From contig NZ_VLNY01000004.1 of the NCBI RefSeq assembly GCF_008297975.1, positions 372,001-436,000 of the forward strand: a stretch of DNA of 64,000 nucleotides. Direction: 5' to 3'. This document shows, in pieces, positions 1-64,000 of the stretch. Origin of the DNA: Antrihabitans cavernicola. GTDB lineage: Bacteria; Actinomycetota; Actinomycetes; Mycobacteriales; Mycobacteriaceae. The notes below the pieces were generated by a model. It was not told the origin of the DNA. It ran no database searches and saw nothing but the letters and a program-made list of their open reading frames with translations. Made by a program: the position numbers and the translations under genes. Each line of letters opens with the position of its first letter. Positions within the stretch are counted from its first letter, which is position 1.

Positions 1-186
1 CTTGTTGATCCCGCCGGTGACAACTTCGGCGATCTGCTCATGGTCGCGCACCCGGACGATCGCGACCAGGTCGACATCGCCTGCGCAGGAATAGACTTCG
101 GCAACCCCGGTCGTGTTCGCCACCGCTTGTGCCGTCTCCGGAATCTTGTTCGCCTCGGCGTGGATCATGACGATGGCCGTGATCAT
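1..186 (-). CDS. Lrp/AsnC ligand-binding domain protein (3' end outside window)
   Basis: The visible 62 codons begin at an ATG at 186 with an AAGGAG Shine-Dalgarno six bases upstream. The peptide starts MITAIVMIHAEANKIPETAQ and continues through VAEVYSCAGDVDLVAIVRV. This matches the alpha-beta sandwich ligand-binding (RAM/AsnC_trans_reg) domain of Lrp/AsnC regulators, including the GDxDLVAIVRV strand. No helix-turn-helix precedes it, so this is the stand-alone domain version, usually about 75-80 residues in actinobacteria. Such proteins are thought to bind amino acids and form ring oligomers; that role is family knowledge and the ligand here is unknown. The C-terminus lies beyond the window edge. 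It is on the same strand as, and 59 bases after, the nuclease gene. Confidence 0.8.
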   Translation of the reverse strand, partial: MITAIVMIHAEANKIPETAQAVANTTGVAEVYSCAGDVDLVAIVRVRDHEQIAEVVTGGINK

Positions 187-245
187 GGAAGCTCCTTCGC
201 GTGTGGGTCTCGGCTCAGTCTAGATGCAGGCGCGGGCTGGGCGGG

Positions 246-2075
246 TCAGTGGCGGAGATAGTCCGGGGCAGCGGATTCGGCGCGGACGGCGTCGCGGGCC
301 AGTTCGACCCAATCGAGCCAACGACCTGCTCCGTGTGCGGGCTCGGCGTAGTTGTCGGTGGTGCGGACGATGCGGGTTCCGGGTTGCTCCAGCCAGCGTG
401 CGATCAAGCCGACCTCTTCGGCGAGTGCGCCACGCAGTGGCGACGCATCTGGCACCACGGTCTCCGCTGCCGCAGTGATGGCTTCCACCACCGGCATAGG
501 TGCGACGCCTCGTGGAGCCACCGCCGCCGACGCGAGCCTGCCGTAGCGAACGACCGCGAATTCCCAGCCCCCGCCGAAGGCCGGTCGGGCGGCGACCAGT
601 TCCTCGATGCGTGCGACGGCTGCCAGCCTCTGGCTCCGGCGCAGAATTCGCACGACGTTCGACGACCGATCCCGCTGGCGCGCAGCGCTTTCGAAAAATT
701 CGCCCGCCGCGAGCTCGTCGATACGACGACGCATTCGGTGCAGTGGCTCGTCGTCGGCACCGGTGATCAGGGCTTCGGTCAACCCGGCAGCAGGTCGGTA
801 GCGGTCGGCGGTCTGCGGATCCGAGGCCGCTGCCGGGCAGCCGCCGACGGCGACGGGGAGACAGGTGTGCATCTTGCTAGCTGCAATCTTGGTGGTGCAG
901 GTGCGGAGGCCGCAGTACTCGGCGATCGTCGACGCGACGTCGGCGGCGTCACCGCGCGAGCCGAACGGCCCCAGCGCAACGGCGCCGGCGGTTCGACCGA
1001 TGGAGAGCCGTCCGAACGGTTCGTCGGTCAACGTTACCCACCACGCGCGTTTCGGAAACTTCGACCTGCGGTTGTACGGGGGAGCGTGGGCGAGCAGAAG
1101 TCGAAGCTCGCGAACGCCCGCCTCCAGCGCGTGTGCGCATTCGACGTGATCGACGCGTTCGGCGAGCGAGACCATTTCCTTCATCCGGCCGCGGCTTTCC
1201 GAACCGGTGAAGTAGTTGCGCACGCGGCGCTGCAGGTTGACGGCGGTTCCTATATAGAGGACTTCGTTGGACGGTCCGCGGAACAGATAGACGCCGGGTG
1301 TGCGGGGGAGGCCGGAGGCCAACGATCGTTTGGCTCGCTGGCCCGCCGACACGTTCGGCAGATAGTCGACCAGCTCCGTATAACTGTGCACGCCCTGATT
1401 GCCGACTCGGGCGAACAATGCGTGCAGCACGTCGACGGTCGCGCGAGCGTCGTCGAGTGCACGGTGGGTCGGTTGCGTGGAGGCCTGGAACAGCTGTGCC
1501 AGCGCGGACAACTTGACCGACGGTGCCTCGTCCCGAGTGAGCACGCGCCGCGCCAGCTTCACCGTGCACAACACCCGAAACGACGGCCATGCGGTGTCGC
1601 AGCGCGACGCGGCTGCCCGGAGAAAGCCGATATCGAACCCGGCGTTGTGGGCGACGAGAACCGAACCCGACGCGAACTCGAGAAAAGCGGGCAACACCTT
1701 CTCTATGCGCGGGGCGTCGTAGACCATCGCGCTGGTGATCCCGGTGATCTGCACGATGTGCGGCGGAATGCTGCGACCTGGATCGACCAGGGTCGCCAGC
1801 TCGCCGATCACCTCACCACCGCGAATCTTGACCGCGCCTATCTCGGTGATCGCATCCGCATAGGAACTCCCACCCGTGGTTTCCAGGTCGACCACGACGA
1901 AGGTGGTATCCCGCAGTGGGGTGTCCAGTTCGTCGAACGCCAGCTGAATACCGCGAGAGCCCGCGTCGGTCCGAATCGAGTCGACCCTACGAGTGCGCCG
2001 AACGACGCTGGTGGGGCGAATGTCCCACGGAATCGGCAAGGTCACGAAAGTCAGGCTAGGACGGCCCACCGACAA
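246..2075 (-). CDS. DEDDh exonuclease / GIY-YIG nuclease fusion (Rv2191-like)
   Basis: This 609-residue protein joins a DnaQ-like 3'-5' exonuclease domain to a UvrC-type GIY-YIG endonuclease domain. The exonuclease part (about 55-225) shows Exo [10 protein letters not shown] (D63, E65), Exo II HNAGFD and Exo [15 protein letters not shown] (H204, D209). The GIY-YIG part begins at G261-V-Y and Y274-I-G with the following N-x-x-R-R helix. The C-terminal 300 residues resemble the later part of Rv2191-type proteins and contain no helix-hairpin-helix that I can see. The domain pair matches actinobacterial Rv2191, suggesting DNA repair or processing, though the in vivo substrate is not known to me. 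The start at 2075 gives about 50 residues before the exonuclease core; a later start is possible. Confidence 0.9.
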
Positions 2076-2205
2076 GGTGATTCAGGCACACCGACGTGCC
2101 GCATGACGGCAGCGAACAGGGGTGCGCGAACGGCAACTTTGTCGTACCCCATCGCTACTTTCGCGGTCACAGGCGTACCGAATCGCCTGAAAACGACCAC
2201 CGGAG

Positions 2206-2499
2206 ATGGGGATCACAGTGATTGTCGACTGCAATGAATGCGCCGTCAGGGACATCGCATGCCGGGATTGCGTAGTGACGGTTTTGCTCGGTGAACCGAC
2301 GATGCGGGAGCGGACCGAGGTCCGCCCCGACCCACGACGGCGCGTCACCCGTATTGACCAGGAAGAACAAGACGCTATCGATGCACTCGCAGACATCGGT
2401 TTGGTGCCTCGGCTGCGGCTGGTACGCACACGCGTTCCCCAGGTCGCCGACCAGATAACGGCCGCCACCGATTCCTGTGAGCCCCGTCGCATCAGTTGA
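2206..2499 (+). CDS. Small twin-CxxC protein, unknown function
   Basis: A 97-residue protein starting MGITVIVDCNECAVRDIACR. It has two closely spaced cysteine pairs, C10-x-x-C13 and C20-x-x-C23, followed by DCVVTVLLG; this could bind one metal or form two redox pairs. The rest is charged (RTEVRPDPRRR) with a predicted helical middle (QEEQDAIDALADIGLV). I recall similar short cysteine proteins in other mycolata near NlpC/P60 genes but cannot name a family. A GGAG abuts the ATG at 2206, and a GTG at 2218 is an alternative that keeps all four cysteines. It is transcribed toward the riboswitch and NlpC/P60 gene and ends about 115 bases before the aptamer. Function is unknown. Confidence 0.65.
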   Translation: MGITVIVDCNECAVRDIACRDCVVTVLLGEPTMRERTEVRPDPRRRVTRIDQEEQDAIDALADIGLVPRLRLVRTRVPQVADQITAATDSCEPRRIS

Positions 2500-2614
2500 A
2501 ACGGCAAATCGCCAGGTGGGTTCACCTGGGCTTCAGTCGATAGACACAAGCTGAGACCGCTTCGTAACCTTTTCGAGACATTGCGGAGTCTGCTGCACCA
2601 CCCGGTGCGGCATC

Positions 2615-2770
2615 GCGTGTCACCGCTTAATCGGATTGCTCGCAAGGGCAACCGAGCCGGGAACCCAAGTACATCTGGGGTGAATCCCAACGGATCGCAC
2701 TAGCGAAACCGATGGGTAGGGCTGATCTTCCCAGCCCGAACCCATCAGCTAACTCGGCATGCGGATGATC
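2615..2770 (+). ncRNA. Cyclic-di-AMP riboswitch (ydaO/yuaA class)
   Basis: The stretch carries the conserved blocks of the ydaO aptamer in order: CCGCTTAATC (2623-2632), GAGCCGGGAACCCA (2654-2667), GGGGTGAATCC, GGGTAGGGCTG, and CCGAACCCATCAGCTAACTC followed by GGCATGCGG. CCGC at 2623-2626 can pair with GCGG at 2761-2764 as the closing P1 helix. Ligand-bound ydaO riboswitches are known OFF switches and in actinobacteria commonly control cell-wall hydrolase and resuscitation genes, which fits the NlpC/P60 gene next to it. P1 ends only about 28 bases before the GTG start and I see no intrinsic terminator in that gap, so the expression platform may act on ribosome access. Confidence 0.93.
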
Positions 2771-2792
2771 GGAAGAATGGAGTACCAGTCTC

Positions 2793-3368
2793 GTGGCGTC
2801 CCTCATCTCTCATCGTCCCGTCCGTCGTGCGGCCATCGCCGGCGCTGTCGCGCTCGGCGCCCTCGTCATCCCGGCGGCACCGGCTTTCGCACAACCCGTC
2901 AGCATTCCCGGCGTCGGCACCTTCGACGTTCCGGATGCGCCTGGCATCCCCTCGATCTCCAACTTCCCCGTTCCGGCTCCGCCGACGCCGTTCGCTGCTC
3001 CGACGCCGTTCGCTGCTCCGACTTCGAGTGCTGCGCAGCAGGCTGCTGCCGCCGCAGAGAGCAAGATCGGCTCGCCGTACGTCTACGGCGCCGCCGGCCC
3101 GAATGCGTTCGACTGCTCCGGACTGGTCCAGTGGGCCTTCAAGCAGGCCGGCCTGAGCGTGCCGCGTACCAGCGAGGCCCAGGCGTCCGCCGGTATCCCC
3201 GTCTCGCAGGCTGACCTGCAGGTCGGCGACATCATCTCCTTCTACGGTGGCGGCCACTCCGGCATCTACGTCGGCAACGGCAATGTCGTCCACGCTGCGA
3301 CCGAGGGCACCCCGGTGCAGATCGCGTCGATGGCGTCCATGCCGTACAACGGTGCACGTCGCATCTAG
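2793..3368 (+). CDS. Secreted NlpC/P60 peptidoglycan endopeptidase (RipB/RipD-like)
   Basis: A 191-residue exported protein with a Sec signal peptide (RRAAIAGAVALGALVIPA, likely cleaved after AFA at about residue 31). A Pro/Ala linker with a duplicated TPFAAP element follows, then a C-terminal NlpC/P60 domain (about 90-191). The catalytic triad is visible: C108 in FDCSGLVQW, H155 in GHSGIYVG and H167 in NVVHAA. Such enzymes cleave D-Glu-mDAP bonds in stem peptides and help daughter-cell separation. The GTG at 2793 is used because it lets the signal peptide begin at the basic residues; GGAG lies 11 bases upstream. Expression is probably set by c-di-AMP through the riboswitch just upstream. A strong terminator isolates it from the larger paralogue downstream. 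Confidence 0.9.
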   Translation: MASLISHRPVRRAAIAGAVALGALVIPAAPAFAQPVSIPGVGTFDVPDAPGIPSISNFPVPAPPTPFAAPTPFAAPTSSAAQQAAAAAESKIGSPYVYGAAGPNAFDCSGLVQWAFKQAGLSVPRTSEAQASAGIPVSQADLQVGDIISFYGGGHSGIYVGNGNVVHAATEGTPVQIASMASMPYNGARRI

Positions 3369-3388
3369 TTTTCGCCCAGATGGGTAGG

Positions 3389-3429
3389 AAAAAGGGGCGG
3401 GTCGATTTACTCGAATCGCCCCTTTTTTC
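3389..3429 (+). terminator. Intrinsic terminator after the small NlpC/P60 gene
   Basis: GGGGCG at 3394-3399 pairs with CGCCCC at 3418-3423, and inner TCGA/TCGA arms enclose a TTTAC loop. A run of six T follows and a run of A precedes, so it could act in both directions. Confidence 0.85.
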
Positions 3430-3626
3430 TGTACTTTGTCCCCGTTTCCGCGACGTCTCCGGCTCGAAACCGGGCAAAGAGACCGAATCGTGGCTCGGCT
3501 GGACATGAACGTATGCCATTCCGTAACCTGACCGAGACCTTGCAGGTTGTCGGCGTCGAGATACACAGCTGACGACCAGTCCGCAGGGCCCCAATCTTCC
3601 AGCGGAGGAAACGGAGACGACTGTCC

Positions 3627-4682
3627 GTGGCGTCACTACGATCGAAACGTTCCGTCGGCGGGGTGTGTGCTGTCGCCGTGTTGTCGATCGCACTTGCCGC
3701 GACACCGGCAAGTCCTGCCGCCGCCGACCCCGTCGCGCTGCCGAGTAACGCTACCGAAGCGATGCAGCGGCTCACCGACCTTTCGCGCCAGTCCGAGCAG
3801 ACCAACGAGGCGTTGAACAAGGCCAAGGTCGACGCAGACCAGAAGGCCGCGCAAGAGCGCGACGCCGAGGGCAAGCAGGCCGCCGATCAGGCTGCCGTCG
3901 ACGCCGCCAAAGCCAAGGTCGCGCAGTTCCAACCTGCTGTCGACCGTATTGCGGTGGCGACCTATCAGGGGGCTCGACCCAACCGGCTGTTCTCCGTGCT
4001 CCTCAGCGACTCGCCGCAGCAGCTGCTCGACCAGATGTCCGCGCTGGACGTGATCTCGTCCGAGACCGCGGCGAAGGTCGACCAGTACAAGCAGGCGACA
4101 GCTGCCGCATCCGCGGCTGAAGACGCGTCACGCAAATCGGCCGACGCGGCCCGCAGCATCGCCGATCAGGCCAATGCGGTCAACGCGGATCTGCAGAAGA
4201 AGCAGGGCGACCTGCAGGCGCAGATCGCCGAGGTCACGCAGGCGTGGGCCAAATTGTCCGGCAGCGAGCAGTCGATGCTCGCGGGCACTCCGTTCCCTCC
4301 CGGATTCGATCCGAGCATTCTGCTCAAGGGTCTGTCGGGCAGCGGTGCGGGCGCGCTCCAGGCCGGGTTGACCAGGATCGGCGACCCGTACGTTTGGGGT
4401 GCGACCGGTCCCAACCAGTTCGACTGCTCCGGGTTGGTGCAGTGGGCATACAAGCAGATCGGCAAGAATCTCCCGCGCACGAGCGAGGCGCAAGCGGCGG
4501 GCGGAATTCCGGTGTCGCGAGATCAGCTGGAGCCGGGCGACGTCGTGCTCTTCTACCCCGACGCTTCGCATGTCGGCATCTACGCAGGCAACGGAAACGT
4601 GTTGCACGCCTCGACGTTCGGTGTCCCGGTCAAGGTTGCGCCGATGGGTGACATGCCCTTCTACGGCGCACGCCGATACTGA
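3627..4682 (+). CDS. ripC: NlpC/P60 peptidoglycan endopeptidase with coiled-coil N-terminus (RipC-like)
   Basis: A 351-residue exported hydrolase. A signal peptide (cleavage near PAAADP, about residue 36) leads into a long Ala/Gln/Lys-rich coiled coil (about 45-200). A short linker and a C-terminal NlpC/P60 domain from about residue 250 follow. The active-site residues are C267 (FDCSGLVQW), H315 (SHVGIY) and H327 (NVLHAS). Coiled coil plus NlpC/P60 is the RipC (Rv2190c) plan; family knowledge says the coiled coil is held inactive until engaged by FtsEX. The gene keeps its Rv2190c position between the nuclease and pimB'. Start is GTG at 3627. The hydrolase domain is very similar to that of the smaller neighbour, pointing to duplication. 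Confidence 0.9.
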   Translation: MASLRSKRSVGGVCAVAVLSIALAATPASPAAADPVALPSNATEAMQRLTDLSRQSEQTNEALNKAKVDADQKAAQERDAEGKQAADQAAVDAAKAKVAQFQPAVDRIAVATYQGARPNRLFSVLLSDSPQQLLDQMSALDVISSETAAKVDQYKQATAAASAAEDASRKSADAARSIADQANAVNADLQKKQGDLQAQIAEVTQAWAKLSGSEQSMLAGTPFPPGFDPSILLKGLSGSGAGALQAGLTRIGDPYVWGATGPNQFDCSGLVQWAYKQIGKNLPRTSEAQAAGGIPVSRDQLEPGDVVLFYPDASHVGIYAGNGNVLHASTFGVPVKVAPMGDMPFYGARRY

Positions 4683-4699
4683 GCATCGGGTAGGGAGGA

Positions 4700-6088
4700 A
4701 TTTCCTCGCAGGAGCCTGCGCCGTCGGATCCGAAACGGCGTCCGATCACGCGGCGTCCGATCAAAGGCTGGGAAGCCGCGGCGATCGTCGGGTTGATCCT
4801 TGCGGTTGCCATTGCCCTCGGCGTCTATCTGGTGCGTCCGCAGGAATCGGACGACGCCGGTGCGGCACCGTCGAGCAGCGCCGCGCCGGTCGGCAACGTC
4901 TACGAGGATCAGCGTCGCGCAGGAGTACAACGGCTGCTCGACCGGTGGGCAGCTGCAATTCGTTCCGGAAACACTGCCGCTCTCACCCAACTGGTCGATC
5001 CCCGGGCGGCACCGGAATTTCTCGAAGCGGAGGTGCGTCGGGCTCAGAACCTGTCGGGGGTGCCTATCTCGGATTGGGGATTCGAGATAGGCGATGAGCC
5101 GGACGTCACCATCGCTCCGGATGTCGCGGATCGACTGGGCGCATCCGATGTGTGGGCACCGCCCGTATATCTGCGCTATGCGATTGCAGGTCCGGACGCG
5201 GCACCGACCCGCAAACCGGTCGGGCTGACCGTCGCACGGCACGGCGACGACTGGAAGCTGGTATCGGATACGGATGAGCCGACGCGCCCCACCTGGCGCG
5301 GCCCGTGGGATTTCGCGCCGATGATCGCGGTGACGGTGCCGACAGGCAACGGCAAGTCGTCGGTGGTGCTCGGTCATCCCGAGCAGCGTGCGCAAGTGGA
5401 CAAGTTGGCCGCCGAGGTTCGCGACGCCGTCCCCGCCGTGACCTCGTTGTGGGGACCGAACTGGGCGCAATCGGTGTTGGTGATAGCCACGTCGAGTCAC
5501 GACGAGTTCGTCGATCTCGCAGGCAGCGATCACAGCGGCTCCGAGGTGGCAGCGGTGGCGGTGTCGGATGCGGTGGCACCCGGTGCGACGACGGCGACCG
5601 GGCAACGGGTCGTGTTCAGCCCGGATGCTGCGGAGCGATTGACCGATGCAACGCGACGCTCGGTCCTGCGCCACGAGATGACGCATGTCGCGACCCGCGC
5701 GAGCACGGTCGACGGATCGCCGATGTGGATGCTCGAGGGCTTCGCCGACTACTCCGGCTACCGCAACTCGGGAATACCGTTTCAACAGATCGCGCCGGAG
5801 GTCACTCAGTTCGCGCGCGCGAACGGCCCGCCGAACTCGTTGCCCGCCGACAGTGCCTTCGGCGCCGACGACGACCGCGCCAAGATCGCCTACGAGCTCG
5901 GCTGGTCGGCCTGCGCGTACATTGCCGCGACCTTCGGCGAGCCCAAGCTGGTCGAACTCTACAAACGGCTGGCGAAGGGTCCCGTCGACGACGCCGGTGT
6001 CGATGCCGCGATGCGTGACGTGATTCAACTCGGCAAAACCGACTTCGTCGCCCGCTGGGGCGGCTGGGTGGCCACTCAGGTGCGGTGA
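4700..6088 (+). CDS. Membrane-anchored HExxH metallopeptidase-like protein
   Basis: The protein has a basic cytoplasmic N-terminus (PKRRPITRRPIKGW), one membrane segment (about 25-45), and a large extracytoplasmic part. That part ends in a zinc site H325-E-M-T-H329 with a downstream E346 in LEGFADY, the pattern of gluzincin peptidases. The substrate is unknown; position next to cell-wall hydrolases fits a surface or wall role. The start is a problem. The frame opens after a stop at 4691 and the only conventional start is TTG 4793, which removes the basic region and cuts into the membrane segment. An ATT at 4700 directly after GGGAGGA, one base from ATG, gives a sensible 462-residue protein and is used here. 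It ends by overlapping the pimB' leader at 6088. Confidence 0.75.
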   Translation: MSSQEPAPSDPKRRPITRRPIKGWEAAAIVGLILAVAIALGVYLVRPQESDDAGAAPSSSAAPVGNVYEDQRRAGVQRLLDRWAAAIRSGNTAALTQLVDPRAAPEFLEAEVRRAQNLSGVPISDWGFEIGDEPDVTIAPDVADRLGASDVWAPPVYLRYAIAGPDAAPTRKPVGLTVARHGDDWKLVSDTDEPTRPTWRGPWDFAPMIAVTVPTGNGKSSVVLGHPEQRAQVDKLAAEVRDAVPAVTSLWGPNWAQSVLVIATSSHDEFVDLAGSDHSGSEVAAVAVSDAVAPGATTATGQRVVFSPDAAERLTDATRRSVLRHEMTHVATRASTVDGSPMWMLEGFADYSGYRNSGIPFQQIAPEVTQFARANGPPNSLPADSAFGADDDRAKIAYELGWSACAYIAATFGEPKLVELYKRLAKGPVDDAGVDAAMRDVIQLGKTDFVARWGGWVATQVR

Positions 6089-6096
6089 GCGCTGGG

Positions 6097-6102
6097 TACG
6101 GT
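6097..6102 (+). promoter_or_regulatory. -10 element for leaderless pimB'
   Basis: TACGGT ends exactly six bases before the ATG at 6109, placing the transcription start on the start codon. It favours ATG 6109 over the upstream GTG at 6085. Confidence 0.5.
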
Positions 6103-6108
6103 GTCGGG

Positions 6109-7236
6109 ATGCCGCGGACACTGCTGGTGACCAACGATTTTCCCCCGCGACCGGGCGGTATCCAGTCGTATCTGCACACCCTCGCGACGAAGATGCCCGC
6201 CGACGACCTGGTCGTCTACGCACCCCGCTGGCGCGGCGACAGCCACAAGCGCTTCGATGCCGAGCAGCCGTTCGAGGTAGTTCGCCACCCCACGACGCTG
6301 ATGTTGCCGGCGCCGATGGTCGCTCGACGCGCCGCGGGACTGATTCGTTCGCACGGGTGTGAGAGCGCGTGGTTCGGTGCTGCTGCGCCGCTGGCACTGC
6401 TCGCGCCGAGCTTGCGTCGGGCCGGAGCGGAGCGCGTGCTGGCCAGTACCCATGGTCACGAGGTCGGCTGGTCGATGCTGCCAGCCGCGCGGCAGGCGCT
6501 GCGGATCATCGGCGACAACACCGATGTGGTCACCTACGTCAGCAAGTACACGCGCGGCCGGTTCGCGTCTGCCTTCGGCGCGGACGCGTCGCTCGAGCAT
6601 GTGCCACCGGGTGTCGACAGCTCGGTGTTCAAGCCCGATCCCGCTGCGCGAGAAGAACTTCGGGCGCGCTACAAGCTGGGCGACCGGCCGACGATTCTGT
6701 GCCTGTCGCGGCTGGTGCCGCGTAAAGGGCAGGACATCTTGATCCGATCGCTCGCCGGCATCAGGGAGCGAATCGACGGTGCCGTGCTGGTGATCGTGGG
6801 CGGCGGGCCCTACGGGGACACCCTGCACAAGCTGGCCGCCGAGTGTGGCGTGGCCGACCACGTCGTGTTCACCGGCGGTGTCCCGGCCGCGGAGTTGGCG
6901 GCGCACCACACGATCGCCGACGTGTTCGCCATGCCGTGCCGCACCAGGGGGGCGGGTTTGGATGTCGAGGGACTGGGGATCGTGTTTCTCGAAGCATCGG
7001 CGACCGGGGTGCCGGTGATCGCGGGCCGGTCGGGCGGCGCGCCGGAAACGGTCGTCGAAGGCGAAACGGGACATGTGGTGGACGGCCGCTCGATCACCGA
7101 GGTCACCGATGCCATCGTGAGTGTCCTCGCCGACCCAGCGAAGGCCGCGGCGATGGGTGCTGCCGGGCGCGCATGGGTGGCGCAGCAGTGGCGCTGGGAC
7201 GTGCTTGCTGCCCGGCTGCAGTACCTGCTGAACTGA
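6109..7236 (+). CDS. pimB: GT4 mannosyltransferase PimB' (second PIM mannosylation)
   Basis: A 375-residue GT-B fold glycosyltransferase of family GT4. The N-terminus PRTLLVTNDFPPRPGGIQSY carries the glycine loop typical of PimB' enzymes. The C-terminal half has the acceptor/donor motif EGLGIVFLEASATGVPVIAG (E-x7-E) and GGAPETV. By family and by synteny with Rv2188c it transfers the second mannose from GDP-mannose onto phosphatidylinositol monomannoside, making Ac1PIM2 at the inner membrane face. This product is the base for lipomannan and lipoarabinomannan. The start at ATG 6109 fits known PimB' N-termini and an exactly placed -10 motif; GTG 6085 would add eight residues. M. tuberculosis has fadD15 after this gene; it is absent here. 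Confidence 0.9.
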   Translation: MPRTLLVTNDFPPRPGGIQSYLHTLATKMPADDLVVYAPRWRGDSHKRFDAEQPFEVVRHPTTLMLPAPMVARRAAGLIRSHGCESAWFGAAAPLALLAPSLRRAGAERVLASTHGHEVGWSMLPAARQALRIIGDNTDVVTYVSKYTRGRFASAFGADASLEHVPPGVDSSVFKPDPAAREELRARYKLGDRPTILCLSRLVPRKGQDILIRSLAGIRERIDGAVLVIVGGGPYGDTLHKLAAECGVADHVVFTGGVPAAELAAHHTIADVFAMPCRTRGAGLDVEGLGIVFLEASATGVPVIAGRSGGAPETVVEGETGHVVDGRSITEVTDAIVSVLADPAKAAAMGAAGRAWVAQQWRWDVLAARLQYLLN

Positions 7237-7241
7237 GTCGA

Positions 7242-7247
7242 TAGGCT
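7242..7247 (+). promoter_or_regulatory. -10 element for leaderless SRPBCC gene
   Basis: TAGGCT is followed by exactly six bases and then the GTG start at 7254, with no Shine-Dalgarno, as expected for a leaderless mRNA. Confidence 0.5.
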
Positions 7248-7253
7248 CGTCCG

Positions 7254-7631
7254 GTGAGCAGCATCCAGGTCGCGGACCAGACCTTCGTCGCGGCACAGCC
7301 CGCTCGCGTCGCCGACCTGATCGGCACCCCGGCAAAATGGCGCACCTGGTGGCCGGATCTGTCGCTGCGAGTCGGAGAGAACCGGGGCGACAAGGGAATT
7401 CGGTGGACCGTGAGCGGTCCCGTCGACGGCACCATGGAGGTCTGGCTGGAACCGGCCCTCGACGGCGTCATCATCCATTACTTCATGCACGCGGAGCCGA
7501 CAGGTGGCGATCGCACCTCGCCCGACTACGCCGAGCTGAACAGGGTTCGCAGAGTCGCAGGCAAGCGCATGTCGTTCGACGTGAAGGCGACGCTGGAAGC
7601 CGGTCGTGCAGCGGGCGAACCACCCCGATAA
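7254..7631 (+). CDS. SRPBCC-like protein (Rv2186c position)
   Basis: A 125-residue soluble protein with a START/SRPBCC-like profile: an early helix (QPARVADLIGTPAKWRTWWP) followed by beta-strands (GIRWTVSGPVDGTMEVWLEP, GVIIHYFMHAE) and a C-terminal helix. No catalytic residues are apparent. These small hydrophobic-pocket proteins bind lipids or polyketide-like ligands. It sits between pimB' and a second SRPBCC gene, in the place of Rv2186c in M. tuberculosis. The start codon GTG 7254 lacks a Shine-Dalgarno but has a well-placed -10 motif. Function is unknown. Confidence 0.75.
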   Translation: MSSIQVADQTFVAAQPARVADLIGTPAKWRTWWPDLSLRVGENRGDKGIRWTVSGPVDGTMEVWLEPALDGVIIHYFMHAEPTGGDRTSPDYAELNRVRRVAGKRMSFDVKATLEAGRAAGEPPR

Positions 7632-7753
7632 TCGGGCGCGACCGCCTCGGCGAATGTGCACCCGTGGCTCCGATCGTGTGTGATAGTCAAGGCGCTCGTG
7701 CGTGACAGCGCGCCCGATCGTCGACAGTTCTTTCGAAAGGAATCGTCAGCGGC

Positions 7754-8191
7754 ATGACGGACAAGACCAAGAGGTCGATCACGATCGATGCTCCTGCGGA
7801 TCGGATCATGGCTGTGATCGCCGACTTCGAGGCATATCCGACCTGGGTGGCCGCTGCGAAGTCCGTCACCCCGATCACCGTCGGGTCGAGCGGCCGCGCG
7901 GAGACCGTGCGCTTCGTGTTGGACGCCGGGATGGTCAAGGACACCTACGACCTCGCCTACGACTGGGCCGCAGACGGCAAGTCGGTGAGCTGGGATTTGG
8001 TGCGCGGTGACCTGCAGAAGTCCCAGCACGGCAGCTACGAGCTGGAAAGCGGTCCCGACGGCGCCACCGTGGTCACCTACGAGCTGACCGTCGACCTGAA
8101 CATCCCGATGATCGGCATGTTCAAGCGCAAGGCCGAGAAAGTCATCACCGACACGGCCCTGAAGGAACTGAAGAAGAGAGTGGAAGGCTGA
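7754..8191 (+). CDS. SRPBCC / polyketide cyclase-like protein (Rv2185c, TB16.3-like)
   Basis: A 145-residue START-fold protein. The opening KRSITIDAPADRIMAVIADF and AYPTWVAAAKSVTPI are the hallmark first strand and helices of SRPBCC proteins. The C-terminal helix is FKRKAEKVITDTALKELKKR. It corresponds to TB16.3/Rv2185c. A hydrophobic cavity for a lipid-like ligand is expected from the fold, but no ligand is known to me. AAAGGA precedes the ATG by about ten bases. Its stop codon overlaps the proposed CTG start of the ArsA-like gene, implying translational coupling with an ATPase that may work with it. Confidence 0.85.
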   Translation: MTDKTKRSITIDAPADRIMAVIADFEAYPTWVAAAKSVTPITVGSSGRAETVRFVLDAGMVKDTYDLAYDWAADGKSVSWDLVRGDLQKSQHGSYELESGPDGATVVTYELTVDLNIPMIGMFKRKAEKVITDTALKELKKRVEG

Positions 8192-9450
8192 GCAGGCGCA
8201 CCGCACAACGTGCCCGCGTCGAGCTTTTCATCGGCAAAGGCGGCACGGGCAAAACGACGCTGGCCTGCGCTACCGCCATTTCGCGCGCACGGGCCGGCGA
8301 GCGAGTCCTGCTGGCATCGATCGACCAAGCGCATTCGCTCGGTGATGCGCTCGATGTGAACATTCCGCATGAACCCGGAACGACCGCGGGCGTTCGCACG
8401 CTGTCCGACGGCCTCGACATCATAGAAATCGATACCCTCGCCCTGCTCGAAGACCGGTTTCGCGGCATCTCGACCATGCTGAGCATGGGGGAGGGCCACA
8501 ACCACGGTGCCGAATTCGGCACGCTCGACCCCGCCGAATTGACCGGTTTACCCGGAGCGCAACAGCTGTTGGGTCTGTCCGAGATCGTCGAACTGGCCGA
8601 CGACGACGCCTGGGACATCGTGATCGTCGACTGCGCCGCGACGGCGGAGACACTTAGTACGTTGGCGTCGCCGGAGTCGTTGCTCGGCTACCTCGAGCGG
8701 ATCTGGCCCCAGCACAAGCGGGTCACTGCAGCTATCGGGACCGATCTGCAGATGGCCGTGGTGGTCGCGGCGACCGAGCGAATCGCCAAATCGGTTGCGG
8801 TGGTCCGCGACCTGCTGGTGGATCGGACGCGGACCGGCGCTCGCCTGGTGACGGTTCCGGAACGGGTCACGTTGGCGGAAACCGCCCGGATCCGGTCGGC
8901 ATCGGCCCTGTTGGGCCTGCGACTCGACGCCGTCGTCGTGAACAAGGTGCTCCCACCACTGGACCCGCCGGGCGTTCCGCAGACCGACGACGGTCACCCG
9001 GCCATCCGTTGGTACCGCAGCAGGCGTCGGGAACAGCTCGAGGTGATCGCGGATCTGGAGCGCGCGATGGGCGACGTGCCCATCGTGACGGCACAGCACA
9101 CCGGCCCCGAACCGGTAGGGTTGGCGGCCTTGGGTGCGCTCGCTTACTCGGTTTCTGTCGATCCGGGAAGTGCGAGTCGAGACGAAGATCCGACGACGGT
9201 GGCAGTGGAGCTGGAGTCGGGAACCGGACTGGAGTCGGTGTACGCCATGCGGATGTATCTGCCCGTGGCGCAACCGTCGAGCCTGCGTCTGGGGCGAGTG
9301 GAGGACGACTTGATAGTGGGAGCGGACGGTATCCGCAGACGAGTACGTCTGGCATCGGTGCTTCGACGCTGCACGGTCGCGGGCGCGGAGCTCGAGGGTG
9401 ATCGACTGGTCGTTCGGTTCCAGCCGGATGCGAGTGTGTGGCCCCGATGA
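8188..9450 (+). CDS. ArsA/Get3-like ATPase (Rv2184c-like), CTG start
   Basis: A 420-residue deviant-Walker ATPase of the ArsA/GET3 family. The P-loop GKGGTGKTT (16-24, with signature lysine K17 and K22) lies in frame upstream of the first ATG at 8356, so any protein starting there would lack nucleotide binding. Codons from CTG 8188 (CTGA overlap with the previous stop) give SRRTAQRARVELFIGKGG; no ATG, GTG or TTG exists upstream in frame nearby. A switch-II-like VIVDCAAT and a C-terminal small beta domain (about 345-420, ArsA-HSP20-like) are present. No arsenite cysteines are obvious, so arsenic transport is unlikely. The operon context with START-fold proteins suggests a chaperone or lipid-linked role, which is inference. 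Confidence 0.8.
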   Translation: MSRRTAQRARVELFIGKGGTGKTTLACATAISRARAGERVLLASIDQAHSLGDALDVNIPHEPGTTAGVRTLSDGLDIIEIDTLALLEDRFRGISTMLSMGEGHNHGAEFGTLDPAELTGLPGAQQLLGLSEIVELADDDAWDIVIVDCAATAETLSTLASPESLLGYLERIWPQHKRVTAAIGTDLQMAVVVAATERIAKSVAVVRDLLVDRTRTGARLVTVPERVTLAETARIRSASALLGLRLDAVVVNKVLPPLDPPGVPQTDDGHPAIRWYRSRRREQLEVIADLERAMGDVPIVTAQHTGPEPVGLAALGALAYSVSVDPGSASRDEDPTTVAVELESGTGLESVYAMRMYLPVAQPSSLRLGRVEDDLIVGADGIRRRVRLASVLRRCTVAGAELEGDRLVVRFQPDASVWPR

Positions 9451-9872
9451 GCGAAGAACACACCGCTGCCGATCACGGTGGCTTCGGTGAAGAGCTGCGC
9501 CTGTTGGCGGAGCAGCTGCTCGAGCGCGTCGAACCCTCGCTGCGTCGCACCGCCGGAGCAGATCGAGCTGCGATGGCGGGATGCAGCTGGTGCCCCATCT
9601 GCGCCGCCGCGGCATTGCTGCGAGGCGACCACCACCAAGTGTTGTCCGCGTTGGCGGATCACGGCACGGCGATGGTCGTCATCCTGCGCGAGGCGCTCGC
9701 CGGAACTCCTGTGGAGCCCCGGCTTCCGGTCGATGACACCGCTGTCGACCATGCTGCCGCTGACGAAACGGCTGCGCCCGCGCGGACCGAACCGAAGCCT
9801 GCGCCCGCCGAGGTTCCCGATGTGGCCGATGCGGTTCGGTTCGTGAACATCCCGGTGACGATCCGGTCCTGA
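9447..9872 (+). CDS. CxxCPxC protein coupled to the ArsA-like ATPase (Rv2183c-like)
   Basis: A 141-residue soluble protein whose ATG overlaps the ATPase stop (ATGA). A helical N-terminus (FGEELRLLAEQLLERVEP) is followed by MAGCSWCPICAAAALLRGDH, a three-cysteine C-x-x-C-P-x-C knuckle with nearby His-His that could hold zinc or an iron-sulfur centre. The C-terminal third is acidic, Pro/Ala-rich and probably disordered. It occupies the place of Rv2183c. The function is unknown; tight coupling to the ATPase suggests a partner or adaptor. GTG 9438 is an alternative start adding three residues. Confidence 0.8.
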   Translation: MSEEHTAADHGGFGEELRLLAEQLLERVEPSLRRTAGADRAAMAGCSWCPICAAAALLRGDHHQVLSALADHGTAMVVILREALAGTPVEPRLPVDDTAVDHAAADETAAPARTEPKPAPAEVPDVADAVRFVNIPVTIRS

Positions 9873-9875
9873 CAC

Positions 9876-10859
9876 GTGGCGACCAAGGGCAAGAAGCGCG
9901 ATTCCACCTCGCTGACGGTGGGAATCGACGTGGGCGGCACCAGCATTCGCGCTTCCGTCGTCGACGCCGACGGGCAGGTGCTCGACACCACGCAGGCCCC
10001 GACGCCGCAGTCGGCGCAAGCACTCGAAGACGGACTCGACAGGGCGGTGCGTGAGCTGGCCGGTCGGCACCGAATCAGCGCCGTCGGGTTGGCGGTCGCT
10101 GGGTTCATCACCTCCGATCGGTCCACAGTTCGCTTCGCCCCACACCTGCCCTGGGTGGACGCACCGGTCGGCAGGGAACTCAGTGATCGCCTCGGCCTGC
10201 CCGTCATCCTCGAACACGATGCCAACTCGGCGGTGTGGGCGGAGCACAAGTTCGGCTCGGCCGCGGGTGGTCGCAACGTGGTGATGGTCGCCATCGGGAC
10301 GGGTATCGGGGCCGCGCTACTGATCGACGGCAAGCTCTATCGCGGGACGCACGGGGTGGCACCGGAGTTGGGGCATGTGCAGGTCGTCCCGGATGGGCGC
10401 GCCTGCGCCTGCGGGAAGCGCGGGTGTTGGGAGCGCTACTGCAGCGGGACCGCCATCGCCGACACCGCCATCGAGCTGCTCGCCGCGAACCCCGCGAAGT
10501 CGACGATTCTCGCCCGCGAAGTGGCCCGCGACCCGGGTTCGTTGACCGGGCGTCGCGTCGCCGGTGCTGCCCAGGACGGTGACCGGGTCGCCTTGCGGGC
10601 GATGGCCGAGTTCGCCCGCTGGCTCGGCATCGGCTTTTCGTTCGTGAGCGATGTGTACGACCCCGACCTGATCGTGATCGCGGGCGGCGTAAGTTCTTCT
10701 GCGCCACTCTTTCTCGACGAGGCCCGCGAGCACTACGCGGCGTTGATCACCGGCGCAGGTCATCGGCCCCTCGCTCGTATTCGGACAACGCAACTCGGCG
10801 AGGCCGCCGCGATGATCGGCGCGGCAGAGCTGGCGCGTTCCCTGCTGTCGCCGGGTTAG
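9876..10859 (+). CDS. glcK: ROK-family glucokinase
   Basis: A 327-residue ROK kinase. ATP-binding phosphate loop VGIDVGGTSIRASVVD lies at about 15-30 and the catalytic Asp is in LEHDANSAVWAEH. The zinc-binding ROK signature is ELGHVQVVPDGRACACG followed by KRGCWERYCSG, with one His and three Cys. No N-terminal helix-turn-helix is present, so it is a sugar kinase and not a repressor. It would phosphorylate glucose at O6, feeding glycolysis and GDP-mannose synthesis. It starts at GTG 9876, only three bases after the preceding stop, so it is co-transcribed with the ArsA-like operon. Exact sugar specificity is not proven by sequence. Confidence 0.85.
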   Translation: MATKGKKRDSTSLTVGIDVGGTSIRASVVDADGQVLDTTQAPTPQSAQALEDGLDRAVRELAGRHRISAVGLAVAGFITSDRSTVRFAPHLPWVDAPVGRELSDRLGLPVILEHDANSAVWAEHKFGSAAGGRNVVMVAIGTGIGAALLIDGKLYRGTHGVAPELGHVQVVPDGRACACGKRGCWERYCSGTAIADTAIELLAANPAKSTILAREVARDPGSLTGRRVAGAAQDGDRVALRAMAEFARWLGIGFSFVSDVYDPDLIVIAGGVSSSAPLFLDEAREHYAALITGAGHRPLARIRTTQLGEAAAMIGAAELARSLLSPG

Positions 10860-10943
10860 GCCGCACGTTGGCTCAGGTGCTCGAAGCTCGGTAGAGTCAC
10901 AGCGAGCGTTACGCGCGATCGGGCCCGTTCGGGGAAGGATGCC

Positions 10944-11666
10944 ATGTTCTACTGGCTGCTCAAGTATGTCTTGGTGGGTCCCTGGATCACGCTGTACAAC
11001 CGACCTCGCGTCGAAGGCCTCGAGAACATCCCTGCCGAGGGTCCCGCGATCATGGCAGGCAATCATCTCTCGATCGCCGACTGGCTGTTCGGGCCACTGA
11101 AGTTGCCGCGTCGTGTCACCTATCTCGCGAAGAGCGAATACTTCACGACACCCGGGTTCAAGGGCATGCTGACGCGGTGGTTCTACACCGGCGCAGGCCA
11201 GGTTCCGCTCGATCGCAGCGGTGCCGATGCCGCCGAGAATGCGTTGCGAACCGGCCGTCGTTTGCTCGATCAAGGCAAGCTGCTCGGTCTGTACCCCGAA
11301 GGCACGCGCTCGCCCGACGGCCGCCTGTACAAAGGCAAGACCGGGATGGCGCGAATCGCGTTGGACACCGGGGTACCGGTGATTCCGATCGCCGTGATCG
11401 GAACCGACAAAGTCTGCCCGCCCGGGCCCTTTTCGTGGCATCGGGGTCGGGTCACCATCAAGATCGGCAAGCCCATCGACTTCAGCCGTTTCGAGGGTAT
11501 GGGCGGCAACCGTTTCGTCGAACGTGCTGTTACGGACGAAGTTATGTACGAGCTGATGCAGTTGTCCGGTCAGGAATACGTCGACATCTACGCGGCCTCG
11601 CTGAAGAAGAAGCCCGCAACGGCCCAGCCGACCGCCGATCGCGTTCCGGACACCCGCGCGGGTTAG
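10944..11666 (+). CDS. plsC: 1-acyl-sn-glycerol-3-phosphate acyltransferase (PlsC, Rv2182c-like)
   Basis: A 240-residue membrane-associated acyltransferase. The family motifs are clear: H41-x4-D46 in GNHLSIADWLFG (catalysis), the PLDR-containing block VPLDRSG, E119-G-T-R122 in YPEGTRSPDG (phosphate binding) and VPVIPIAVIG. A short hydrophobic N-terminus (FYWLLKYVLVGPWITLY) probably docks it to the membrane. It acylates lysophosphatidate to phosphatidate, the precursor of all phospholipids including PI and PIMs. GGGGAAGGA precedes the ATG. Its position matches Rv2182c, next to mannolipid genes. Confidence 0.9.
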   Translation: MFYWLLKYVLVGPWITLYNRPRVEGLENIPAEGPAIMAGNHLSIADWLFGPLKLPRRVTYLAKSEYFTTPGFKGMLTRWFYTGAGQVPLDRSGADAAENALRTGRRLLDQGKLLGLYPEGTRSPDGRLYKGKTGMARIALDTGVPVIPIAVIGTDKVCPPGPFSWHRGRVTIKIGKPIDFSRFEGMGGNRFVERAVTDEVMYELMQLSGQEYVDIYAASLKKKPATAQPTADRVPDTRAG

Positions 11667-11694
11667 CAGGGTTCCTCGCGTGCTGACTCGCCGG

Positions 11695-11700
11695 TAATAT
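11695..11700 (+). promoter_or_regulatory. -10 element for the lumazine synthase gene
   Basis: TAATAT, a near-consensus -10, ends seven bases before the ATG at 11708, with no Shine-Dalgarno, so the mRNA has essentially no leader. Confidence 0.55.
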
Positions 11701-11707
11701 TCGCGGC

Positions 11708-12172
11708 ATGGGTAACACACTCGACGGGTCCGTAGCGTTCATCCAAGCCACGTGGCATCGCTCCATCGTCGACCGCGCGCGTGAAGGCTTCATCGCTGAA
11801 TTCACCTCGTTGGGGTACGACGCAGACTCGGTCGACATCTTCGAGGTGCCGGGCGCGTTCGAGATTCCGCTACACGCACAGCGTTTGGTGCGGACCGGTA
11901 AGTATGCGGCCGTCGTCGCTGCCGCGCTGGTCGTCGACGGTGGCATCTACCGTCACGAGTTCGTCGCGTCCGCCGTCATCGACGGCTTGATGAAGGTTCA
12001 GCTGGAGTCGGATGTTCCGGTGTTCTCGGTGGTCCTGACCCCGCATCACTTCCACGAGCACGCCGAGCACGTCGGCTACTTCACGGAGCATTTCGTCACC
12101 AAGGGCGCCGAAGTCGCGCGCGCATTGGCGACTACGACGACGTCGCTGCGCGCGATCGGCGCCGATCGCTGA
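11708..12172 (+). CDS. ribH: 6,7-dimethyl-8-ribityllumazine synthase, type II (RibH2-like)
   Basis: A 154-residue lumazine synthase. It has the opening strand VAFIQATWHRSIVDRAREGF, the substrate loop VPGAFEIPLHAQ, VVDGGIYRHEFVASAVIDG and the C-terminal VFSVVLTPHHFHEHAEH. The sequence resembles the type II, RibH2-like branch known from Brucella and rhizobia (decameric) more than the 60-mer type found in rib operons. The reaction joins the ribityl-pyrimidine and dihydroxybutanone phosphate in riboflavin synthesis. No other rib gene lies nearby, so this may be a second enzyme with specialised use. Its 3' end overlaps the convergent mannosyltransferase by 41 bases. Confidence 0.88.
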   Translation: MGNTLDGSVAFIQATWHRSIVDRAREGFIAEFTSLGYDADSVDIFEVPGAFEIPLHAQRLVRTGKYAAVVAAALVVDGGIYRHEFVASAVIDGLMKVQLESDVPVFSVVLTPHHFHEHAEHVGYFTEHFVTKGAEVARALATTTTSLRAIGADR

Positions 12173-13448
12173 CGCTGGATCGATCCGACCAGGTGAGCGT
12201 GGCGACGATGACGATCGTCGCGAGGCCCCACCACACGTATGACGAGACGACGAACTGATCCCACAGCGGCCACCCCAGCCCGCTGTATCGACCGTGAGCG
12301 AGACGCCAGTGCGGCGCGAAGTGGAACAGCACCACGCCCACCGACACCCAGGTCGCCAGGCCGACGCTGCGCCTGCGGTAAGCCAGCACGCCGAGAACCA
12401 GCAGCATGGGCACAATCCAGACCCAGTGGTGCGACCACGAGATCGGTGAGACCAACAGCCCGGCCATCGCGTTGACGCACAGCGCGAGGGCAGGCTGATC
12501 GGCGCGCAGGGCGCGGTGCATGCCCACAGCTGCGACGGCGAGAACGGCGGCGCTCAGCAACACCCACACAGGCATCCGCAGGCTGTCCATGCCCAGTCGC
12601 GCCAGCACGCCGGTCAGCGACTGGTCGCCGGGATAGGCGGGCTTGCCGATGCGATTGGAGTCGACCAGCACCTCGGTCCAGTACTTCGTCGAATCGGTGG
12701 TGGCGAGCAGGAAGCCGACCGCGGTGCAGGCCGCGAAGCTGAGACCGGCCACCACGGACGCACGGAAGTCCTTGCGGACCAGCAGGTACAGCACGAAGAC
12801 GGCGGGCGTCAGCTTGATCGCGGCCACCGCGCCGATCAGCAGACCGCGTGGCCACGGCGTCTTCTTCGGCAGGCAGTCCAGAATCACCAGCGCCATCAGC
12901 ACCATGTTGATCTGGCCGTAGTCGTAGGTGGAGAAGATCGGTTCGAGGACGAACGAGACCACCAGTACGGCACCCGCCGACCACAGGACTGTCGGGTTAA
13001 CGCGCCGTGCCGCGATGACCACGTCGTATCCGAGTGAATGCAGCGTCAGCAGAATCGACGCCGACAGCGCCGCCACGGAGATCAGCGTCATCACGATCCC
13101 GGCCATGGACAGCGACATCCACGACATCGGGCTGAAGGAGATGGCGGCGAGCGGGGGATAGGTGAAGGGCAGCGGCTTGCCGAGCTGGGTCAGCGGCAGA
13201 TGTCCGTAGAGCGCCGTGCCGCGGGCAAACGCGATGCCGCCGAGGCGGTAGACATCGAGATCGAGTCGGTATGGGTCGCCGAACGCGCGCCGCAGCAGCG
13301 GCAGACCGCCGAGGTTGTAGAGCATGCCGACCAGTAGGCCGACCACCACCGCGCCACGGGCGACGAGTCCGAGCACGGAAGTGCGCGCGTCGTCGTCGAC
13401 AACAGGTGCGCCAACCAGGGGTCTGCGACGAAATGTCGGAGCGAGCAC
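12132..13448 (-). CDS. mptC: GT-C polyprenyl-phosphomannose mannosyltransferase (Rv2181 / MptC-like)
   Basis: A polytopic GT87-type glycosyltransferase of 438 residues with about ten hydrophobic segments. The first is VARGAVVVGLLVGMLYNLGG. An early extracytoplasmic aspartate lies in the loop DLDVYRLGGIAFARG, the usual catalytic region of GT-C enzymes. By synteny (between plsC and the Rv2179c homologue) and family it matches Rv2181, which adds alpha-1,2-mannose branches to lipomannan/lipoarabinomannan using polyprenyl-phosphate-mannose on the outer face. GTG 13448 is chosen because AAGGA lies five bases upstream; GTG 13499 would add 17 residues and nearly abut the divergent gene. Confidence 0.82.
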   Translation of the reverse strand: MLAPTFRRRPLVGAPVVDDDARTSVLGLVARGAVVVGLLVGMLYNLGGLPLLRRAFGDPYRLDLDVYRLGGIAFARGTALYGHLPLTQLGKPLPFTYPPLAAISFSPMSWMSLSMAGIVMTLISVAALSASILLTLHSLGYDVVIAARRVNPTVLWSAGAVLVVSFVLEPIFSTYDYGQINMVLMALVILDCLPKKTPWPRGLLIGAVAAIKLTPAVFVLYLLVRKDFRASVVAGLSFAACTAVGFLLATTDSTKYWTEVLVDSNRIGKPAYPGDQSLTGVLARLGMDSLRMPVWVLLSAAVLAVAAVGMHRALRADQPALALCVNAMAGLLVSPISWSHHWVWIVPMLLVLGVLAYRRRSVGLATWVSVGVVLFHFAPHWRLAHGRYSGLGWPLWDQFVVSSYVWWGLATIVIVATLTWSDRSSVSDRRRSRAATSS

Positions 13449-13531
13449 GTCAATCCTTACTGCTGAGCGGTATCGCGCTTGGTGCGGGGCACCGGGCACG
13501 GAAGCGCTCCTTTGGCATACTGTGGTCGCCC

Positions 13532-14032
13532 GTGCGCTACTTCTACGACTGCGAGTTCATCGAGGATGGAAACACCATCGAACTGATCTCGATCGGCGTC
13601 GTTGCCGAGGATGGCCGAGAGTATTACGCCGTGTCGTCCGAGTTCAACCCGGACAGGGCGGGGCGGTGGGTCCGCCGCAATGTATTGCCCAAACTACCGC
13701 CTCCAGCGTCCCCCTTGTGGCGCACGCGCGACAAAATACGCGATGACCTGCTGGAATTCTTTGTTCCGAGGCCCGGCGTGGTGCCCGAATTGTGGGCTTG
13801 GGTCGCCGCATACGACCATGTGGTGCTGTGTCAGCTCTGGGGCCCGATGACGGAATTGCCTCGGGTGCTGCCCAGGTACACACGTGAGTTGCGTCAGCAC
13901 TGGGAAGAGCACGGCAGTCCGCCGATTCCGCCGGTTCCCGACGATGCGCACGACGCTTTGGCCGACGCGCGCCACAACTTCGCCAAATTCGAGGCCATCG
14001 AAGCTGCCCGCGCGCGAGCCCGCCTCTCCTGA
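13532..14032 (+). CDS. 3'-5' exoribonuclease (Rv2179c-like, DEDDh superfamily)
   Basis: A 166-residue protein starting MRYFYDCEFIEDGNTIELIS, almost identical in this region to M. tuberculosis Rv2179c. Rv2179c is structurally an RNase T-like DEDD exonuclease acting on 3' overhang RNA. Catalytic acidic residues D6 and E8 sit in the first strand; a later Asp in AAYDHVVLCQLWG and the C-terminal DAHDALADARHN motif complete the site. It begins at GTG 13532 with a TACTGT about eight bases upstream, close to a leaderless arrangement. It lies divergently from the mannosyltransferase and just ahead of aroG. Confidence 0.88.
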   Translation: MRYFYDCEFIEDGNTIELISIGVVAEDGREYYAVSSEFNPDRAGRWVRRNVLPKLPPPASPLWRTRDKIRDDLLEFFVPRPGVVPELWAWVAAYDHVVLCQLWGPMTELPRVLPRYTRELRQHWEEHGSPPIPPVPDDAHDALADARHNFAKFEAIEAARARARLS

Positions 14033-15472
<1,440 letters not shown>

Positions 15473-15484
15473 TGCGGCTCCGCC

Positions 15485-15532
15485 GCAGGTGAGCGTTTAG
15501 TTGGTCCCCACACCACTTTTCCGCTCACCTGC
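15485..15532. terminator. Long inverted repeat between convergent aroG and pknL
   Basis: Perfect 11-bp arms GCAGGTGAGCG (15485-15495) and CGCTCACCTGC (15522-15532) flank a 26-base loop. A smaller GCGGC/GCCGC hairpin precedes it. It lies exactly between two convergent gene ends and probably terminates both, though the T-run is weak. Confidence 0.55.
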
Positions 15533-15535
15533 CGG

Positions 15536-17557
15536 TTACGGCAGCGAGATCAGGGTGACGCGGTCGCCGGGCTCGACACGAGTACCGCCGCCGGGGAGCT
15601 GTGTGATCACCAACGACCGATCGGTCTGAGCCACCTGACGTACTTGCACCTTCAGGCCCAGCTTCTCGAGTTCCGCGCGTGCCGAGCTGACCGACTGTCC
15701 GAGCATCGACGGCACCGTCACCGCATTGGACACCTGCAACGTGACGTCGCCGCCGGCATCGACGGTCTTTCCCGCCTTGGGGTCGGTGCCGATCACGTCG
15801 CCGCCGTCGACACCCGAATCGAATGCGGTCGTCGTGTTCTTCACGGAGATGCCGAGGCCTTCGAGCTTCGCTCGCGCATCGTCGACGCTGGTCCCACGCA
15901 GATCCGGAAGTTGGACCGGTGGCGCTCCTTTGCTACGGATCACCTTGACCGACGACCCGACTGTCACGGCGCTGCCCGGTGCCGGATCGAGTGCTGCGAC
16001 CGATCCGATCGGTGCTTTGGCGCTGAACGCATCGCCACCGTCGACAGGTTGCAGCGTCGCATCGCGTAACCGCTGCTGAACCGCCGCGAGCGTCTCGCCC
16101 GGATTGAACGCCGGCACCTTCGGCTGACCCAGCGAGATCAGCAGGTCGACGGTCGAATTGCGCGTCACCCGAGAGCCGCTCGGTGGATCGGTGCCGATGA
16201 GTGCATCGACCGGCACCGTGTCGGACAGCTGATTACGGGTGCCCGCGACCAGGTCGGCGTCGGTTATCGCCGCGGTCGCGGCTGCCTTGTCCAACCCCTC
16301 GACGGTCGGAACCTCCGTGTAGCGACCGGAACCCATCCACCAGCCGCCCGCGCCGACGGCCAGCGCCAGCAACAGCACCACCACCAGCCAGATGATCATC
16401 TTGCGACGCGACCGATGCCGATCTTCGACGGAGTTCGGGAACGGATAGCGCGAGCCTCGCTGCGAGACGGGCGGCGGCGGGGGAGATTCCTCCTCCCGAG
16501 GCGTCGCTGTGGTCACCACCTTGGTGTGTTGCAGCGGTGCATGGTGGGGCTGGGCATATTGCGGCTGGGCACGCTGGGGCGGTGCCTGCTGTGCGATGAC
16601 CGCCGTGCGCGGCGGCTCCACTGTCGTCGGTGCGGCCGAGGTGGCCCGGCGCGGGTGCTGCGCGCTCAGGTGTTCGGCAGATCGTTTCGGCGCGGGCACC
16701 CGGTAGGCGGGCAACTGCAACGCGGTCGCCACCGCCCGCAACGCCGATGCCATCGCCGCGGCATCGACAAAACGCTGCGCGGGATCGCGTGCGGTAGCGC
16801 GAAGGACGAAGTTGTCGAGCTCCGGCGGTATCCCCGCGATGATGGAACTGGGCGGTGGCACGTCGTTGTCGATCCGCTGATAGGCGATGGACAGCGAGGT
16901 GTCGCCGGTGAACGGTGTTCGGCCCGTGAGCATTTCGAACGCCAGGATGCCCATCGCGTACACGTCGCTGCGCGCGTCGGCCGTTCCGGTGCTCACCTGC
17001 TCCGGCGACAGATAAGCTGCGGTGCCCAGGATGACGCTGCTGGACGTCGTCGTGGATGCCGCGACGGCCCGCACCAGGCCGAAGTCCGCGATCTTCACTT
17101 CACCGGAATCGGAGATCAGCACGTTTTCCGGCTTGACGTCTCGGTGCACCAGGCCGGCCGCGTGTGCGACACCGAGCGCGTCGAGTACCGGCTCGGCCAC
17201 CGCACGCGCGGCATGCGGCGGCATGGGACCGCGCTCGCGCAGCAGCTCCCGCAGGGTGCCACCTTCCACCAGTTCCATCACGAGGAACGCGAGATCACCG
17301 TCGTGACCTTGGTCGTAGACGGCGACCAGGCCGGGGTGCTTGAGGCGCGCAACGGCTCGGGCTTCGAACTCGAAGCGGGCGAGGAACGACGGGTCGGCAG
17401 CGAACTTCGGGTCCATCACCTTGATGGCGACCGGCCGGTCCAGACGGGTATCGAGGCCTCGGAACACAGTGGACATCCCGCCGCGGGCGATCGGAGCGTC
17501 GATGCGATAGCGGCGTTCCAGCACAGCACCGAGCAACTCGTGACCTCCGATCTTCAT
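15536..17557 (-). CDS. pknL: Ser/Thr protein kinase PknL with four PASTA repeats
   Basis: A 673-residue transmembrane kinase. The cytoplasmic kinase domain (about 15-275) has glycine loop RGGMSTVF, ATP lysine K46 (AIKVMD), catalytic H138-R-D140 in HRDVKPENV, D158-F-G, a Thr/Ser-rich activation loop and GTAAYLSPEQ. A Pro/Gln-rich juxtamembrane region (about 285-380) and one membrane helix (387-408) follow. Four extracellular PASTA domains occupy about 413-673. PASTA domains bind muropeptides or lipid II, so this kinase probably couples wall state to phosphorylation of division proteins. M. tuberculosis PknL lacks PASTA repeats, whereas the corynebacterial PknL has them. It is divergent from its probable substrate, the Rv2175c homologue. 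Confidence 0.93.
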   Translation of the reverse strand: MKIGGHELLGAVLERRYRIDAPIARGGMSTVFRGLDTRLDRPVAIKVMDPKFAADPSFLARFEFEARAVARLKHPGLVAVYDQGHDGDLAFLVMELVEGGTLRELLRERGPMPPHAARAVAEPVLDALGVAHAAGLVHRDVKPENVLISDSGEVKIADFGLVRAVAASTTTSSSVILGTAAYLSPEQVSTGTADARSDVYAMGILAFEMLTGRTPFTGDTSLSIAYQRIDNDVPPPSSIIAGIPPELDNFVLRATARDPAQRFVDAAAMASALRAVATALQLPAYRVPAPKRSAEHLSAQHPRRATSAAPTTVEPPRTAVIAQQAPPQRAQPQYAQPHHAPLQHTKVVTTATPREEESPPPPPVSQRGSRYPFPNSVEDRHRSRRKMIIWLVVVLLLALAVGAGGWWMGSGRYTEVPTVEGLDKAAATAAITDADLVAGTRNQLSDTVPVDALIGTDPPSGSRVTRNSTVDLLISLGQPKVPAFNPGETLAAVQQRLRDATLQPVDGGDAFSAKAPIGSVAALDPAPGSAVTVGSSVKVIRSKGAPPVQLPDLRGTSVDDARAKLEGLGISVKNTTTAFDSGVDGGDVIGTDPKAGKTVDAGGDVTLQVSNAVTVPSMLGQSVSSARAELEKLGLKVQVRQVAQTDRSLVITQLPGGGTRVEPGDRVTLISLP

Positions 17558-17607
17558 TCGTGCCTCTCTGCAGTAGTCCCGACCCTCGATCGTAGAGTGG
17601 AACCCGA

Positions 17608-17613
17608 TAGCGT
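17608..17613 (+). promoter_or_regulatory. -10 element for the Rv2175c-like gene
   Basis: TAGCGT ends seven bases before GTG 17621, suggesting a near-leaderless mRNA in the short space between divergent genes. Confidence 0.4.
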
Positions 17614-17620
17614 TGTGGAT

Positions 17621-17992
17621 GTGAGTGCCATTCCCTACAGCGACGACGTCCTACCCGCGTCCGTTTCGCTGCTCCAGCTTCCTGATGTCGCCAAACTGCT
17701 CGATGTCGTGGTCACCCGTGTTCACCAGATGCTGCGCGATCATCAGCTGGTCGCAATCCGTCGCGACGGGTACGTGGGTGTTCCGGAGGATTTCTTCGGT
17801 GCCGACGACCAGATTCTTCGCATGCTGCCCGGCGTGTTGTCGGTGATGCACGACGGCGGGTACTCCGACGCCGAGACGCTGCGGTGGCTCTACACCGAAG
17901 ACGACACCCTGCGTGGGGGTTCGCCGGTCAAGGCGCTGCGCGGTGACGACGCTCGCGAAGTGATTCGGCGGGCGCAAGCGCTGGGTTTTTGA
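17621..17992 (+). CDS. HTH DNA-binding protein, PknL-substrate type (Rv2175c-like)
   Basis: A 123-residue basic protein with an N-terminal helix-turn-helix of the excisionase/MerR-like kind: LLQLPDVAKLLDVVVTRVHQ then MLRDHQLVAIRRDG. The C-terminal part LPGVLSVMHDGGYSDAETLR-WLYTEDDTL ending AREVIRRAQALGF matches Rv2175c. In M. tuberculosis that protein binds DNA and is phosphorylated by PknL, which lowers DNA binding. The divergent arrangement with pknL is kept here. GTG 17621 is chosen from the -10 spacing; GTG 17615, two codons earlier, is equally possible. Confidence 0.88.
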   Translation: MSAIPYSDDVLPASVSLLQLPDVAKLLDVVVTRVHQMLRDHQLVAIRRDGYVGVPEDFFGADDQILRMLPGVLSVMHDGGYSDAETLRWLYTEDDTLRGGSPVKALRGDDAREVIRRAQALGF

Positions 17993-18014
17993 ACGCCCAG
18001 TTTTTGACTCGTCG

Positions 18015-18845
18015 CTAGCCGAGAAACTCTCGCAGGGCCGCGGCAACCGCCTCGGGTTGCTCGATGTTGGGGGAGTGTCCGGCGTTCTCGACGACCGTCA
18101 CCGCGGCGCCGACCGTGCGAAAGCGCTCGACGGTGCGGTCGCAGTCGTACATCAGGTCGTATCGCCCGTGAATCACAGCCGCAGGCTTGCCGAGATCACG
18201 AATCTGCCGGTCGAGGGGATTGTCGGCAAGGGCCTTGCGCCGGTCCAGCACCACGACCCGCTGCATCTTCGACGACATCGCCCGAAAGTCGTCGTACTCG
18301 CGCGTCGGCGAATCGAGGCCGGTAGCGGGCCGGTACCCGGGCGCAAAGCCGATCCTGCCGAAGAAGCGAACGCTGGCCGGGCTCGCCGCGCGGTGCAGGA
18401 TTTCGCCGAGAATCGGCAGGGTCAACAGCACGCTGGCGCGGGGAAAGTCTGCATAGCTGTAGTCCGGTGCCTGGTTGATCACGACAACCTCGCCGACCCG
18501 CGTCGACAGCGCGGCAACGGCCAGCGCGGCATCGGCACCGAACGAATGTCCAACGGCAGCAACGTTGTCGACTCCGAGGTGGTCTAGGACTCCCGACAAC
18601 GCCCTGCCCTGAGACTGCGGGTCGAGGTAGTGCTGCCCGCCAGTGCAGCCGTGTCCGCGGAGATCGACGCGGACCACCCGGTAGGTGTCGGTGAGGAGCG
18701 GTGTCACCGTCGCGTACGCATGCATCGAATTGGCGAATCCGCGGATCAGCAAGATCGGTTTGCCGTCGGCCGGTCCGTCTTCACGTACGTGGATGGGTCC
18801 ACCGTCCACGTCGATCATCGTCCCGATCTGCTCGCGCGTCGTCAT
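18015..18845 (-). CDS. Alpha/beta hydrolase coupled to crtB
   Basis: A 276-residue alpha/beta-hydrolase. The nucleophile elbow is GHSFGADAA, the acid is probably Asp in HGRYDLMYD and the catalytic His lies in NAGHSPNIEQ. The usual oxyanion HG motif is LIRGFANS, with Arg instead of His. The fold places it among esterases, C-C hydrolases and haloperoxidase-like enzymes; the substrate cannot be read from sequence. The ATG at 18845 overlaps the crtB stop (ATGA), so it is translated with carotenoid genes and might act on a carotenoid or isoprenoid ester. That link is inference. Confidence 0.85.
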   Translation of the reverse strand: MTTREQIGTMIDVDGGPIHVREDGPADGKPILLIRGFANSMHAYATVTPLLTDTYRVVRVDLRGHGCTGGQHYLDPQSQGRALSGVLDHLGVDNVAAVGHSFGADAALAVAALSTRVGEVVVINQAPDYSYADFPRASVLLTLPILGEILHRAASPASVRFFGRIGFAPGYRPATGLDSPTREYDDFRAMSSKMQRVVVLDRRKALADNPLDRQIRDLGKPAAVIHGRYDLMYDCDRTVERFRTVGAAVTVVENAGHSPNIEQPEAVAAALREFLG

Positions 18846-19801
18846 CGGTTGTGTCGTTCGCTCGGTCGACGAGCCGCCAAGGCGCGCAACAATTCAGGGG
18901 ATGCGACGGAGAGTCGCCGGCTGCGGGGGACGACGGCGCGCCGATCCAGTACGTGAAAGTCGTTGCGTTCCACCGACTCCAGAATCCCCGCGTACAGGGT
19001 GAACGCCGCCCGGATGCCTGGCCGTACCCGACGATCGAGCATGTCGATGCCCGGTCGCGCTTCGCGGTAGATCGACCGGTTGACCGCGGCGAAATGTGCC
19101 AGCGCGCGTCGAACCCGGCGGTCGAGGGTGCCGGTTTTCTTGCAGTGCAACAGCAATGCGTCGTCGACATCGAAGGCGGCAAGCTCGTCGGCGGGGAGGT
19201 AGACGCGGCCGCGGTCGAGATCTTCGCCGACGTCGCGTATGAAGTTGGTGAGCTGGAACGCCTCACCGAGCGCGGCCGCTGGAACGACGGCTTCCTCGAT
19301 CGGAACCACCGTGCCGAGAACGGGGAGCATCTGCAGACCTATCACCGCGGCAGATCCGTGTGTGTACAACCGCAGATCGGCCATGGTCGCGTAGCGAGAG
19401 CGGAATTCAGCGGTTCCCGGCAGGTCCATGCGCATCGACTCGAAGAACGACCAGAAGTATTGCGGCGCAATGTCGAAGCGCTCGATGGTGTCGACGACCG
19501 CGATCAGGACCGGCCTGTGCACACCGACCGGGTCGGTGCCGGACTCGATCAGATCGCGTAGCTGATGCTCGATGGCAGCAAGTTCGGCAGCGGCGGTTGC
19601 GGTCGCGTCGACATCGACGATGTCGTCGACGGTCCGTGCGAAAGCGTAGAGCGCATGAGTCGCCGATCGACGCTCCGCGGGCAACAGCCGGGTTGCGAGA
19701 AAGTACGTGCGGCCGTGCTGTTGCGCGACCTGTCTGCACAGCTGATAGGCGGCGCGCAATTCCGCGTCGTCTGCTGTCGTGATCGTCATCGAACGAGTCA
19801 C
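18842..19801 (-). CDS. crtB: Phytoene synthase
   Basis: A 319-residue trans-isoprenyl diphosphate synthase (squalene/phytoene synthase family). Both aspartate-rich motifs are present: ARTVDDIVDVD (D59-x3-D63) and NFIRDVGEDLDRGRVYLP, as is the YCRQ-like start YQLCRQVAQQHGRTYFLATR. It condenses two GGPP to phytoene. Context with GGPP synthase and phytoene desaturase supports phytoene and not squalene. GTG 19801 overlaps the mptA stop (GTGA); ATG 19789 is an alternative start. Its own stop overlaps the hydrolase start, making a tightly coupled mptA-crtB-hydrolase unit. Confidence 0.92.
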   Translation of the reverse strand: MTRSMTITTADDAELRAAYQLCRQVAQQHGRTYFLATRLLPAERRSATHALYAFARTVDDIVDVDATATAAAELAAIEHQLRDLIESGTDPVGVHRPVLIAVVDTIERFDIAPQYFWSFFESMRMDLPGTAEFRSRYATMADLRLYTHGSAAVIGLQMLPVLGTVVPIEEAVVPAAALGEAFQLTNFIRDVGEDLDRGRVYLPADELAAFDVDDALLLHCKKTGTLDRRVRRALAHFAAVNRSIYREARPGIDMLDRRVRPGIRAAFTLYAGILESVERNDFHVLDRRAVVPRSRRLSVASPELLRALAARRPSERHNR

Positions 19802-21405
19802 TCGCTCGCCGACGGCGCCACCACAGGCGCTTCGGGCACCGACTCGTCGACGATGGACTTCTCGGTCACCTCGCCGGGTGTTGCGCGCAGTCGTAGCGGA
19901 TCGACTCGACGCAGCGACAGGGCGGCGACGACGGCGACGAAGGTGGCAGCAGCGACGTGCGGGAACGTGTACAGCCCGATGGAGCCGTCGGGTTGGAACA
20001 CCAGCATCAGCCACGTGGACATGCCGACGAGGAACATCAGGGTCGGCGTCGACATCGCAAAGCCGGCGCCGAGAGCCAGCGGCCACGAGTAGTACCAGGG
20101 CAGTGCTGCGGGCGAGAGGATCACGATCGCCACGAACGCGATCATGATGCCCAGCACCGCTTCGCGTTCGGAATTGCGGTAGCGCCACCAGGTGGCCAGC
20201 AGCACGATCACCAGTGCGGCAGCGCAGATCATACGCGTCGCCCCGAGTATCGATTGTCCTGTTTGTACGGGGCCGACGTCCGTGAACCACGAGGCGAAGA
20301 GCGTGACGGGGTACGCCATGATCGTCGGCAGGGACAGCCAGTTGATGATCTTCGCGGACCCGGACAGGGCCGTCAGCCAGCCGATACCGACGTGTGCCAG
20401 AGCTGATGCGACGGCCAGGACGAACGCGAATGCGGCGACACCGAGGCTGGCCGTCTTGAGGAACAGTGTTGCGGGATGGGGGAGCGGGCCCTCGCCCTTC
20501 TCGGCACGACGATCTCGTTCGTGCACCATCCAAATCCACACGATGAACGGCAGCGCGATGCCCGCGGTCGCCTTGATCGCCACACCGATCGCGACAACGA
20601 CGATGCCGCTGACGTGATGGTGTTCGAGAACCAGCGCGATGCCCGCGGCCATCAGCCCGACCATCAGCATCTCGTTGTGCACGCCGCCGATCAGATGGAT
20701 CAGCACCAGTGGATTGAGAACCGCTAGCCAGAGCGCGACCGCCGGTTTGCCACCGAGATGTCTCGCCAGGTGAGGCACGGCCCACATCATCAACGCGAGA
20801 CCGGGCAGCATCGTCAGACGCAGGAGCATGGTGCCCGCAACCACATTGTCGCCGGTGAGCGTGGTGATCCCACGTCCGAGCAGCAGGAAGATCGGCCCGT
20901 ACGGGGCCGTGGTGGTCGTCCACACGTTGCTGACGTTGTCGAGCAGCACGCCGGGATTGGCTACCGGTCCCACCTTGTAGGGATCGAAGCCGTCCCGCAG
21001 CAACGCGCCCTGGGCCAGGTAGGAGTACGCATCGCGGCTGAACATCGGCACAGCGAACAGCAACGGCCCGATCCACATCGGCACGATCGCGCGGAGTTCG
21101 TTCAGGCTGACCGTTCCCGCAATAGTGGTGCGGCCCAGCCGAACCCACGCAGTGATCATCAGGATCACGCCGATCCAGACCACCACGGTCGACAGGACGA
21201 GTCCATGGCCGAATCGCAACCAGGACAGGTGTGCGGACTCGAGCAACGGATCCTGCTTGCGCACACTGCCCGCGCCGAAACCGCCGAACGTGATCATGAG
21301 CGATCCGAGGAATCCCAGCAGCGCGGCATGACCCTCGGGGCTACGTAAGAACAAGGAAACAGTGTGGGCGGTCGAGCGGGCCGACGATCGGGTGGGGAGG
21401 GACAT
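19798..21405 (-). CDS. mptA: Alpha-1,6-mannopyranosyltransferase MptA (lipomannan elongation)
   Basis: A polytopic GT-C mannosyltransferase of about 535 residues with roughly 12 membrane segments (for example LLGFLGSLMITFGGFGAG, IIAFVAIVILSPAALPW). It is the syntenic counterpart of Rv2174/MptA. MptA uses polyprenyl-phosphate-mannose to extend the distal alpha-1,6-mannan backbone of lipomannan/lipoarabinomannan on the periplasmic side. The start at ATG 21405 has GGGAGG about 11 bases upstream; GTG 21471 would add 22 residues without a ribosome site. It overlaps crtB by four bases, an unusual coupling of mannolipid and carotenoid genes. Confidence 0.88.
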   Translation of the reverse strand: MSLPTRSSARSTAHTVSLFLRSPEGHAALLGFLGSLMITFGGFGAGSVRKQDPLLESAHLSWLRFGHGLVLSTVVVWIGVILMITAWVRLGRTTIAGTVSLNELRAIVPMWIGPLLFAVPMFSRDAYSYLAQGALLRDGFDPYKVGPVANPGVLLDNVSNVWTTTTAPYGPIFLLLGRGITTLTGDNVVAGTMLLRLTMLPGLALMMWAVPHLARHLGGKPAVALWLAVLNPLVLIHLIGGVHNEMLMVGLMAAGIALVLEHHHVSGIVVVAIGVAIKATAGIALPFIVWIWMVHERDRRAEKGEGPLPHPATLFLKTASLGVAAFAFVLAVASALAHVGIGWLTALSGSAKIINWLSLPTIMAYPVTLFASWFTDVGPVQTGQSILGATRMICAAALVIVLLATWWRYRNSEREAVLGIMIAFVAIVILSPAALPWYYSWPLALGAGFAMSTPTLMFLVGMSTWLMLVFQPDGSIGLYTFPHVAAATFVAVVAALSLRRVDPLRLRATPGEVTEKSIVDESVPEAPVVAPSASE

Positions 21406-21529
21406 CGACGCTGATTCCTCCCGAAAGTTAGCGGGCCGCCGAGCGGCCGAAACGCGTTCGGTCGATATCACCGGACGCCGTACAGGCCGAGTTTAGTAGT
21501 TCGGCTGCGCAATTCTTGCTTTCGGCTCG

Positions 21530-23065
21530 TCAATGCCGACCGATTATCCGTTCGGCCGCCAGTTTTCCCGAGATCAGAGCGGTGGGAACGCCCACGCCCG
21601 GCGTGGTGCCGCAGCCCGCGAGCACCACGTTGTCGGTGGCGCGAGGGAAATTTCGCGGCCGGAACGGGCCGGTCTGCCGGAACACGTGAGCGGCGGAAAA
21701 CGGGCTACCGGCCAGCATCCCCTGATCGGACCAGGTCTGCGGGGTGTCGACGGAGTCGACGGTGTACGCGGCGGCGATGCCCGTGTAGCCACGCTTCTCG
21801 AGCTCGGCGAGCAGCTCGCGGACGTAGCTCTGCGTCAGCGAAGGCCATTGCAGCGGTGCGCTGTCCAGGTTGGGACACGGTGCAAGGACAGAGAGCGGTT
21901 CGTAGCGCTCGCCATCGCGGTCGATGTAGAGGCCCGCGTCCGTCAGCGCGGGGCGGGTGATCAGCAGCGACGGATCCGACATCAGCGAACCGCGCCCGCG
22001 TCGAGCGGTGATCTCCGCGAACGTTCGGTCCCACGCCTCGCCGAAGTCGATGGTGTGGTGTTCCTGCGCTGCCCACTCGTCGGTGACCGCGACCGGGATC
22101 GTTCCATGGACGACGACAGCGGACGGCGAGGCGCGCAACCTGCGACGTCGGCTCGTCGTCGTTCCGAACAGCTTCGGGACCGAATCGATGTCGACGGTGA
22201 CAACCACGGTGTCGCAGTCGAATCCGCGCCCGTCTGCCGTGTTCACCCTGCGAGCGCGACGCCCGTCGACATCGATGCCGGTCACGTTCGCGCCGAACTC
22301 GATGCGCCCGCCGGCAGTGGTCACCGCATCGGCGAGTGCCTGCGCGATCGCGCGCATCCCACCCTCCGGGAAGTACACGCCCATCGACGTGTCCATGTGC
22401 GGGATGGCGCCGTAGACGCCGAGGGCCTCTGCGGGCGACACCCCGGCGTAGAGAGCTTGGAACGTGAAGAGGCGCGCGAGGCGGGAATCGTGCAGAAACT
22501 TACCGATCCGCGGCCCCAGCCGGCCGAACGCGCCGAGCCGTACCAACCGAACCAGGTTGCCGGACAACAGATCCAGCGGCGAATCGAAGTTGGCGTCCAT
22601 GAACGAGTCGTACTCGGCGTCGAAAACATCGGCGAGCCAACGTCGCATCCGCAGGTACCGCTGTGCCTCGTCGGCGCCACATGCGCGCGTCACCTCGGCC
22701 GCCATGGCGTCGGGGTCGGCGTGCAGGTCGATCACCGAGCCGTCGGCGAATCGGGCGTGATAGCTCGGCCCCAACTGCTTGATGCGCAGCGGCGGGTTCA
22801 CGCTGCCTGCATCGGATCCGACGGCGGCCAGGGCCTGGTCGATGAGCTCGGGCATGGTGAGAACCGTTGCGCCGTTGTCGATGTCGTAGTCGGATCCGTG
22901 GAAGACACCGACTCGTCCACCGGGGTGATCGGCTCGTTCCAGCACGGTCACGCTGCGGCCGGATCCCAGCAGGTAGAGCGCCGCGGCAAGCCCGGAGAGC
23001 CCGGCGCCGACGACCACCACGTGATCGGTCGGCCCGGTAACCGTGCGCAACGGACGCCCGATCAC
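21530..23065 (-). CDS. crtI: Phytoene desaturase
   Basis: A 511-residue FAD-dependent amine-oxidase-fold enzyme. The dinucleotide-binding loop VVVVGAGLSGLAAALYLLGS and E-containing LERADHPGGRVG are at the N-terminus. The C-terminal carotenoid desaturase signature is ATDNVVLAGCGTTPGVGVPT. It introduces double bonds into phytoene to give neurosporene or lycopene. Its GTG start (23065) overlaps the idsA stop (GTGA), so the GGPP synthase and desaturase are co-translated. About 124 bases separate its stop from mptA. The number of desaturation steps cannot be inferred from sequence. Confidence 0.92.
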   Translation of the reverse strand: MIGRPLRTVTGPTDHVVVVGAGLSGLAAALYLLGSGRSVTVLERADHPGGRVGVFHGSDYDIDNGATVLTMPELIDQALAAVGSDAGSVNPPLRIKQLGPSYHARFADGSVIDLHADPDAMAAEVTRACGADEAQRYLRMRRWLADVFDAEYDSFMDANFDSPLDLLSGNLVRLVRLGAFGRLGPRIGKFLHDSRLARLFTFQALYAGVSPAEALGVYGAIPHMDTSMGVYFPEGGMRAIAQALADAVTTAGGRIEFGANVTGIDVDGRRARRVNTADGRGFDCDTVVVTVDIDSVPKLFGTTTSRRRRLRASPSAVVVHGTIPVAVTDEWAAQEHHTIDFGEAWDRTFAEITARRGRGSLMSDPSLLITRPALTDAGLYIDRDGERYEPLSVLAPCPNLDSAPLQWPSLTQSYVRELLAELEKRGYTGIAAAYTVDSVDTPQTWSDQGMLAGSPFSAAHVFRQTGPFRPRNFPRATDNVVLAGCGTTPGVGVPTALISGKLAAERIIGRH

Positions 23066-24195
23066 GAGGTCCTCCGTGTTGCGGCATCGGCCATCTGGCG
23101 CAGCGTCGCCTTGGCGGCCGGCGTCGCGGAACTGGTGTCCAGCGCGTCCAGTCCGTCGGCGGTGAGCGCATCGATGCGCCGCTCCACGTCGGCGACGGCG
23201 CCGAGGTCGGTGATGACTGTGCGTAGCGTGACGACATCGGTTTCGGTCAGCCGGGTTCCGATGCTGCGCCGCAACAGTGCTGCGGCATCGGGTGATTCGG
23301 CGTCCGCTCGTTCCAAAGCAACGGCGAGTAGCACTGTGCGTTTCCCTTCACGAAGGTCGTCGCCGGAGGGTTTCCCCGTGACATCGGGATCGCCGAAGAC
23401 TCCCAATAGGTCGTCACGGAGCTGGAATGCGATACCGACATCGGCTCCGAAACGCCGATAGGCGTCGATCAGCTCGGAGTCGGCGCCGGCAAGGGCCGCA
23501 CCGATGTGCAGCGGCCGTTCGATGGTGTACGCCGCTGTTTTGTATCGATTGATGCGCATCGCCGATTCGACGGTCTCCGCGCCACGTGCTTCGTCACCGA
23601 TGTCGAGTAGTTGCCCGCCGAGCACTTCGGTGCGCATCGCCGACCACACGGGTGCCAGCCGCGTTGCGGCGGCGTGGGGGAGACCGGACTCGCGAACCAT
23701 GTCGTCGGCCCAGGCCAGGGCGAGGTCACCGAGCAGAATCGCGACGTTGGTGCCGTACTGGCCGGCGTCGCCCGTCCATCCGTTTCGTCCATGCCGGTCG
23801 GCGAACTCGACGTGGACGGTCGGATAGCCGCGACGTGTTCTGGACGAATCGATGATGTCGTCGTGGATCAACGCGCAGGCCTGCACCAATTCCAGGGCCG
23901 CGCACGCTCGCAGTACCGCGTGGGCTTCGGTAGCCGCCGGATCGCCGCCCGCACCGAGCCATCCGGTCCAGGCGAATGCAGGTCGAACGCGTTTGCCGCC
24001 TCGTAATACGAACTGCTCGAGGGTGGTCACCGTCTCCGGGTACCCACCGCCGACGCTTGCCACCATGTCCCGGCGAGATTCGAAGAATTCCCGCAACGCC
24101 GCCTCGACTGCACCGACCACTGATGGGTCGCCCACGAGTGGGCCGGTTCCGGCTGACAGTTCTGCCTCCAGGATCGAATTTCGGTATTCGCGCAT
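23062..24195 (-). CDS. idsA: Geranylgeranyl diphosphate synthase (IdsA-type)
   Basis: A 377-residue all-E polyprenyl synthetase. First aspartate motif D112-D-I-I-D116 (LIHDDIIDSS), conserved GKRVRPAF, and second motif in FQLRDDLLGVFGD. Small residues in front of the first motif leave room for a C20 product. It extends DMAPP/FPP with IPP to GGPP, feeding phytoene synthase. It is syntenic with idsA2/Rv2173. ATG 24195 is preferred; a TTG at 24210 would add five residues. It leads the minus-strand idsA-crtI unit and is divergent from a small secreted protein gene. Confidence 0.9.
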   Translation of the reverse strand: MREYRNSILEAELSAGTGPLVGDPSVVGAVEAALREFFESRRDMVASVGGGYPETVTTLEQFVLRGGKRVRPAFAWTGWLGAGGDPAATEAHAVLRACAALELVQACALIHDDIIDSSRTRRGYPTVHVEFADRHGRNGWTGDAGQYGTNVAILLGDLALAWADDMVRESGLPHAAATRLAPVWSAMRTEVLGGQLLDIGDEARGAETVESAMRINRYKTAAYTIERPLHIGAALAGADSELIDAYRRFGADVGIAFQLRDDLLGVFGDPDVTGKPSGDDLREGKRTVLLAVALERADAESPDAAALLRRSIGTRLTETDVVTLRTVITDLGAVADVERRIDALTADGLDALDTSSATPAAKATLRQMADAATRRTS

Positions 24196-24271
24196 GGTCG
24201 AGATCAACAATAGGGCGTGTCGTGGCCCGACTGCGGATACTGTGCGACGCAGCGGGTGAGAGGTGGATTAC

Positions 24272-24577
24272 ATGTCAGCACGAACAACGATCACATTCTT
24301 GATGGCGACTGCGGCGGTGGTTCTGGTGCTGGGTGCGCCCGCGGCGCAAGCCGACCAGCCACCCGCGTTCGACATCCCTGTCGAAGTGATTCCGAACATC
24401 GTGGTTCCGCCCGCGGTCAACGGCGCCGCGACGGACCTGTCGACGGCCGTCCTGAACTTCATCCTCGGAATCAACGCCGGGAATCCGGGCGCGGTCAACG
24501 GTTTGTTCGGGGTGGTGGGCGACGGATTCTGCGCTCTAGCAGCGGGTTCGTCGAATCCCTGCACTACCGGCCGGTAG
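24272..24577 (+). CDS. Small secreted protein, unknown function
   Basis: A 101-residue exported protein with a clear signal peptide (RTTITFLMATAAVVLVLGAP, cleavage near AQADQPP, about residue 28). The mature part is hydrophobic and Pro/Val/Asn-rich (VEVIPNIVVPPAVNGAATDL) with an LNFILGINAGNPGAVNG segment and two cysteines near the end (GFCALAAGSSNPC) likely to form a disulfide. AGAGGTGG precedes the ATG at 24272. I do not recognise a family. It sits between idsA (divergent) and metF. Confidence 0.65.
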   Translation: MSARTTITFLMATAAVVLVLGAPAAQADQPPAFDIPVEVIPNIVVPPAVNGAATDLSTAVLNFILGINAGNPGAVNGLFGVVGDGFCALAAGSSNPCTTGR

Positions 24578-24606
24578 CGGAAAACCGGAGGTCACCGCCC
24601 GCAGAT

Positions 24607-24612
24607 TATGAT
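24607..24612 (+). promoter_or_regulatory. -10 element for leaderless metF
   Basis: TATGAT ends exactly six bases before GTG 24619 and there is no Shine-Dalgarno, so the mRNA probably starts at the initiation codon. Confidence 0.55.
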
Positions 24613-24618
24613 GCGTGG

Positions 24619-25584
24619 GTGACACTCGAATCCGTTTCCGGCGCGCGCGCCTCCGCCACGCCGTCGATCGTCGACCGTTTGCGGTGCGACGACACCGGTC
24701 GAGTGCCGTTCTCCGTCGAATTCACCCCGCCTCGCGATGCCGACGGTGAGGCCAGGCTGTGGCGCACCGTCCGCGAATTCGAGCGCCTGCGGCCCGCCTT
24801 CGTTTCGATGACGTACGGCGCAGGCGGATCGACCAGCGATCGCACCGTGCGGATCACCGGCGATCTTGCCGAAGCGACGACGTTGCTCCCGGTCGCGCAC
24901 CTGACAGCAGTCGGGCACAGCATCGCCGAACTGCGTTCGATGGTGGGTTCCTATGCCGACCGCGGAATCTCGAACATCCTGGTACTTCGCGGCGATCCGC
25001 CTGGCGCCCCCCTCGGCGAATGGACCATGCATCCGGAGGGTGTGCGATACGCCGACGAGTTGGTGCGGTTGGTGCGCGACCTGGGTGACTTCCACGTTGG
25101 CGTCGCGTCGTTCCCGGAGGGTCACTACCGTTCACCCGACTTGCAACACGACACCAAGTATCTGGTGGCGAAACTTCGCGCAGGTGCCGAATATTCGATC
25201 ACCCAGATGTTCTTCGACGTCGAGCACTACCTGCGACTGCGAGACCGGGTTGCGGCCTTCGATCCCGAGCAGGGCGCGAAGCCCATCATTCCCGAGCTGA
25301 TGCCGATCACCTCGCTGGGCTCGGTGCGACGCATGGTCGAGTTGTCGGGATCGGCATTGCCTGCCGAGCTCGAAACTGCCCTTGCCCTGGCAGCGGGCGA
25401 CGGCCCGGTCGAGGACCGGGCCGCCGTACGCGAGATCGGCATCGAGCGCGCCACGCTGATGGGCGAGCGATTGATCGCCGAGGGTGTGCCGGCCCTGCAC
25501 TTCATCACCCTCAACTTCGCGCGTGCCACCAGCGAGGTTCTTGCCAACCTGGGGTTGGGCGCTACTCAGCCCGTTCGCAACTGA
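24619..25584 (+). CDS. metF: 5,10-methylenetetrahydrofolate reductase family protein (Rv2172c-like)
   Basis: A 321-residue TIM-barrel protein of the MTHFR family. Features include VPFSVEFTPPRDADGEARLW (start of barrel), SMTYGAGGSTSDRT, the NILVLRGDPPG strand-loop, KLRAGAEYSITQMFFDVEHY and the C-terminal GVPALHFITLNFARATSEVL. The reaction makes 5-methyl-THF for methionine synthesis. It matches Rv2172c; mycobacterial members have been reported to lack bound flavin, which I cannot test here. GTG 24619 is chosen from a perfectly spaced -10 motif. The 3' end overlaps the convergent MFS gene by 19 bases. Confidence 0.87.
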   Translation: MTLESVSGARASATPSIVDRLRCDDTGRVPFSVEFTPPRDADGEARLWRTVREFERLRPAFVSMTYGAGGSTSDRTVRITGDLAEATTLLPVAHLTAVGHSIAELRSMVGSYADRGISNILVLRGDPPGAPLGEWTMHPEGVRYADELVRLVRDLGDFHVGVASFPEGHYRSPDLQHDTKYLVAKLRAGAEYSITQMFFDVEHYLRLRDRVAAFDPEQGAKPIIPELMPITSLGSVRRMVELSGSALPAELETALALAAGDGPVEDRAAVREIGIERATLMGERLIAEGVPALHFITLNFARATSEVLANLGLGATQPVRN

Positions 25585-27041
25585 TCCTTCGGGCCCCGCC
25601 GGGCATTGGGCTTCCGCTGAGTGATCGCCAACAACACCATGGCCGCCAGTAGGAATGCCGCCGCGAACTGGAAGGTCCGCTCGGCACCGGCAACGAACGC
25701 GAACCGCGCCGCTTCCTGTGCCGACGCTCCCAGCGGTGGGGTAGCGCCGCGGCTCGCCGAGCCGAACACCGTCACCAAGACCGCTAGACCCAAAGCGCCA
25801 CCGGCCTGTTGCATCACGTTGAGCAACCCCGATGCCGCACCGGAGTCTTCCGGTGCCACGCCGGCGAGCGACGCGGTGGTGAGCGGCAGAAACGCTGTGC
25901 CGTTACCGATTCCGAACATCACGACCGGTCCGAGCAACTGCCAATATGCACTCTGTTCGGACAGGAACGTCAGCCAGAACAACCCTGCGGTGGACAGCGC
26001 GAGTCCGCTCAACATCAGCGTCCGGGCCGCAAATCGCTCCATCAGCACGCGCGAGGTGAACTGCGAGCTGGTGAACAGTGCCACCGTCAACGGTAGAAAT
26101 GCGAAGCCGGTCTGCAGCGCCGAATAGCCCAGGACGTCCTGCAAGAACTGTGTGAGGAAGAAGAACATCCCCATCACGCCCGCCACCATGAGTAGCCGTC
26201 CCAGATACGTTGCGTTGCGCCTGCCGTCCGCGAACAACGCCAGCGGCGTGATCGGAGCGACCGCCCGACGTTCCACCACGACGAACGTCCCCAGCATTGC
26301 GACACCGATCAGGAACGATGCGACGGTCTGCGGATCCGACCAGCCTGCGGAGGCCGCGTGCACGAAACGGTAGACCAAGGCGGTCATGCCGACAGTCGAG
26401 GTGACAGCGCCTGCGATATCGAATTTCCCTGTGTGCCTTTGTGTTTCCGGCAGCACAGCCGCCGCGCCGACGACCAGGAACACGCCGATCGGAATGTTGA
26501 CGAACAACACCCAGCGCCAAGAGGTCCACTCGGTGAGCATGCCGCCTGCGATCAAGCCTATGGCTGCACCGCCGATCGAGACCGCCGTGTAGAGGGCGAG
26601 AGCCCGGGTGCGTTCGCGACCTTCGCTGAACATCGTCGTGAGCAACGCAAGCCCTGCCGGGGCGGCAACGGCTGCGCCGACACCTTGAACGGCCCTGGCG
26701 GCCAACAGCATTCCGGCCGAGGTGGAGAAACCGCCGATCAGAGACGCGAGCGTGAACAGGGCGACGCCGAACAGAAACGTGCGACGCCGTCCGAGAATGT
26801 CGCCGGCTCGGGCGCCGAGCAACAGCAGTCCGCCGAAGGTCAACGTGTATGCGCTGACCACCCACGACAGGTCGGTCGCACTGAAATGCAACGCCGATTG
26901 GATGTGCGGCAGCGCGACATTGACGATGGTCGCGTCGAGCACCACCATCAGCTGACACGTCAGGATCAGCGTGAGGACAAGAGTGGGATGCCCGTGGAAG
27001 GTACGAAACTTCTGTGGCCTTTCGGCCAGTAATTGCGTCAT
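25566..27041 (-). CDS. DHA2-family MFS drug exporter (14 TM, EmrB/QacA type)
   Basis: A 491-residue multidrug transporter. Motif C-like and DHA2 hallmarks are visible: VVLDATIVNVALPHIQSAL in the first helix, WVVSAYTLTFGGLLLLGARA, motif A GARAGDILGRRRTFLFG, and FVNIPIGVFLVVGAAAVLPE in the middle. About 14 hydrophobic segments are present. It would export hydrophobic drugs or dyes using the proton gradient. The divergent TetR gene 123 bases away is its probable repressor. The C-terminus is short and basic (QRKPNARRGPKDQL). Confidence 0.9.
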   Translation of the reverse strand: MTQLLAERPQKFRTFHGHPTLVLTLILTCQLMVVLDATIVNVALPHIQSALHFSATDLSWVVSAYTLTFGGLLLLGARAGDILGRRRTFLFGVALFTLASLIGGFSTSAGMLLAARAVQGVGAAVAAPAGLALLTTMFSEGRERTRALALYTAVSIGGAAIGLIAGGMLTEWTSWRWVLFVNIPIGVFLVVGAAAVLPETQRHTGKFDIAGAVTSTVGMTALVYRFVHAASAGWSDPQTVASFLIGVAMLGTFVVVERRAVAPITPLALFADGRRNATYLGRLLMVAGVMGMFFFLTQFLQDVLGYSALQTGFAFLPLTVALFTSSQFTSRVLMERFAARTLMLSGLALSTAGLFWLTFLSEQSAYWQLLGPVVMFGIGNGTAFLPLTTASLAGVAPEDSGAASGLLNVMQQAGGALGLAVLVTVFGSASRGATPPLGASAQEAARFAFVAGAERTFQFAAAFLLAAMVLLAITQRKPNARRGPKDQLRTG

Positions 27042-27085
27042 GTGTAGTGCCTCTCGAGGGAGAGTAAGGTAAGCAGTAGTTAAAC

Positions 27086-27095
27086 GGATGCATCC
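27086..27095. promoter_or_regulatory. Candidate TetR operator half (palindrome GGATGCATCC)
   Basis: A perfect 10-bp palindrome, extended by CGG and CTCCG, in the MFS/TetR divergent promoter region. Confidence 0.4.
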
Positions 27096-27114
27096 TCCGG
27101 TTCCTAGAACTATA

Positions 27115-27129
27115 CGGAGGGCCCCTCCG
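27115..27129. promoter_or_regulatory. Candidate TetR operator (CGGAGG-GCC-CCTCCG)
   Basis: Perfect 6-bp inverted arms separated by three bases, 36 bases upstream of the TetR start. Local TetR regulators usually bind such sites and repress both genes. Confidence 0.5.
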
Positions 27130-27164
27130 ATTGCGCAACTTATTTATCGAAAGGGATGCGGTAG

Positions 27165-27779
27165 GTGTCGTCGACAGATTCATCCGGCAAGCCGGAGCCT
27201 CGGCCGCTTCGCGCCGACGCTGCACGCAATCGGTTGCGGCTCATCGACATCGCCGCCGATTCCTTCTCCCGCGACGGCGTCGACACCTCGCTCGAAGAGG
27301 TGGCCAAGCGAGCCGAGGTGGGTATCGGCACCCTGTACCGGCACTTTCCTACTCGCGGCGATCTGATCGAGGCGGTCTACCGCCGCGAGATCGACGTGTT
27401 GTGCGACGGTGTCGACGAGTTGATCGATGGCAACACAGCCGACGACGCGCTTGCCATCTGGATCGATCGCTTCGTTGCACATGTTCGGCGCAAGAAGGGC
27501 ATGTCCGAGGCCCTGCATGCCGCCATGCGCAACCAACCGGATCTGTTCGCCGACACCCGTCGTCGGGTGCGGGAGACGATCGGCCGGTTGCTCACCAACG
27601 CCGCCGATGCCGGCGCGGTACGCGCAGACGTAGATCCGGACGACGTGATGCGCCTGATCAGTGGGGTATGCCTCGCCACCGACACGTCGCAGTTCGCCGA
27701 GCAAGGCGAACGCATGGTCAGGTTGATCATCGACGGTCTGCGGTTCGGGGCAGTCAGACCGGCCGCCGCTTCCAGGTAG
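27165..27779 (+). CDS. TetR-family repressor divergent from the MFS exporter
   Basis: A 204-residue TetR regulator. The N-terminal helix-turn-helix (about 16-62) reads RNRLRLIDIAADSFSRDG then SLEEVAKRAEVGIGTLYRHF followed by PTRGDLIEAVYR, which is canonical. The C-terminal all-helical domain (about 75-200) would bind an inducer and dimerise. The start is GTG 27165. Divergence from a DHA2 exporter and two palindromes in the shared 123-base space suggest ligand-relieved repression of the exporter and itself. Its 3' end overlaps the convergent glycosyltransferase by 26 bases. Confidence 0.9.
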   Translation: MSSTDSSGKPEPRPLRADAARNRLRLIDIAADSFSRDGVDTSLEEVAKRAEVGIGTLYRHFPTRGDLIEAVYRREIDVLCDGVDELIDGNTADDALAIWIDRFVAHVRRKKGMSEALHAAMRNQPDLFADTRRRVRETIGRLLTNAADAGAVRADVDPDDVMRLISGVCLATDTSQFAEQGERMVRLIIDGLRFGAVRPAAASR

Positions 27780-28885
27780 TCGTACCCCGGCGATGCGATC
27801 GGTGTGACAACGCCACCAGCCGTGCATACGCCAGCACCGAGGCCGGATGGGCGAATGCATCGATGACGTCGTCGGCAGTCGGTGTCGCGCCGCTGTCGAT
27901 GGAACGTGCACTCAGGCGCGCGGCTACGGCCAGGCCGTAGCCGAGTAGACCGAGTCGGCGGACCTGACCGGTTCCGGCAATTGCTGCCGCGGGTGGAACC
28001 AGATAGGCAAGTGCCGAGGCGCCGACGACCGCCGCGCTCCCCACGGCCGACCCGTACGCCGACCACAGCCAGCGTTCGTATCCATTCTCGAGTGCTTCCC
28101 GGTCTCGGTACATTCGGCAACGTGCCAGCGGTCCGGCACCTGCAACGGACGTCTTTCGCCCTTGCCTGCGCAGCGCGCGCGATATCGAGGTCCTCGGTTC
28201 GGCTTGCCGATACCGTTGCGTGCCCGCCTGATTCGCGATAGGCCAGGGCGTCGAACACCAGAAACTGGCCGCACCCGACGGCTGTGGATGCGCGAGTGCT
28301 GTTGTTGGACAACGTCATCGGCAGCGTGCTCGCCCACGACCAGCACAGCAGCGGCTGCACCAATCGTTCCGCAGGCGTCTCCGCGATCTGTGCAGGCCAC
28401 GGTGTCACCAAATCCACTCGCGCACGTCGCAGTTCGGCGACTGCCGCGGCCAACGCGGTCGGTGCCACTCGGACGTCGGCGTCGAGGAAGATCAGCACGC
28501 CGTCACGCTGATCTGCCCGTTCTGCGAGCGTGTGGCAGGCCGCCGTCTTACCGACCCAGCCGGTCGGTGGTGGCCCGTGTCGGCGCATCACTTCGAATCG
28601 TGGATCGCTGTCGATCGCAGCGTCGGCAATCGCAGCGGTTCCGTCGGCGGAATCGTCGTCGAGAATCAGCACTCGTAGCTCGGGGACGCCGCGCTGCGCG
28701 CGCAGGTCGGCGATCAGATCGGGCAGCCGGGCAGCCTCGTCCCGCGCCGGGATGGCTACGGTGACGTGCTCGGGCGTCGGCTCGCAGGCCGGATCCAGTC
28801 GGGGGAGCGTGGCACGGTTGTAGAACGTCATGGCCGCGGACACTCCGGCGAGAGCAGCTCCGACGGCTACCGGCGCCGCGCCCAT
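27754..28885 (-). pseudogene. GT2 glycosyltransferase of the carotenoid cluster, frameshifted
   Basis: The gene reads as two frames. The N-terminal part from ATG 28885 has an inner-membrane segment and a GT-A domain: VTVAIPARDEAARLPDLIAD, LILDDDSADGT, TGWVGKTAACHTLA, FLDADVR and SRTEDLDIARA. The continuation LRRQGRKTSVAGAGPLARCR then MYRDREALENGYERWLWSAY lies in another frame and ends at 27754 with membrane segments. The frames switch at a GC-dinucleotide run (28173-28181); loss of one GC pair (or one extra base) explains it, and repair gives about 377 residues. The type resembles CruG/CrtQ carotenoid glycosyltransferases, fitting the adjacent cruF and crtO. Its start overlaps the lppM stop (TGATG). 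It may be inactive, phase variable, or a sequencing error. Confidence 0.8.
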
Positions 28886-29619
28886 CACACGTCCTCGGTC
28901 TGCTTTCGATCGTCCACCGGCGCGACCGCACGAGAAGGACGCGGGTTGCGGGTCATGTAGGCAAGCGCACCGATGATGCCCGCGATACCGAGGGTGACGC
29001 CGCCGACGATTCCGGCCCATCCTGCAAAGCTGCGCGTGTTCGGGTCCGAGTACCGCACCTCGGCGCGAATGTTGGTCACCTCACCGGCGGGCAGCTTCCA
29101 GGAGATGATCGAATCGCCCTCGCGGGTGCCGTTGGTGGTGGCGACGCGAGCGGGGAACGCGATGGTGAACTGTACGTCGGAGCCTTGCACGGGAACGGAT
29201 TTCAGGTCCGCCTTGCCGTTGAGCGTGACCAGATCGCCTGCGCGTTGGAGCTGCAGCTGGAACCCCGCCGACGCCTGATCGGATAACTGACCCAGCTGCT
29301 GCACATCGCCGAAGGACAGGTCGCTGAAGAACGCCTGGCTGCCGACGTAGCCGTCCTGCTTGTATTCCTGAACGCGAACCTTGGACGACAGCGAGTCCGG
29401 CGGCTTGAGCTGAGGGCCCTTGTCGCCGTCGTTCGCCGGAATGATTGCAGCGACGATCTGCCCGGAGACGCGGTCGTTGGCCGACACGCCCATCGACACC
29501 TGCACTCTGAGGCAACCTGCGAGCAACGGAACCAGCATCAGCGCCAACGCCACAACGGACGTCACACGAAAAGTTCTGCGGCGGGTCGAGGCACCTGCGG
29601 TCTGCTGCACAGACGACAT
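28885..29619 (-). CDS. lppM: Lipoprotein LppM (Rv2171-like)
   Basis: A 244-residue lipoprotein with lipobox LLAGC (C36) after a hydrophobic signal. Mature segments VQVSMGVSANDRVSGQIVAA, SSKVRVQEYKQDGYVGSQAF and FFSDLSFGDVQQLGQL are near-identical in type to M. tuberculosis LppM. A C-terminal membrane helix (AGIVGGVTLGIAGIIGALAY) and a short basic/acidic tail follow. LppM has a beta-rich lipid-binding domain reported to bind phosphatidylinositol mannosides and to affect lipoglycans and phagosome arrest. Here it is embedded between carotenoid genes cruF and the glycosyltransferase, probably in one operon. ATG 29619 is the start giving a normal signal peptide. Confidence 0.9.
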   Translation of the reverse strand: MSSVQQTAGASTRRRTFRVTSVVALALMLVPLLAGCLRVQVSMGVSANDRVSGQIVAAIIPANDGDKGPQLKPPDSLSSKVRVQEYKQDGYVGSQAFFSDLSFGDVQQLGQLSDQASAGFQLQLQRAGDLVTLNGKADLKSVPVQGSDVQFTIAFPARVATTNGTREGDSIISWKLPAGEVTNIRAEVRYSDPNTRSFAGWAGIVGGVTLGIAGIIGALAYMTRNPRPSRAVAPVDDRKQTEDV

Positions 29620-29663
29620 CCTGCCAGGCGGGGTGGAAACGATGCACCGCACCGTCGAACCGA

Positions 29664-30464
29664 TCACCGGAGCTGCCCGCCGCCGGTGCGTACCAACACG
29701 CCCACGACCAGCGGAATTCCCAATATCCCCATACCGAGAAAGCCGTAGATCGCCGAGTAGTGCAGTTGCGGCGCGTCGAGGAAAACGGCGTGTGCCAGCG
29801 CCGATCCCAGCCAGGTCCACAGGAAGAGAACGATGGGTACCGTCGAAGTCGTCCGGTCGACCGCCGTGGTGCGCAGCGCTGACACCGCGACTGCCATCAC
29901 CGACGCGACCACGAACCAGCCGAGATAGTTGGTGATCGGAATTTCGGGAAGTCCGGGAAGTCCGGAAAGCGATGATCGCCACGTCCACTGCCCGTCCGCG
30001 ACCATCTGCGGATCGAGGTACAGATCCCACCCGACCACGCCGACGGCGGTCGCCAGCAACCGCGTCACGTACCGACCGCACAGCAGGTGCGCGACCGTCC
30101 ACACCGGATAGAGCCCCGCGGTCCATGCCAGGGCGATGACCAAGGGCACCCCCGCTACCGAGGGTCCGATACGACCGTCCGCGTAGTCGTAGGACCCGAA
30201 CGGGAAACCTGTTGCGATGCCGAGAATTTCGACCGCGTAGCCGAGGCCTGCCGTGATCACGAAGAAGCCTGCCGCCCAACGACCGCCGAATACGACAGCG
30301 GCATGCGTGATGCAAGCGAGTCCGAAGAGAACGACGACCGCGAGCGTCACGTGATCGCGAGCGGTTCCCGCTGTGAGTGGGTACGCGATCTGCGCAAGGA
30401 TCGTCGCGGCAGCCAGCAGCGCGGGCACCCGTTTCGCCCATCCCTCGCGTTTCAGGTCGGCCAC
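29664..30464 (-). CDS. cruF: CruF-type carotenoid 1',2'-hydratase (DUF422)
   Basis: A 266-residue integral membrane protein with about seven to eight hydrophobic segments. The family motif region is GYAVEILGIATGFPFGSYDY, with the conserved E and FGxYxY, then PLVIALAWTAGLYP and the acidic VVGWDLYLDPQMV. Carotenoid biosynthesis proteins of this family (CruF, bacterioruberin hydratase) add water at a psi-end C1',2' double bond. GTG 30464 overlaps the end of crtO by 13 bases. Together with CrtO and a glycosyltransferase this predicts a keto, 1'-hydroxy, possibly glycosylated monocyclic carotenoid, which is inference. Confidence 0.83.
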   Translation of the reverse strand: MADLKREGWAKRVPALLAAATILAQIAYPLTAGTARDHVTLAVVVLFGLACITHAAVVFGGRWAAGFFVITAGLGYAVEILGIATGFPFGSYDYADGRIGPSVAGVPLVIALAWTAGLYPVWTVAHLLCGRYVTRLLATAVGVVGWDLYLDPQMVADGQWTWRSSLSGLPGLPEIPITNYLGWFVVASVMAVAVSALRTTAVDRTTSTVPIVLFLWTWLGSALAHAVFLDAPQLHYSAIYGFLGMGILGIPLVVGVLVRTGGGQLR

Positions 30465-32041
30465 CGCCGCAGTCGATGGAGGGCTTTGCGGACAGCGGTG
30501 CTGGGCGAGTCGGCGATGACCATGCCTGCCGCCGTTCGTCCGCTCGCGCCCGAGACGCCGCCACCGGGGTGCGTCGACGCGCCGGTCAGGTACAACCCGG
30601 GAGCACCGGGGACGCGTTGGCCGGCCAATTCGGGGATCGGCCGCCACATCATCATCTGATCGAGCGACATGTCGACATGCATGACGTTTCCGCCGATCAG
30701 CCCTATTTCGCGTTCGATCTCGGCGGGCGATTGGACGTGTCGGTCGGTGATGGTCTCGGTGAAGCCGGGAGCGAGCGCCTCGACCTCGGCGACTATCCGG
30801 TCGGCTTCCTGTTCCGCGATGTCAGGCCAGCGGCGACCGTCGGCGAGGGCGTACGGGTGCCATTGCGCCCAGAGCGAGAGTTGGTGCCGACCGGTGGGCG
30901 CGATCGTCGGGTCGAGCGCGGAGAAGCTCATGGCCAGGACGGCCGGCCGCGGTGGCAGTTCGCCTGCGAGGGCAGCTCCGTGTGCGAGCCGCAGCGTGCG
31001 TCGGTCGTCGACGAGGAGTTGCAGGCCGGTGGCCGACCGGTCTGTCGAGTCGGTGCCTGCGTATCGAGGCAATGCGGTGGTTGCCAGTCGGACCACCATG
31101 CCGATTCCGGGGCCGACGCGGATGCCTCGTCGCCAGCTGTCGAGGACCGCGGCGTCGTGCCCGCCGCGTTCGAGCAGGTCCAGGGTCGTCAGCACATGAC
31201 ATCCCGCGATCACCGTCCGGGCGTGAACGGTGCGGCCGCCGAGTGTGCTTACCCGCCAACCGGATTCGATCCGTTCCAGCGCGCGCACTCCGTCGCCGGC
31301 GGACACCGCGCCGCCCATGCTGCGCAGCGATCCGATCAGTGCGTCGGCGAGTGCTCCGCTGCCACCGACCGCCCGACCGGGCGGCAACGTGTGCATCAGC
31401 GCCGCGAATCCGACCATCGGCGCGGTGCCCGGTTCCGACATGGGCGGCCCGGACTGGGCGCCGAACCAGGCAAGCGCGGCCTTGAGGCGCTCGTCGCGGA
31501 AATGCTCGTCGAGCAGGGCGTCGCCACTGGTCAGGAACTCGCGGGAGAGGGCGCTGCCACCCGCCCCGGTGTCGAGTCCCCAGAACGATCGGAGCAGCCG
31601 GCCACCGGTCGGCGCTGCGCCGAACGCCCGCATCACCCGTTCGCTGCGGGGACCCCAGGAGGCGACGTACCGTCGATAGGCGTCGGCATCGGCAGCTCCG
31701 CAAGCGCTGCGGACGGAATCACAGGTTCGGTCCAGATCACGGTGGAAGACGATCGGGGGCCGGTCCGGTCCGCCGGGCGCGAATCCCCATGGATCGCAGT
31801 CCAGGTAGCGAAGACCGTGGTCGGCGAGCTCGAGTTCCTCGATGATCCCGGTGTGCCGAATCATGATGTGCGCAGACGATCCGCGGTCCACCCGATGCCC
31901 GGGGAAACGTTCGACCGTGGACGTCGCACCCCCGAGCACGGTGTCGCTCTCCAGTACTTCCACCGACAGACCGGCACGTGCGCAGTAGCAGGCAGCAACC
32001 AACGCATTGTGGCCCGAGCCGACTACCGCGACGTCGATCAC
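30452..32041 (-). CDS. crtO: CrtO-type carotene ketolase
   Basis: A 529-residue FAD enzyme of the phytoene-desaturase-like ketolase family. The N-terminus IDVAVVGSGHNALVAACYCA, VLESDTVLGGATSTVERFPG and VDRGSSAHIMIRHTGIIEEL closely match, as I recall it, CrtO of Rhodococcus erythropolis, which converts gamma- or beta-carotene to 4-keto products. The C-terminal GLYLTGASTHPGGGVSGASG is the family flavin motif. GTG 32041 overlaps the GNAT stop (GTGA). No lycopene cyclase is visible in this window, so the cyclic substrate must come from a gene elsewhere. Confidence 0.85.
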   Translation of the reverse strand: MIDVAVVGSGHNALVAACYCARAGLSVEVLESDTVLGGATSTVERFPGHRVDRGSSAHIMIRHTGIIEELELADHGLRYLDCDPWGFAPGGPDRPPIVFHRDLDRTCDSVRSACGAADADAYRRYVASWGPRSERVMRAFGAAPTGGRLLRSFWGLDTGAGGSALSREFLTSGDALLDEHFRDERLKAALAWFGAQSGPPMSEPGTAPMVGFAALMHTLPPGRAVGGSGALADALIGSLRSMGGAVSAGDGVRALERIESGWRVSTLGGRTVHARTVIAGCHVLTTLDLLERGGHDAAVLDSWRRGIRVGPGIGMVVRLATTALPRYAGTDSTDRSATGLQLLVDDRRTLRLAHGAALAGELPPRPAVLAMSFSALDPTIAPTGRHQLSLWAQWHPYALADGRRWPDIAEQEADRIVAEVEALAPGFTETITDRHVQSPAEIEREIGLIGGNVMHVDMSLDQMMMWRPIPELAGQRVPGAPGLYLTGASTHPGGGVSGASGRTAAGMVIADSPSTAVRKALHRLRRWPT

Positions 32042-32643
32042 GCCGGGGGACCGGTGAGGGGTAGTGCGCGCCCGAGAACGGCGAAGGGCCTGCTGTCGCC
32101 GGTGAACGTGAAATTCCTGATGATGTCGCGGAACCCGAGCCTGCGGTAGAGCCGCCAGGCTCGATTGTCTTCACCGTCGATCTCGGGCGTCGAGAGCAGA
32201 GCGGTCGACTCGGGTCGATCGTCGAGAAATCGCCACAGCAGCGCTTCGCCGAGTCGGTGACCTTGCGCGCTCGGATGGACGTGCAGTTCGGTCAGCTCCA
32301 CGTAGTTGTCGAGCACGCTTCTGGCGTCGTTGTCGGACCATCCGGAGCGACGCATCCCGCTGTAGACCTGCTGATGCCACCACTGGTGCGGTGCTCCGCG
32401 ATAGCCGTAGGCGATCCCGACCAGCCGATCCGCTTCGCCAGTTGTGCCAGGAACCGTTGCTGCCACTCCCCGCCAGCCCGGCCGAGTCACGTGCTCGGAC
32501 CACATCGGTGCACGGTGGTGCTCGGTGCCGCGCGGGTAGTCCATGGCTGCGACATAGATGCCCAGCGCTTCGTCGAGCCTGGCTCGAAATTCCGCTACCG
32601 ACAGGTCGACGACAACGGGGGCAGGGGTGTTTTCGACTGCCAT
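32038..32643 (-). CDS. GNAT N-acetyltransferase (Rv2170-like)
   Basis: A 201-residue GNAT protein. The central strand VELTELHVHPSAQGHRLGEA contains the acetyl-CoA loop (QGHRLG, a variant of Q/RxxGxG/A), followed by LLSTPEIDGEDNRAWRLYRR-LGF, a typical GNAT C-terminal block. The N-terminal half has WRGVAATVPGTTGEADRLVG and Trp-rich APHQWWHQQV. It is syntenic with Rv2170, reported as a lysine acetyltransferase acting on isocitrate lyase. ATG 32643 has AGGA six bases upstream; GTG 32646 is adjacent. It heads the minus-strand crtO-cruF-lppM operon. Confidence 0.85.
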   Translation of the reverse strand: MAVENTPAPVVVDLSVAEFRARLDEALGIYVAAMDYPRGTEHHRAPMWSEHVTRPGWRGVAATVPGTTGEADRLVGIAYGYRGAPHQWWHQQVYSGMRRSGWSDNDARSVLDNYVELTELHVHPSAQGHRLGEALLWRFLDDRPESTALLSTPEIDGEDNRAWRLYRRLGFRDIIRNFTFTGDSRPFAVLGRALPLTGPPA

Positions 32644-32805
32644 CACCTTTCCTGTCGAGCAAACATGTCGGAGGTCGCAGTTATATTCAATCCGTCGAAT
32701 AGATGTTCGATGTCGGGGCTCCGGCGATCGTCCGAGGGAAGCGGGCGACGCCGGGCCCCGGGACTGCTTCGGTTCGCCGCGTCATCGGCGAGGAGGTCGA
32801 GAAAA

Positions 32806-33264
32806 ATGGCAGGTCAGCAACGCCGGACCGGAACCGCGCACCGCCCGGTGTCGTCGACGCGCCCGCGTCCGCTGCTGCAGCGTGCCGACCGATTGTTGAT
32901 GGAGGCGGCGGGCGAAGACGATCCGAGCGAACGTTTTCTCTCGGCGTACCTCGCCGCGTTGCGCGGTGCCGCCGCAGTGCTGGCGGCTACCGAGGCGACT
33001 CGCCCGGCGCGGGAACGTTCTCGCAACGCATGGGTGCTGATGTCCCGCGCCGCGCCCGAGTTTGTGATGTGGTCGGACTACTTTGCCGAACATTCGTCGA
33101 CGCGAGCGGCTCTGGAGGCCGGAATATCTCGTGAAGTCACAGATCGGCAGGCAGATGACTTCTTTTCCCGTGTCGGCGCCTTCTTGCACGATGTCGAGGA
33201 TCTGGTCGGCGATCAGGCTCGCATACCCGATTCGGGGGATTGGCACAAGAATATTTCGGCGTGA
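32806..33264 (+). CDS. SAV_6107-type HEPN domain protein
   Basis: A 152-residue helical protein. The segment RPLLQRADRLLMEAAGEDDP then SERFLSAYLAALRGAAAVLA and ARERSRNAWVLMSRAAPEF resembles the actinobacterial SAV_6107 HEPN family, whose members are thought to be RNA-acting or scaffold proteins. The R-x4-6-H catalytic motif of toxic HEPN RNases is not evident, so enzymatic activity is doubtful. AGGAGG lies ten bases before the ATG at 32806. It is divergent from the GNAT gene and upstream of DUF3040. Function is unknown. Confidence 0.75.
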   Translation: MAGQQRRTGTAHRPVSSTRPRPLLQRADRLLMEAAGEDDPSERFLSAYLAALRGAAAVLAATEATRPARERSRNAWVLMSRAAPEFVMWSDYFAEHSSTRAALEAGISREVTDRQADDFFSRVGAFLHDVEDLVGDQARIPDSGDWHKNISA

Positions 33265-33383
33265 TCGATACCCGCTCCCCGGCACGTCACGACGATTCGC
33301 GCAGGTCTCGAAGACAAAAGTTCGCAACTCGTGAACGACAGGAGGTGGTACGCCTTACATTCAACTCGTATCATTAGAGTTAG

Positions 33384-33426
33384 GTAGCCGAGCAAGTTCG
33401 GCTACTGGTCGTCTTCGCACAAAGAC
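33384..33426 (+). promoter_or_regulatory. Two hairpins in the leader of the DUF3040 gene
   Basis: GTAGCCGA (33384-33391) pairs with TCGGCTAC (33398-33405) and GTCTT (33411-33415) pairs with AAGAC (33422-33426). No T-run follows. They lie in the 193-base gap before the DUF3040 gene and may form a structured 5' leader. Confidence 0.4.
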
Positions 33427-33457
33427 GGCTCCACCATCTAGTGCCGGGGGAGGTACC

Positions 33458-33919
33458 GTGCCACTCTCCGAGCACGAGCAGCGCATGCTCGATCAGATCG
33501 AGAGCGCTCTCTACGCTGAGGACCCCAAATTCGCCTCGACGGTGCGAGGTGGCCGCCTACGCGCAGCCACCAGTAGACGTCGACTGCAAGCTGCTGCCCT
33601 TTTCGTTCTCGGCCTGGTGTTGCTGATCGCCGGGGTCGCACTTCCCGTGAAGCCCGGCGGGTTCCCGATCATCAGCCTGGTCGGCTTCGTGGTCATGTTC
33701 GGCGCAGGCGTTCTGTTTCTCATGGGCAGTTCCGGCAAGGCGGGCGCCAAGAAGGGCAGCGCTCCCACTCCGGAAGATCGCACGGGCGGTGGCAACGATT
33801 TCGGTCGCGGCAAACCGAAGGGACCCGGATCGGGTAAGTCGCGCGGTCCGCGCAACAAGTCCGGTGGGTTCTCTTCGCGAATGGAAGATCGCTTCAGGAA
33901 GCGGTTCGAGCAGGAGTAG
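33458..33919 (+). CDS. DUF3040 membrane protein (Rv2169c-like)
   Basis: A 153-residue protein. The N-terminal SEHEQRMLDQIESALYAEDP then KFASTVRG is the DUF3040 signature. Two membrane helices follow (AALFVLGLVLLIAGVALPV and ISLVGFVVMFGAGVLFLMG), then a Gly/Lys/Arg-rich flexible tail (about 95-153). It corresponds to Rv2169c. Function is not known; persistent placement just before mraZ suggests a division or envelope role. GGGGGAGG precedes GTG 33458. A strong terminator follows. Confidence 0.88.
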   Translation: MPLSEHEQRMLDQIESALYAEDPKFASTVRGGRLRAATSRRRLQAAALFVLGLVLLIAGVALPVKPGGFPIISLVGFVVMFGAGVLFLMGSSGKAGAKKGSAPTPEDRTGGGNDFGRGKPKGPGSGKSRGPRNKSGGFSSRMEDRFRKRFEQE

Positions 33920-33951
33920 CAGCACCAGTCACGCACAGCACTTCGACATAG

Positions 33952-33991
33952 AGCGGCGCAGCACCGAGTAAGCGGTGCGGCGCCGCTTTTT
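33952..33991 (+). terminator. Intrinsic terminator after DUF3040 gene
   Basis: AGCGGCGC-A-GCACCG (33952-33966) pairs with CGGTGC-G-GCGCCGCT (33973-33987) around an AGTAAG loop, followed by a T-run. It separates upstream genes from the dcw cluster. Confidence 0.88.
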
Positions 33992-34300
33992 CGTGCGCAC
34001 CCGTCCTTTCGGTGCTGCAATCCGGTCGATTTCGCATGTCATCTCCCACTCCGCCCCACTTGGTGATCGATATCGCCGGAAATTCCCCACATCCCGCCAC
34101 CGGCCGGCCTCTGCCGTTGCTTCGCGCTGCGCCGGCGACGCTCACCTGGGCTTCTTGTTTCGAAGTCGGCGCTGAACGCGTCCCCGGATTCATGCGGCGC
34201 GCCGTTGGCGTTCTACGAGCGAATCGTTCCCCACCCGCCCATCGGGCGTTGAGCTGCATGTTTGCCGAACACGCCGAGTGCACACGACCGGTGGTGATTG
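33992..34300. other. Non-coding stretch upstream of the mraZ operator
   Basis: No convincing gene. A reading frame from ATG 34036 on the plus strand runs into the MraZ boxes and shows no recognisable domain or ribosome site. The stretch probably holds the mraZ promoter and a 5' leader. Confidence 0.5.
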
Positions 34301-34330
34301 AAAGTGGGGGAAAGTGGGGTAATGTGGTGC
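34301..34330 (+). promoter_or_regulatory. MraZ boxes: three tandem 10-bp direct repeats
   Basis: AAAGTGGGGG, AAAGTGGGGT and AATGTGGTGC follow one another with exactly 10-bp spacing, 38 bases before the mraZ start. MraZ is known to bind GTGG-type direct repeats in front of its own operon, so this is the autoregulatory operator of the dcw cluster. Confidence 0.8.
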
Positions 34331-34367
34331 TCAGCGGAGAGCCATGGTGATCCAGGGGAGGTGTCGA

Positions 34368-34799
34368 GTGTTCCTCGGTACCTACACGCCACGACTCGAC
34401 GACAAAGGCCGGCTCACGTTGCCGGCGAAGTTCCGGGACGCACTGGCAGGAGGGTTGATGGTCACGAAAGGTCAGGACCACAGCCTCGCCGTGTATCCGC
34501 GGGACGAGTTCACCAAGCTGGCCCGGCGCGCTGCTTCTGCGTCGCGCAACAACGCGAAGGCGCGGGCGTACGTTCGTGCGCTCGCGGCGAGCACCGACGA
34601 GCAACACCCGGACTCGCAGGGTCGCATAACGCTGACCTCGGATCACCGGGTGTACGCGGGATTGTCCAAAGAGTGCGTCGTCGTCGGCTCTGTCGACTTC
34701 CTCGAAATCTGGGACAAGACCAAGTGGGAGGCCTACCAGGCCGAGCACGAAGAGGACTACTCGCAAGCGATAGACGAATCGTTGGACGGCATCTTCTAG
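34368..34799 (+). CDS. mraZ: Transcriptional regulator MraZ
   Basis: A 143-residue protein with two AbrB/SpoVT-like DNA-binding halves. The first is [20 protein letters not shown] and the second has [18 protein letters not shown]; both show the D-x-x-G-R-[IL]-x-[IL] core. It forms a ring that binds tandem repeats and controls the division cluster. GTG 34368 is chosen because GGAGG lies six bases upstream and the MFLGTY N-terminus matches the family; an earlier ATG at 34344 would overlap the ribosome site. It is 181 bases before rsmH. Confidence 0.95.
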
Positions 34800-34980
34800 G
34801 CCGCCCCACACGTCAGGCGAGTGCCGCGAGGCCTCTGCCCGACGGGACCCTGACGCTCTTCCCCAGCGCCAGGTTCCCCGATCGGACAGGGACCCCGCGG
34901 CATTCGCACCCACCGATCACCGCACTGCACATCGCGGCAACCGCAACGGCCAGCGACTCACGTAGGACCCGGAGGTAGAG

Positions 34981-35973
34981 GTGGAAGACGAGGTGGGAAG
35001 CGCCGGTTCGGATTTCGGCCACATTCCCGTCCTACTCCATCGCGCCGACGAACTGCTCGGCCCCGCATTGACCGACGACGGTGCGGTGTTCATCGACGCA
35101 ACGCTCGGCCTCGGCGGACATTCCGAATATTTTCTCCGTACCTACCCGGCCCTGCGATTGATCGGACTCGATCGAGATCCCGCGGCGCTCGAACTTGCGG
35201 CACAACGGCTGTCGCCATTCGCGGACCGGATCACGCTGGTGCACACCAGGTACGACGGGATCGAAGCAGCCTTGGAGCACGCGCACCTGGCACCGACGGA
35301 GTCGGTGCAGGCCATCCTGTTCGACCTCGGTGTGTCCTCCATGCAGCTCGACGAGGCCGATCGTGGTTTCGCCTATTCCATCGATGCACCGCTGGACATG
35401 CGGATGGACCCCACGACCGGCATCACCGCGGCGGACGTCCTCAATACCTACAGTCACGGTGACCTGGCGCGGGTGCTCAAGACCTACGGTGAGGAGCGGT
35501 TCGCGGGTCGAATCGCGTCGGAAGTGTTGCGCCGCCGCGAGACCGAGCCGTTTCGCAACAGCGCGGCACTCGTGGAGCTGCTGTACGCGGCGATCCCGGC
35601 GGCGACTCGACGCACCGGCGGGCATCCGGCCAAGCGAACTTTCCAGGCCTTGCGTGTCGAGGTCAACGGCGAATTGGATTCGCTGCGCACCGCGATTCCG
35701 GCCGCTATGGACGCGTTGGCGGTGGGTGGGCGCGTGGTCTTCATGTCATACCAATCGCTGGAAGACCGTGTGGTGAAACAAGAACTCACACCGCGCATTA
35801 CCTCGAGAACGCCACAGGGACTGCCGGTCGAACTGCCCGGCATGGGCCCGGAATTTCGCTTGCTCACCAGAGGTGCCGAGCGAGCGACTGACATCGAAAT
35901 CGAGAACAACCCGAGATCTGCCCCCGTGCGCATGCGCGCCGCGGAACGGATTGCCAGGAGGTCGGCGGCATGA
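34981..35973 (+). CDS. rsmH: 16S rRNA m4C1402 methyltransferase RsmH
   Basis: A 330-residue SAM-dependent methyltransferase. [17 protein letters not shown] opens the domain, the SAM loop is [16 protein letters not shown], acidic [14 protein letters not shown] binds the ribose, and [12 protein letters not shown] plus [20 protein letters not shown] are signature blocks. It methylates N4 of C1402 in the ribosomal P site. GTG 34981 follows GGAGG. Its stop overlaps the ftsL start (ATGA), the normal arrangement in dcw clusters. Confidence 0.95.
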
Positions 35974-36989
35974 ACGTTCGAACAACACTCACCCGCCGAT
36001 CGGAGCAGTCGGACCGGCGAGCACATGTCACCGGAAGGCGCGGGCATGCACCGGACCGTCGCAGCGGTAGCTCCACGCGACGCGCCCAGCCCCGCAGGAT
36101 AGAAGCCGCCGACGACGCCGGGCAGCGCTCGAGCGCCGCTCAGCGTGCCTACGAACGGCGCCAGCAGCGGGCCGCCCTGCACAACGGCGAAGCCGCATCG
36201 GCGGTGCTGCCGAAGCGGCGCACCGGAAAGCTGGCAGCGCGAATTCCTTTCGTCGCAGCGATCATCGGGATGCTGTCGGTGGGTCTCGCGATCACGTTGA
36301 TGCTCACCACGCGCTCGGCCGAGGAGAGCTACCAGCTCAGTGCGGCTCGCGATCACAACCAGAATCTGATCGAGGAGAAGGCGGCGTTGCAACGCGACGT
36401 CGAGTCCGCCGACTCGGCACCGGACCTCGCGGCGAAGGCTCGCGATCTCGGGATGATTCCCGCGAAGGACCCGGCGCGTCTACTGGTCGCACCCGATGGC
36501 AGCGTGTCGGTCGTCGGCACCCCCAAACCTGCGGAGGGTGCGCCTGCACCCTTGCTGAACGGCAATCCGTCCACGCGGGTTCCCGCAGGCGCTCCCGGTC
36601 GTCCGGCGCCGTCGGCCGCGGCGCAGGCGGAAGCGCCGGTGCCCGCATCGCCGGTTCCCGCGCCTGCTCCGACCCCTGCGCCAGTACCCGGAGCACCTGC
36701 ACCGGCGGTCCTCGCGGCGCCGGCACCTGTCCCGGCACCGGCACCTGTCTCAGCGCCCGCGCCCGCAGCTGCTCCGGCTCCTGCGGCACCGACACCTGTT
36801 GTGCCCGCACCGGTTCCGGCTCCTGCGCCTTCTGTCCCGAATGTCCCGGTTGCTCCACCGGCCGTTGCTTCGGCTGCGCCTGCACCCGCCACGCCGCAGA
36901 CTGCGAATGGAGCTCAGGTCGAGGCTCAGGGTGAACAATTGGTACCCATGACCATCTCGGCACAGCCTCCCGCGGGCGGGCAGCGGTGA
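35970..36989 (+). CDS. ftsL: FtsL-like division protein with long Pro/Ala tail
   Basis: A 339-residue bitopic protein at the ftsL position (Rv2164c-like). A basic cytoplasmic N-terminus (1-85, many Arg) precedes one membrane helix ([20 protein letters not shown]). A short coiled coil ([20 protein letters not shown]) and an extracytoplasmic tail follow. From about residue 195 to 325 the tail is almost only Pro, Ala and Val with repeated APAP units. FtsL recruits and activates FtsQ/FtsB and FtsWI. The coiled coil is typical; the extended tail is not found in enterobacterial FtsL and may span the thick wall. Overlaps at both ends couple it to rsmH and ftsI. Confidence 0.85.
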
Positions 36990-38872
36990 GCCGGTCGCCC
37001 CAGCCGCAGCAACGCGGACGTGGGCCGATGCCGGGTCGCCGACTCGGTACTCGATCGGGCTCTGCGCAGGACTCCGCCTTCCGATTCCGTTTCCGCGCAG
37101 GGCGTTTGGTCATGTTCGGCGCACTTGCCATCGCGATCGTGCAATTGCTGTGGGTGCAAGGGATTTCGGCGCCGCGGCTCTCTGCCGAGGCTGCGACGCA
37201 GCGCACGGTGACCCAGGTGGACCCGGCGACACGGGGCGCCATCACCGACCGCAACGGCAAGCCCATCGCGTTCACCATCGAAGCGAAAGCGCTCACGTTC
37301 CAGCCCACCAAGGTCCGCAAGGAACTCGACGCGGCCAAGGCGAAGAGCGACAAGGCGCCGTCGGCCGATGACCGCTTCAAGGAAATCGCTAAAGGTATCC
37401 ACGACAAGCTCGGCGATGCCGCGCCGGAAAAGGATTTGCTCACCAAGCTGAAGAGCAACGAAACCTTCGTCTACCTCGCCCGCGGTGTCGATGCTGCCGT
37501 CGCGGGAAAGATCAGCGACAGTTTCCCGGAGGTCGGGACCGAACGGCAGGACATCCGCGAGTACCCGGGTGGCGCGCTGGCCGCCAACATGGTGGGTGCG
37601 ACGGGCTGGGACGGCCACGGTCTGCTCGGTCTCGAGTCGTCGATGGATTCTCAGCTCGCAGGCACGGACGGATCCGAAACCTACGACCGCGGTTCCGACG
37701 GTGCCGTGATTCCCGGCAGCTGGCGCGACAAGCAGCCCGCGGTCAACGGCTCCGGCGTCGAGCTGACCATCGACTCCGACCTGCAGTATTACGTCCAGCA
37801 GCAAGTGCAGCAGGCCAAGGATCTGTCCGGCTCCAAGAACGCCTCCGCTGTCGTGTTGGACTCCAAGACGGGTCAAGTCCTCGCGATGTCCAACGACGGC
37901 ACGTTCAACCCTGCCGACGGCGTGGGCAAGGACAAGAACGCTCAACTGGGTGATCCTGCGGTGTCGACACCGTTCGAGCCGGGCTCGGTCAACAAGATCG
38001 TCACAGCGGCATCTGCCATCGAGTACGGACTCACGAAACCCGATGAGGTGCTGCAGGTTCCGGGCAGCATTCGAATGGCCGGTGTCACCGTCCACGACGC
38101 GTGGGAGCACGGCACAGTTCCGTACACCACCACCGGTGTGTTCGGTAAGTCGTCCAACATCGGCACCCTGATGCTGGCGCAGCGCGTCGGTGAGGATCGC
38201 TACGCCGACATGCTGCACCGATTCGGCCTCGGGCAACGGACCGACGTCGGCTTGCCGGGTGAGAGTAGCGGCGATGTCCCGGACCGAGATCAGTGGTCCG
38301 GCGGTACCTTCGCCAACCTGCCGATCGGGCAGGGTCTGTCGATGACGTTGCTGCAGATGACCGGCATGTACCAGGCCATCGCCAACGACGGCGTGCGCAT
38401 CCCGCCGCGGATCGTGAAGTCGACTGTCGATTCGTCGGGCAATCGGACCGAGACACCCACGCCAGACGGCGTGAAGGTGGTGAGCCCGCAAACCGCCAGC
38501 ACCGTGCGCGACATGTTCCGGGCGATCACCCAGAAGGATCCGATGGGCTACCAGCAGGGCACGGGTCCGCAGGCGGCTGTCGACGGCTACCAGATCGCGG
38601 GAAAGACCGGAACGGCTCAGCAGGTCGACCCCGGTTGCAAGTGCTACTCGAACTCCAATTACTGGATCACGTTCGCAGGCATCGCTCCGGCCGACAACCC
38701 GCGCTACGTCGTCGGCATCATGCTCGATGCGCCCGTCAGGGGAGTCGACGGCGGCGGCGGCCAGTCGGCAGCTCCGCTCTTCCACAACATCGCGTCGTGG
38801 TTGTTGCAGCGCGACAGTGTGCCGCTGTCGCCGGATCCGGGTCGCCCGCTGATCCTCGAAGCCAACAGCTGA
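36986..38872 (+). CDS. ftsI: Septal transpeptidase FtsI / PbpB (class B PBP3)
   Basis: A 628-residue class B penicillin-binding protein. A cytoplasmic tail and one membrane helix (LVMFGALAIAIVQLLWVQG) precede the PBP dimerisation domain (about 75-260) and the transpeptidase domain. Active-site motifs: S334-V-N-K337 in EPGSVNKIV, S389-S-N391 in GKSSNIGT and K540-T-G-T543. It cross-links septal peptidoglycan together with FtsW. A C551-x-C553 pair lies just after KTGT on the outer side. GTG 36986 overlaps the ftsL stop. A 208-base gap with no gene follows before murE. Confidence 0.95.
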   Translation: MSRSPQPQQRGRGPMPGRRLGTRSGSAQDSAFRFRFRAGRLVMFGALAIAIVQLLWVQGISAPRLSAEAATQRTVTQVDPATRGAITDRNGKPIAFTIEAKALTFQPTKVRKELDAAKAKSDKAPSADDRFKEIAKGIHDKLGDAAPEKDLLTKLKSNETFVYLARGVDAAVAGKISDSFPEVGTERQDIREYPGGALAANMVGATGWDGHGLLGLESSMDSQLAGTDGSETYDRGSDGAVIPGSWRDKQPAVNGSGVELTIDSDLQYYVQQQVQQAKDLSGSKNASAVVLDSKTGQVLAMSNDGTFNPADGVGKDKNAQLGDPAVSTPFEPGSVNKIVTAASAIEYGLTKPDEVLQVPGSIRMAGVTVHDAWEHGTVPYTTTGVFGKSSNIGTLMLAQRVGEDRYADMLHRFGLGQRTDVGLPGESSGDVPDRDQWSGGTFANLPIGQGLSMTLLQMTGMYQAIANDGVRIPPRIVKSTVDSSGNRTETPTPDGVKVVSPQTASTVRDMFRAITQKDPMGYQQGTGPQAAVDGYQIAGKTGTAQQVDPGCKCYSNSNYWITFAGIAPADNPRYVVGIMLDAPVRGVDGGGGQSAAPLFHNIASWLLQRDSVPLSPDPGRPLILEANS

Positions 38873-39080
38873 CCTGCACTCCTGTGCCGCGCGGGCAATC
38901 GATCGGGTGCTCACGTGACCGGCGAACCGCGGCACCGAGGACCTGCGATTCTGTGCTGTGGACGCCCGCCGGTAATCTGACACGTCGATCTGTCCGTAAT
39001 GTTCTCGACGTCGGTCCGGTGCAGTCCCGACGCATGTTCTGTCCCGTGTAACCAGACCGAGAGACCGAGAGGAGCGCAGG

Positions 39081-40649
39081 TTGAGCGTCCAGTCGCAGCA
39101 ACCGCCGGCCCTCCGGCCGTCGAATCCGCCGTCGACCGCCGTGTCGACGCTGGCGGAAGCGATCTCCGCGCGCCTGGCGCTCCCCGGTCCGAACGACTCG
39201 TCCCGCGTCACCGGTGTGGAACTTCGTGCGCAGGCGATTCGACCCGGCGACTTGTTCGCCGCCTTGCCAGGAGCAAAGGCACACGGTGCCGAATTCGCAT
39301 CCGCCGCCATCGAGCAGGGTGCCACGGCCGTCTTGACAGACGCCGCGGGCGAGCTGCTGATCCGCGATCGTGGTGCTCTGACGGTCCCCATTCTGGTGGT
39401 TCCGCAACCTCGCAGCGTCCTCGGCGAGGCGTCGGCAACCATCTACGGTCGACCGTCGGAGCACATGCAGGTCATCGGCATCACCGGCACCTCGGGCAAG
39501 ACCACCACCGCGTATCTGGTGGAGGCGGGTCTGGTTGCGGCGGGGCGTAAGCCCGGCCTGATCGGCACCATCGAAACGCGTATCGAGGGCCGTCAGGTGC
39601 CCAGCGCACTCACCACGCCGGAAGCGCCGAACCTGCACGCCATGTTCGCGGCGATGCTCGAGCAAGGCATCGACACTGTGGTGATGGAGGTGTCCAGCCA
39701 TGCGTTGTCGTTGGGCCGGGTCGACGGAACTCGTTTCCAGATAGGTGCTTTCACCAATCTGTCGCAGGACCACCTGGATTTCCACGACAGCTTCGAAGAC
39801 TACTTCGCTGCGAAGGCTCGCCTGTTCGTCGCGGATTCCGCAGTCCGCGCGGACCAGTGCGTGATCTGTATCGACGACGAGTGGGGCGTCCGCATGGCGG
39901 GCTCGGCAGCGGTGACGCCGGTGACGGTGTCGGTCGCGTCGCAGGCGGACTGGCGTGCGGGTGACATTTCTGCGGTCGAGACCGGCGGGCAACGATTCGA
40001 GGTCCTCCGATCGAACGGCGATCCGCTCACCATGGCGCTGCGGCTGCCCGGCCGCTACAACGTGGCGAACGCATTGCTCGCCGTCGCCGTGTGTGCCGCT
40101 GCCGGGGTCGACGTCGCCACCGCCGCTGCCGCGATGGCCACCGTCGACGTGCCCGGCCGGGTGCAGCGGGTGGAGCGCGGCCAGGACTTTCTCGCCGTCG
40201 TCGACTACGCGCACAAGCCTGCTGCGCTCGAAGCTGTGATCACGACGCTGCGCGCGCACACCAGCGGGCGAGTCGCCGTCGTCGTCGGTGCCGGTGGAGA
40301 CCGAGACCACGGCAAACGGCCGCTGATGGGCGAGGGGAGTGCTCGCCTCGCGGATCTGCTTGTCATCACCGACGACAATCCGCGCAGCGAGGACCCCGCG
40401 ACCATTCGCGCGTCGGTGCGCGCCGGCGCCGATGCGGTTCCAGCGGCCGAGCGGGCCGAGGTTCGCGAGATCGGTGATCGCGCAGCAGCAATCGCGGAAG
40501 CTGTGCAGTGGGCTCGAGCAGGCGATGTCGTGCTGATCGCGGGTAAGGGACACGAAACAGGGCAGGAGATCCACGGCGTGAAGCAGGCATTCGACGATCG
40601 CGACGTGCTCGCCGCGGCGATCGATGCGCAGATCGGTGGTCGGCAGTGA
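39081..40649 (+). CDS. murE: UDP-MurNAc-tripeptide synthetase MurE (meso-DAP adding)
   Basis: A 522-residue Mur ligase. ATP loop GTSGKTTT (K140); the meso-DAP-specificity motif D432-N-P-R435 is in TDDNPRSEDP. It ligates meso-diaminopimelate to UDP-MurNAc-L-Ala-D-Glu. The start is TTG 39081 with GAGGAG about nine bases upstream; no ATG/GTG offers a better fit. It begins a second block of the dcw cluster after a 208-base gap, which could hold an internal promoter (TAATCT at 38973, TAATGT at 38997). Its stop overlaps the murF start. Confidence 0.95.
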   Translation: MSVQSQQPPALRPSNPPSTAVSTLAEAISARLALPGPNDSSRVTGVELRAQAIRPGDLFAALPGAKAHGAEFASAAIEQGATAVLTDAAGELLIRDRGALTVPILVVPQPRSVLGEASATIYGRPSEHMQVIGITGTSGKTTTAYLVEAGLVAAGRKPGLIGTIETRIEGRQVPSALTTPEAPNLHAMFAAMLEQGIDTVVMEVSSHALSLGRVDGTRFQIGAFTNLSQDHLDFHDSFEDYFAAKARLFVADSAVRADQCVICIDDEWGVRMAGSAAVTPVTVSVASQADWRAGDISAVETGGQRFEVLRSNGDPLTMALRLPGRYNVANALLAVAVCAAAGVDVATAAAAMATVDVPGRVQRVERGQDFLAVVDYAHKPAALEAVITTLRAHTSGRVAVVVGAGGDRDHGKRPLMGEGSARLADLLVITDDNPRSEDPATIRASVRAGADAVPAAERAEVREIGDRAAAIAEAVQWARAGDVVLIAGKGHETGQEIHGVKQAFDDRDVLAAAIDAQIGGRQ

Positions 40650-42139
40650 TTTCGATGACGCTGCAGCAGATCGCGACGATCGTCGGCGGGACGCTGCACG
40701 ACGCGCTCGATCCGACAGTGGTCATCACCGGCGGAGTCGAATTCGATTCACGGAAGGTCGGCGCGGGCGATCTGTTCTTGGCATTGCCCGGCGCGCGTGT
40801 CGACGGTCACGAGCACGCTGCTGCAGCCGTCGCGGCCGGAGCCGTCGCTGTACTGGGTGCGCGCCCTGTCGGAGTTCCGGCAATCGTCGTCGAGCCGACG
40901 CCTCCGACCGAAACCCCAAGCAATGCAATGGCATTGGAGCACGACACCGACGGCTCCGGCGCTGCCGTGCTCACTGCATTGGGCAAGCTGGCCCGTGCCA
41001 GCGTCGACGCGCTGGCCGCCGAGACCGGCATCACCGTCGTCGGCGTCACCGGATCGTCGGGGAAGACGTCGACAAAGGATCTGCTGGCTGCGGTCTTGTC
41101 GCCGCTCGGCTCCACCATCGCCCCGCCGGGATCGTTCAACAACGAGTTGGGTCACCCCTGGACGGCGTTGCGCGCCGACGAGAGCACCCGCTTCCTCGTC
41201 CTCGAACTGTCGGCTCGCGGTCCCGGTCATGTCCGCACGCTCGCGGAGATCGCGCCGCCGAAGATCGGTGTCGTACTCAACGTCGGCACAGCGCACCTCG
41301 GCGAATTCGGTTCGCGCGAGGTGATCGCGCAGACGAAGGGTGAGTTGGTCGAGGCTCTGCCGTCGGCCGCGGACGGTGGGGTTGCCGTGCTGAACGCCGA
41401 CGACCCGCTGGTCGTTGCCATGGCGCCGCGCACCACCGCCCGCGTCGTGTTGGTCGGTCAATCCGACGATGCCGATGTCAAGGCGGTCGACGTGGTTCTC
41501 GACGGCGAAGCGCGAGCGAGCTTCACCCTGCAGTCCCCGGCGGGCACGATCCCGATCACCCTCGCGGTACATGGCGAACACCAGGTCGGCAATGCTCTCT
41601 CCGCTGCGGCCGTCGCACTCGAATGCGGGGCGAGTCTCGAGCAGATCGCGGAGTCGCTCGGTACCGCACATGCGGCGTCGGTGCGCCGGATGGATGTGCA
41701 GTCGCGCGCGGACGGTGTCACCGTCATCAACGACTCCTACAACGCGAACCCCGATTCGATGCGCGCGGCACTGAAAGCCCTCGTTTCGATGTCCCGGGCG
41801 ACGGATGTGCCTCGTCGCAGCTGGGCCGTCCTGGGCGAAATGGGCGAGCTCGGCCCGGATTCGGTGACCGAACACGACGCGATCGGGCGGCTCGCGGTGC
41901 GGCTCGCGGTCAGCAAGCTGGTCGTAGTCGGAACCGGACGGCCGTCTCATGCCATGCACCAGGGTGCGGTCATGGAAGGTTCGTGGGGCGACGAAGCTGC
42001 ACTCGTGCCCGATGCAGCGGCGGCTGTGGATCTGCTCGATCAGCAGGTGCAGCCGGGGGATCTGGTGTTGGTCAAAGCATCACAATCGATCGGCCTCTGG
42101 GTGGTGGCCGATGAATTGCTGTCCCGGAAGGCGACGTAA
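40646..42139 (+). CDS. murF: UDP-MurNAc-tripeptide:D-Ala-D-Ala ligase MurF
   Basis: A 497-residue Mur ligase with ATP loop GSSGKTS (K140), NNELGHPWTAL, the central-domain NVGTAHLGEFGS and the C-terminal INDSYNANPDSMRAAL. It adds D-Ala-D-Ala to complete the cytoplasmic pentapeptide precursor. GTG 40646 overlaps the murE stop (GTGA); ATG 40655 is an alternative three codons later. Directly followed by mraY with no gap. Confidence 0.95.
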   Translation: MISMTLQQIATIVGGTLHDALDPTVVITGGVEFDSRKVGAGDLFLALPGARVDGHEHAAAAVAAGAVAVLGARPVGVPAIVVEPTPPTETPSNAMALEHDTDGSGAAVLTALGKLARASVDALAAETGITVVGVTGSSGKTSTKDLLAAVLSPLGSTIAPPGSFNNELGHPWTALRADESTRFLVLELSARGPGHVRTLAEIAPPKIGVVLNVGTAHLGEFGSREVIAQTKGELVEALPSAADGGVAVLNADDPLVVAMAPRTTARVVLVGQSDDADVKAVDVVLDGEARASFTLQSPAGTIPITLAVHGEHQVGNALSAAAVALECGASLEQIAESLGTAHAASVRRMDVQSRADGVTVINDSYNANPDSMRAALKALVSMSRATDVPRRSWAVLGEMGELGPDSVTEHDAIGRLAVRLAVSKLVVVGTGRPSHAMHQGAVMEGSWGDEAALVPDAAAAVDLLDQQVQPGDLVLVKASQSIGLWVVADELLSRKAT

Positions 42140-43219
42140 GTGAGACAAATCCTCTTTGCGGCGGGAATCGCGCTTGCAGTGTCGATTCTGCTGACACCCG
42201 TGCTGATCAAGACGTTCTCGCGGCAGGGCTTCGGCCAGGAGATTCGAGTCGAAGGTCCGGCTAGTCACCAGTCGAAGCGCGGAACGCCGACGATGGGCGG
42301 CGTCGCGATCCTTGCGGGTATCTGGGCCGGCTACTGGGGCTCGCACCTGATCGGTGTCGGCTACGAAGCGGACGGCCCGTCGGTGTCCGGACTGCTGGTG
42401 CTCGCGCTGACCACGGCTCTCGGCGGTGTGGGTTTCCTCGACGATTTCATCAAGATCCGTAAGCAGCGCAACCTCGGGCTCAACGCGACGGGCAAGTACG
42501 TCGGCCAGGTCGCGGCGGCGGTGATCTTCGGCATCCTGTGCCTGAAGTTCCGCGGTGGGAGCGACCTGACGCCGGGCAGCACGCACCTCTCGTATGTACG
42601 CGACGTCACCACGGTCGCAATGGGTTCCATCGCATTCGTCCTCTTCTGCTGCTTCGTTGTGATCGCCTGGTCCAACTCGGTGAACCTCACCGATGGCCTG
42701 GACGGCCTCGCCGCCGGATCGATGAGCCTGGTGCTCGGCGCCTACGTGATCATCACCTTCTGGCAGTACCGCAACGCGTGCGGCACCGTTCCCGCGCAGG
42801 GCTGCTACAACGTCCGCGATCCGCTCGACCTGGCCTTGATATGTGCGGCGGGCGCAGGAGCGTGTATCGGATTCCTATGGTGGAACGCGGCCCCGGCGAA
42901 GATATTCATGGGCGATACCGGCTCGCTCGCCCTCGGCGGCCTGCTCGCCGGGCTGTCGATCACCACTCGCACCGAACTGCTGATGGTCGTCATCGGCGCA
43001 CTGTTCGTCGCGGAGGCGGCATCGGTGGTCATCCAGGTGGCCGTGTTCCGATCGTCGCGCAGACGCGTGTTCCGAATGGCGCCCTTCCATCACCACTTCG
43101 AACTTGCAGGCTGGGCAGAAACCACGGTGATCATCAGGTTCTGGCTGCTCGCCGCAATAGCGTCGGCGATCGGCCTGGCCCTGTTCTACAGCGAATACCT
43201 GTCGGCGATCGGCGACTGA
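42140..43219 (+). CDS. mraY: Phospho-MurNAc-pentapeptide transferase MraY
   Basis: A 359-residue membrane enzyme with about ten transmembrane helices. Catalytic acidic sites: [31 protein letters not shown] and [12 protein letters not shown]; the HHH loop is MAPFHHHFE. It transfers phospho-MurNAc-pentapeptide to undecaprenyl (decaprenyl) phosphate, forming lipid I. GTG 42140 directly follows the murF stop. It is four bases ahead of murD. Confidence 0.96.
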
Positions 43220-43223
43220 TCGC

Positions 43224-44678
43224 GTGCCGGAACTGCAATTGCATGAATTGGCAGGCAAGAACGTTCTGGTCACCGGCTGGGGAATCTCGGGTAAGGCGCT
43301 GATCCAGCCGTTGCGGGATCTCGGCGCGACGATCACAGTTACCGACGGGGGAGCGGCGGCACTCGCCGAGGCCGCGGAGTTGGGTCTGCACACGGCGGTC
43401 CCCGACGACCTGGCCGCCGACGGTGCACTCGACAGCTTCGTTCTCGTCGTCACCAGCCCGGGTTGGCGTGCCGAATCGCCGGTTCTCGCTGCCGCGGCGA
43501 AGCGTGGGTTGCCGATTTGGGGTGACGTCGAGTTCTCCTGGCATGTCGATCAGGCGCAGTTGTACGGCCCGGTTCGGCAATGGCTGGTGGTCACAGGCAC
43601 CAACGGCAAGACGACCACCACCTCCATGGTGGCGTCCATCCTCGAGGCAGCGGACGTCTCGAATGCCGCCTGCGGCAACATCGGTCTGCCGGTGTTAGAC
43701 GCGCTGCGTCGCACTGCTCCGCGCGCCGAGGTGCTGGCCGTCGAACTGTCGTCGTTCCAATTGCATTGGGCGCCTTCGGTACACCCCGCAGCAGGCGTGG
43801 TGCTCAACATCGCCGAGGATCACCTCGACTGGCACGGTGGCATGCAGCCCTACGTCGACGCCAAGGCGCGGGCACTGTCCGGCGACGTCGGTGTCGTGGG
43901 ACTCGACGACGCGGTAGCGGCGTCACTCGCCGCGACGTCGCCCGCGGGCCGAACAGTCGGATTCCGGCTTGGGACACCGGTTTCGGGAGAGCTGGGCGTG
44001 CTCGACGGCACGCTGCTCGATCTGGCGTTCGCCGAAAGCCCCGGTGCCGAGTTGATCGGCGCCGACGAGATCAGCCCGCCCGGTCCCGCCGGAATCATGG
44101 ACGCGCTTGCCGCGGCCGCCCTCACCCGTTCGATCGGCGTCACTCCCGACGCCGTCGGTGCCGGATTGGCCAATCACACCGTCGGACCGCACCGCGCAGC
44201 CTTGGTGCGAGAACTGGCCGGCGTCGGTTTCGTCGACGATTCCAAGGCAACGAATCCGCATGCCGCGCGGTCGTCGATCCTCGCCCATCCCAGGGTCGTC
44301 TGGCTGGCAGGCGGCTTGCTCAAGGGTGCGTCGGTGGACGAGCTGGTCGCCGAAGTGGCCGATCGCCTGGTCGCCGCTGTCCTAATCGGCCAGGATGCGA
44401 CCCAGATCGCAGAGGCTTTGGCGCGACACGCCCCCGATGTGCCCGTCGTGACGGTGCCAGCGAGAGACGATGCTGGAGTGACTGAAGTGAACTCGGCTGA
44501 CTCGATCATGCGAACCGCCGTGCGTGCAGCAGCGCGTTCGGCCTCGCCAGGCGACACCGTCCTGCTGGCTCCCGCTGCGGCATCGCTCGACATGTTCGCC
44601 AGCTACGGCCATCGCGGGGCCGCCTTCGCCGCCGCCGCCGAGGAACTCACTGCGGCCGACCTCGGCCCCGCATCATGA
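43224..44678 (+). CDS. murD: UDP-MurNAc-L-Ala:D-glutamate ligase MurD
   Basis: A 484-residue Mur ligase with an N-terminal Rossmann UDP domain (LAGKNVLVTGWGISGKALIQ), ATP loop G125-T-N-G-K129-TTTTSM, and central VLNIAEDHLDWHGGM. The C-terminal domain begins near FVDDSKATNPHAA. It adds D-Glu to UDP-MurNAc-L-Ala. GTG 43224 lies four bases after mraY; the stop overlaps ftsW (ATGA). Confidence 0.95.
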   Translation: MPELQLHELAGKNVLVTGWGISGKALIQPLRDLGATITVTDGGAAALAEAAELGLHTAVPDDLAADGALDSFVLVVTSPGWRAESPVLAAAAKRGLPIWGDVEFSWHVDQAQLYGPVRQWLVVTGTNGKTTTTSMVASILEAADVSNAACGNIGLPVLDALRRTAPRAEVLAVELSSFQLHWAPSVHPAAGVVLNIAEDHLDWHGGMQPYVDAKARALSGDVGVVGLDDAVAASLAATSPAGRTVGFRLGTPVSGELGVLDGTLLDLAFAESPGAELIGADEISPPGPAGIMDALAAAALTRSIGVTPDAVGAGLANHTVGPHRAALVRELAGVGFVDDSKATNPHAARSSILAHPRVVWLAGGLLKGASVDELVAEVADRLVAAVLIGQDATQIAEALARHAPDVPVVTVPARDDAGVTEVNSADSIMRTAVRAAARSASPGDTVLLAPAAASLDMFASYGHRGAAFAAAAEELTAADLGPAS

Positions 44679-46177
44679 GCATCTCGCAGCCGACCCGCAG
44701 ACCACGCCAGTCGCAGCAACGCACGAGCGCGCCGAAGAAGCGCACCGCTGCTCGGCAATCGGCGAGTGCGCGGGCGCCGCGGACTCGGTTCGGCATGTGG
44801 CTGCAGCGCCCGCTCGCATCGTTCCATCTGGTCGTCACCATCGCGACGCTGCTGACCGCGCTGGGCTTGGTCATGGTGTTGTCCGCATCGAGCGTCGAGT
44901 CGTACGCCGACGGCGGTTCGGCCTACACACTGTTCACTCAGCAGGCCATTTTCTCCGTGCTCGGTGCGGGCCTGTTCTACGTTGCGCTGCGGACCCCGAT
45001 CCGAGTGCTGCGCAAGTTGTCGTTCCCCGCCTTCGTCCTGTCGGTGATCACGCTCGTCCTGGTGCTCATACCCGGCATCGGTGTCGAGGCACAGGGTGGT
45101 CGCCGCTGGTTCGAGCTGGCAGGCGTGTCCGTTCAGCCGTCCGAGATCGCCAAGATCACCCTCGCCGTGTGGGGTGCGCATCTGCTGGCGTCTCGTCAGA
45201 CGGAGCATGCATCGCTCAAGGACATCGTCGTTCCGCTGGTGCCCGCGGGTCTGATCGTCTGCTTCCTCGTCGTGCTCGAGCCCAACCTCAGTACCACCAT
45301 CGCCCTCGGCATCATCCTCGCCGCCCTGCTCTGGTTCGGCGGGCTGCCCGCCAGGCTGTTCGGCGCGATCATGGCGTCCGGCGCGCTTGCCGCGATCGTT
45401 CTCGCCATGTCGGCCGGCTACCGGTCGGCGCGAATTCAGGCCTTCATGAATCCGGGTGCAGATCCGCAGGGCATCGGCTACCAGGCGCGGCAGGCAACGT
45501 ACTCACTTGCCGACGGCGGCATCTTCGGTCGCGGACTCGGTCAAAGTCGCGCCAAGTGGAGCTATCTGCCCAACTCGCACAACGACTTCATCTTCGCCAT
45601 CATCGGCGAGGAACTGGGCTTCGTCGGCTGTGCCGTTGTCATCGGTCTGTTCGCGCTGTTCGCCTACACCGGTATTCGGATCGCGATGCGTTCGGCCGAT
45701 CCGTTCCTCAAGCTGCTCGCCTCGACGGCGACCACGTGGATCGTTGCGCAGGCGTTCATCAACATCGGCTACGTGGTCGGTTTGATGCCGGTGACCGGTC
45801 TGCAGCTGCCGTTGGTGTCGGCTGGTGGTTCGTCGCTGGCGATCACCTTGCTGATGTTCGGCATCATTGCAAACGCGGCCAGACACGAGCCGGAAGCCAT
45901 TGCGGCACTGCATTCGGGGCAGGACGGGCGGTTCAGCAAACTGCTTCGCCTGCCCAAGCCGGAGTCGTATTCGCCGGAGAAGGCGAAGGCCGTTCGCGCC
46001 GACGCAGCCCGGCGTGCGGCCGTCCGCGCGGCCCGCGAGCAGCAGGCGCGTGGTGGCTCTTCCTACGGAGGGCGGACAATGTACCCGCGGGACGACCGTC
46101 GGCAAGGGCGGGAGCAGAGCCTGCGGCGCGACCAGATGACGCCGCACCCGCGTGGAGAGCGAGGATTTCGTAGGTGA
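44675..46177 (+). CDS. ftsW: Septal peptidoglycan glycosyltransferase FtsW
   Basis: A 500-residue SEDS protein with about ten transmembrane helices after a basic 45-residue N-terminus. Diagnostic blocks: [38 protein letters not shown], the loop [17 protein letters not shown] and [18 protein letters not shown]. With FtsI it polymerises lipid II at the septum. The C-terminal 95 residues are basic and Arg/Gln-rich, a cytoplasmic tail of the type that binds FtsZ in mycobacteria. Start and stop overlap murD and murG. Confidence 0.95.
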
Positions 46178-47307
46178 GCCGTGACGATGCTGGATTGTCC
46201 GTAATCGTCGCCGGAGGTGGTACCGCAGGGCATATCGAACCCGCTATGGCGGTTGCCGACGCTCTTCGGCGACTGGACCCATCGGTGCGGGTGACCGCTC
46301 TCGGAACGGCCCGCGGCTTGGAGACGACGCTGGTCCCCGAACGCGGCTACCCACTCGAACTCATTCCGCCGGTACCGCTGCCGCGCAAGCCGACGATGGA
46401 TTTGGCTCGGTTGCCGCGTCGCGTGCGCGATTCCGTTCGCGCCACCCGTGATGTGATCGAGCGAACCGACGCCGATGTGATCGTCGGATTCGGCGGCTAT
46501 GTCGCGCTGCCCGCATATCTCGCAGCAGGCAAGGGTGCGACCCGGCGACGCAGACTGGTGCCGATCGTGGTGCACGAGGCGAACGCCAAGGCGGGGATCG
46601 CGAACAAAATCGGCGCCCGTCGAGCGGCGCGGGTTCTGGCCGCCGTTCCGGGTTCTGGAATTCATGCGCCCGGGATGCCGGACGCCGAGGTCATCGGAAT
46701 ACCCGTGCGGTCGTCGATCACCGGACTCGATCGCGAGGCGTTTCGTGGTGGCGCCCGCGCCCACTTCGGTCTGCCGCCCGACGGTCCGGTGCTGTTGGTC
46801 TTCGGCGGGTCGCAGGGCGCACAGTCGCTGAACAAAGCTGTCTCCGGTGCTGCCGCCGAACTCGCTGCGGCAGGAATTTCCGTCTTGCACGCACACGGAC
46901 CCAAGAACTCGGTCGAGCTTCCGGAAACCACCGATCGCGCGCCGTACGTCGCGTTGCCGTACCTGTCCCGAATGGATTTGGCTTATGCCGCATCCGATTT
47001 GGCGATCTGCCGCTCTGGCGCGATGACGGTGGCCGAGGTGTCCGCGGTCGGCATGCCCGCTGTCTACGTCCCGCTGCCGCACGGCAACGGTGAGCAGGAG
47101 CTCAACGCCAAGCCGGTGGTTGCCCAAGGTGGTGGAACAATCGTCGCGGACGCGGACCTCACGCCGGAGTTCGTGGTGAACACCGTGATCCCGATGCTGC
47201 GCGATCAGCAGAAGCTGAAGCAGATGGGTGCCGCTGCCGCCGATGCGGGTCATCGCGACGCTGCGATCGAGGTGGCGCGGATCGTGCTGGAAGTAGCGAG
47301 AGGATGA
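46174..47307 (+). CDS. murG: UDP-GlcNAc:lipid I transferase MurG
   Basis: A 377-residue GT28 enzyme. Lipid-binding glycine loop [20 protein letters not shown] at the N-terminus, [30 protein letters not shown] and the UDP-site [20 protein letters not shown] near the C-terminus. It makes lipid II at the inner membrane face. GTG 46174 overlaps the ftsW stop. A 27-base gap precedes murC. Confidence 0.95.
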
Positions 47308-47334
47308 CTGCCGACATGGCCTTCGCGAGCGATC

Positions 47335-48861
47335 ATGAATGAGCCGACCGATTCGGCCGTCGCCGACCTTCCGGATCACCTTGCACGCGTTCACATGGTG
47401 GGTATCGGTGGCGCGGGCATGTCCGGGATCGCGCGGATTCTGATTGCCCGCGGCGGTCAGGTCTCCGGTTCGGATGCCAAGGAAAGTCGGGGCGTCCTGT
47501 CGTTGAAGGCGCGCGGCGCCGTGGTTCGCATCGGGCACGATGCCGACGCGTTGGATCTGCTGCCCGGCGGACCGACCGTGGTCGTCACCACACATGCGGC
47601 GATCCCGAAGGACAACCCGGAGTTGGTCGAAGCAGCCCGGCGCGGCATTCCGGTGATCCTGCGTCCCGCGGTGTTGGCGTCGCTGATGCAGGGTCACCGA
47701 ACGCTGTTGGTCTCGGGCACCCACGGCAAGACGTCGACGACGTCGATGCTGGTGGTTGCGCTGCAGCACTGCGGATTCGATCCCTCGTTCGCCGTCGGTG
47801 GCGAGCTCAACGAGGCGGGCACCAACGCCCACCACGGCACCGGCGAGATCTTCGTTGCCGAAGCCGACGAAAGCGACGGCTCGTTACTCCAGTACGACCC
47901 CAACGTCATCGTCGTCACCAACGTCGAGTCCGATCACCTCGACCACTTCGGTACCACCGAGGCTTATGTGCAGGTGTTCGACGATTTCGCGGAGCGGCTG
48001 GCGCCCGGTGGGCAGCTGATCGCATGCCTGGACGATGACGGTTCGGCTGCCTTGGCCGCGCGGGTCTCGAAACGGGCGCTCCCCGGAGTTCGCGTGATCG
48101 GCTACGGTTCGCTGCCGGCAGGCGGTGATCCGAGCAAGTCCGACGCTGACGGCGTGGAAGTCGGTGTGTGGCTCCATGGTTGGGAGCCACGCGATGTCGG
48201 CGGGGTCGCGCAGTTCCAGTTCGCGGGCGAGAGCAGTCCACGCACGTTGCGACTCTCGGTGCCTGGGCGCCACATGGCGCTCAACGCGTTGGCCGCCTTG
48301 TTGGCCGCGCGGGAAGGCGGCGCTGATGTCGACGAAATCCTCGAAGGTCTCGCAGGCTTCGGGGGAGTGCACCGTCGATTCCAGTTCACCGGCCGTGAGC
48401 GTGGTGTGCGGGTGTTCGACGACTACGCCCACCACCCGACCGAAGTGCGCGCGGTGCTCGGCGCTGCAGCGGAACTGGTCACGCAGGAGGCGAAGGACGG
48501 CGCGCGGTCGAGGCGCGGAAACGTGATCGTGGTGTTTCAGCCGCATCTCTACAGTCGGACCGCGACGTTCGCACAGGAATTCGCCGTCGCGTTGGATCTT
48601 GCCGACGAAGTGGTTGTCCTCGATGTGTACGGTGCGCGCGAAGAGCCGCTGCCCGGTGTGAGCGGCGCCTTGGTGGCCCAGTCGGTGACGAAACCTGTGC
48701 ACTACCAGCCCGATCTGTCGAAGGTCGGTCGCCAGGTCGCCGGTCTGAGTCAACCCGGTGACGTGGTGATCACCATGGGCGCGGGCGATGTGACGATGCT
48801 CGGCAGCCAGATTCTCGACGGATTGCGATCCCGACCCCAACACGGGCGGCAGGATCGATGA
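47335..48861 (+). CDS. murC: UDP-N-acetylmuramate:L-alanine ligase MurC
   Basis: A 508-residue Mur ligase, first of the stem-peptide enzymes. [20 protein letters not shown] is the UDP-binding Rossmann loop; ATP loop G128-T-H-G-K132-TSTTSM; acidic [17 protein letters not shown] and the C-terminal [15 protein letters not shown] are typical. ATG 47335 lacks a strong Shine-Dalgarno (GAGCGA). Its stop overlaps the ftsQ ATG. Confidence 0.95.
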
Positions 48862-49604
48862 GCCGGGCCCGCGATCGGCGCCGTCGTTCTGAAAGCAGCC
48901 GTTCAGGAAGCAGCCGATCCGACGAGACCGAAACCAAGACCGGTCTCCGTAAATGGTGGCCCGTCTGGGCGATCAGCGCGGTGGTCGTGGTGATCGCACT
49001 GTTCGCATTGGCATACTTCACACCGCTGCTGTCGGTGCGCAAGGTGTCGGTCCTCGGCTTGCACTCGATTCCTCAGGAGCAGGTGGTGTCCGCACTTGCC
49101 GTGCCCGACGGCAGACCGCTGTTGCGCGTCGACACCAACGCCGCGGCCAAACGCGTCGCGCAGATTCCGAAGGTTGCGCAGGTTCGGGTGCAACGCGACT
49201 ATCCGTCGAGCATCAAGGTGACCGTCACGGAACGCACGCCGGTTGTGTTCTTCGACTCGCCGCAGGGCACGCATCTGCTCGACGCGACCGGCGTCGACTA
49301 CGCCATCGAGCCGCCACCGCCGGGAGTTCCGCGCCTGAAGGTCGGCAACCCGGGGCAGGGCGATCCGGCGACCAAGGCCGTTCTCGATGTGCTGGCTGCT
49401 ACGCCGCCACCGCTGCGCGTACAGGTGGGAGAGGTTGCGGCCAAGTCGATTTCGGATATTCGACTGACACTGCTCGACGGGCGGGTCGTGGTGTGGGGGA
49501 GCGAAGAGCACTCCGATCGCAAGGCTGCCGTCGCGTTGCCGGTGCTTTCGCAACAGGGCCAGACCTACGACGTGTCGAGTCCGGACTTGCCGACGGTCAA
49601 GTAA
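48858..49604 (+). CDS. ftsQ: Division protein FtsQ
   Basis: A 248-residue bitopic protein. A basic, Ser-rich cytoplasmic part (1-32) precedes the membrane helix ([20 protein letters not shown]). The POTRA domain ([20 protein letters not shown] to VTVERTPV-type sequence, here [11 protein letters not shown]) and the FtsQ beta domain follow. It bridges FtsL/FtsB-like proteins in the divisome. ATG 48858 overlaps murC. It ends 229 bases before ftsZ, leaving room for a separate ftsZ promoter. Confidence 0.92.
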
Positions 49605-49705
49605 ATCGCACGAATTTCCGGTTACTGGAAAGAATTCGTCCGCGACACGGCGCGCCTGCTGGCAGATCGAGGGGCCGGTGAATAGCGTTCCGTCCTAGTC
49701 GAGTA

Positions 49706-49744
49706 CTTGACATAATGCTAACCCTGTGGTTGAGGTTTAGGGTT
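49706..49744 (+). promoter_or_regulatory. ftsZ upstream element: TTGACA box and AACCCT/AGGGTT inverted repeat
   Basis: A consensus TTGACA (49706-49711) is followed by AACCCT (49720-49725) and AGGGTT (49739-49744) separated by 13 bases. They lie 90-130 bases upstream of ftsZ. The spacing and symmetry suggest a promoter with an operator; the exact -10 is unclear. Confidence 0.5.
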
Positions 49745-49833
49745 TGCGACTCGACAGGAACCATGTACGAGCCACTGCCGGCAGGGAACTCTCTGTTGAC
49801 ACCCAGATTTGGATCGAAGGAAGGCGAGAGCCC

Positions 49834-51012
49834 ATGACGCCCCCGCACAACTACCTCGCCGTAATCAAGGTCGTCGGTATCGGCGGCGGCGGCGTCAATG
49901 CGGTCAACCGCATGATCGAGCAAGGACTCAAGGGAGTTGAGTTCATTGCCGTCAACACCGACGCGCAGGCACTGCTGATGAGCGACGCCGACGTCAAGCT
50001 CGACGTCGGCCGCGAATTGACCAGAGGCCTCGGCGCCGGTGCCGACCCGGATGTCGGCCGCAAGGCCGCCGAAGACCACAAAGACGAGATCGAAGAGGTG
50101 CTCAAGGGCGCCGACATGGTCTTCGTCACCGCAGGCGAGGGTGGTGGCACCGGCACAGGTGGCGCGCCCGTCGTCGCCAGCATCGCCCGCAAGCTGGGTG
50201 CGCTGACCATCGGTGTGGTCACCCGGCCGTTCTCCTTCGAGGGCAAGCGTCGCGGTGGGCAGGCCGAAACCGGCATCACCGGGCTGCGCGAATCCTGCGA
50301 CACCCTGATCGTCATCCCGAACGACCGGCTCCTACAGCTGGGCGACGCGGCCGTCAGCTTGATGGACGCGTTCCGCTCCGCCGACGAGGTGCTGCTCAAC
50401 GGTGTTCAGGGCATCACAGACCTCATCACCACGCCGGGCCTGATCAACGTCGACTTCGCGGACGTGAAGAGCGTGATGTCCGGAGCCGGTAGCGCGCTGA
50501 TGGGTATCGGTTCGGCGCGCGGCGACGGCAGATCCGTGAAAGCTGCTGAGTCCGCGATCAATTCGCCGTTGCTGGAGGCATCGATGGAGGGCGCGCACGG
50601 CGTGCTGCTGTCGATCGCGGGCGGCTCGGATCTCGGTCTCTTCGAGATCAACGAGGCGGCGTCGCTGGTGCAGGAAGCAGCGCATGTCGACGCCAACATC
50701 ATCTTCGGCACGGTCATCGACGATTCGCTCGGCGACGAGGTTCGCGTCACCGTGATCGCGGCAGGTTTCGACAGCGGCGCGCCCGCTCGTCGGCCGGTCG
50801 AATCGCAGGCCAACATCGGCCGCGGGGCGATCGGTGCCGGTCGGGCAGGCGAAGTCGGTCAAGCCACTAACGGCAACGGTTCGAGCTATCGAGATCGCGA
50901 GCCGTCACGCAATGGTGAGGTGCCGGTCCCGGTGGGCAGCGCGCGCCACACGGCACCGGTGGTCGAGGAAGCCGAAGACGACGTGGACGTGCCCTCGTTC
51001 ATGCGTCGGTGA
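49834..51012 (+). CDS. ftsZ: Cell-division GTPase FtsZ
   Basis: A 392-residue tubulin homologue. [19 protein letters not shown] begins the GTPase fold, the G-box GGGTGTG is at 103-109, the T7 loop region reads [13 protein letters not shown], and the C-terminal VPSFMRR (tail 383-392) is the conserved peptide that binds SepF and FtsW. It polymerises into the Z-ring. ATG 49834 is preceded by GAAGGCGAG; an upstream in-frame ATG at 49744 would add 30 atypical residues. A linker of about 60 residues, Gly/Asn/Arg-rich, separates core and tail. Confidence 0.96.
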
Positions 51013-51743
51013 CCGGGCTGGTTCGTCGAGTCGTCACAGGGCGGGCCGGGGGAGTCTCCGTCCCGCCCTACGACTCGTTCAATCTCGGTGATCACGTGGG
51101 CGACGACCCTGCTGCTGTCGCGAGCAACCGCGTGCGATTGGCGACCGAGATCGGTCTGACGCCGGATCGGCTGGTCTGGATGGATCAGATCCATAGCCGC
51201 AACATCGCCGTAGTCGACGGCCCGGTCGCAGAGCCGATCGAGGCTACCGACGCGATCGTGACGTCGGTTCCCGCTCTGGCGCTCGTCGTACTCACGGCAG
51301 ATTGCGTTCCCGTATTGCTCTCGGACGACGAAGCAGGTGTGATCGCCGCTGTCCACGCAGGTCGCGTCGGCGCCCGCATCGGCATTGTCCCGCGGGTGTT
51401 GGACGTGATGGTCGAACAGGGTGCACAAATCGAGCGCATCGGCGCATTTCTCGGCCCGGCGGCGAGTGGCAGGCAATACGAGGTGCCGCCACACATGCAA
51501 GCCGACGTCGAGCGACACCTGCCCGGCAGCGCGTCGAAGACGGTCCGCGGAACCACCGGACTCGATCTCCGAGCGGGCATCCGCAAGCAACTGCTCGACG
51601 CGGGCGTCGCCGGCGTTGCGATGGATCCGCGCTGCACCATCGAAGATCGCACCCTGTTCAGTCACCGGCGCGGAGCAACGACCGGCAGAATCGCGGGCGT
51701 GATCTGGATGGATACGACACAGGCAGCATCCGCGCGCTCATGA
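51009..51743 (+). CDS. pgeF: PgeF/YfiH-family polyphenol oxidase-fold protein
   Basis: A 244-residue protein of the DUF152/laccase-like family. [49 protein letters not shown] and [11 protein letters not shown] carry the His/Cys metal site (D-C and H-A-G); GFLGPAA-type sequence appears as [10 protein letters not shown]. coli YfiH/PgeF removes misincorporated residues from peptidoglycan precursors, and related proteins act on purine nucleosides. Here the HAG motif lacks the usual following Trp. GTG 51009 overlaps the ftsZ stop, its standard position in actinobacteria. Confidence 0.9.
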
Positions 51744-52471
51744 CCGAGACTCGCGACGCCGAACTCGCGGCATCGCTGCAGCAGCTGGTCGAGCGCCTCG
51801 ACGCGGCGTGCCGCGCCGCGCGCCGTGACCCTGCCGATGTGGCTCTGCTTCCTGTCACCAAATTCTTTCCGGCCTCGGATGTCGAGATTCTCTATGCACT
51901 CGGTCGTCGCGAGTTCGGCGAGTCGCGGGAGCAGGAGGCATCGGCCAAGGTCGCGGATCTGGCCGCGTCGGTCGCCGACGACCCGATCCGTTGGCACATG
52001 ATCGGTCATCTGCAACGCAACAAGGCGAAATCGGTTGCGGCGTGGGCCTATGCGATCCACTCGGTGGACAGTGCGCGACTGGTGTCGGCTCTGGACAGAG
52101 CCGTCACAGCCGAGGTGGACGCGGGGACTCGGACGGAGCCGCTGCGCGTGTTGCTGCAGGTGAGCCTCGATGGCGATCCCGACCGCGGCGGCGTGGTCGG
52201 TGCGGATCTGCTTCCGTTGGCTGACCGGGTCGCGGCTGCCGTCGATCTCGAGTTGCGTGGTGTGATGGCAATTCCGCCGCTCGGAGCCGACCCCGGACGG
52301 GCGTTCGCCGAACTCGCACAACTGCATTCGGCTCTCACGGCCGAACATCCCGGCGCGATCGAGTTGTCGGCGGGCATGTCCGGTGATCTGGAACTCGCCG
52401 TCGAACACGGATCCACGTGCGTGCGTGTCGGTACCGCGTTGTTGGGTTCGCGGCCGATAACCTCGAGTTAG
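51740..52471 (+). CDS. PLP homeostasis protein (YggS/YlmE family)
   Basis: A 243-residue PLP-binding TIM-barrel protein. [20 protein letters not shown] carries the Schiff-base lysine K41; [25 protein letters not shown] and [19 protein letters not shown] are family signatures. It buffers pyridoxal phosphate and affects amino-acid metabolism; it is not an alanine racemase despite the fold. ATG 51740 overlaps pgeF (ATGA). It lies between ftsZ/pgeF and sepF as in most Gram-positives. Confidence 0.93.
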
Positions 52472-52587
52472 CACAACGGATCCCATCAGTCACAGCAGAA
52501 ACATCCGCCGGACGTTTTCGCAGGCAGATCATTTGCAAGGCAAAAGGATTCACGCACATCGCCCGCCGTGCCAAGGAAGGTCGATCA

Positions 52588-53235
52588 ATGAGCACGATGC
52601 ACAAGTTCAAGGCTTACTTCGGCATGGTTCCGCTCGAGGACTATGAAGACGACTACTTGGACGATCCGGGGCCGCCGCGTCGCGCGCCTCGACCGTCCTA
52701 TGGCGAACTCGACGACCTCGAGTACGCGGAGCCCGCCGCGCCGCGGCCCAGCTACGCAGGCAGGCGCGAAGAGTTCGAGGACGGCTATGACGCGCCGCGT
52801 CGCGCACCGCGCCTGGAACCGATCGGCACTCGCACGGCGCGCCCGGGGCCCGCAGCCAGTGTGCGCGGGACAACCCGTGGCGCATTGGCGATGGACACCG
52901 GAGTCGACGAGCGGATCGACACGCGTCGACCGTCGCTCTTCGACGAAGGCGGCACGCTGTCCAAGATCACCACGCTGCGGCCGCGGGACTACAGCGAGGC
53001 CCGGACTATCGGCGAGCGGTTCCGCGACGGCACGCCGGTCATCATGGACCTGGTCGAGATGAGCAACGCCGATGCCAAGCGCCTCGTCGACTTTGCCGCG
53101 GGCCTGGCGTTCGCGCTTCGCGGCTCGTTCGACAAGGTCGCTACCAAGGTGTTCCTGCTCTCACCCGCAGATATCGACGTGTCCGCCGAAGAGCGGCGCC
53201 GGATCGCAGAAACCGGCTTCTACAACCAGAAATAG
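52588..53235 (+). CDS. sepF: Cell-division protein SepF
   Basis: A 215-residue protein. The amphipathic membrane-binding N-terminus is [20 protein letters not shown], then an acidic/Pro/Arg-rich linker with repeated PRRAPR-like units (about 28-110). The globular SepF domain follows ([50 protein letters not shown]). It anchors FtsZ to the membrane in actinobacteria lacking FtsA. ATG 52588 has AAGGAAGG eight bases upstream. A terminator follows. Confidence 0.95.
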
Positions 53236-53264
53236 CCCTGGAAGCCGAACGATCACCCTCGATT

Positions 53265-53290
53265 GCCCAGTTCACACTGGGCATTCGTTT
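53265..53290 (+). terminator. Intrinsic terminator after sepF
   Basis: GCCCAGT (53265-53271) pairs with ACTGGGC (53276-53282) around TCAC, followed by ATTCGTTTT. Confidence 0.7.
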
Positions 53291-53324
53291 TGATCGTCCG
53301 GCGAATCTCAGGCAGAGTGAGCAG

Positions 53325-53627
53325 GTGGCCTTGTTCTCGGTGCTCTACTTCGTTCTCTTTGTGTTCTGGTTGCTACTCATCGGCCGCATCATCATCGAGT
53401 TCATTCGCACCTTCGCCAGGGATTGGCGGCCGACGGGAATCGTCGTCGTCATCCTCGAAGCGGTGTTCACGGTCACCGATCCGCCGGTCAAGCTGCTGCG
53501 GCGGCTGATCCCACCGATAAATCTCGGCGGTGTTCGGTTGGATCTGTCGATCATGGTTCTGCTCTTCGTCGTCTTCATTCTGATGTCGATTGTGCAGAGA
53601 CTTGCGCAACCCGCGGGTCTGGTGTGA
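53325..53627 (+). CDS. YggT-family membrane protein (Rv2146c-like)
   Basis: A 100-residue protein with two membrane helices (LYFVLFVFWLLLIGRIIIEF and LSIMVLLFVVFILMSIVQRL) joined by the YggT signature loop VFTVTDPPVKLLRRLIPP. YggT proteins sit next to sepF and divIVA in many genomes and are linked to envelope or osmotic functions; the precise role is unknown. It starts at GTG 53325, with a weak GAGTGAG ribosome site. Confidence 0.9.
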   Translation: MALFSVLYFVLFVFWLLLIGRIIIEFIRTFARDWRPTGIVVVILEAVFTVTDPPVKLLRRLIPPINLGGVRLDLSIMVLLFVVFILMSIVQRLAQPAGLV

Positions 53628-53729
53628 CAGAATGGACGCTAGTTACAGTGTGACGGTTCGCCACTCAGCAGGATGCGCTATAACTGAATGCTTGCTCTAC
53701 CGCCAAATGACGCGTGAAGGGATCCTTCC

Positions 53730-54635
53730 ATGCCGCTGACTCCAGCTGATGTGCACAATGTCGCGTTCAGTAAGCCGCCGATAGGCAAGCGTGGCTACAA
53801 CGAAGACGAAGTGGACGCCTTCCTCGACTTGGTCGAGCAAGAGCTGACTCGCCTCATCGAGGAGAATGCCGATCTCCGTCAGCGCGTCGGGGAGCTCGAT
53901 TCGGAGCTGTCCGACGTGAAGAAGCGCGGCGGCAACGGCCGCGGCGCTGTCACCGGTGCAGCAGCGGGAGCCGCTGCAGCCGCACCGGTGTCCCGGATCG
54001 CCGAAACTCCCAAGCCGCCGGCGCCAGCGCCCGCGCCTGCCCCCGCTCCGACCCCGCCGCCGGCACCTGTCGTCGCGCCGCTGGCCGCCGCAGCACCGCA
54101 GGCGTCTGCAGCACCTGCAGACGCCAACATCCAGGCCGCCAAGGTGCTGGGTCTCGCTCAGGAAATGGCAGACCGGCTCACCGGCGATGCCAAGTCCGAG
54201 TCCGAGTCGCTGCTGACGAACGCTCGCACCAACTCCGAGCGTTTGGTCGGCGATGCCCGCCAGCGTTCCGAGGCGATGATCACCGACGCACGGCAGAAGT
54301 CGGAGGCGCTCCTCGCGGATGCGCAGACTCGCTCCGAGACGCAGTTGCGCCAGGCGAAGGAAAAGGCCGATGCGTTGCAGGCCGATGCCGAGCAGAAGCA
54401 CACCGAGATCATGGCGACCATCAACCAGCAGCGCACGGTGCTGGAAGGTCGGATCGAGCAGCTCAAGACGTTCGAGCGCGAATACCGGGTGCGCCTGAAG
54501 TCGTACCTGGAATCGCAGCTCGAGGAGCTCGAGAACCGTGGTTCGGCTGTTCCGGTCGACGGCGGCGACGCCTTCGGTCAGGATGTGTCCTCGACCAGCA
54601 ACCACAGCCAGTCCTATGCCAAGGGGAGCAAATAG
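53730..54635 (+). CDS. wag31: Polar growth organiser Wag31 / DivIVA
   Basis: A 301-residue coiled-coil protein. The N-terminal DivIVA membrane-binding domain is [20 protein letters not shown] then [21 protein letters not shown] linker (about 62-128) rich in Ala/Pro follows, then a long coiled coil (about 130-275) with repeated SE-x-LL-x-DA units. It marks the poles and directs tip growth and mycolate-wall synthesis. T75 in the linker is near the site phosphorylated by PknA/PknB in mycobacteria. ATG 53730 follows AAGGGATCC. A 102-base upstream region with TATAAC suggests its own promoter. Confidence 0.94.
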
Positions 54636-54681
54636 CGGAACGGCCTGAGCGGCCTACTGCCGGGGTGAATAGAGGTTCGGC

Positions 54682-54912
54682 GTGCTCGTTCTGACGCTAC
54701 TTCTGGCGGCAGTGGGGTTCGCGCTTCTGGTCATCGCGTTGATCACCGGGTCGGTGGTGTGGGCGTGGATCTGCATCACCGTCTGCATCATCGGCGCGTT
54801 GCTTCTGCTGGCAAGCGCATTGAGTCGACGTGATCGCGGTGGCAGCTCCGAGCCTGCGGCGAGTGCTCCGGCGGTTCAGCAACAGCAGCGAGGCAGGCAT
54901 TCGCGACCCTAG
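54682..54912 (+). CDS. Small membrane protein downstream of wag31
   Basis: A 76-residue protein with two closely packed hydrophobic helices (LVLTLLLAAVGFALLVIALI and VWAWICITVCIIGALLLLAS) and a basic, Gln-rich cytoplasmic tail (RRDRGGSS, QQQQRGRHSRP). It resembles the Rv2144c-type small membrane protein found after wag31. GTG 54682 has GAGG eight bases before. Function is unknown; position suggests polar growth or envelope. Confidence 0.75.
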   Translation: MLVLTLLLAAVGFALLVIALITGSVVWAWICITVCIIGALLLLASALSRRDRGGSSEPAASAPAVQQQQRGRHSRP

Positions 54913-54947
54913 CGAATCTGCTTGACCGCGCTCGCTAGAATTGGCAA

Positions 54948-55152
54948 CACCACACAGGTGTCGATCCGGCCATCACCGGGGAGCCTTCGGAAGAACGGTC
55001 GCGAAGCGGCCCAGTAGAACCGAACGGGTGAGCCCGTCACAGCTCATGAGAGCGGCCTCGGCAGTTGCGAGGCAAGCGGGGTGGTACCGCGGTGGCAACG
55101 CAAACAGCGTTGCCGTCGTCCCCGTGCCGATACGGGCACGAGGAGCGCGGAC
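54948..55152 (+). ncRNA. T-box leader of ileS with ultrashort stem I
   Basis: CCGG-CCATCA-CCGG (54966-54979) forms a minimal stem I whose loop exposes the isoleucine specifier ATC (54972-54974). The canonical T-box GGTGGTACCGCGG (55080-55092) carries TGGT to pair with the ACCA end of uncharged tRNA-Ile. A hairpin CGTGCC/GGCACG then sits directly before the GAGGAG ribosome site. This is the actinobacterial translational T-box class: uncharged tRNA exposes the ribosome site and raises IleRS. A TAGAAT (54936-54941) is the likely -10. Confidence 0.93.
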
Positions 55153-58100
55153 GTGACTGAGCAGGATCCGACGAAGAAGTATCCGCTGGTCGATCTGACC
55201 GACGGTGCTACCTCCGGGGTCAAGTTCCCCGAGCTCGAGGAGCGCGTCCTCGCCGAATGGGCATCGGACGACACCTTCCGCGCCAGCATCGCGAACCGTG
55301 ACGGTGCACCGGAGTTCGTCTTCTACGACGGCCCGCCCTTCGCCAACGGACTTCCGCACTACGGTCATCTCCTCACCGGCTACGTCAAGGATCTGGTACC
55401 CCGCTACCAGACCATGCGCGGCAAGAAGGTGGAGCGCCGCTTCGGCTGGGACACGCACGGCCTGCCGGCCGAGTTGGAAGCCGAGAAGCAACTCGGCATC
55501 AAGGACAAGTCCGAGATCGATGCCATGGGTCTCGCGGAGTTCAACGCCTACTGCAAGTCGTCGGTGCTGCGTTATACCGACGAGTGGCGCGCCTATGTGA
55601 CCCGGCAGGCTCGGTGGGTCGATTTCGACAACGATTACAAGACCCTCGATCTCGACTTCATGGAGTCGGTCATGTGGGCCTTCAAGGAACTGCACAACAA
55701 GGGCCTGATCTACCAGGGCTTCAGGGTGCTGCCCTACAGCTGGTACGAGCAGACCCCGCTGTCCAACCAGGAAACCCGCCTGGACGACGCGTACAAGATG
55801 CGACAGGACCCTGCCGTCACTGTCGACATGCTGCTCAGCGCGCCGGGATCGTCGGTAGACGGTGCGAACGCGCTCATCTGGACCACCACGCCGTGGACGC
55901 TGCCGTCCAACCTGGCGATCGCGGTGCACCCGGACACCGACTATGTCCAGGTGGCGGCACCCGACGGTAAGCGCTACGTGCTCGCCAAGGAGCGGCTGGG
56001 TCATTACGCCCGTGAGCTGGGCGACGAGCCGGAAGTAGTGTCCGTGCACAAGGGTGCCGACCTGGTCGGTCTCTCGTACACGCCGCCTTTCGACTTCTTC
56101 CACGGTCCGGGCAAGGGCCACGAGAACGCGCACAGGGTGCTTGCCGCCGACTACGTGACGACCGACTCGGGTACCGGAATCGTCCACCTCGCACCGGCAT
56201 TCGGTGAAGAGGACATGGACGTCGCGACCGCCAACGGCATCGAGATCGTGCAACCGCTCGATCAGGGCGGCAAGTTCACGTCGATGGTGCCGCCGTACGA
56301 GGGCCTGATGGTGTTCGATGCGAACCCGGTGATCATCAAGGATCTCAAAGCCTCCGGAAAGCTGTTGCGGCACGAGACGATCGAGCACTCGTACCCGCAC
56401 AGTTGGCGTTCCGGTCAGCCACTGATCTACATGGCAGTGCCGTCGTGGTTCGTGGCTGTCAAGAAATTCCGCGACCGGATGGGTGAGCTGAACCAGGAGA
56501 TCACCTGGGTACCGGAGCACATGCGCGACGGTCAGTTCGGTAAATGGCTCGCCGGTGCGCACGATTGGAACATCAGCCGAAACCGTTACTGGGGCAGTCC
56601 GATTCCGGTCTGGGTCTCCGACGATCCCGAATACCCGCGCATCGACGTCTACGGATCGCTCGACGACTTGGAGCGCGACTTCGGCGTGCGACCGACCGAT
56701 CTGCATCGGCCTGCAATCGACCTGCTGACCCGGCCCAACCCCGACGACCCGACGGGCAAGTCGACGATGCGTCGCACGCCCGAGGTGCTCGACTGCTGGT
56801 TCGACTCCGGTTCGATGCCGTTCGCTCAGGTGCATTACCCGTTCGAGAACCAGGACTGGTTCATCGGGGCGAGCGAAGCGACGGGGGAATCCAGCACAGG
56901 GCATTACCCGGGCGACTTCATCGTCGAGTACAACGGCCAGACCAAGGGCTGGTTCTACAACCTGCACGTGATGGCGACCGCGCTGTTCGACAGGCCTGCC
57001 TTCAGAACCGTTGTGGCACACGGCATCGTCCTGGGCGACGACGGTCTGAAGATGAGCAAGTCGCTGCGCAATTATCCGGACGTCAACGAAGTGTTCGATC
57101 GTGACGGCTCGGACGCCATGCGCTGGTTCCTGATGAGTTCGCCGATCCTGCGCGGTGGCAACCTGATCGTCACCGAGCGCGGTATCCGCGAAGGTGCGAG
57201 TCAGGCGCTGCGGCCGTTGTGGAACGCATGGACGTTCCTGCAGCTGTATGCGTCGAAGCCCGGTGTGTCGCGTACGGATTCGACGCACGTGCTCGATCGC
57301 TACGTGCTCGCAAAACTGTCGGCGTGCCGTGACGCGATGACGGATGCGCTGGAGGTCAACGACATCTCGGGCGCGTGCGACGAACTGCGCTCGTTCTGCG
57401 ATGCACTGACCAATTGGTATGTGCGGCGGTCGCGTTCGCGGTTCTGGGACGAGGATCGCGACGCGATCGACACGCTGCACACGGTGCTCGAAGTGGTCAC
57501 TCGGCTGTCGGCACCGCTGTTGCCGCTGATCTCCGAGGTGATCTGGCGCGGACTCACGGGCGGTCGCTCGGTGCATCTCACCGACTGGCCCACCGAGAGC
57601 GAACTGCCCTCGGATCCGGACCTTGTGGATTCGATGGACGAGGTACGCACCGTCTGCTCCACCGTGCTGAGTCTGCGTAAGGCGCAGAACCTGCGCGTGC
57701 GGTTGCCGCTGCCCGAAGTCACGGTTGCTGCGAGCGACGCCGAAAGACTGCGCCCGTTCGCGGACATCATCGCCGACGAGGTCAACGTCAAGAAGGTCGA
57801 TCTCACCGAAAACGTCGATGTGCACGGGCGATTCGAGTTGGTCGTCAATGCCCGCGCCGCCGGGCCGCGGCTGGGCAAGGACGTCCAGACGGTGATCAAG
57901 GCGGTCAAGGCAGGCGAGTGGACGGAGACCGACGGCGTCGTCAGCGCAGCCGGAATAGACCTACTTCCCGAGGAATACACCCAACGTCTGGTTGCCGCCG
58001 AACCCGAATCGACGGCCGCCCTGCCGGGCAACGCCGGTTTGGTCGTCTTGGATTCTGCCGTCACCGAGGAGTTGGAGGCCGAGGGCTGGGCGCGCGACTT

Positions 58101-58320
58101 GATCCGCGAGTTCCAGGACGCCCGCAAGTCGGCTGGGCTGGACGTGTCCGATCGGATCAGCGTCGTGCTGTCGGTGCCCGAAGACAAGACAGCGTGGGCG
58201 CAGACCCACCTCGACTTGATCGCGGGGGAGATCCTGGCCACCACGATCTCGTTGGGTGATGCAGGCAGCACCGCCGTCGAACTCGGTGGCGGGTCGACAG
58301 CCTCGATCACCAAGGCCTGA
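55153..58320 (+). CDS. ileS: Isoleucyl-tRNA synthetase (type 2, long form)
   Basis: A 1055-residue class I synthetase. The HIGH motif is H69-Y-G-H72 in [15 protein letters not shown] lies at 633-637, and an editing (CP1) domain between them shows [20 protein letters not shown]. The C-terminal anticodon-binding and extra domains (about 700-1055) are of the eukaryote-like type 2, typical for actinobacteria and associated with natural mupirocin tolerance. It charges tRNA-Ile. GTG 55153 follows GAGGAG. It is controlled by the T-box leader upstream. Confidence 0.96.
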
Positions 58321-58341
58321 CGACGTGTCGGTAGGGCGGGG

Positions 58342-58347
58342 TAGTTT
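58342..58347 (+). promoter_or_regulatory. -10 element for leaderless TfoX-N gene
   Basis: TAGTTT ends exactly six bases before ATG 58354 and no Shine-Dalgarno is present. Confidence 0.5.
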
Positions 58348-58353
58348 CTGCCC

Positions 58354-58698
58354 ATGAGCACCAGCAAGGACACGGTTACGTACCTGCTCGGGCAGCTGGA
58401 GCCGCTCGATGTGCGAGCACGACCGATGTTCGGCGAATACGGCCTCTACTGTGACGACAAAGTGGTTGCGTTCGTCTGTGACGATGCGCTGTTCGTGAAG
58501 CCGACCGAGGCTGCCGACGAGTACTCGGATCCGGACTGGCTGGCGCCCGCCTATCCCGGTTCCAAGGACTACCACCGGGTTCCGCAGGAGCGTCTCGAAG
58601 ACGTCGAATGGCTGCAGGAGTTCGTGCAGCGGACGGCGGACGTGTTGCCTGTGCCCAAGAAGAAACCCACCAAGAAGAAGCCGCCGAAGCAGAAGTAG
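58354..58698 (+). CDS. TfoX N-terminal domain protein
   Basis: A 114-residue protein with the TfoX_N profile: [45 protein letters not shown] and [20 protein letters not shown]. It ends in a strongly basic tail ([14 protein letters not shown]) that could bind nucleic acid. In gamma-proteobacteria the two-domain TfoX controls competence; stand-alone N-domains in actinobacteria have no assigned role. It precedes dinB by five bases, so they may be co-transcribed. Confidence 0.85.
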
Positions 58699-58703
58699 AG
58701 AGT

Positions 58704-60053
58704 GTGACCGACGAGCCGGACCCGACGCGGAGTCGTCGCTGGGTGTTGCACCTGGACATGGATGCGTTCTTCGCGTCGGTGGAACAGCTGACACGCCCGA
58801 CGCTGCGCGGTCGGCCGGTGCTTGTCGGCGGGTTGGGCGGCCGAGGTGTGGTGGCCGGCTGTAGCTACGAAGCGCGGGTGTTCGGTGCTCGCTCTGCGAT
58901 GCCGATGCATCAGGCACGGCGCATGGTCGGCGGCGCGGCCGTTGTTCTGCCACCGCGCGGCGCCGTCTACTCGGTGGTCAGCAAATCGGTATTCGATGCA
59001 CTACGCGTGCGGATGCCGATCCTGGAACAACTGTCGATGGACGAGGCATTCGGGGAACCGCAGGAACTCGCGGGGGCGACTGCCGCCGAGGTGTGGCAGT
59101 TCTGCGAGGAACTGCGTGCGCTGGTTCGCGAGCAGACCGGCCTGGTGTCGTCCATCGGTGCGGGCAACGGGAAGCAGATCGCCAAGATTGCATCCGGACT
59201 GGCGAAACCCGATGGGGTGCGGGTGGTTTCGCCCGCCGAACAGACAGATCTGCTGGCCTCGCTGCCGGTGCGCAAGTTGTGGGGGATAGGGCCGGTCGCC
59301 GAAGGCAAGCTGCGCAAACTCGGAATCGAGACCATCGGCGGGTTCGCCGCGATGCCCGAGTCGGAGGCGGCGTCGATTCTCGGCAACAGCGTCGGCACCG
59401 GCCTGCATCGGCTTGCCCAGGGCATCGACGACCGCGCGGTCGCAGAGCGTGCGGAAGCGAAACAGGTGAGTGCGGAGACCACGTTCGCCGTAGACCTCAT
59501 CACCATCGGCTCTCTGCGGACCGCCGTCGATTCGATTGCCGCATCGGCCATCGAGCGGCTTCGCAAGGACGGACGAGCCGCGCGCACGGTGATCTTGAAG
59601 CTCAAGAAGTCCGATATGAGTGTGATCACCCGATCGGTGACGCTCCCGTATGCGACGGGTGAGCCCGCCGCCCTCGTCGCGGCGGCCCAGCGATCGGTGA
59701 TCGATCCGGAAGAGTTGGGGCCCATCCGGCTGGTCGGTGTCGGGCTCGGCGGCCTGTCGACGGTGCGGCAGGGTTCGCTGTTTCCCGAACTCGATTCCGG
59801 GACGCCTGCGAGTTCCGCAAACGCCGAACCTGCCGCAGAACACGAGGCCGAGGAGGTACACGACCGGCCGGTCTGGCACCCGGGGATCGATGTCACGCAC
59901 CCCGATTTCGGGCACGGCTGGGTCCAGGGTGCAGGTCACGGAGTGGTAACAGTTCGATTCGAGACGCGCTCTACCGGGCCCGGACCTGCGCGAACCTTCC
60001 CAGCCGACGATCCCCAGCTGGCCAGGGCCGATGCTGTGGACAGCCTGCAATGA
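58704..60053 (+). CDS. dinB: DNA polymerase IV (DinB/DinX, Y family)
   Basis: A 449-residue translesion polymerase. Catalytic carboxylates: D18 in [13 protein letters not shown] and D113-E114 in [23 protein letters not shown] lies in the fingers. The thumb HhH region is [20 protein letters not shown] and the little finger spans about 245-350. QGSLFPEL near residue 355 is a probable beta-clamp binding motif. About 90 residues then extend beyond it, with an acidic linker and a small [20 protein letters not shown] motif domain. It corresponds to DinX/Rv1537 and would bypass damaged bases. GTG 58704 is chosen just after the TfoX gene. Confidence 0.93.
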
Positions 60054-60147
60054 CGGTAGCGTGGGGAACTCGAGCAGGAGGGCTGTCGCACGGCCGCACC
60101 TGCCATAGTGGACAGAACACCCAGACCCGACCGCAAAGGACGAGCAG

Positions 60148-60660
60148 TTGAAGCTTCGCAACACCAGCCGCGCAATGGTCGCAGGCATGGCCATCGCCGC
60201 GGCCCTCACCATGACCGCGTGTAGTTCGGACGACAACAGCGCGGGCGCAACGTCGAGTGCTGCCGCAACTTCGGCTGCGCAGACGACCACGGCTGCTGCC
60301 AACGCCAACATCCCGCCGGCGCCCACCGCCGACGAGCTGAATGCGATGCTGCAGAAGGGTCTCGATCCCTCGATCCCCGCGACCGAGAAGACCGACATGA
60401 TCCAGGGCTCCGAAGCGGATCCCGACCTGATCAACCGGGTCGCCACCGCCGTTGCGCAGAACAACGCGACGGTCAAGGTCACCGAGGTGCAGGACGCACA
60501 CGACGGCACCGCCATCGCGAAGGCAGACGTGACCTTCAACGGTCAGACCAACGTCAACGCCGTCCAGTTGGTGTTCGACAACGGCAAGTGGAAGCTGGAC
60601 AAGGGCTTTGCGTGCAACATCGTGCAGATCGCACAGCTGCAGTCGGCTGCCTGCCCGTAA
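60148..60660 (+). CDS. MTB12/CFP2-like lipoprotein
   Basis: A 170-residue lipoprotein with lipobox MTAC (C25) after AMVAGMAIAAALT, then a Thr/Ala/Ser-rich linker and a globular domain from about residue 55. The domain PTADELNAMLQKGLDPSIPA followed by a GxEADPDLINRV-like helix resembles the mycobacterial secreted antigen MTB12/CFP2. Two Cys near the C-terminus (FACNIVQIA, QSAACP) may form a disulfide. The start is TTG 60148, with AAAGGA seven bases upstream. Function is unknown; a strong terminator follows. Confidence 0.8.
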   Translation: MKLRNTSRAMVAGMAIAAALTMTACSSDDNSAGATSSAAATSAAQTTTAAANANIPPAPTADELNAMLQKGLDPSIPATEKTDMIQGSEADPDLINRVATAVAQNNATVKVTEVQDAHDGTAIAKADVTFNGQTNVNAVQLVFDNGKWKLDKGFACNIVQIAQLQSAACP

Positions 60661-60677
60661 TTTCGTGCACTGACAAG

Positions 60678-60717
60678 CGATGCCGGTGTCCCCGAGGGGA
60701 CGCCGGCATCGTTGTTT
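60678..60717. terminator. Strong terminator between convergent lipoprotein genes
   Basis: CGATGCCGG (60678-60686) pairs with CCGGCATCG (60703-60711), extended by GTCCC/GGGAC around a CGAG loop and followed by TTGTTTT. It serves the plus-strand gene and possibly the opposite one. Confidence 0.88.
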
Positions 60718-60743
60718 TCGGACTAGGTACCCGTTGTTTCGGC

Positions 60744-61532
60744 CTACATACCTGGAGCGCCGCGCAGTCGATCCACCTGTTTGACGGTCACGTCGGTCAG
60801 CACCTTTGGGTCGATGGGCTGTTGACCGGTCGCGGAGATCTGCACGACGGTCGAGCCGACCACGGCGACGACCACGTCGGAGATCAGGGTGAGACCCTCG
60901 CTGGTTGTGGTAGCTCGAATCGAGACCGAGGCGTCACCGGCTGCCGGCTGATCGTTGCCGGCGAGCTTGTAATCGACATGGATTCCGTCGGCGTCGGTGC
61001 CGGAGTACGACAGGCATGATCCGAACAGGTCCTGTACGTGCGCGAACGCGCCTGCAGCACCGGTACTCGGGTAGCTCGCGGCATCGATGTCGATGCTGGA
61101 GAAGTTGGGCCCGGTGAAGCGGGATACGGCGTGTGCGGCGGATCCGCCCTGCTGATCCGAGATCGGCGACAGCACAGCCGCGCATTGGGCGGGATCGGTA
61201 TGCGACTTGTCCGGCTTGTCGGCATCCGGGCCGCTGGGTGCGGAGGGGTCTTGCGTCGGATCCGCGATCGGATTGAACCCGGCAGGCAGGTCGCGCGCCG
61301 CCAGCAACGCTGCAGCCAACTTCGTCGAATCGGTGATCGCGGGTGCCGACGGCGTCGCTGGAGCGCTCACAGACGGTTTCAGCGGTGCGGACGGGGCTGC
61401 GTCGGTCGGCTTGTCAGGCGACGACGAGCACGCCATCACGGTGGTCGCGACCGCCAGCCCCGTCAGTACGGCGAGTGGGATTCTGGTGTTGTTGGCTGCG
61501 GCGGGCAGGAGCGGAGCGACTCGGGGATTCAT
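60744..61532 (-). CDS. Lipoprotein, sensor-domain-like, unknown function
   Basis: A 262-residue putative lipoprotein with signal LAVLTGLAVATTVMAC (C35). A Pro/Ser/Ala linker is followed by a domain LAAALLAARDLPAGFNPIAD, CAAVLSPISDQQGGSAAHAV, FAHVQDLFGSCLSYSG and TLISDVVVAVVGSTVVQISA. The paired cysteines and the DLP-x-GF start recall PknH-type extracellular sensor domains and other mycobacterial lipoproteins, but similarity is weak by eye. ATG 61532 overlaps the preceding lipoprotein stop (ATGA), so both are co-translated. Confidence 0.75.
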   Translation of the reverse strand: MNPRVAPLLPAAANNTRIPLAVLTGLAVATTVMACSSSPDKPTDAAPSAPLKPSVSAPATPSAPAITDSTKLAAALLAARDLPAGFNPIADPTQDPSAPSGPDADKPDKSHTDPAQCAAVLSPISDQQGGSAAHAVSRFTGPNFSSIDIDAASYPSTGAAGAFAHVQDLFGSCLSYSGTDADGIHVDYKLAGNDQPAAGDASVSIRATTTSEGLTLISDVVVAVVGSTVVQISATGQQPIDPKVLTDVTVKQVDRLRGAPGM

Positions 61533-62458
61533 CGGCCCCATTGGACCAGGTTGCTGGTGGTCTGTCGGAGCCTGGTCGACGTCTTCGGGTCGCGCAGGTC
61601 CTGCGAGCCGCCGATCGTCACCGAGCCGTCGACCGGCAACGGCAGCGACAGATCCAGCGTCACCTTGCCGCTGCCGTGTGACGCGTAGGCGTCGATGTCG
61701 AGCATTCCCGCGCCGTTGGGCAGGTTCCACACCGGCGCTTTCGGTGTCTGGCTCACGTCCAGACCGATCGTGAGGCGATTGCCGTCGCGTTCCTGCAGTG
61801 TTGCGGTGGTCACCTGGTCCAGGGTTACCCCGCCGGTGATCTGCTGGCGAATCGTCCATACAGCGCCGGCGCCGACGGGATCCTTCGGGAACGCCACAGC
61901 TAGAAAGACCGCCTGATATAGCGCCTGCTCGATTGCCGAGCGCGCATTGTCGACGGCCTTGGCCGACGGTCGAATTCGCAGTGCGGTGACGGCGCCGAAC
62001 GGATCGACTGTGAGTCCGGCATGCGAACCTGCCGACGGGCCAAGGTCTTTCGCGAGGGCGGCGTCAGGGGTGGTGACCTTGCCCAGCGTCATGCCGATCC
62101 CTTCGTTGCCGAGGGCAGCGGTCAGCGGAATCGCAAGCGGCGGTGCGGAAAAGTCTTGGTTCGGTAGGTCGTCGATCTGCTGCTGGACGCGGAAGTCGGT
62201 GCGTAGCGTCACCTGCTGAGAGGCGTCGGGTGCGACGCGGGGCCCGAGTACTTCGCGCGGCTCGTTGCCGGGATCGACCAACGACGTTGTCACAGCAGAG
62301 ATCGGTACCGTCACCTCTTCGCCTGCCGACTCGGTGCTGTCGCCCTCACCTGTCACAGGATCGGACGTGTCGGCGCAGCCGGCAACCAGGGTGGCGACAG
62401 TAAGGGCCGTCGCGAGCACCAGCATCCGGAGTCGAACCGGACTCGACATCACCGTCAC
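61529..62458 (-). CDS. Lipoprotein, unknown function
   Basis: A roughly 309-residue lipoprotein with lipobox LVAGC after [19 protein letters not shown]. The mature part begins with an acidic linker, then [37 protein letters not shown], a central [20 protein letters not shown] and C-terminal beta-rich [19 protein letters not shown]. No catalytic motif is visible. GTG 62458 is chosen because TAACCT ends six bases before it (leaderless); ATG 62449 is an alternative. It takes the place where M. tuberculosis carries ansA, between dinX and lspA. Confidence 0.75.
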
Positions 62459-62464
62459 GCACAC

Positions 62465-62470
62465 AGGTTA
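62465..62470 (-). promoter_or_regulatory. -10 element for the minus-strand lipoprotein operon
   Basis: On the minus strand TAACCT is followed by six bases and GTG 62458, the same leaderless spacing seen for other genes here. Confidence 0.4.
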
Positions 62471-62476
62471 CGGGGA

Positions 62477-62518
62477 CTTCGCGTACACGCGGTGGGCCCT
62501 TCGCGTACACGCGGTGGG
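62477..62518. repeat. Two tandem copies of a 20-bp repeat in the lspA upstream region
   Basis: CTTCGCGTACACGCGGTGGG occurs at 62477-62496 and 62499-62518, two bases apart (period 22, two helical turns). Each copy contains the small dyad GCGT-AC-ACGC. The repeats lie between the divergent lipoprotein operon and lspA. Confidence 0.85.
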
Positions 62519-62548
62519 AGCTCTGCCCGGATAGGGGATGATGGTGTG

Positions 62549-63127
62549 GTGAGTACTGACCGACCTGCAGGCGAGGAAGCGCAGGCAAATCCCGCGTCGA
62601 CGCCCGATCCGGACGTTTCCCCGCCCGCACAGAGCCCCATTCGGTTGCGAATGCTGCTGGCGATCGCTGCCGTGCTGCTCGCATTCGACCTCGTCACCAA
62701 GATCCTCGTAGTCCAGTTCATCGAACCTGGCAACCCGATCCGGATCATCGGCGACGTGGTGACCCTGAAGCTGATCCGCAATCCCGGCGCTGCCTTCTCG
62801 ATGGCGACGGGGATGACGTGGTTGCTCAGCCTGGTCGCGGTCGGCGTGGTGATCGGCGTGGTGCGATTCGGTCGAAAGCTGCGCTCGCTGTGGTGGGCGA
62901 TCGGGCTCGGCATGGTGCTCGGCGGTGCGCTCGGCAACTTGATCGATCGTTTCTTCCGCGCACCGGGTCCGATGCAGGGCCACGTCGTCGACTTCGTCTC
63001 GGTCGGTTGGTGGCCGGTGTTCAACGTCGCGGATTCCGGCATCGTGTGCGGCGCTGTCCTTTTGGTCGCGCTCACCCTGTTCGGTTTCGAGCCTGACGGC
63101 ACTCGGCGAACCGCAGAGTCGGCGTGA
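62549..63127 (+). CDS. lspA: Lipoprotein signal peptidase II
   Basis: A 192-residue membrane aspartyl peptidase with four transmembrane helices after a 30-residue polar N-terminus. The catalytic aspartates are D148 in [10 protein letters not shown] and D162 in [21 protein letters not shown] and [10 protein letters not shown] are conserved loops. It removes signal peptides from diacylated prolipoproteins such as LppM and the three neighbours here. GTG 62549 or 62546 are both possible, with AGGGG upstream. It overlaps rluD (GTGA). Confidence 0.93.
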
Positions 63128-64000
63128 GGGAATCCCGGTCCATGCCGGTTCCCGACGGGCTGGACGGAATGCGCGTGGACGCCGGGCTCGCGCGGCTGCT
63201 CGGGCTTTCTCGCACCGCTGTCGCGAGTCTGGCCGAAGACGGGTCGGTGCAGGTGGACGGTTCGGCAGTGATGAAGTCGGACCGCCTTTCCGCGGGTTCC
63301 TGGCTCGAAGTCGAGCTGCCAGAACCCAAGCGTGAGTTGACCATCGATCCGGAACCCGTCGACGGCATGAAGATTCTGTACGCCGACGACGACATCGTGG
63401 CGGTCGACAAGCCCGTCGGCGTCGCGGCACACACCGGCGTCGGCTGGTCAGGTCCGACCGTGGTCGGTGGGTTGGCCGCTGCGGGCTTTCGAATTTCGAC
63501 GTCGGGTGCGCACGAGCGTCAAGGGATCGTGCAGCGGCTCGACGTCGGGACGTCCGGTGTCATGGTGGTGGCCACGTCCGAGCGTGCGTACACCGTGATG
63601 AAGCGGGCGTTCAAGGAACGCACCATCGAGAAGCGGTATCACGCACTCGTGCAGGGGCATCCGGATCCGAGTAGCGGCACCATCGACGCGCCGATCGGTC
63701 GATCGCACAGCAACGACTGGAAGTTCGCCGTCACAGCCGACGGCAAACCCAGCGTCACTCACTACGACACCGTCGAAGCTTTTCAAGCGGCCAGCTTGCT
63801 CGACATTCATCTGGAAACCGGTCGGACACACCAGATTCGCGTGCATTTCGCGGCAATTCGGCACCCATGCTGCGGCGACACCACCTACGGTGCCGATCCG
63901 CGGCTGGCCGAGCGCCTCGGCTTGGAAAGGCAATGGCTGCACGCGCGTTCGCTTGGCTTCGCTCATCCCGCCGACGGTCGTTGGCTCGAGATCACCAGCG
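63124..64000 (+). CDS. rluD: RluD-family 23S rRNA pseudouridine synthase (3' end outside window)
   Basis: At least 292 residues. An N-terminal S4 RNA-binding domain ([20 protein letters not shown]) precedes the RluA catalytic domain: [17 protein letters not shown], catalytic D140 in [24 protein letters not shown] and [17 protein letters not shown] with GDTTYGAD. It isomerises uridines in helix 69 of 23S rRNA. GTG 63124 overlaps the lspA stop; ATG 63142 is an alternative. The last residues lie beyond the window. The lspA-rluD pair matches Rv1539-Rv1540. Confidence 0.93.

Follow-up and report, generated by a model that had tools for sequence, protein, structure and literature searches.

In C. 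glutamicum the nlpC gene carries a c-di-AMP riboswitch for which Reich et al. (2023) report, in the available sections of PMC9960051, that more c-di-AMP leads to less reporter fluorescence while the transcript is unchanged, and that in an artificial operon behind this riboswitch the second gene is unaffected. The same sections propose a pseudoknot between a CTCC of the aptamer and the GGAG of the ribosome-binding site (PMC9960051). C. glutamicum nlpC is also a target of MtrA, the site of which is described in the accessible portion of PMC3353115 as a direct repeat of two 8 bp halves with 3 bp between them. A pseudoknot is likewise mentioned for the crystallised T. tengcongensis ydaO aptamer in the part of PMC5393176 drawn on here, where the loop is printed as ACUCCUUCG (also as CUCCUUCG) and the tail as CGAAGGAG; as printed, loop and tail are complementary. 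In the open-licence literature, as far as its available sections go, translational action is described for the C. glutamicum nlpC c-di-AMP riboswitch only, with the mechanism left as a suggestion. We found no comparative test of pseudoknot covariation in the open-licence literature. Below, the window means the whole 64,000-nucleotide stretch of Antrihabitans cavernicola DNA that was analysed; coordinates refer to it, and the features of the locus lie on its + strand.

The riboswitch and the two hydrolase genes

An Rfam covariance search of the 64 kb (both strands, 4227 families) placed a c-di-AMP (ydaO/yuaA) riboswitch aptamer, RF00379, at 2614..2779. The match scores 68.5 bits, above the gathering score of 38 (E 8.9e-14), and its alignment covers model positions 1-134 of 134. 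An earlier note on this DNA had assigned the leader to the ydaO class and proposed a search with this very model; the significant match over the full model length bears out the assignment, and the coordinates then suggested, 2615-2820, were essentially right, the element proper being 2614-2795. Within the closing helix, P1, the covariance alignment pairs C2624 with G2763, G2625 with C2762 and C2626 with G2761, to which C2623-G2764 can be added by eye. A U-U mismatch, U2627 opposite U2760, adjoins the helix on its inner side. From P1 to the GTG at 2793 there are 28 nt (2765-2792), as the note had estimated for the distance between the closing helix and the start. The gene that follows the riboswitch encodes a small NlpC/P60 cell-wall hydrolase of 191 aa (2793..3368; PF00877, 77.9 bits), and its GTG is the first ATG/GTG/TTG of the open frame. 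By eye, the N-terminus is signal-peptide-like. Upstream of the riboswitch is a 97-aa open frame at 2206-2499 without a Pfam match, parts of which match at the same place in four related loci (L114, L118, L120 and L121).

The window copy presumably binds c-di-AMP. A diadenylate cyclase (DAC) domain is encoded by a single gene of this genome, in a 385-aa frame, and there are two DHHA1 matches, one of them inside a 339-aa frame. It also contains two further c-di-AMP riboswitches, ~34 kb apart on their contig, which precede another NlpC/P60 gene (L001) and an Rpf gene (L003), both identified by motif word. At least one c-di-AMP riboswitch was found in 52 of the 61 genomes of a sample of relatives, this genome counted.

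Downstream of the small gene lies a second, larger NlpC/P60 hydrolase gene (3627..4682, 351 aa; PF00877, 85 bits), the product of which we take to be RipC-like. Between the two genes our own script finds an intrinsic terminator, a stem-loop followed by a T run at 3392..3431, which is unlisted by a consensus scan of 2450-3700; the larger paralogue therefore stands apart behind a terminator, as had been claimed. Each gene is also preceded by an MtrA-box-like direct repeat found by pattern matching: C-GTAACCTT-TTC-GAGACATT at 2563..2582, upstream of the riboswitch, and a second copy at 3522..3541, ahead of the larger gene, where there is no aptamer match. The 5.66 Mb genome contains the repeat CGTAAYCTNNNYGAGAC in exact form just twice, at window positions 2563-2579 and 3522-3538. 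A relaxed form of it precedes the first gene in all 16 of the chosen loci and the second gene in 10 of 14, and is conserved across genera. If these are true MtrA sites, MtrA input would be common to both hydrolase genes and c-di-AMP input would act on the first alone. The consensus scan of 2450-3700 gave no sigma-70 promoter, a consensus that says little for an actinobacterium.

The 16 loci compared, the window and L114-L128, were picked for a riboswitch before a similar gene, so they are uninformative on how often the locus lacks one. In 14 of them (the window and L114-L126) the riboswitch is followed by the small and then by the large hydrolase gene, and a strong terminator-like stem separates the two hydrolase genes in four of these 14 (the window, L114, L120 and L125). 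L127 and L128, the other two, lack the small gene, and their riboswitch immediately precedes the orthologue of the larger gene. The product of this orthologue has 45% and 49% identity to that of the window over its match, and the genes behind it are related to the next two of the window. The switch thus stands, in these loci, before the first hydrolase gene, whichever that is. The expectation that only the small hydrolase would respond to c-di-AMP accordingly fits the layout of the window and fails as a rule for the family, with two of 16 loci having the riboswitch on the larger gene.

A relict aptamer before the larger hydrolase gene was considered and rejected: CAGCTGAC, CTTCC and GGAGGAAACGGAG are present there in the wrong order, and no Rfam match reaches the gathering score. 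The leader of that gene (3590-3626), also without an aptamer match, contains CTTCCAGCGGAGG, which may form a small hairpin across a purine-rich stretch that resembles an SD. Further downstream, the gene at 4793 has a Peptidase_MA_2 match under the cut-off (27.5 vs 32.4 bits), on which the word 'peptidase' rests, and the gene at 6085 is presumably a glycosyltransferase. Elsewhere in the window an mraW RNA motif (RF01746) is found at 34813-34915 (70.4 bits).

Loop-tail pairing and the ribosome-binding site

The loop of an aptamer hairpin, UCUUCC (2726..2731), and a stretch of the 3' tail, GGAAGA (2771..2776), were identified by loop-tail comparison as the 5' and 3' strands of a candidate pseudoknot, and form a 6-bp complement. 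Taken alone this complement is not significant, being matched by 16.5% of shuffled tails, and the same holds for most single loci: 5% or fewer of the shuffled tails reach a locus's own score in just 9 of 103 loci (median 17%). We therefore turn to the comparison across loci. Of 124 aptamer matches, 103 were used, the three of this genome and 100 fetched, with the other 21 left out; the aptamers used comprise 66 of the 67 matches in the window's family and 37 of the 57 in the order's other families. The mean loop-tail helix score of the 103 aptamers was 15.38 with their own tails and 13.48 with permuted tails (maximum 14.48), and none of 5000 permutations reached the observed mean, with some residual relatedness among loci remaining in this and the following permutation tests. 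For the 15 loci with neither of the common loop words the means were 15.43 and 11.46 (0 of 20000), and when each genus contributed a single locus per class (69 loci), three draws gave 0 of 5000 each. Split by aptamer words into classes of 60 and 43, a division that differs from the gene classes used below, the Rpf-like class alone gave 0 of 5000 and the NlpC-like class 12 of 5000, the latter because CUUCC/GGAAG is common to most of its members.

Clear examples of a loop and tail that have changed in concert are CUUUCUG/CAGAAAG (L105), CAGCC/GGCUG (L095), CCGAC/GUCGG (L111 and L113), CACUC/GAGUG (L069 and L072) and UUGUGUCC/GGAUACAA (L026). Two loci score under the median of their loop with other tails: L022, a same-genus orthologue with the four pairs UUCC/GGAA, and L089, the tail of which is shortened by a false start. 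The expected loop-tail helix is visibly not the one that scores best in L017, L019, L041, L112, L080 and L089. Overall, loop and tail vary in step across genera, and as a sequence pattern this is strong across the 103 loci.

The pairing strand lies close to the ribosome-binding site. In the window the Shine-Dalgarno (SD) sequence is called as GGAG at 2779..2782, 2 nt past the pseudoknot strand and 10 nt ahead of the GTG. Starts, sought 18-77 nt past CAGCTxAC, and SD sequences were called automatically in the relatives, and a start was called in 99 of the 103 loci (L027, L080, L086 and L108 were dropped), 48 of them of NlpC type, 32 of Rpf type and 19 other by motif words in the ~800 nt downstream. 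With this automatic calling, 95 of 99 loci have an SD that overlaps the pseudoknot strand or begins no more than 6 nt past it, a nearness that is partly expected since the loop-tail segments are short and purine-rich. Two arrangements can be told apart. Of the 32 Rpf-type loci, 28 have a strand that shares at least 3 nt with the SD; of the 48 NlpC-type loci, 36 have GGAAG in the strand, and in 28 of these 36 the SD starts at a distance of -2 to +5 nt from the end of the GGAAG strand. Since SD and strand lie so close in 95 of 99 loci, a single structure may serve as both aptamer and expression platform.

All 99 loci with a called start have it 23-42 nt (median 38) past CAGCTxAC; in the window this distance is 39 nt. 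An intrinsic terminator in this interval was rejected: the consensus scan of 2450-3700 found none between aptamer and start, its one match being a weak one at 3351, and a T-rich stretch (8 nt with 6 or more T) occurs there in 0 of 99 loci, the window included. This agrees with the absence of a normal terminator before the GTG that the earlier note had read from the letters. A terminator of the usual kind would hardly fit into so short an interval, and the folded aptamer may be its own expression platform.

Proposed mode of action and its alternatives

We consider it fairly probable that the leader 2614-2792 is a c-di-AMP riboswitch that acts as a translational OFF switch for the small NlpC/P60 hydrolase gene through a pseudoknot at the SD. 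With c-di-AMP bound, P1 and the loop-tail pseudoknot (2726-2731 with 2771-2776) would be held together, and the folded aptamer, ending 2 nt ahead of the SD GGAG (2779-2782), would exclude the 30S subunit. The exclusion would have to be steric, since the NlpC-type strand usually leaves the SD uncovered. In the absence of ligand the tail would be freed and the small hydrolase gene translated, and the larger paralogue, with its own promoter-type element and a preceding terminator, would stay outside the control of the switch. The computed support for this scheme consists of the aptamer match, the failure to find a terminator before the start, the covarying loop and tail of the relatives, the proximity of the SD, the terminator between the genes, the second MtrA-like element and the DAC gene. 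We infer that in A. cavernicola the leader binds its ligand, is switched OFF by it and then keeps the ribosome away sterically.

A c-di-AMP switch could also act on transcription or mRNA survival, the bound and untranslated leader being exposed to Rho or RNases. Effects on the transcript are described for related riboswitches in the available parts of two papers: a pde mutant of M. smegmatis has less rpfA transcript (PMC9338955), and early termination is reported for Streptomyces rpfA (PMC10117811). The accessible sections of Reich et al. themselves give less transcript from a riboswitch-bearing construct, an effect that is independent of c-di-AMP (PMC9960051). By the same source the C. glutamicum nlpC transcript stays constant with c-di-AMP and a downstream reporter is unaffected, and the Streptomyces switch is cited there as regulated independently of Rho (PMC9960051); the lack of an intrinsic terminator in the consensus scan and across the 99 loci likewise argues against this explanation, which we regard as unlikely. 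The earlier note had left control at translation or via Rho as alternatives. Translational control is better supported than Rho control, because C. glutamicum nlpC shows an effect on protein and not on transcript (PMC9960051, sections as above) and because of the SD positions in 95 of 99 loci.

The window copy has an oddity in its core. We defined the conserved core as 41 columns of our own alignment, each conserved in 93% or more of the 103 aptamers; the window aptamer agrees in 39 of the 41, the deviations being A2744 and U2760. Position 2744, directly before UCAGCUAAC, is G in the other 102 of the 103 aptamers. When 301 genomes of the family were searched with a pattern permitting A or G at the equivalent position, G was found in 136 of 137 matches and the lone A was the window's. 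A scan for the A form in context over 84,980 species' genomes, possibly omitting records close to the window's own genome, returned one other record, a Microbispora MAG with what by eye is an aptamer-like stretch ahead of an ATG. When the RNA is folded without the pseudoknot, U2713 is the partner of A2744, within an extended alternative hairpin. It is possible that A2744 is a single-base assembly error.

If A2744 is taken at face value, its occurrence in the window alone in both the 103 aptamers and the 137 pattern matches, together with the U2627-U2760 mismatch within P1, would fit a drifting aptamer whose response to c-di-AMP is altered or lost, and six others have no deviation over the 41 columns (L022, L049 and L056, from the same genus and the same locus, and the further aptamers checked, L024, L046 and L052). 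This we hold to be improbable: the score of 68.5 bits is well inside the 26 to 93 bits spanned by the relatives, the loop-tail complement is still there, and the odd base may be the assembly error just mentioned. Two or more deviations in conserved columns are moreover present in 22 of the 103 aptamers, the window among them, and on that count we rejected the view of the window copy as an outlier in aptamer quality. A little less probable again is the reading that the binding core has varied naturally, with A2744 for the near-invariant G and the inner U-U mismatch of P1 shifting its sensitivity or ligand preference. Were that so, the small hydrolase would leave the c-di-AMP circuit or differ in threshold from the other two copies, and one cell would hold a natural multi-threshold system.

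Pseudoknot-free folding gives no open ligand-free state, as the 3' strand of P1, the tail and the SD bases 2779-2781 are predicted to pair with the first codons. Such folding, taken alone, speaks against an open ligand-free state; for the leader as a whole it is indecisive because it ignores pseudoknots. We think it very improbable that this hairpin of the P1 3' side, SD and first codons, and not the pseudoknot, is the on/off element, since the calculation that suggests it (an MFE fold of 2607-2830 pairing 2761-2769/2812-2819, 2771-2776/2806-2810 and 2779-2781/2799-2801, z -2.06, equalled by 7 of 200 shuffles, with unpaired probabilities of 0.21, 0.05, 0.24 and 0.57 at 2779-2782) leaves out both pseudoknot and ligand.

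Comparison with known systems

Two described groups share the aptamer class. B. subtilis ydaO/kimA and T. tengcongensis ydaO have the same class of aptamer, and the T. tengcongensis RNA has a loop-tail complement like that of the window (PMC5393176, accessible portion); B. subtilis ydaO, as cited in the available text of PMC9960051, differs in having a terminator stem-loop before a potassium importer gene. The rpfA riboswitches of Streptomyces and mycobacteria have this class of aptamer before cell-wall hydrolase genes, and a copy of the Rpf type is present in this genome as well (L003). At Rpf-type loci, unlike the window, the pseudoknot strand lies mostly over the SD, and for Streptomyces and M. 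smegmatis rpfA the available parts of PMC10117811 and PMC9338955 report effects on the transcript. The Rpf and NlpC/P60 layouts thus stand side by side within one genome.

The likeness to cg2402/nlpC of C. glutamicum (RSnlpC) extends further. As described in the available sections of PMC9960051, RSnlpC resembles the window in RNA class, kind of gene and lack of a canonical terminator; it has an upstream MtrA site where the window has a candidate one, and its neighbours, a second nlpC-type gene and a glycosyltransferase, are also like those of the window; it is an OFF switch with reporter evidence for action at translation (PMC9960051). The C. glutamicum MtrA box has the 8+3+8 spacing common to the candidate repeats of the window, in which the second half is GAGACATT or GAGACCTT as against (A/G)TAACAAT in C. 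glutamicum (PMC3353115, accessible portion). By presumed orthology the window locus is apparently the same locus as C. glutamicum nlpC. Two differences stand out against the available text of PMC9960051: in C. glutamicum both hydrolase genes belong to one seven-gene operon, whereas in the window they are separated by a terminator and a second MtrA-like element, and the proposed C. glutamicum pseudoknot covers the ribosome-binding site, whereas the window strand precedes the SD. The riboswitch class, the translational mode and, apparently, the locus are therefore already known. What is added here is a test of the pseudoknot by comparison of many loci, together with the two placements of its strand with respect to the SD, evidence that makes the pseudoknot suggested for C. 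glutamicum testable.
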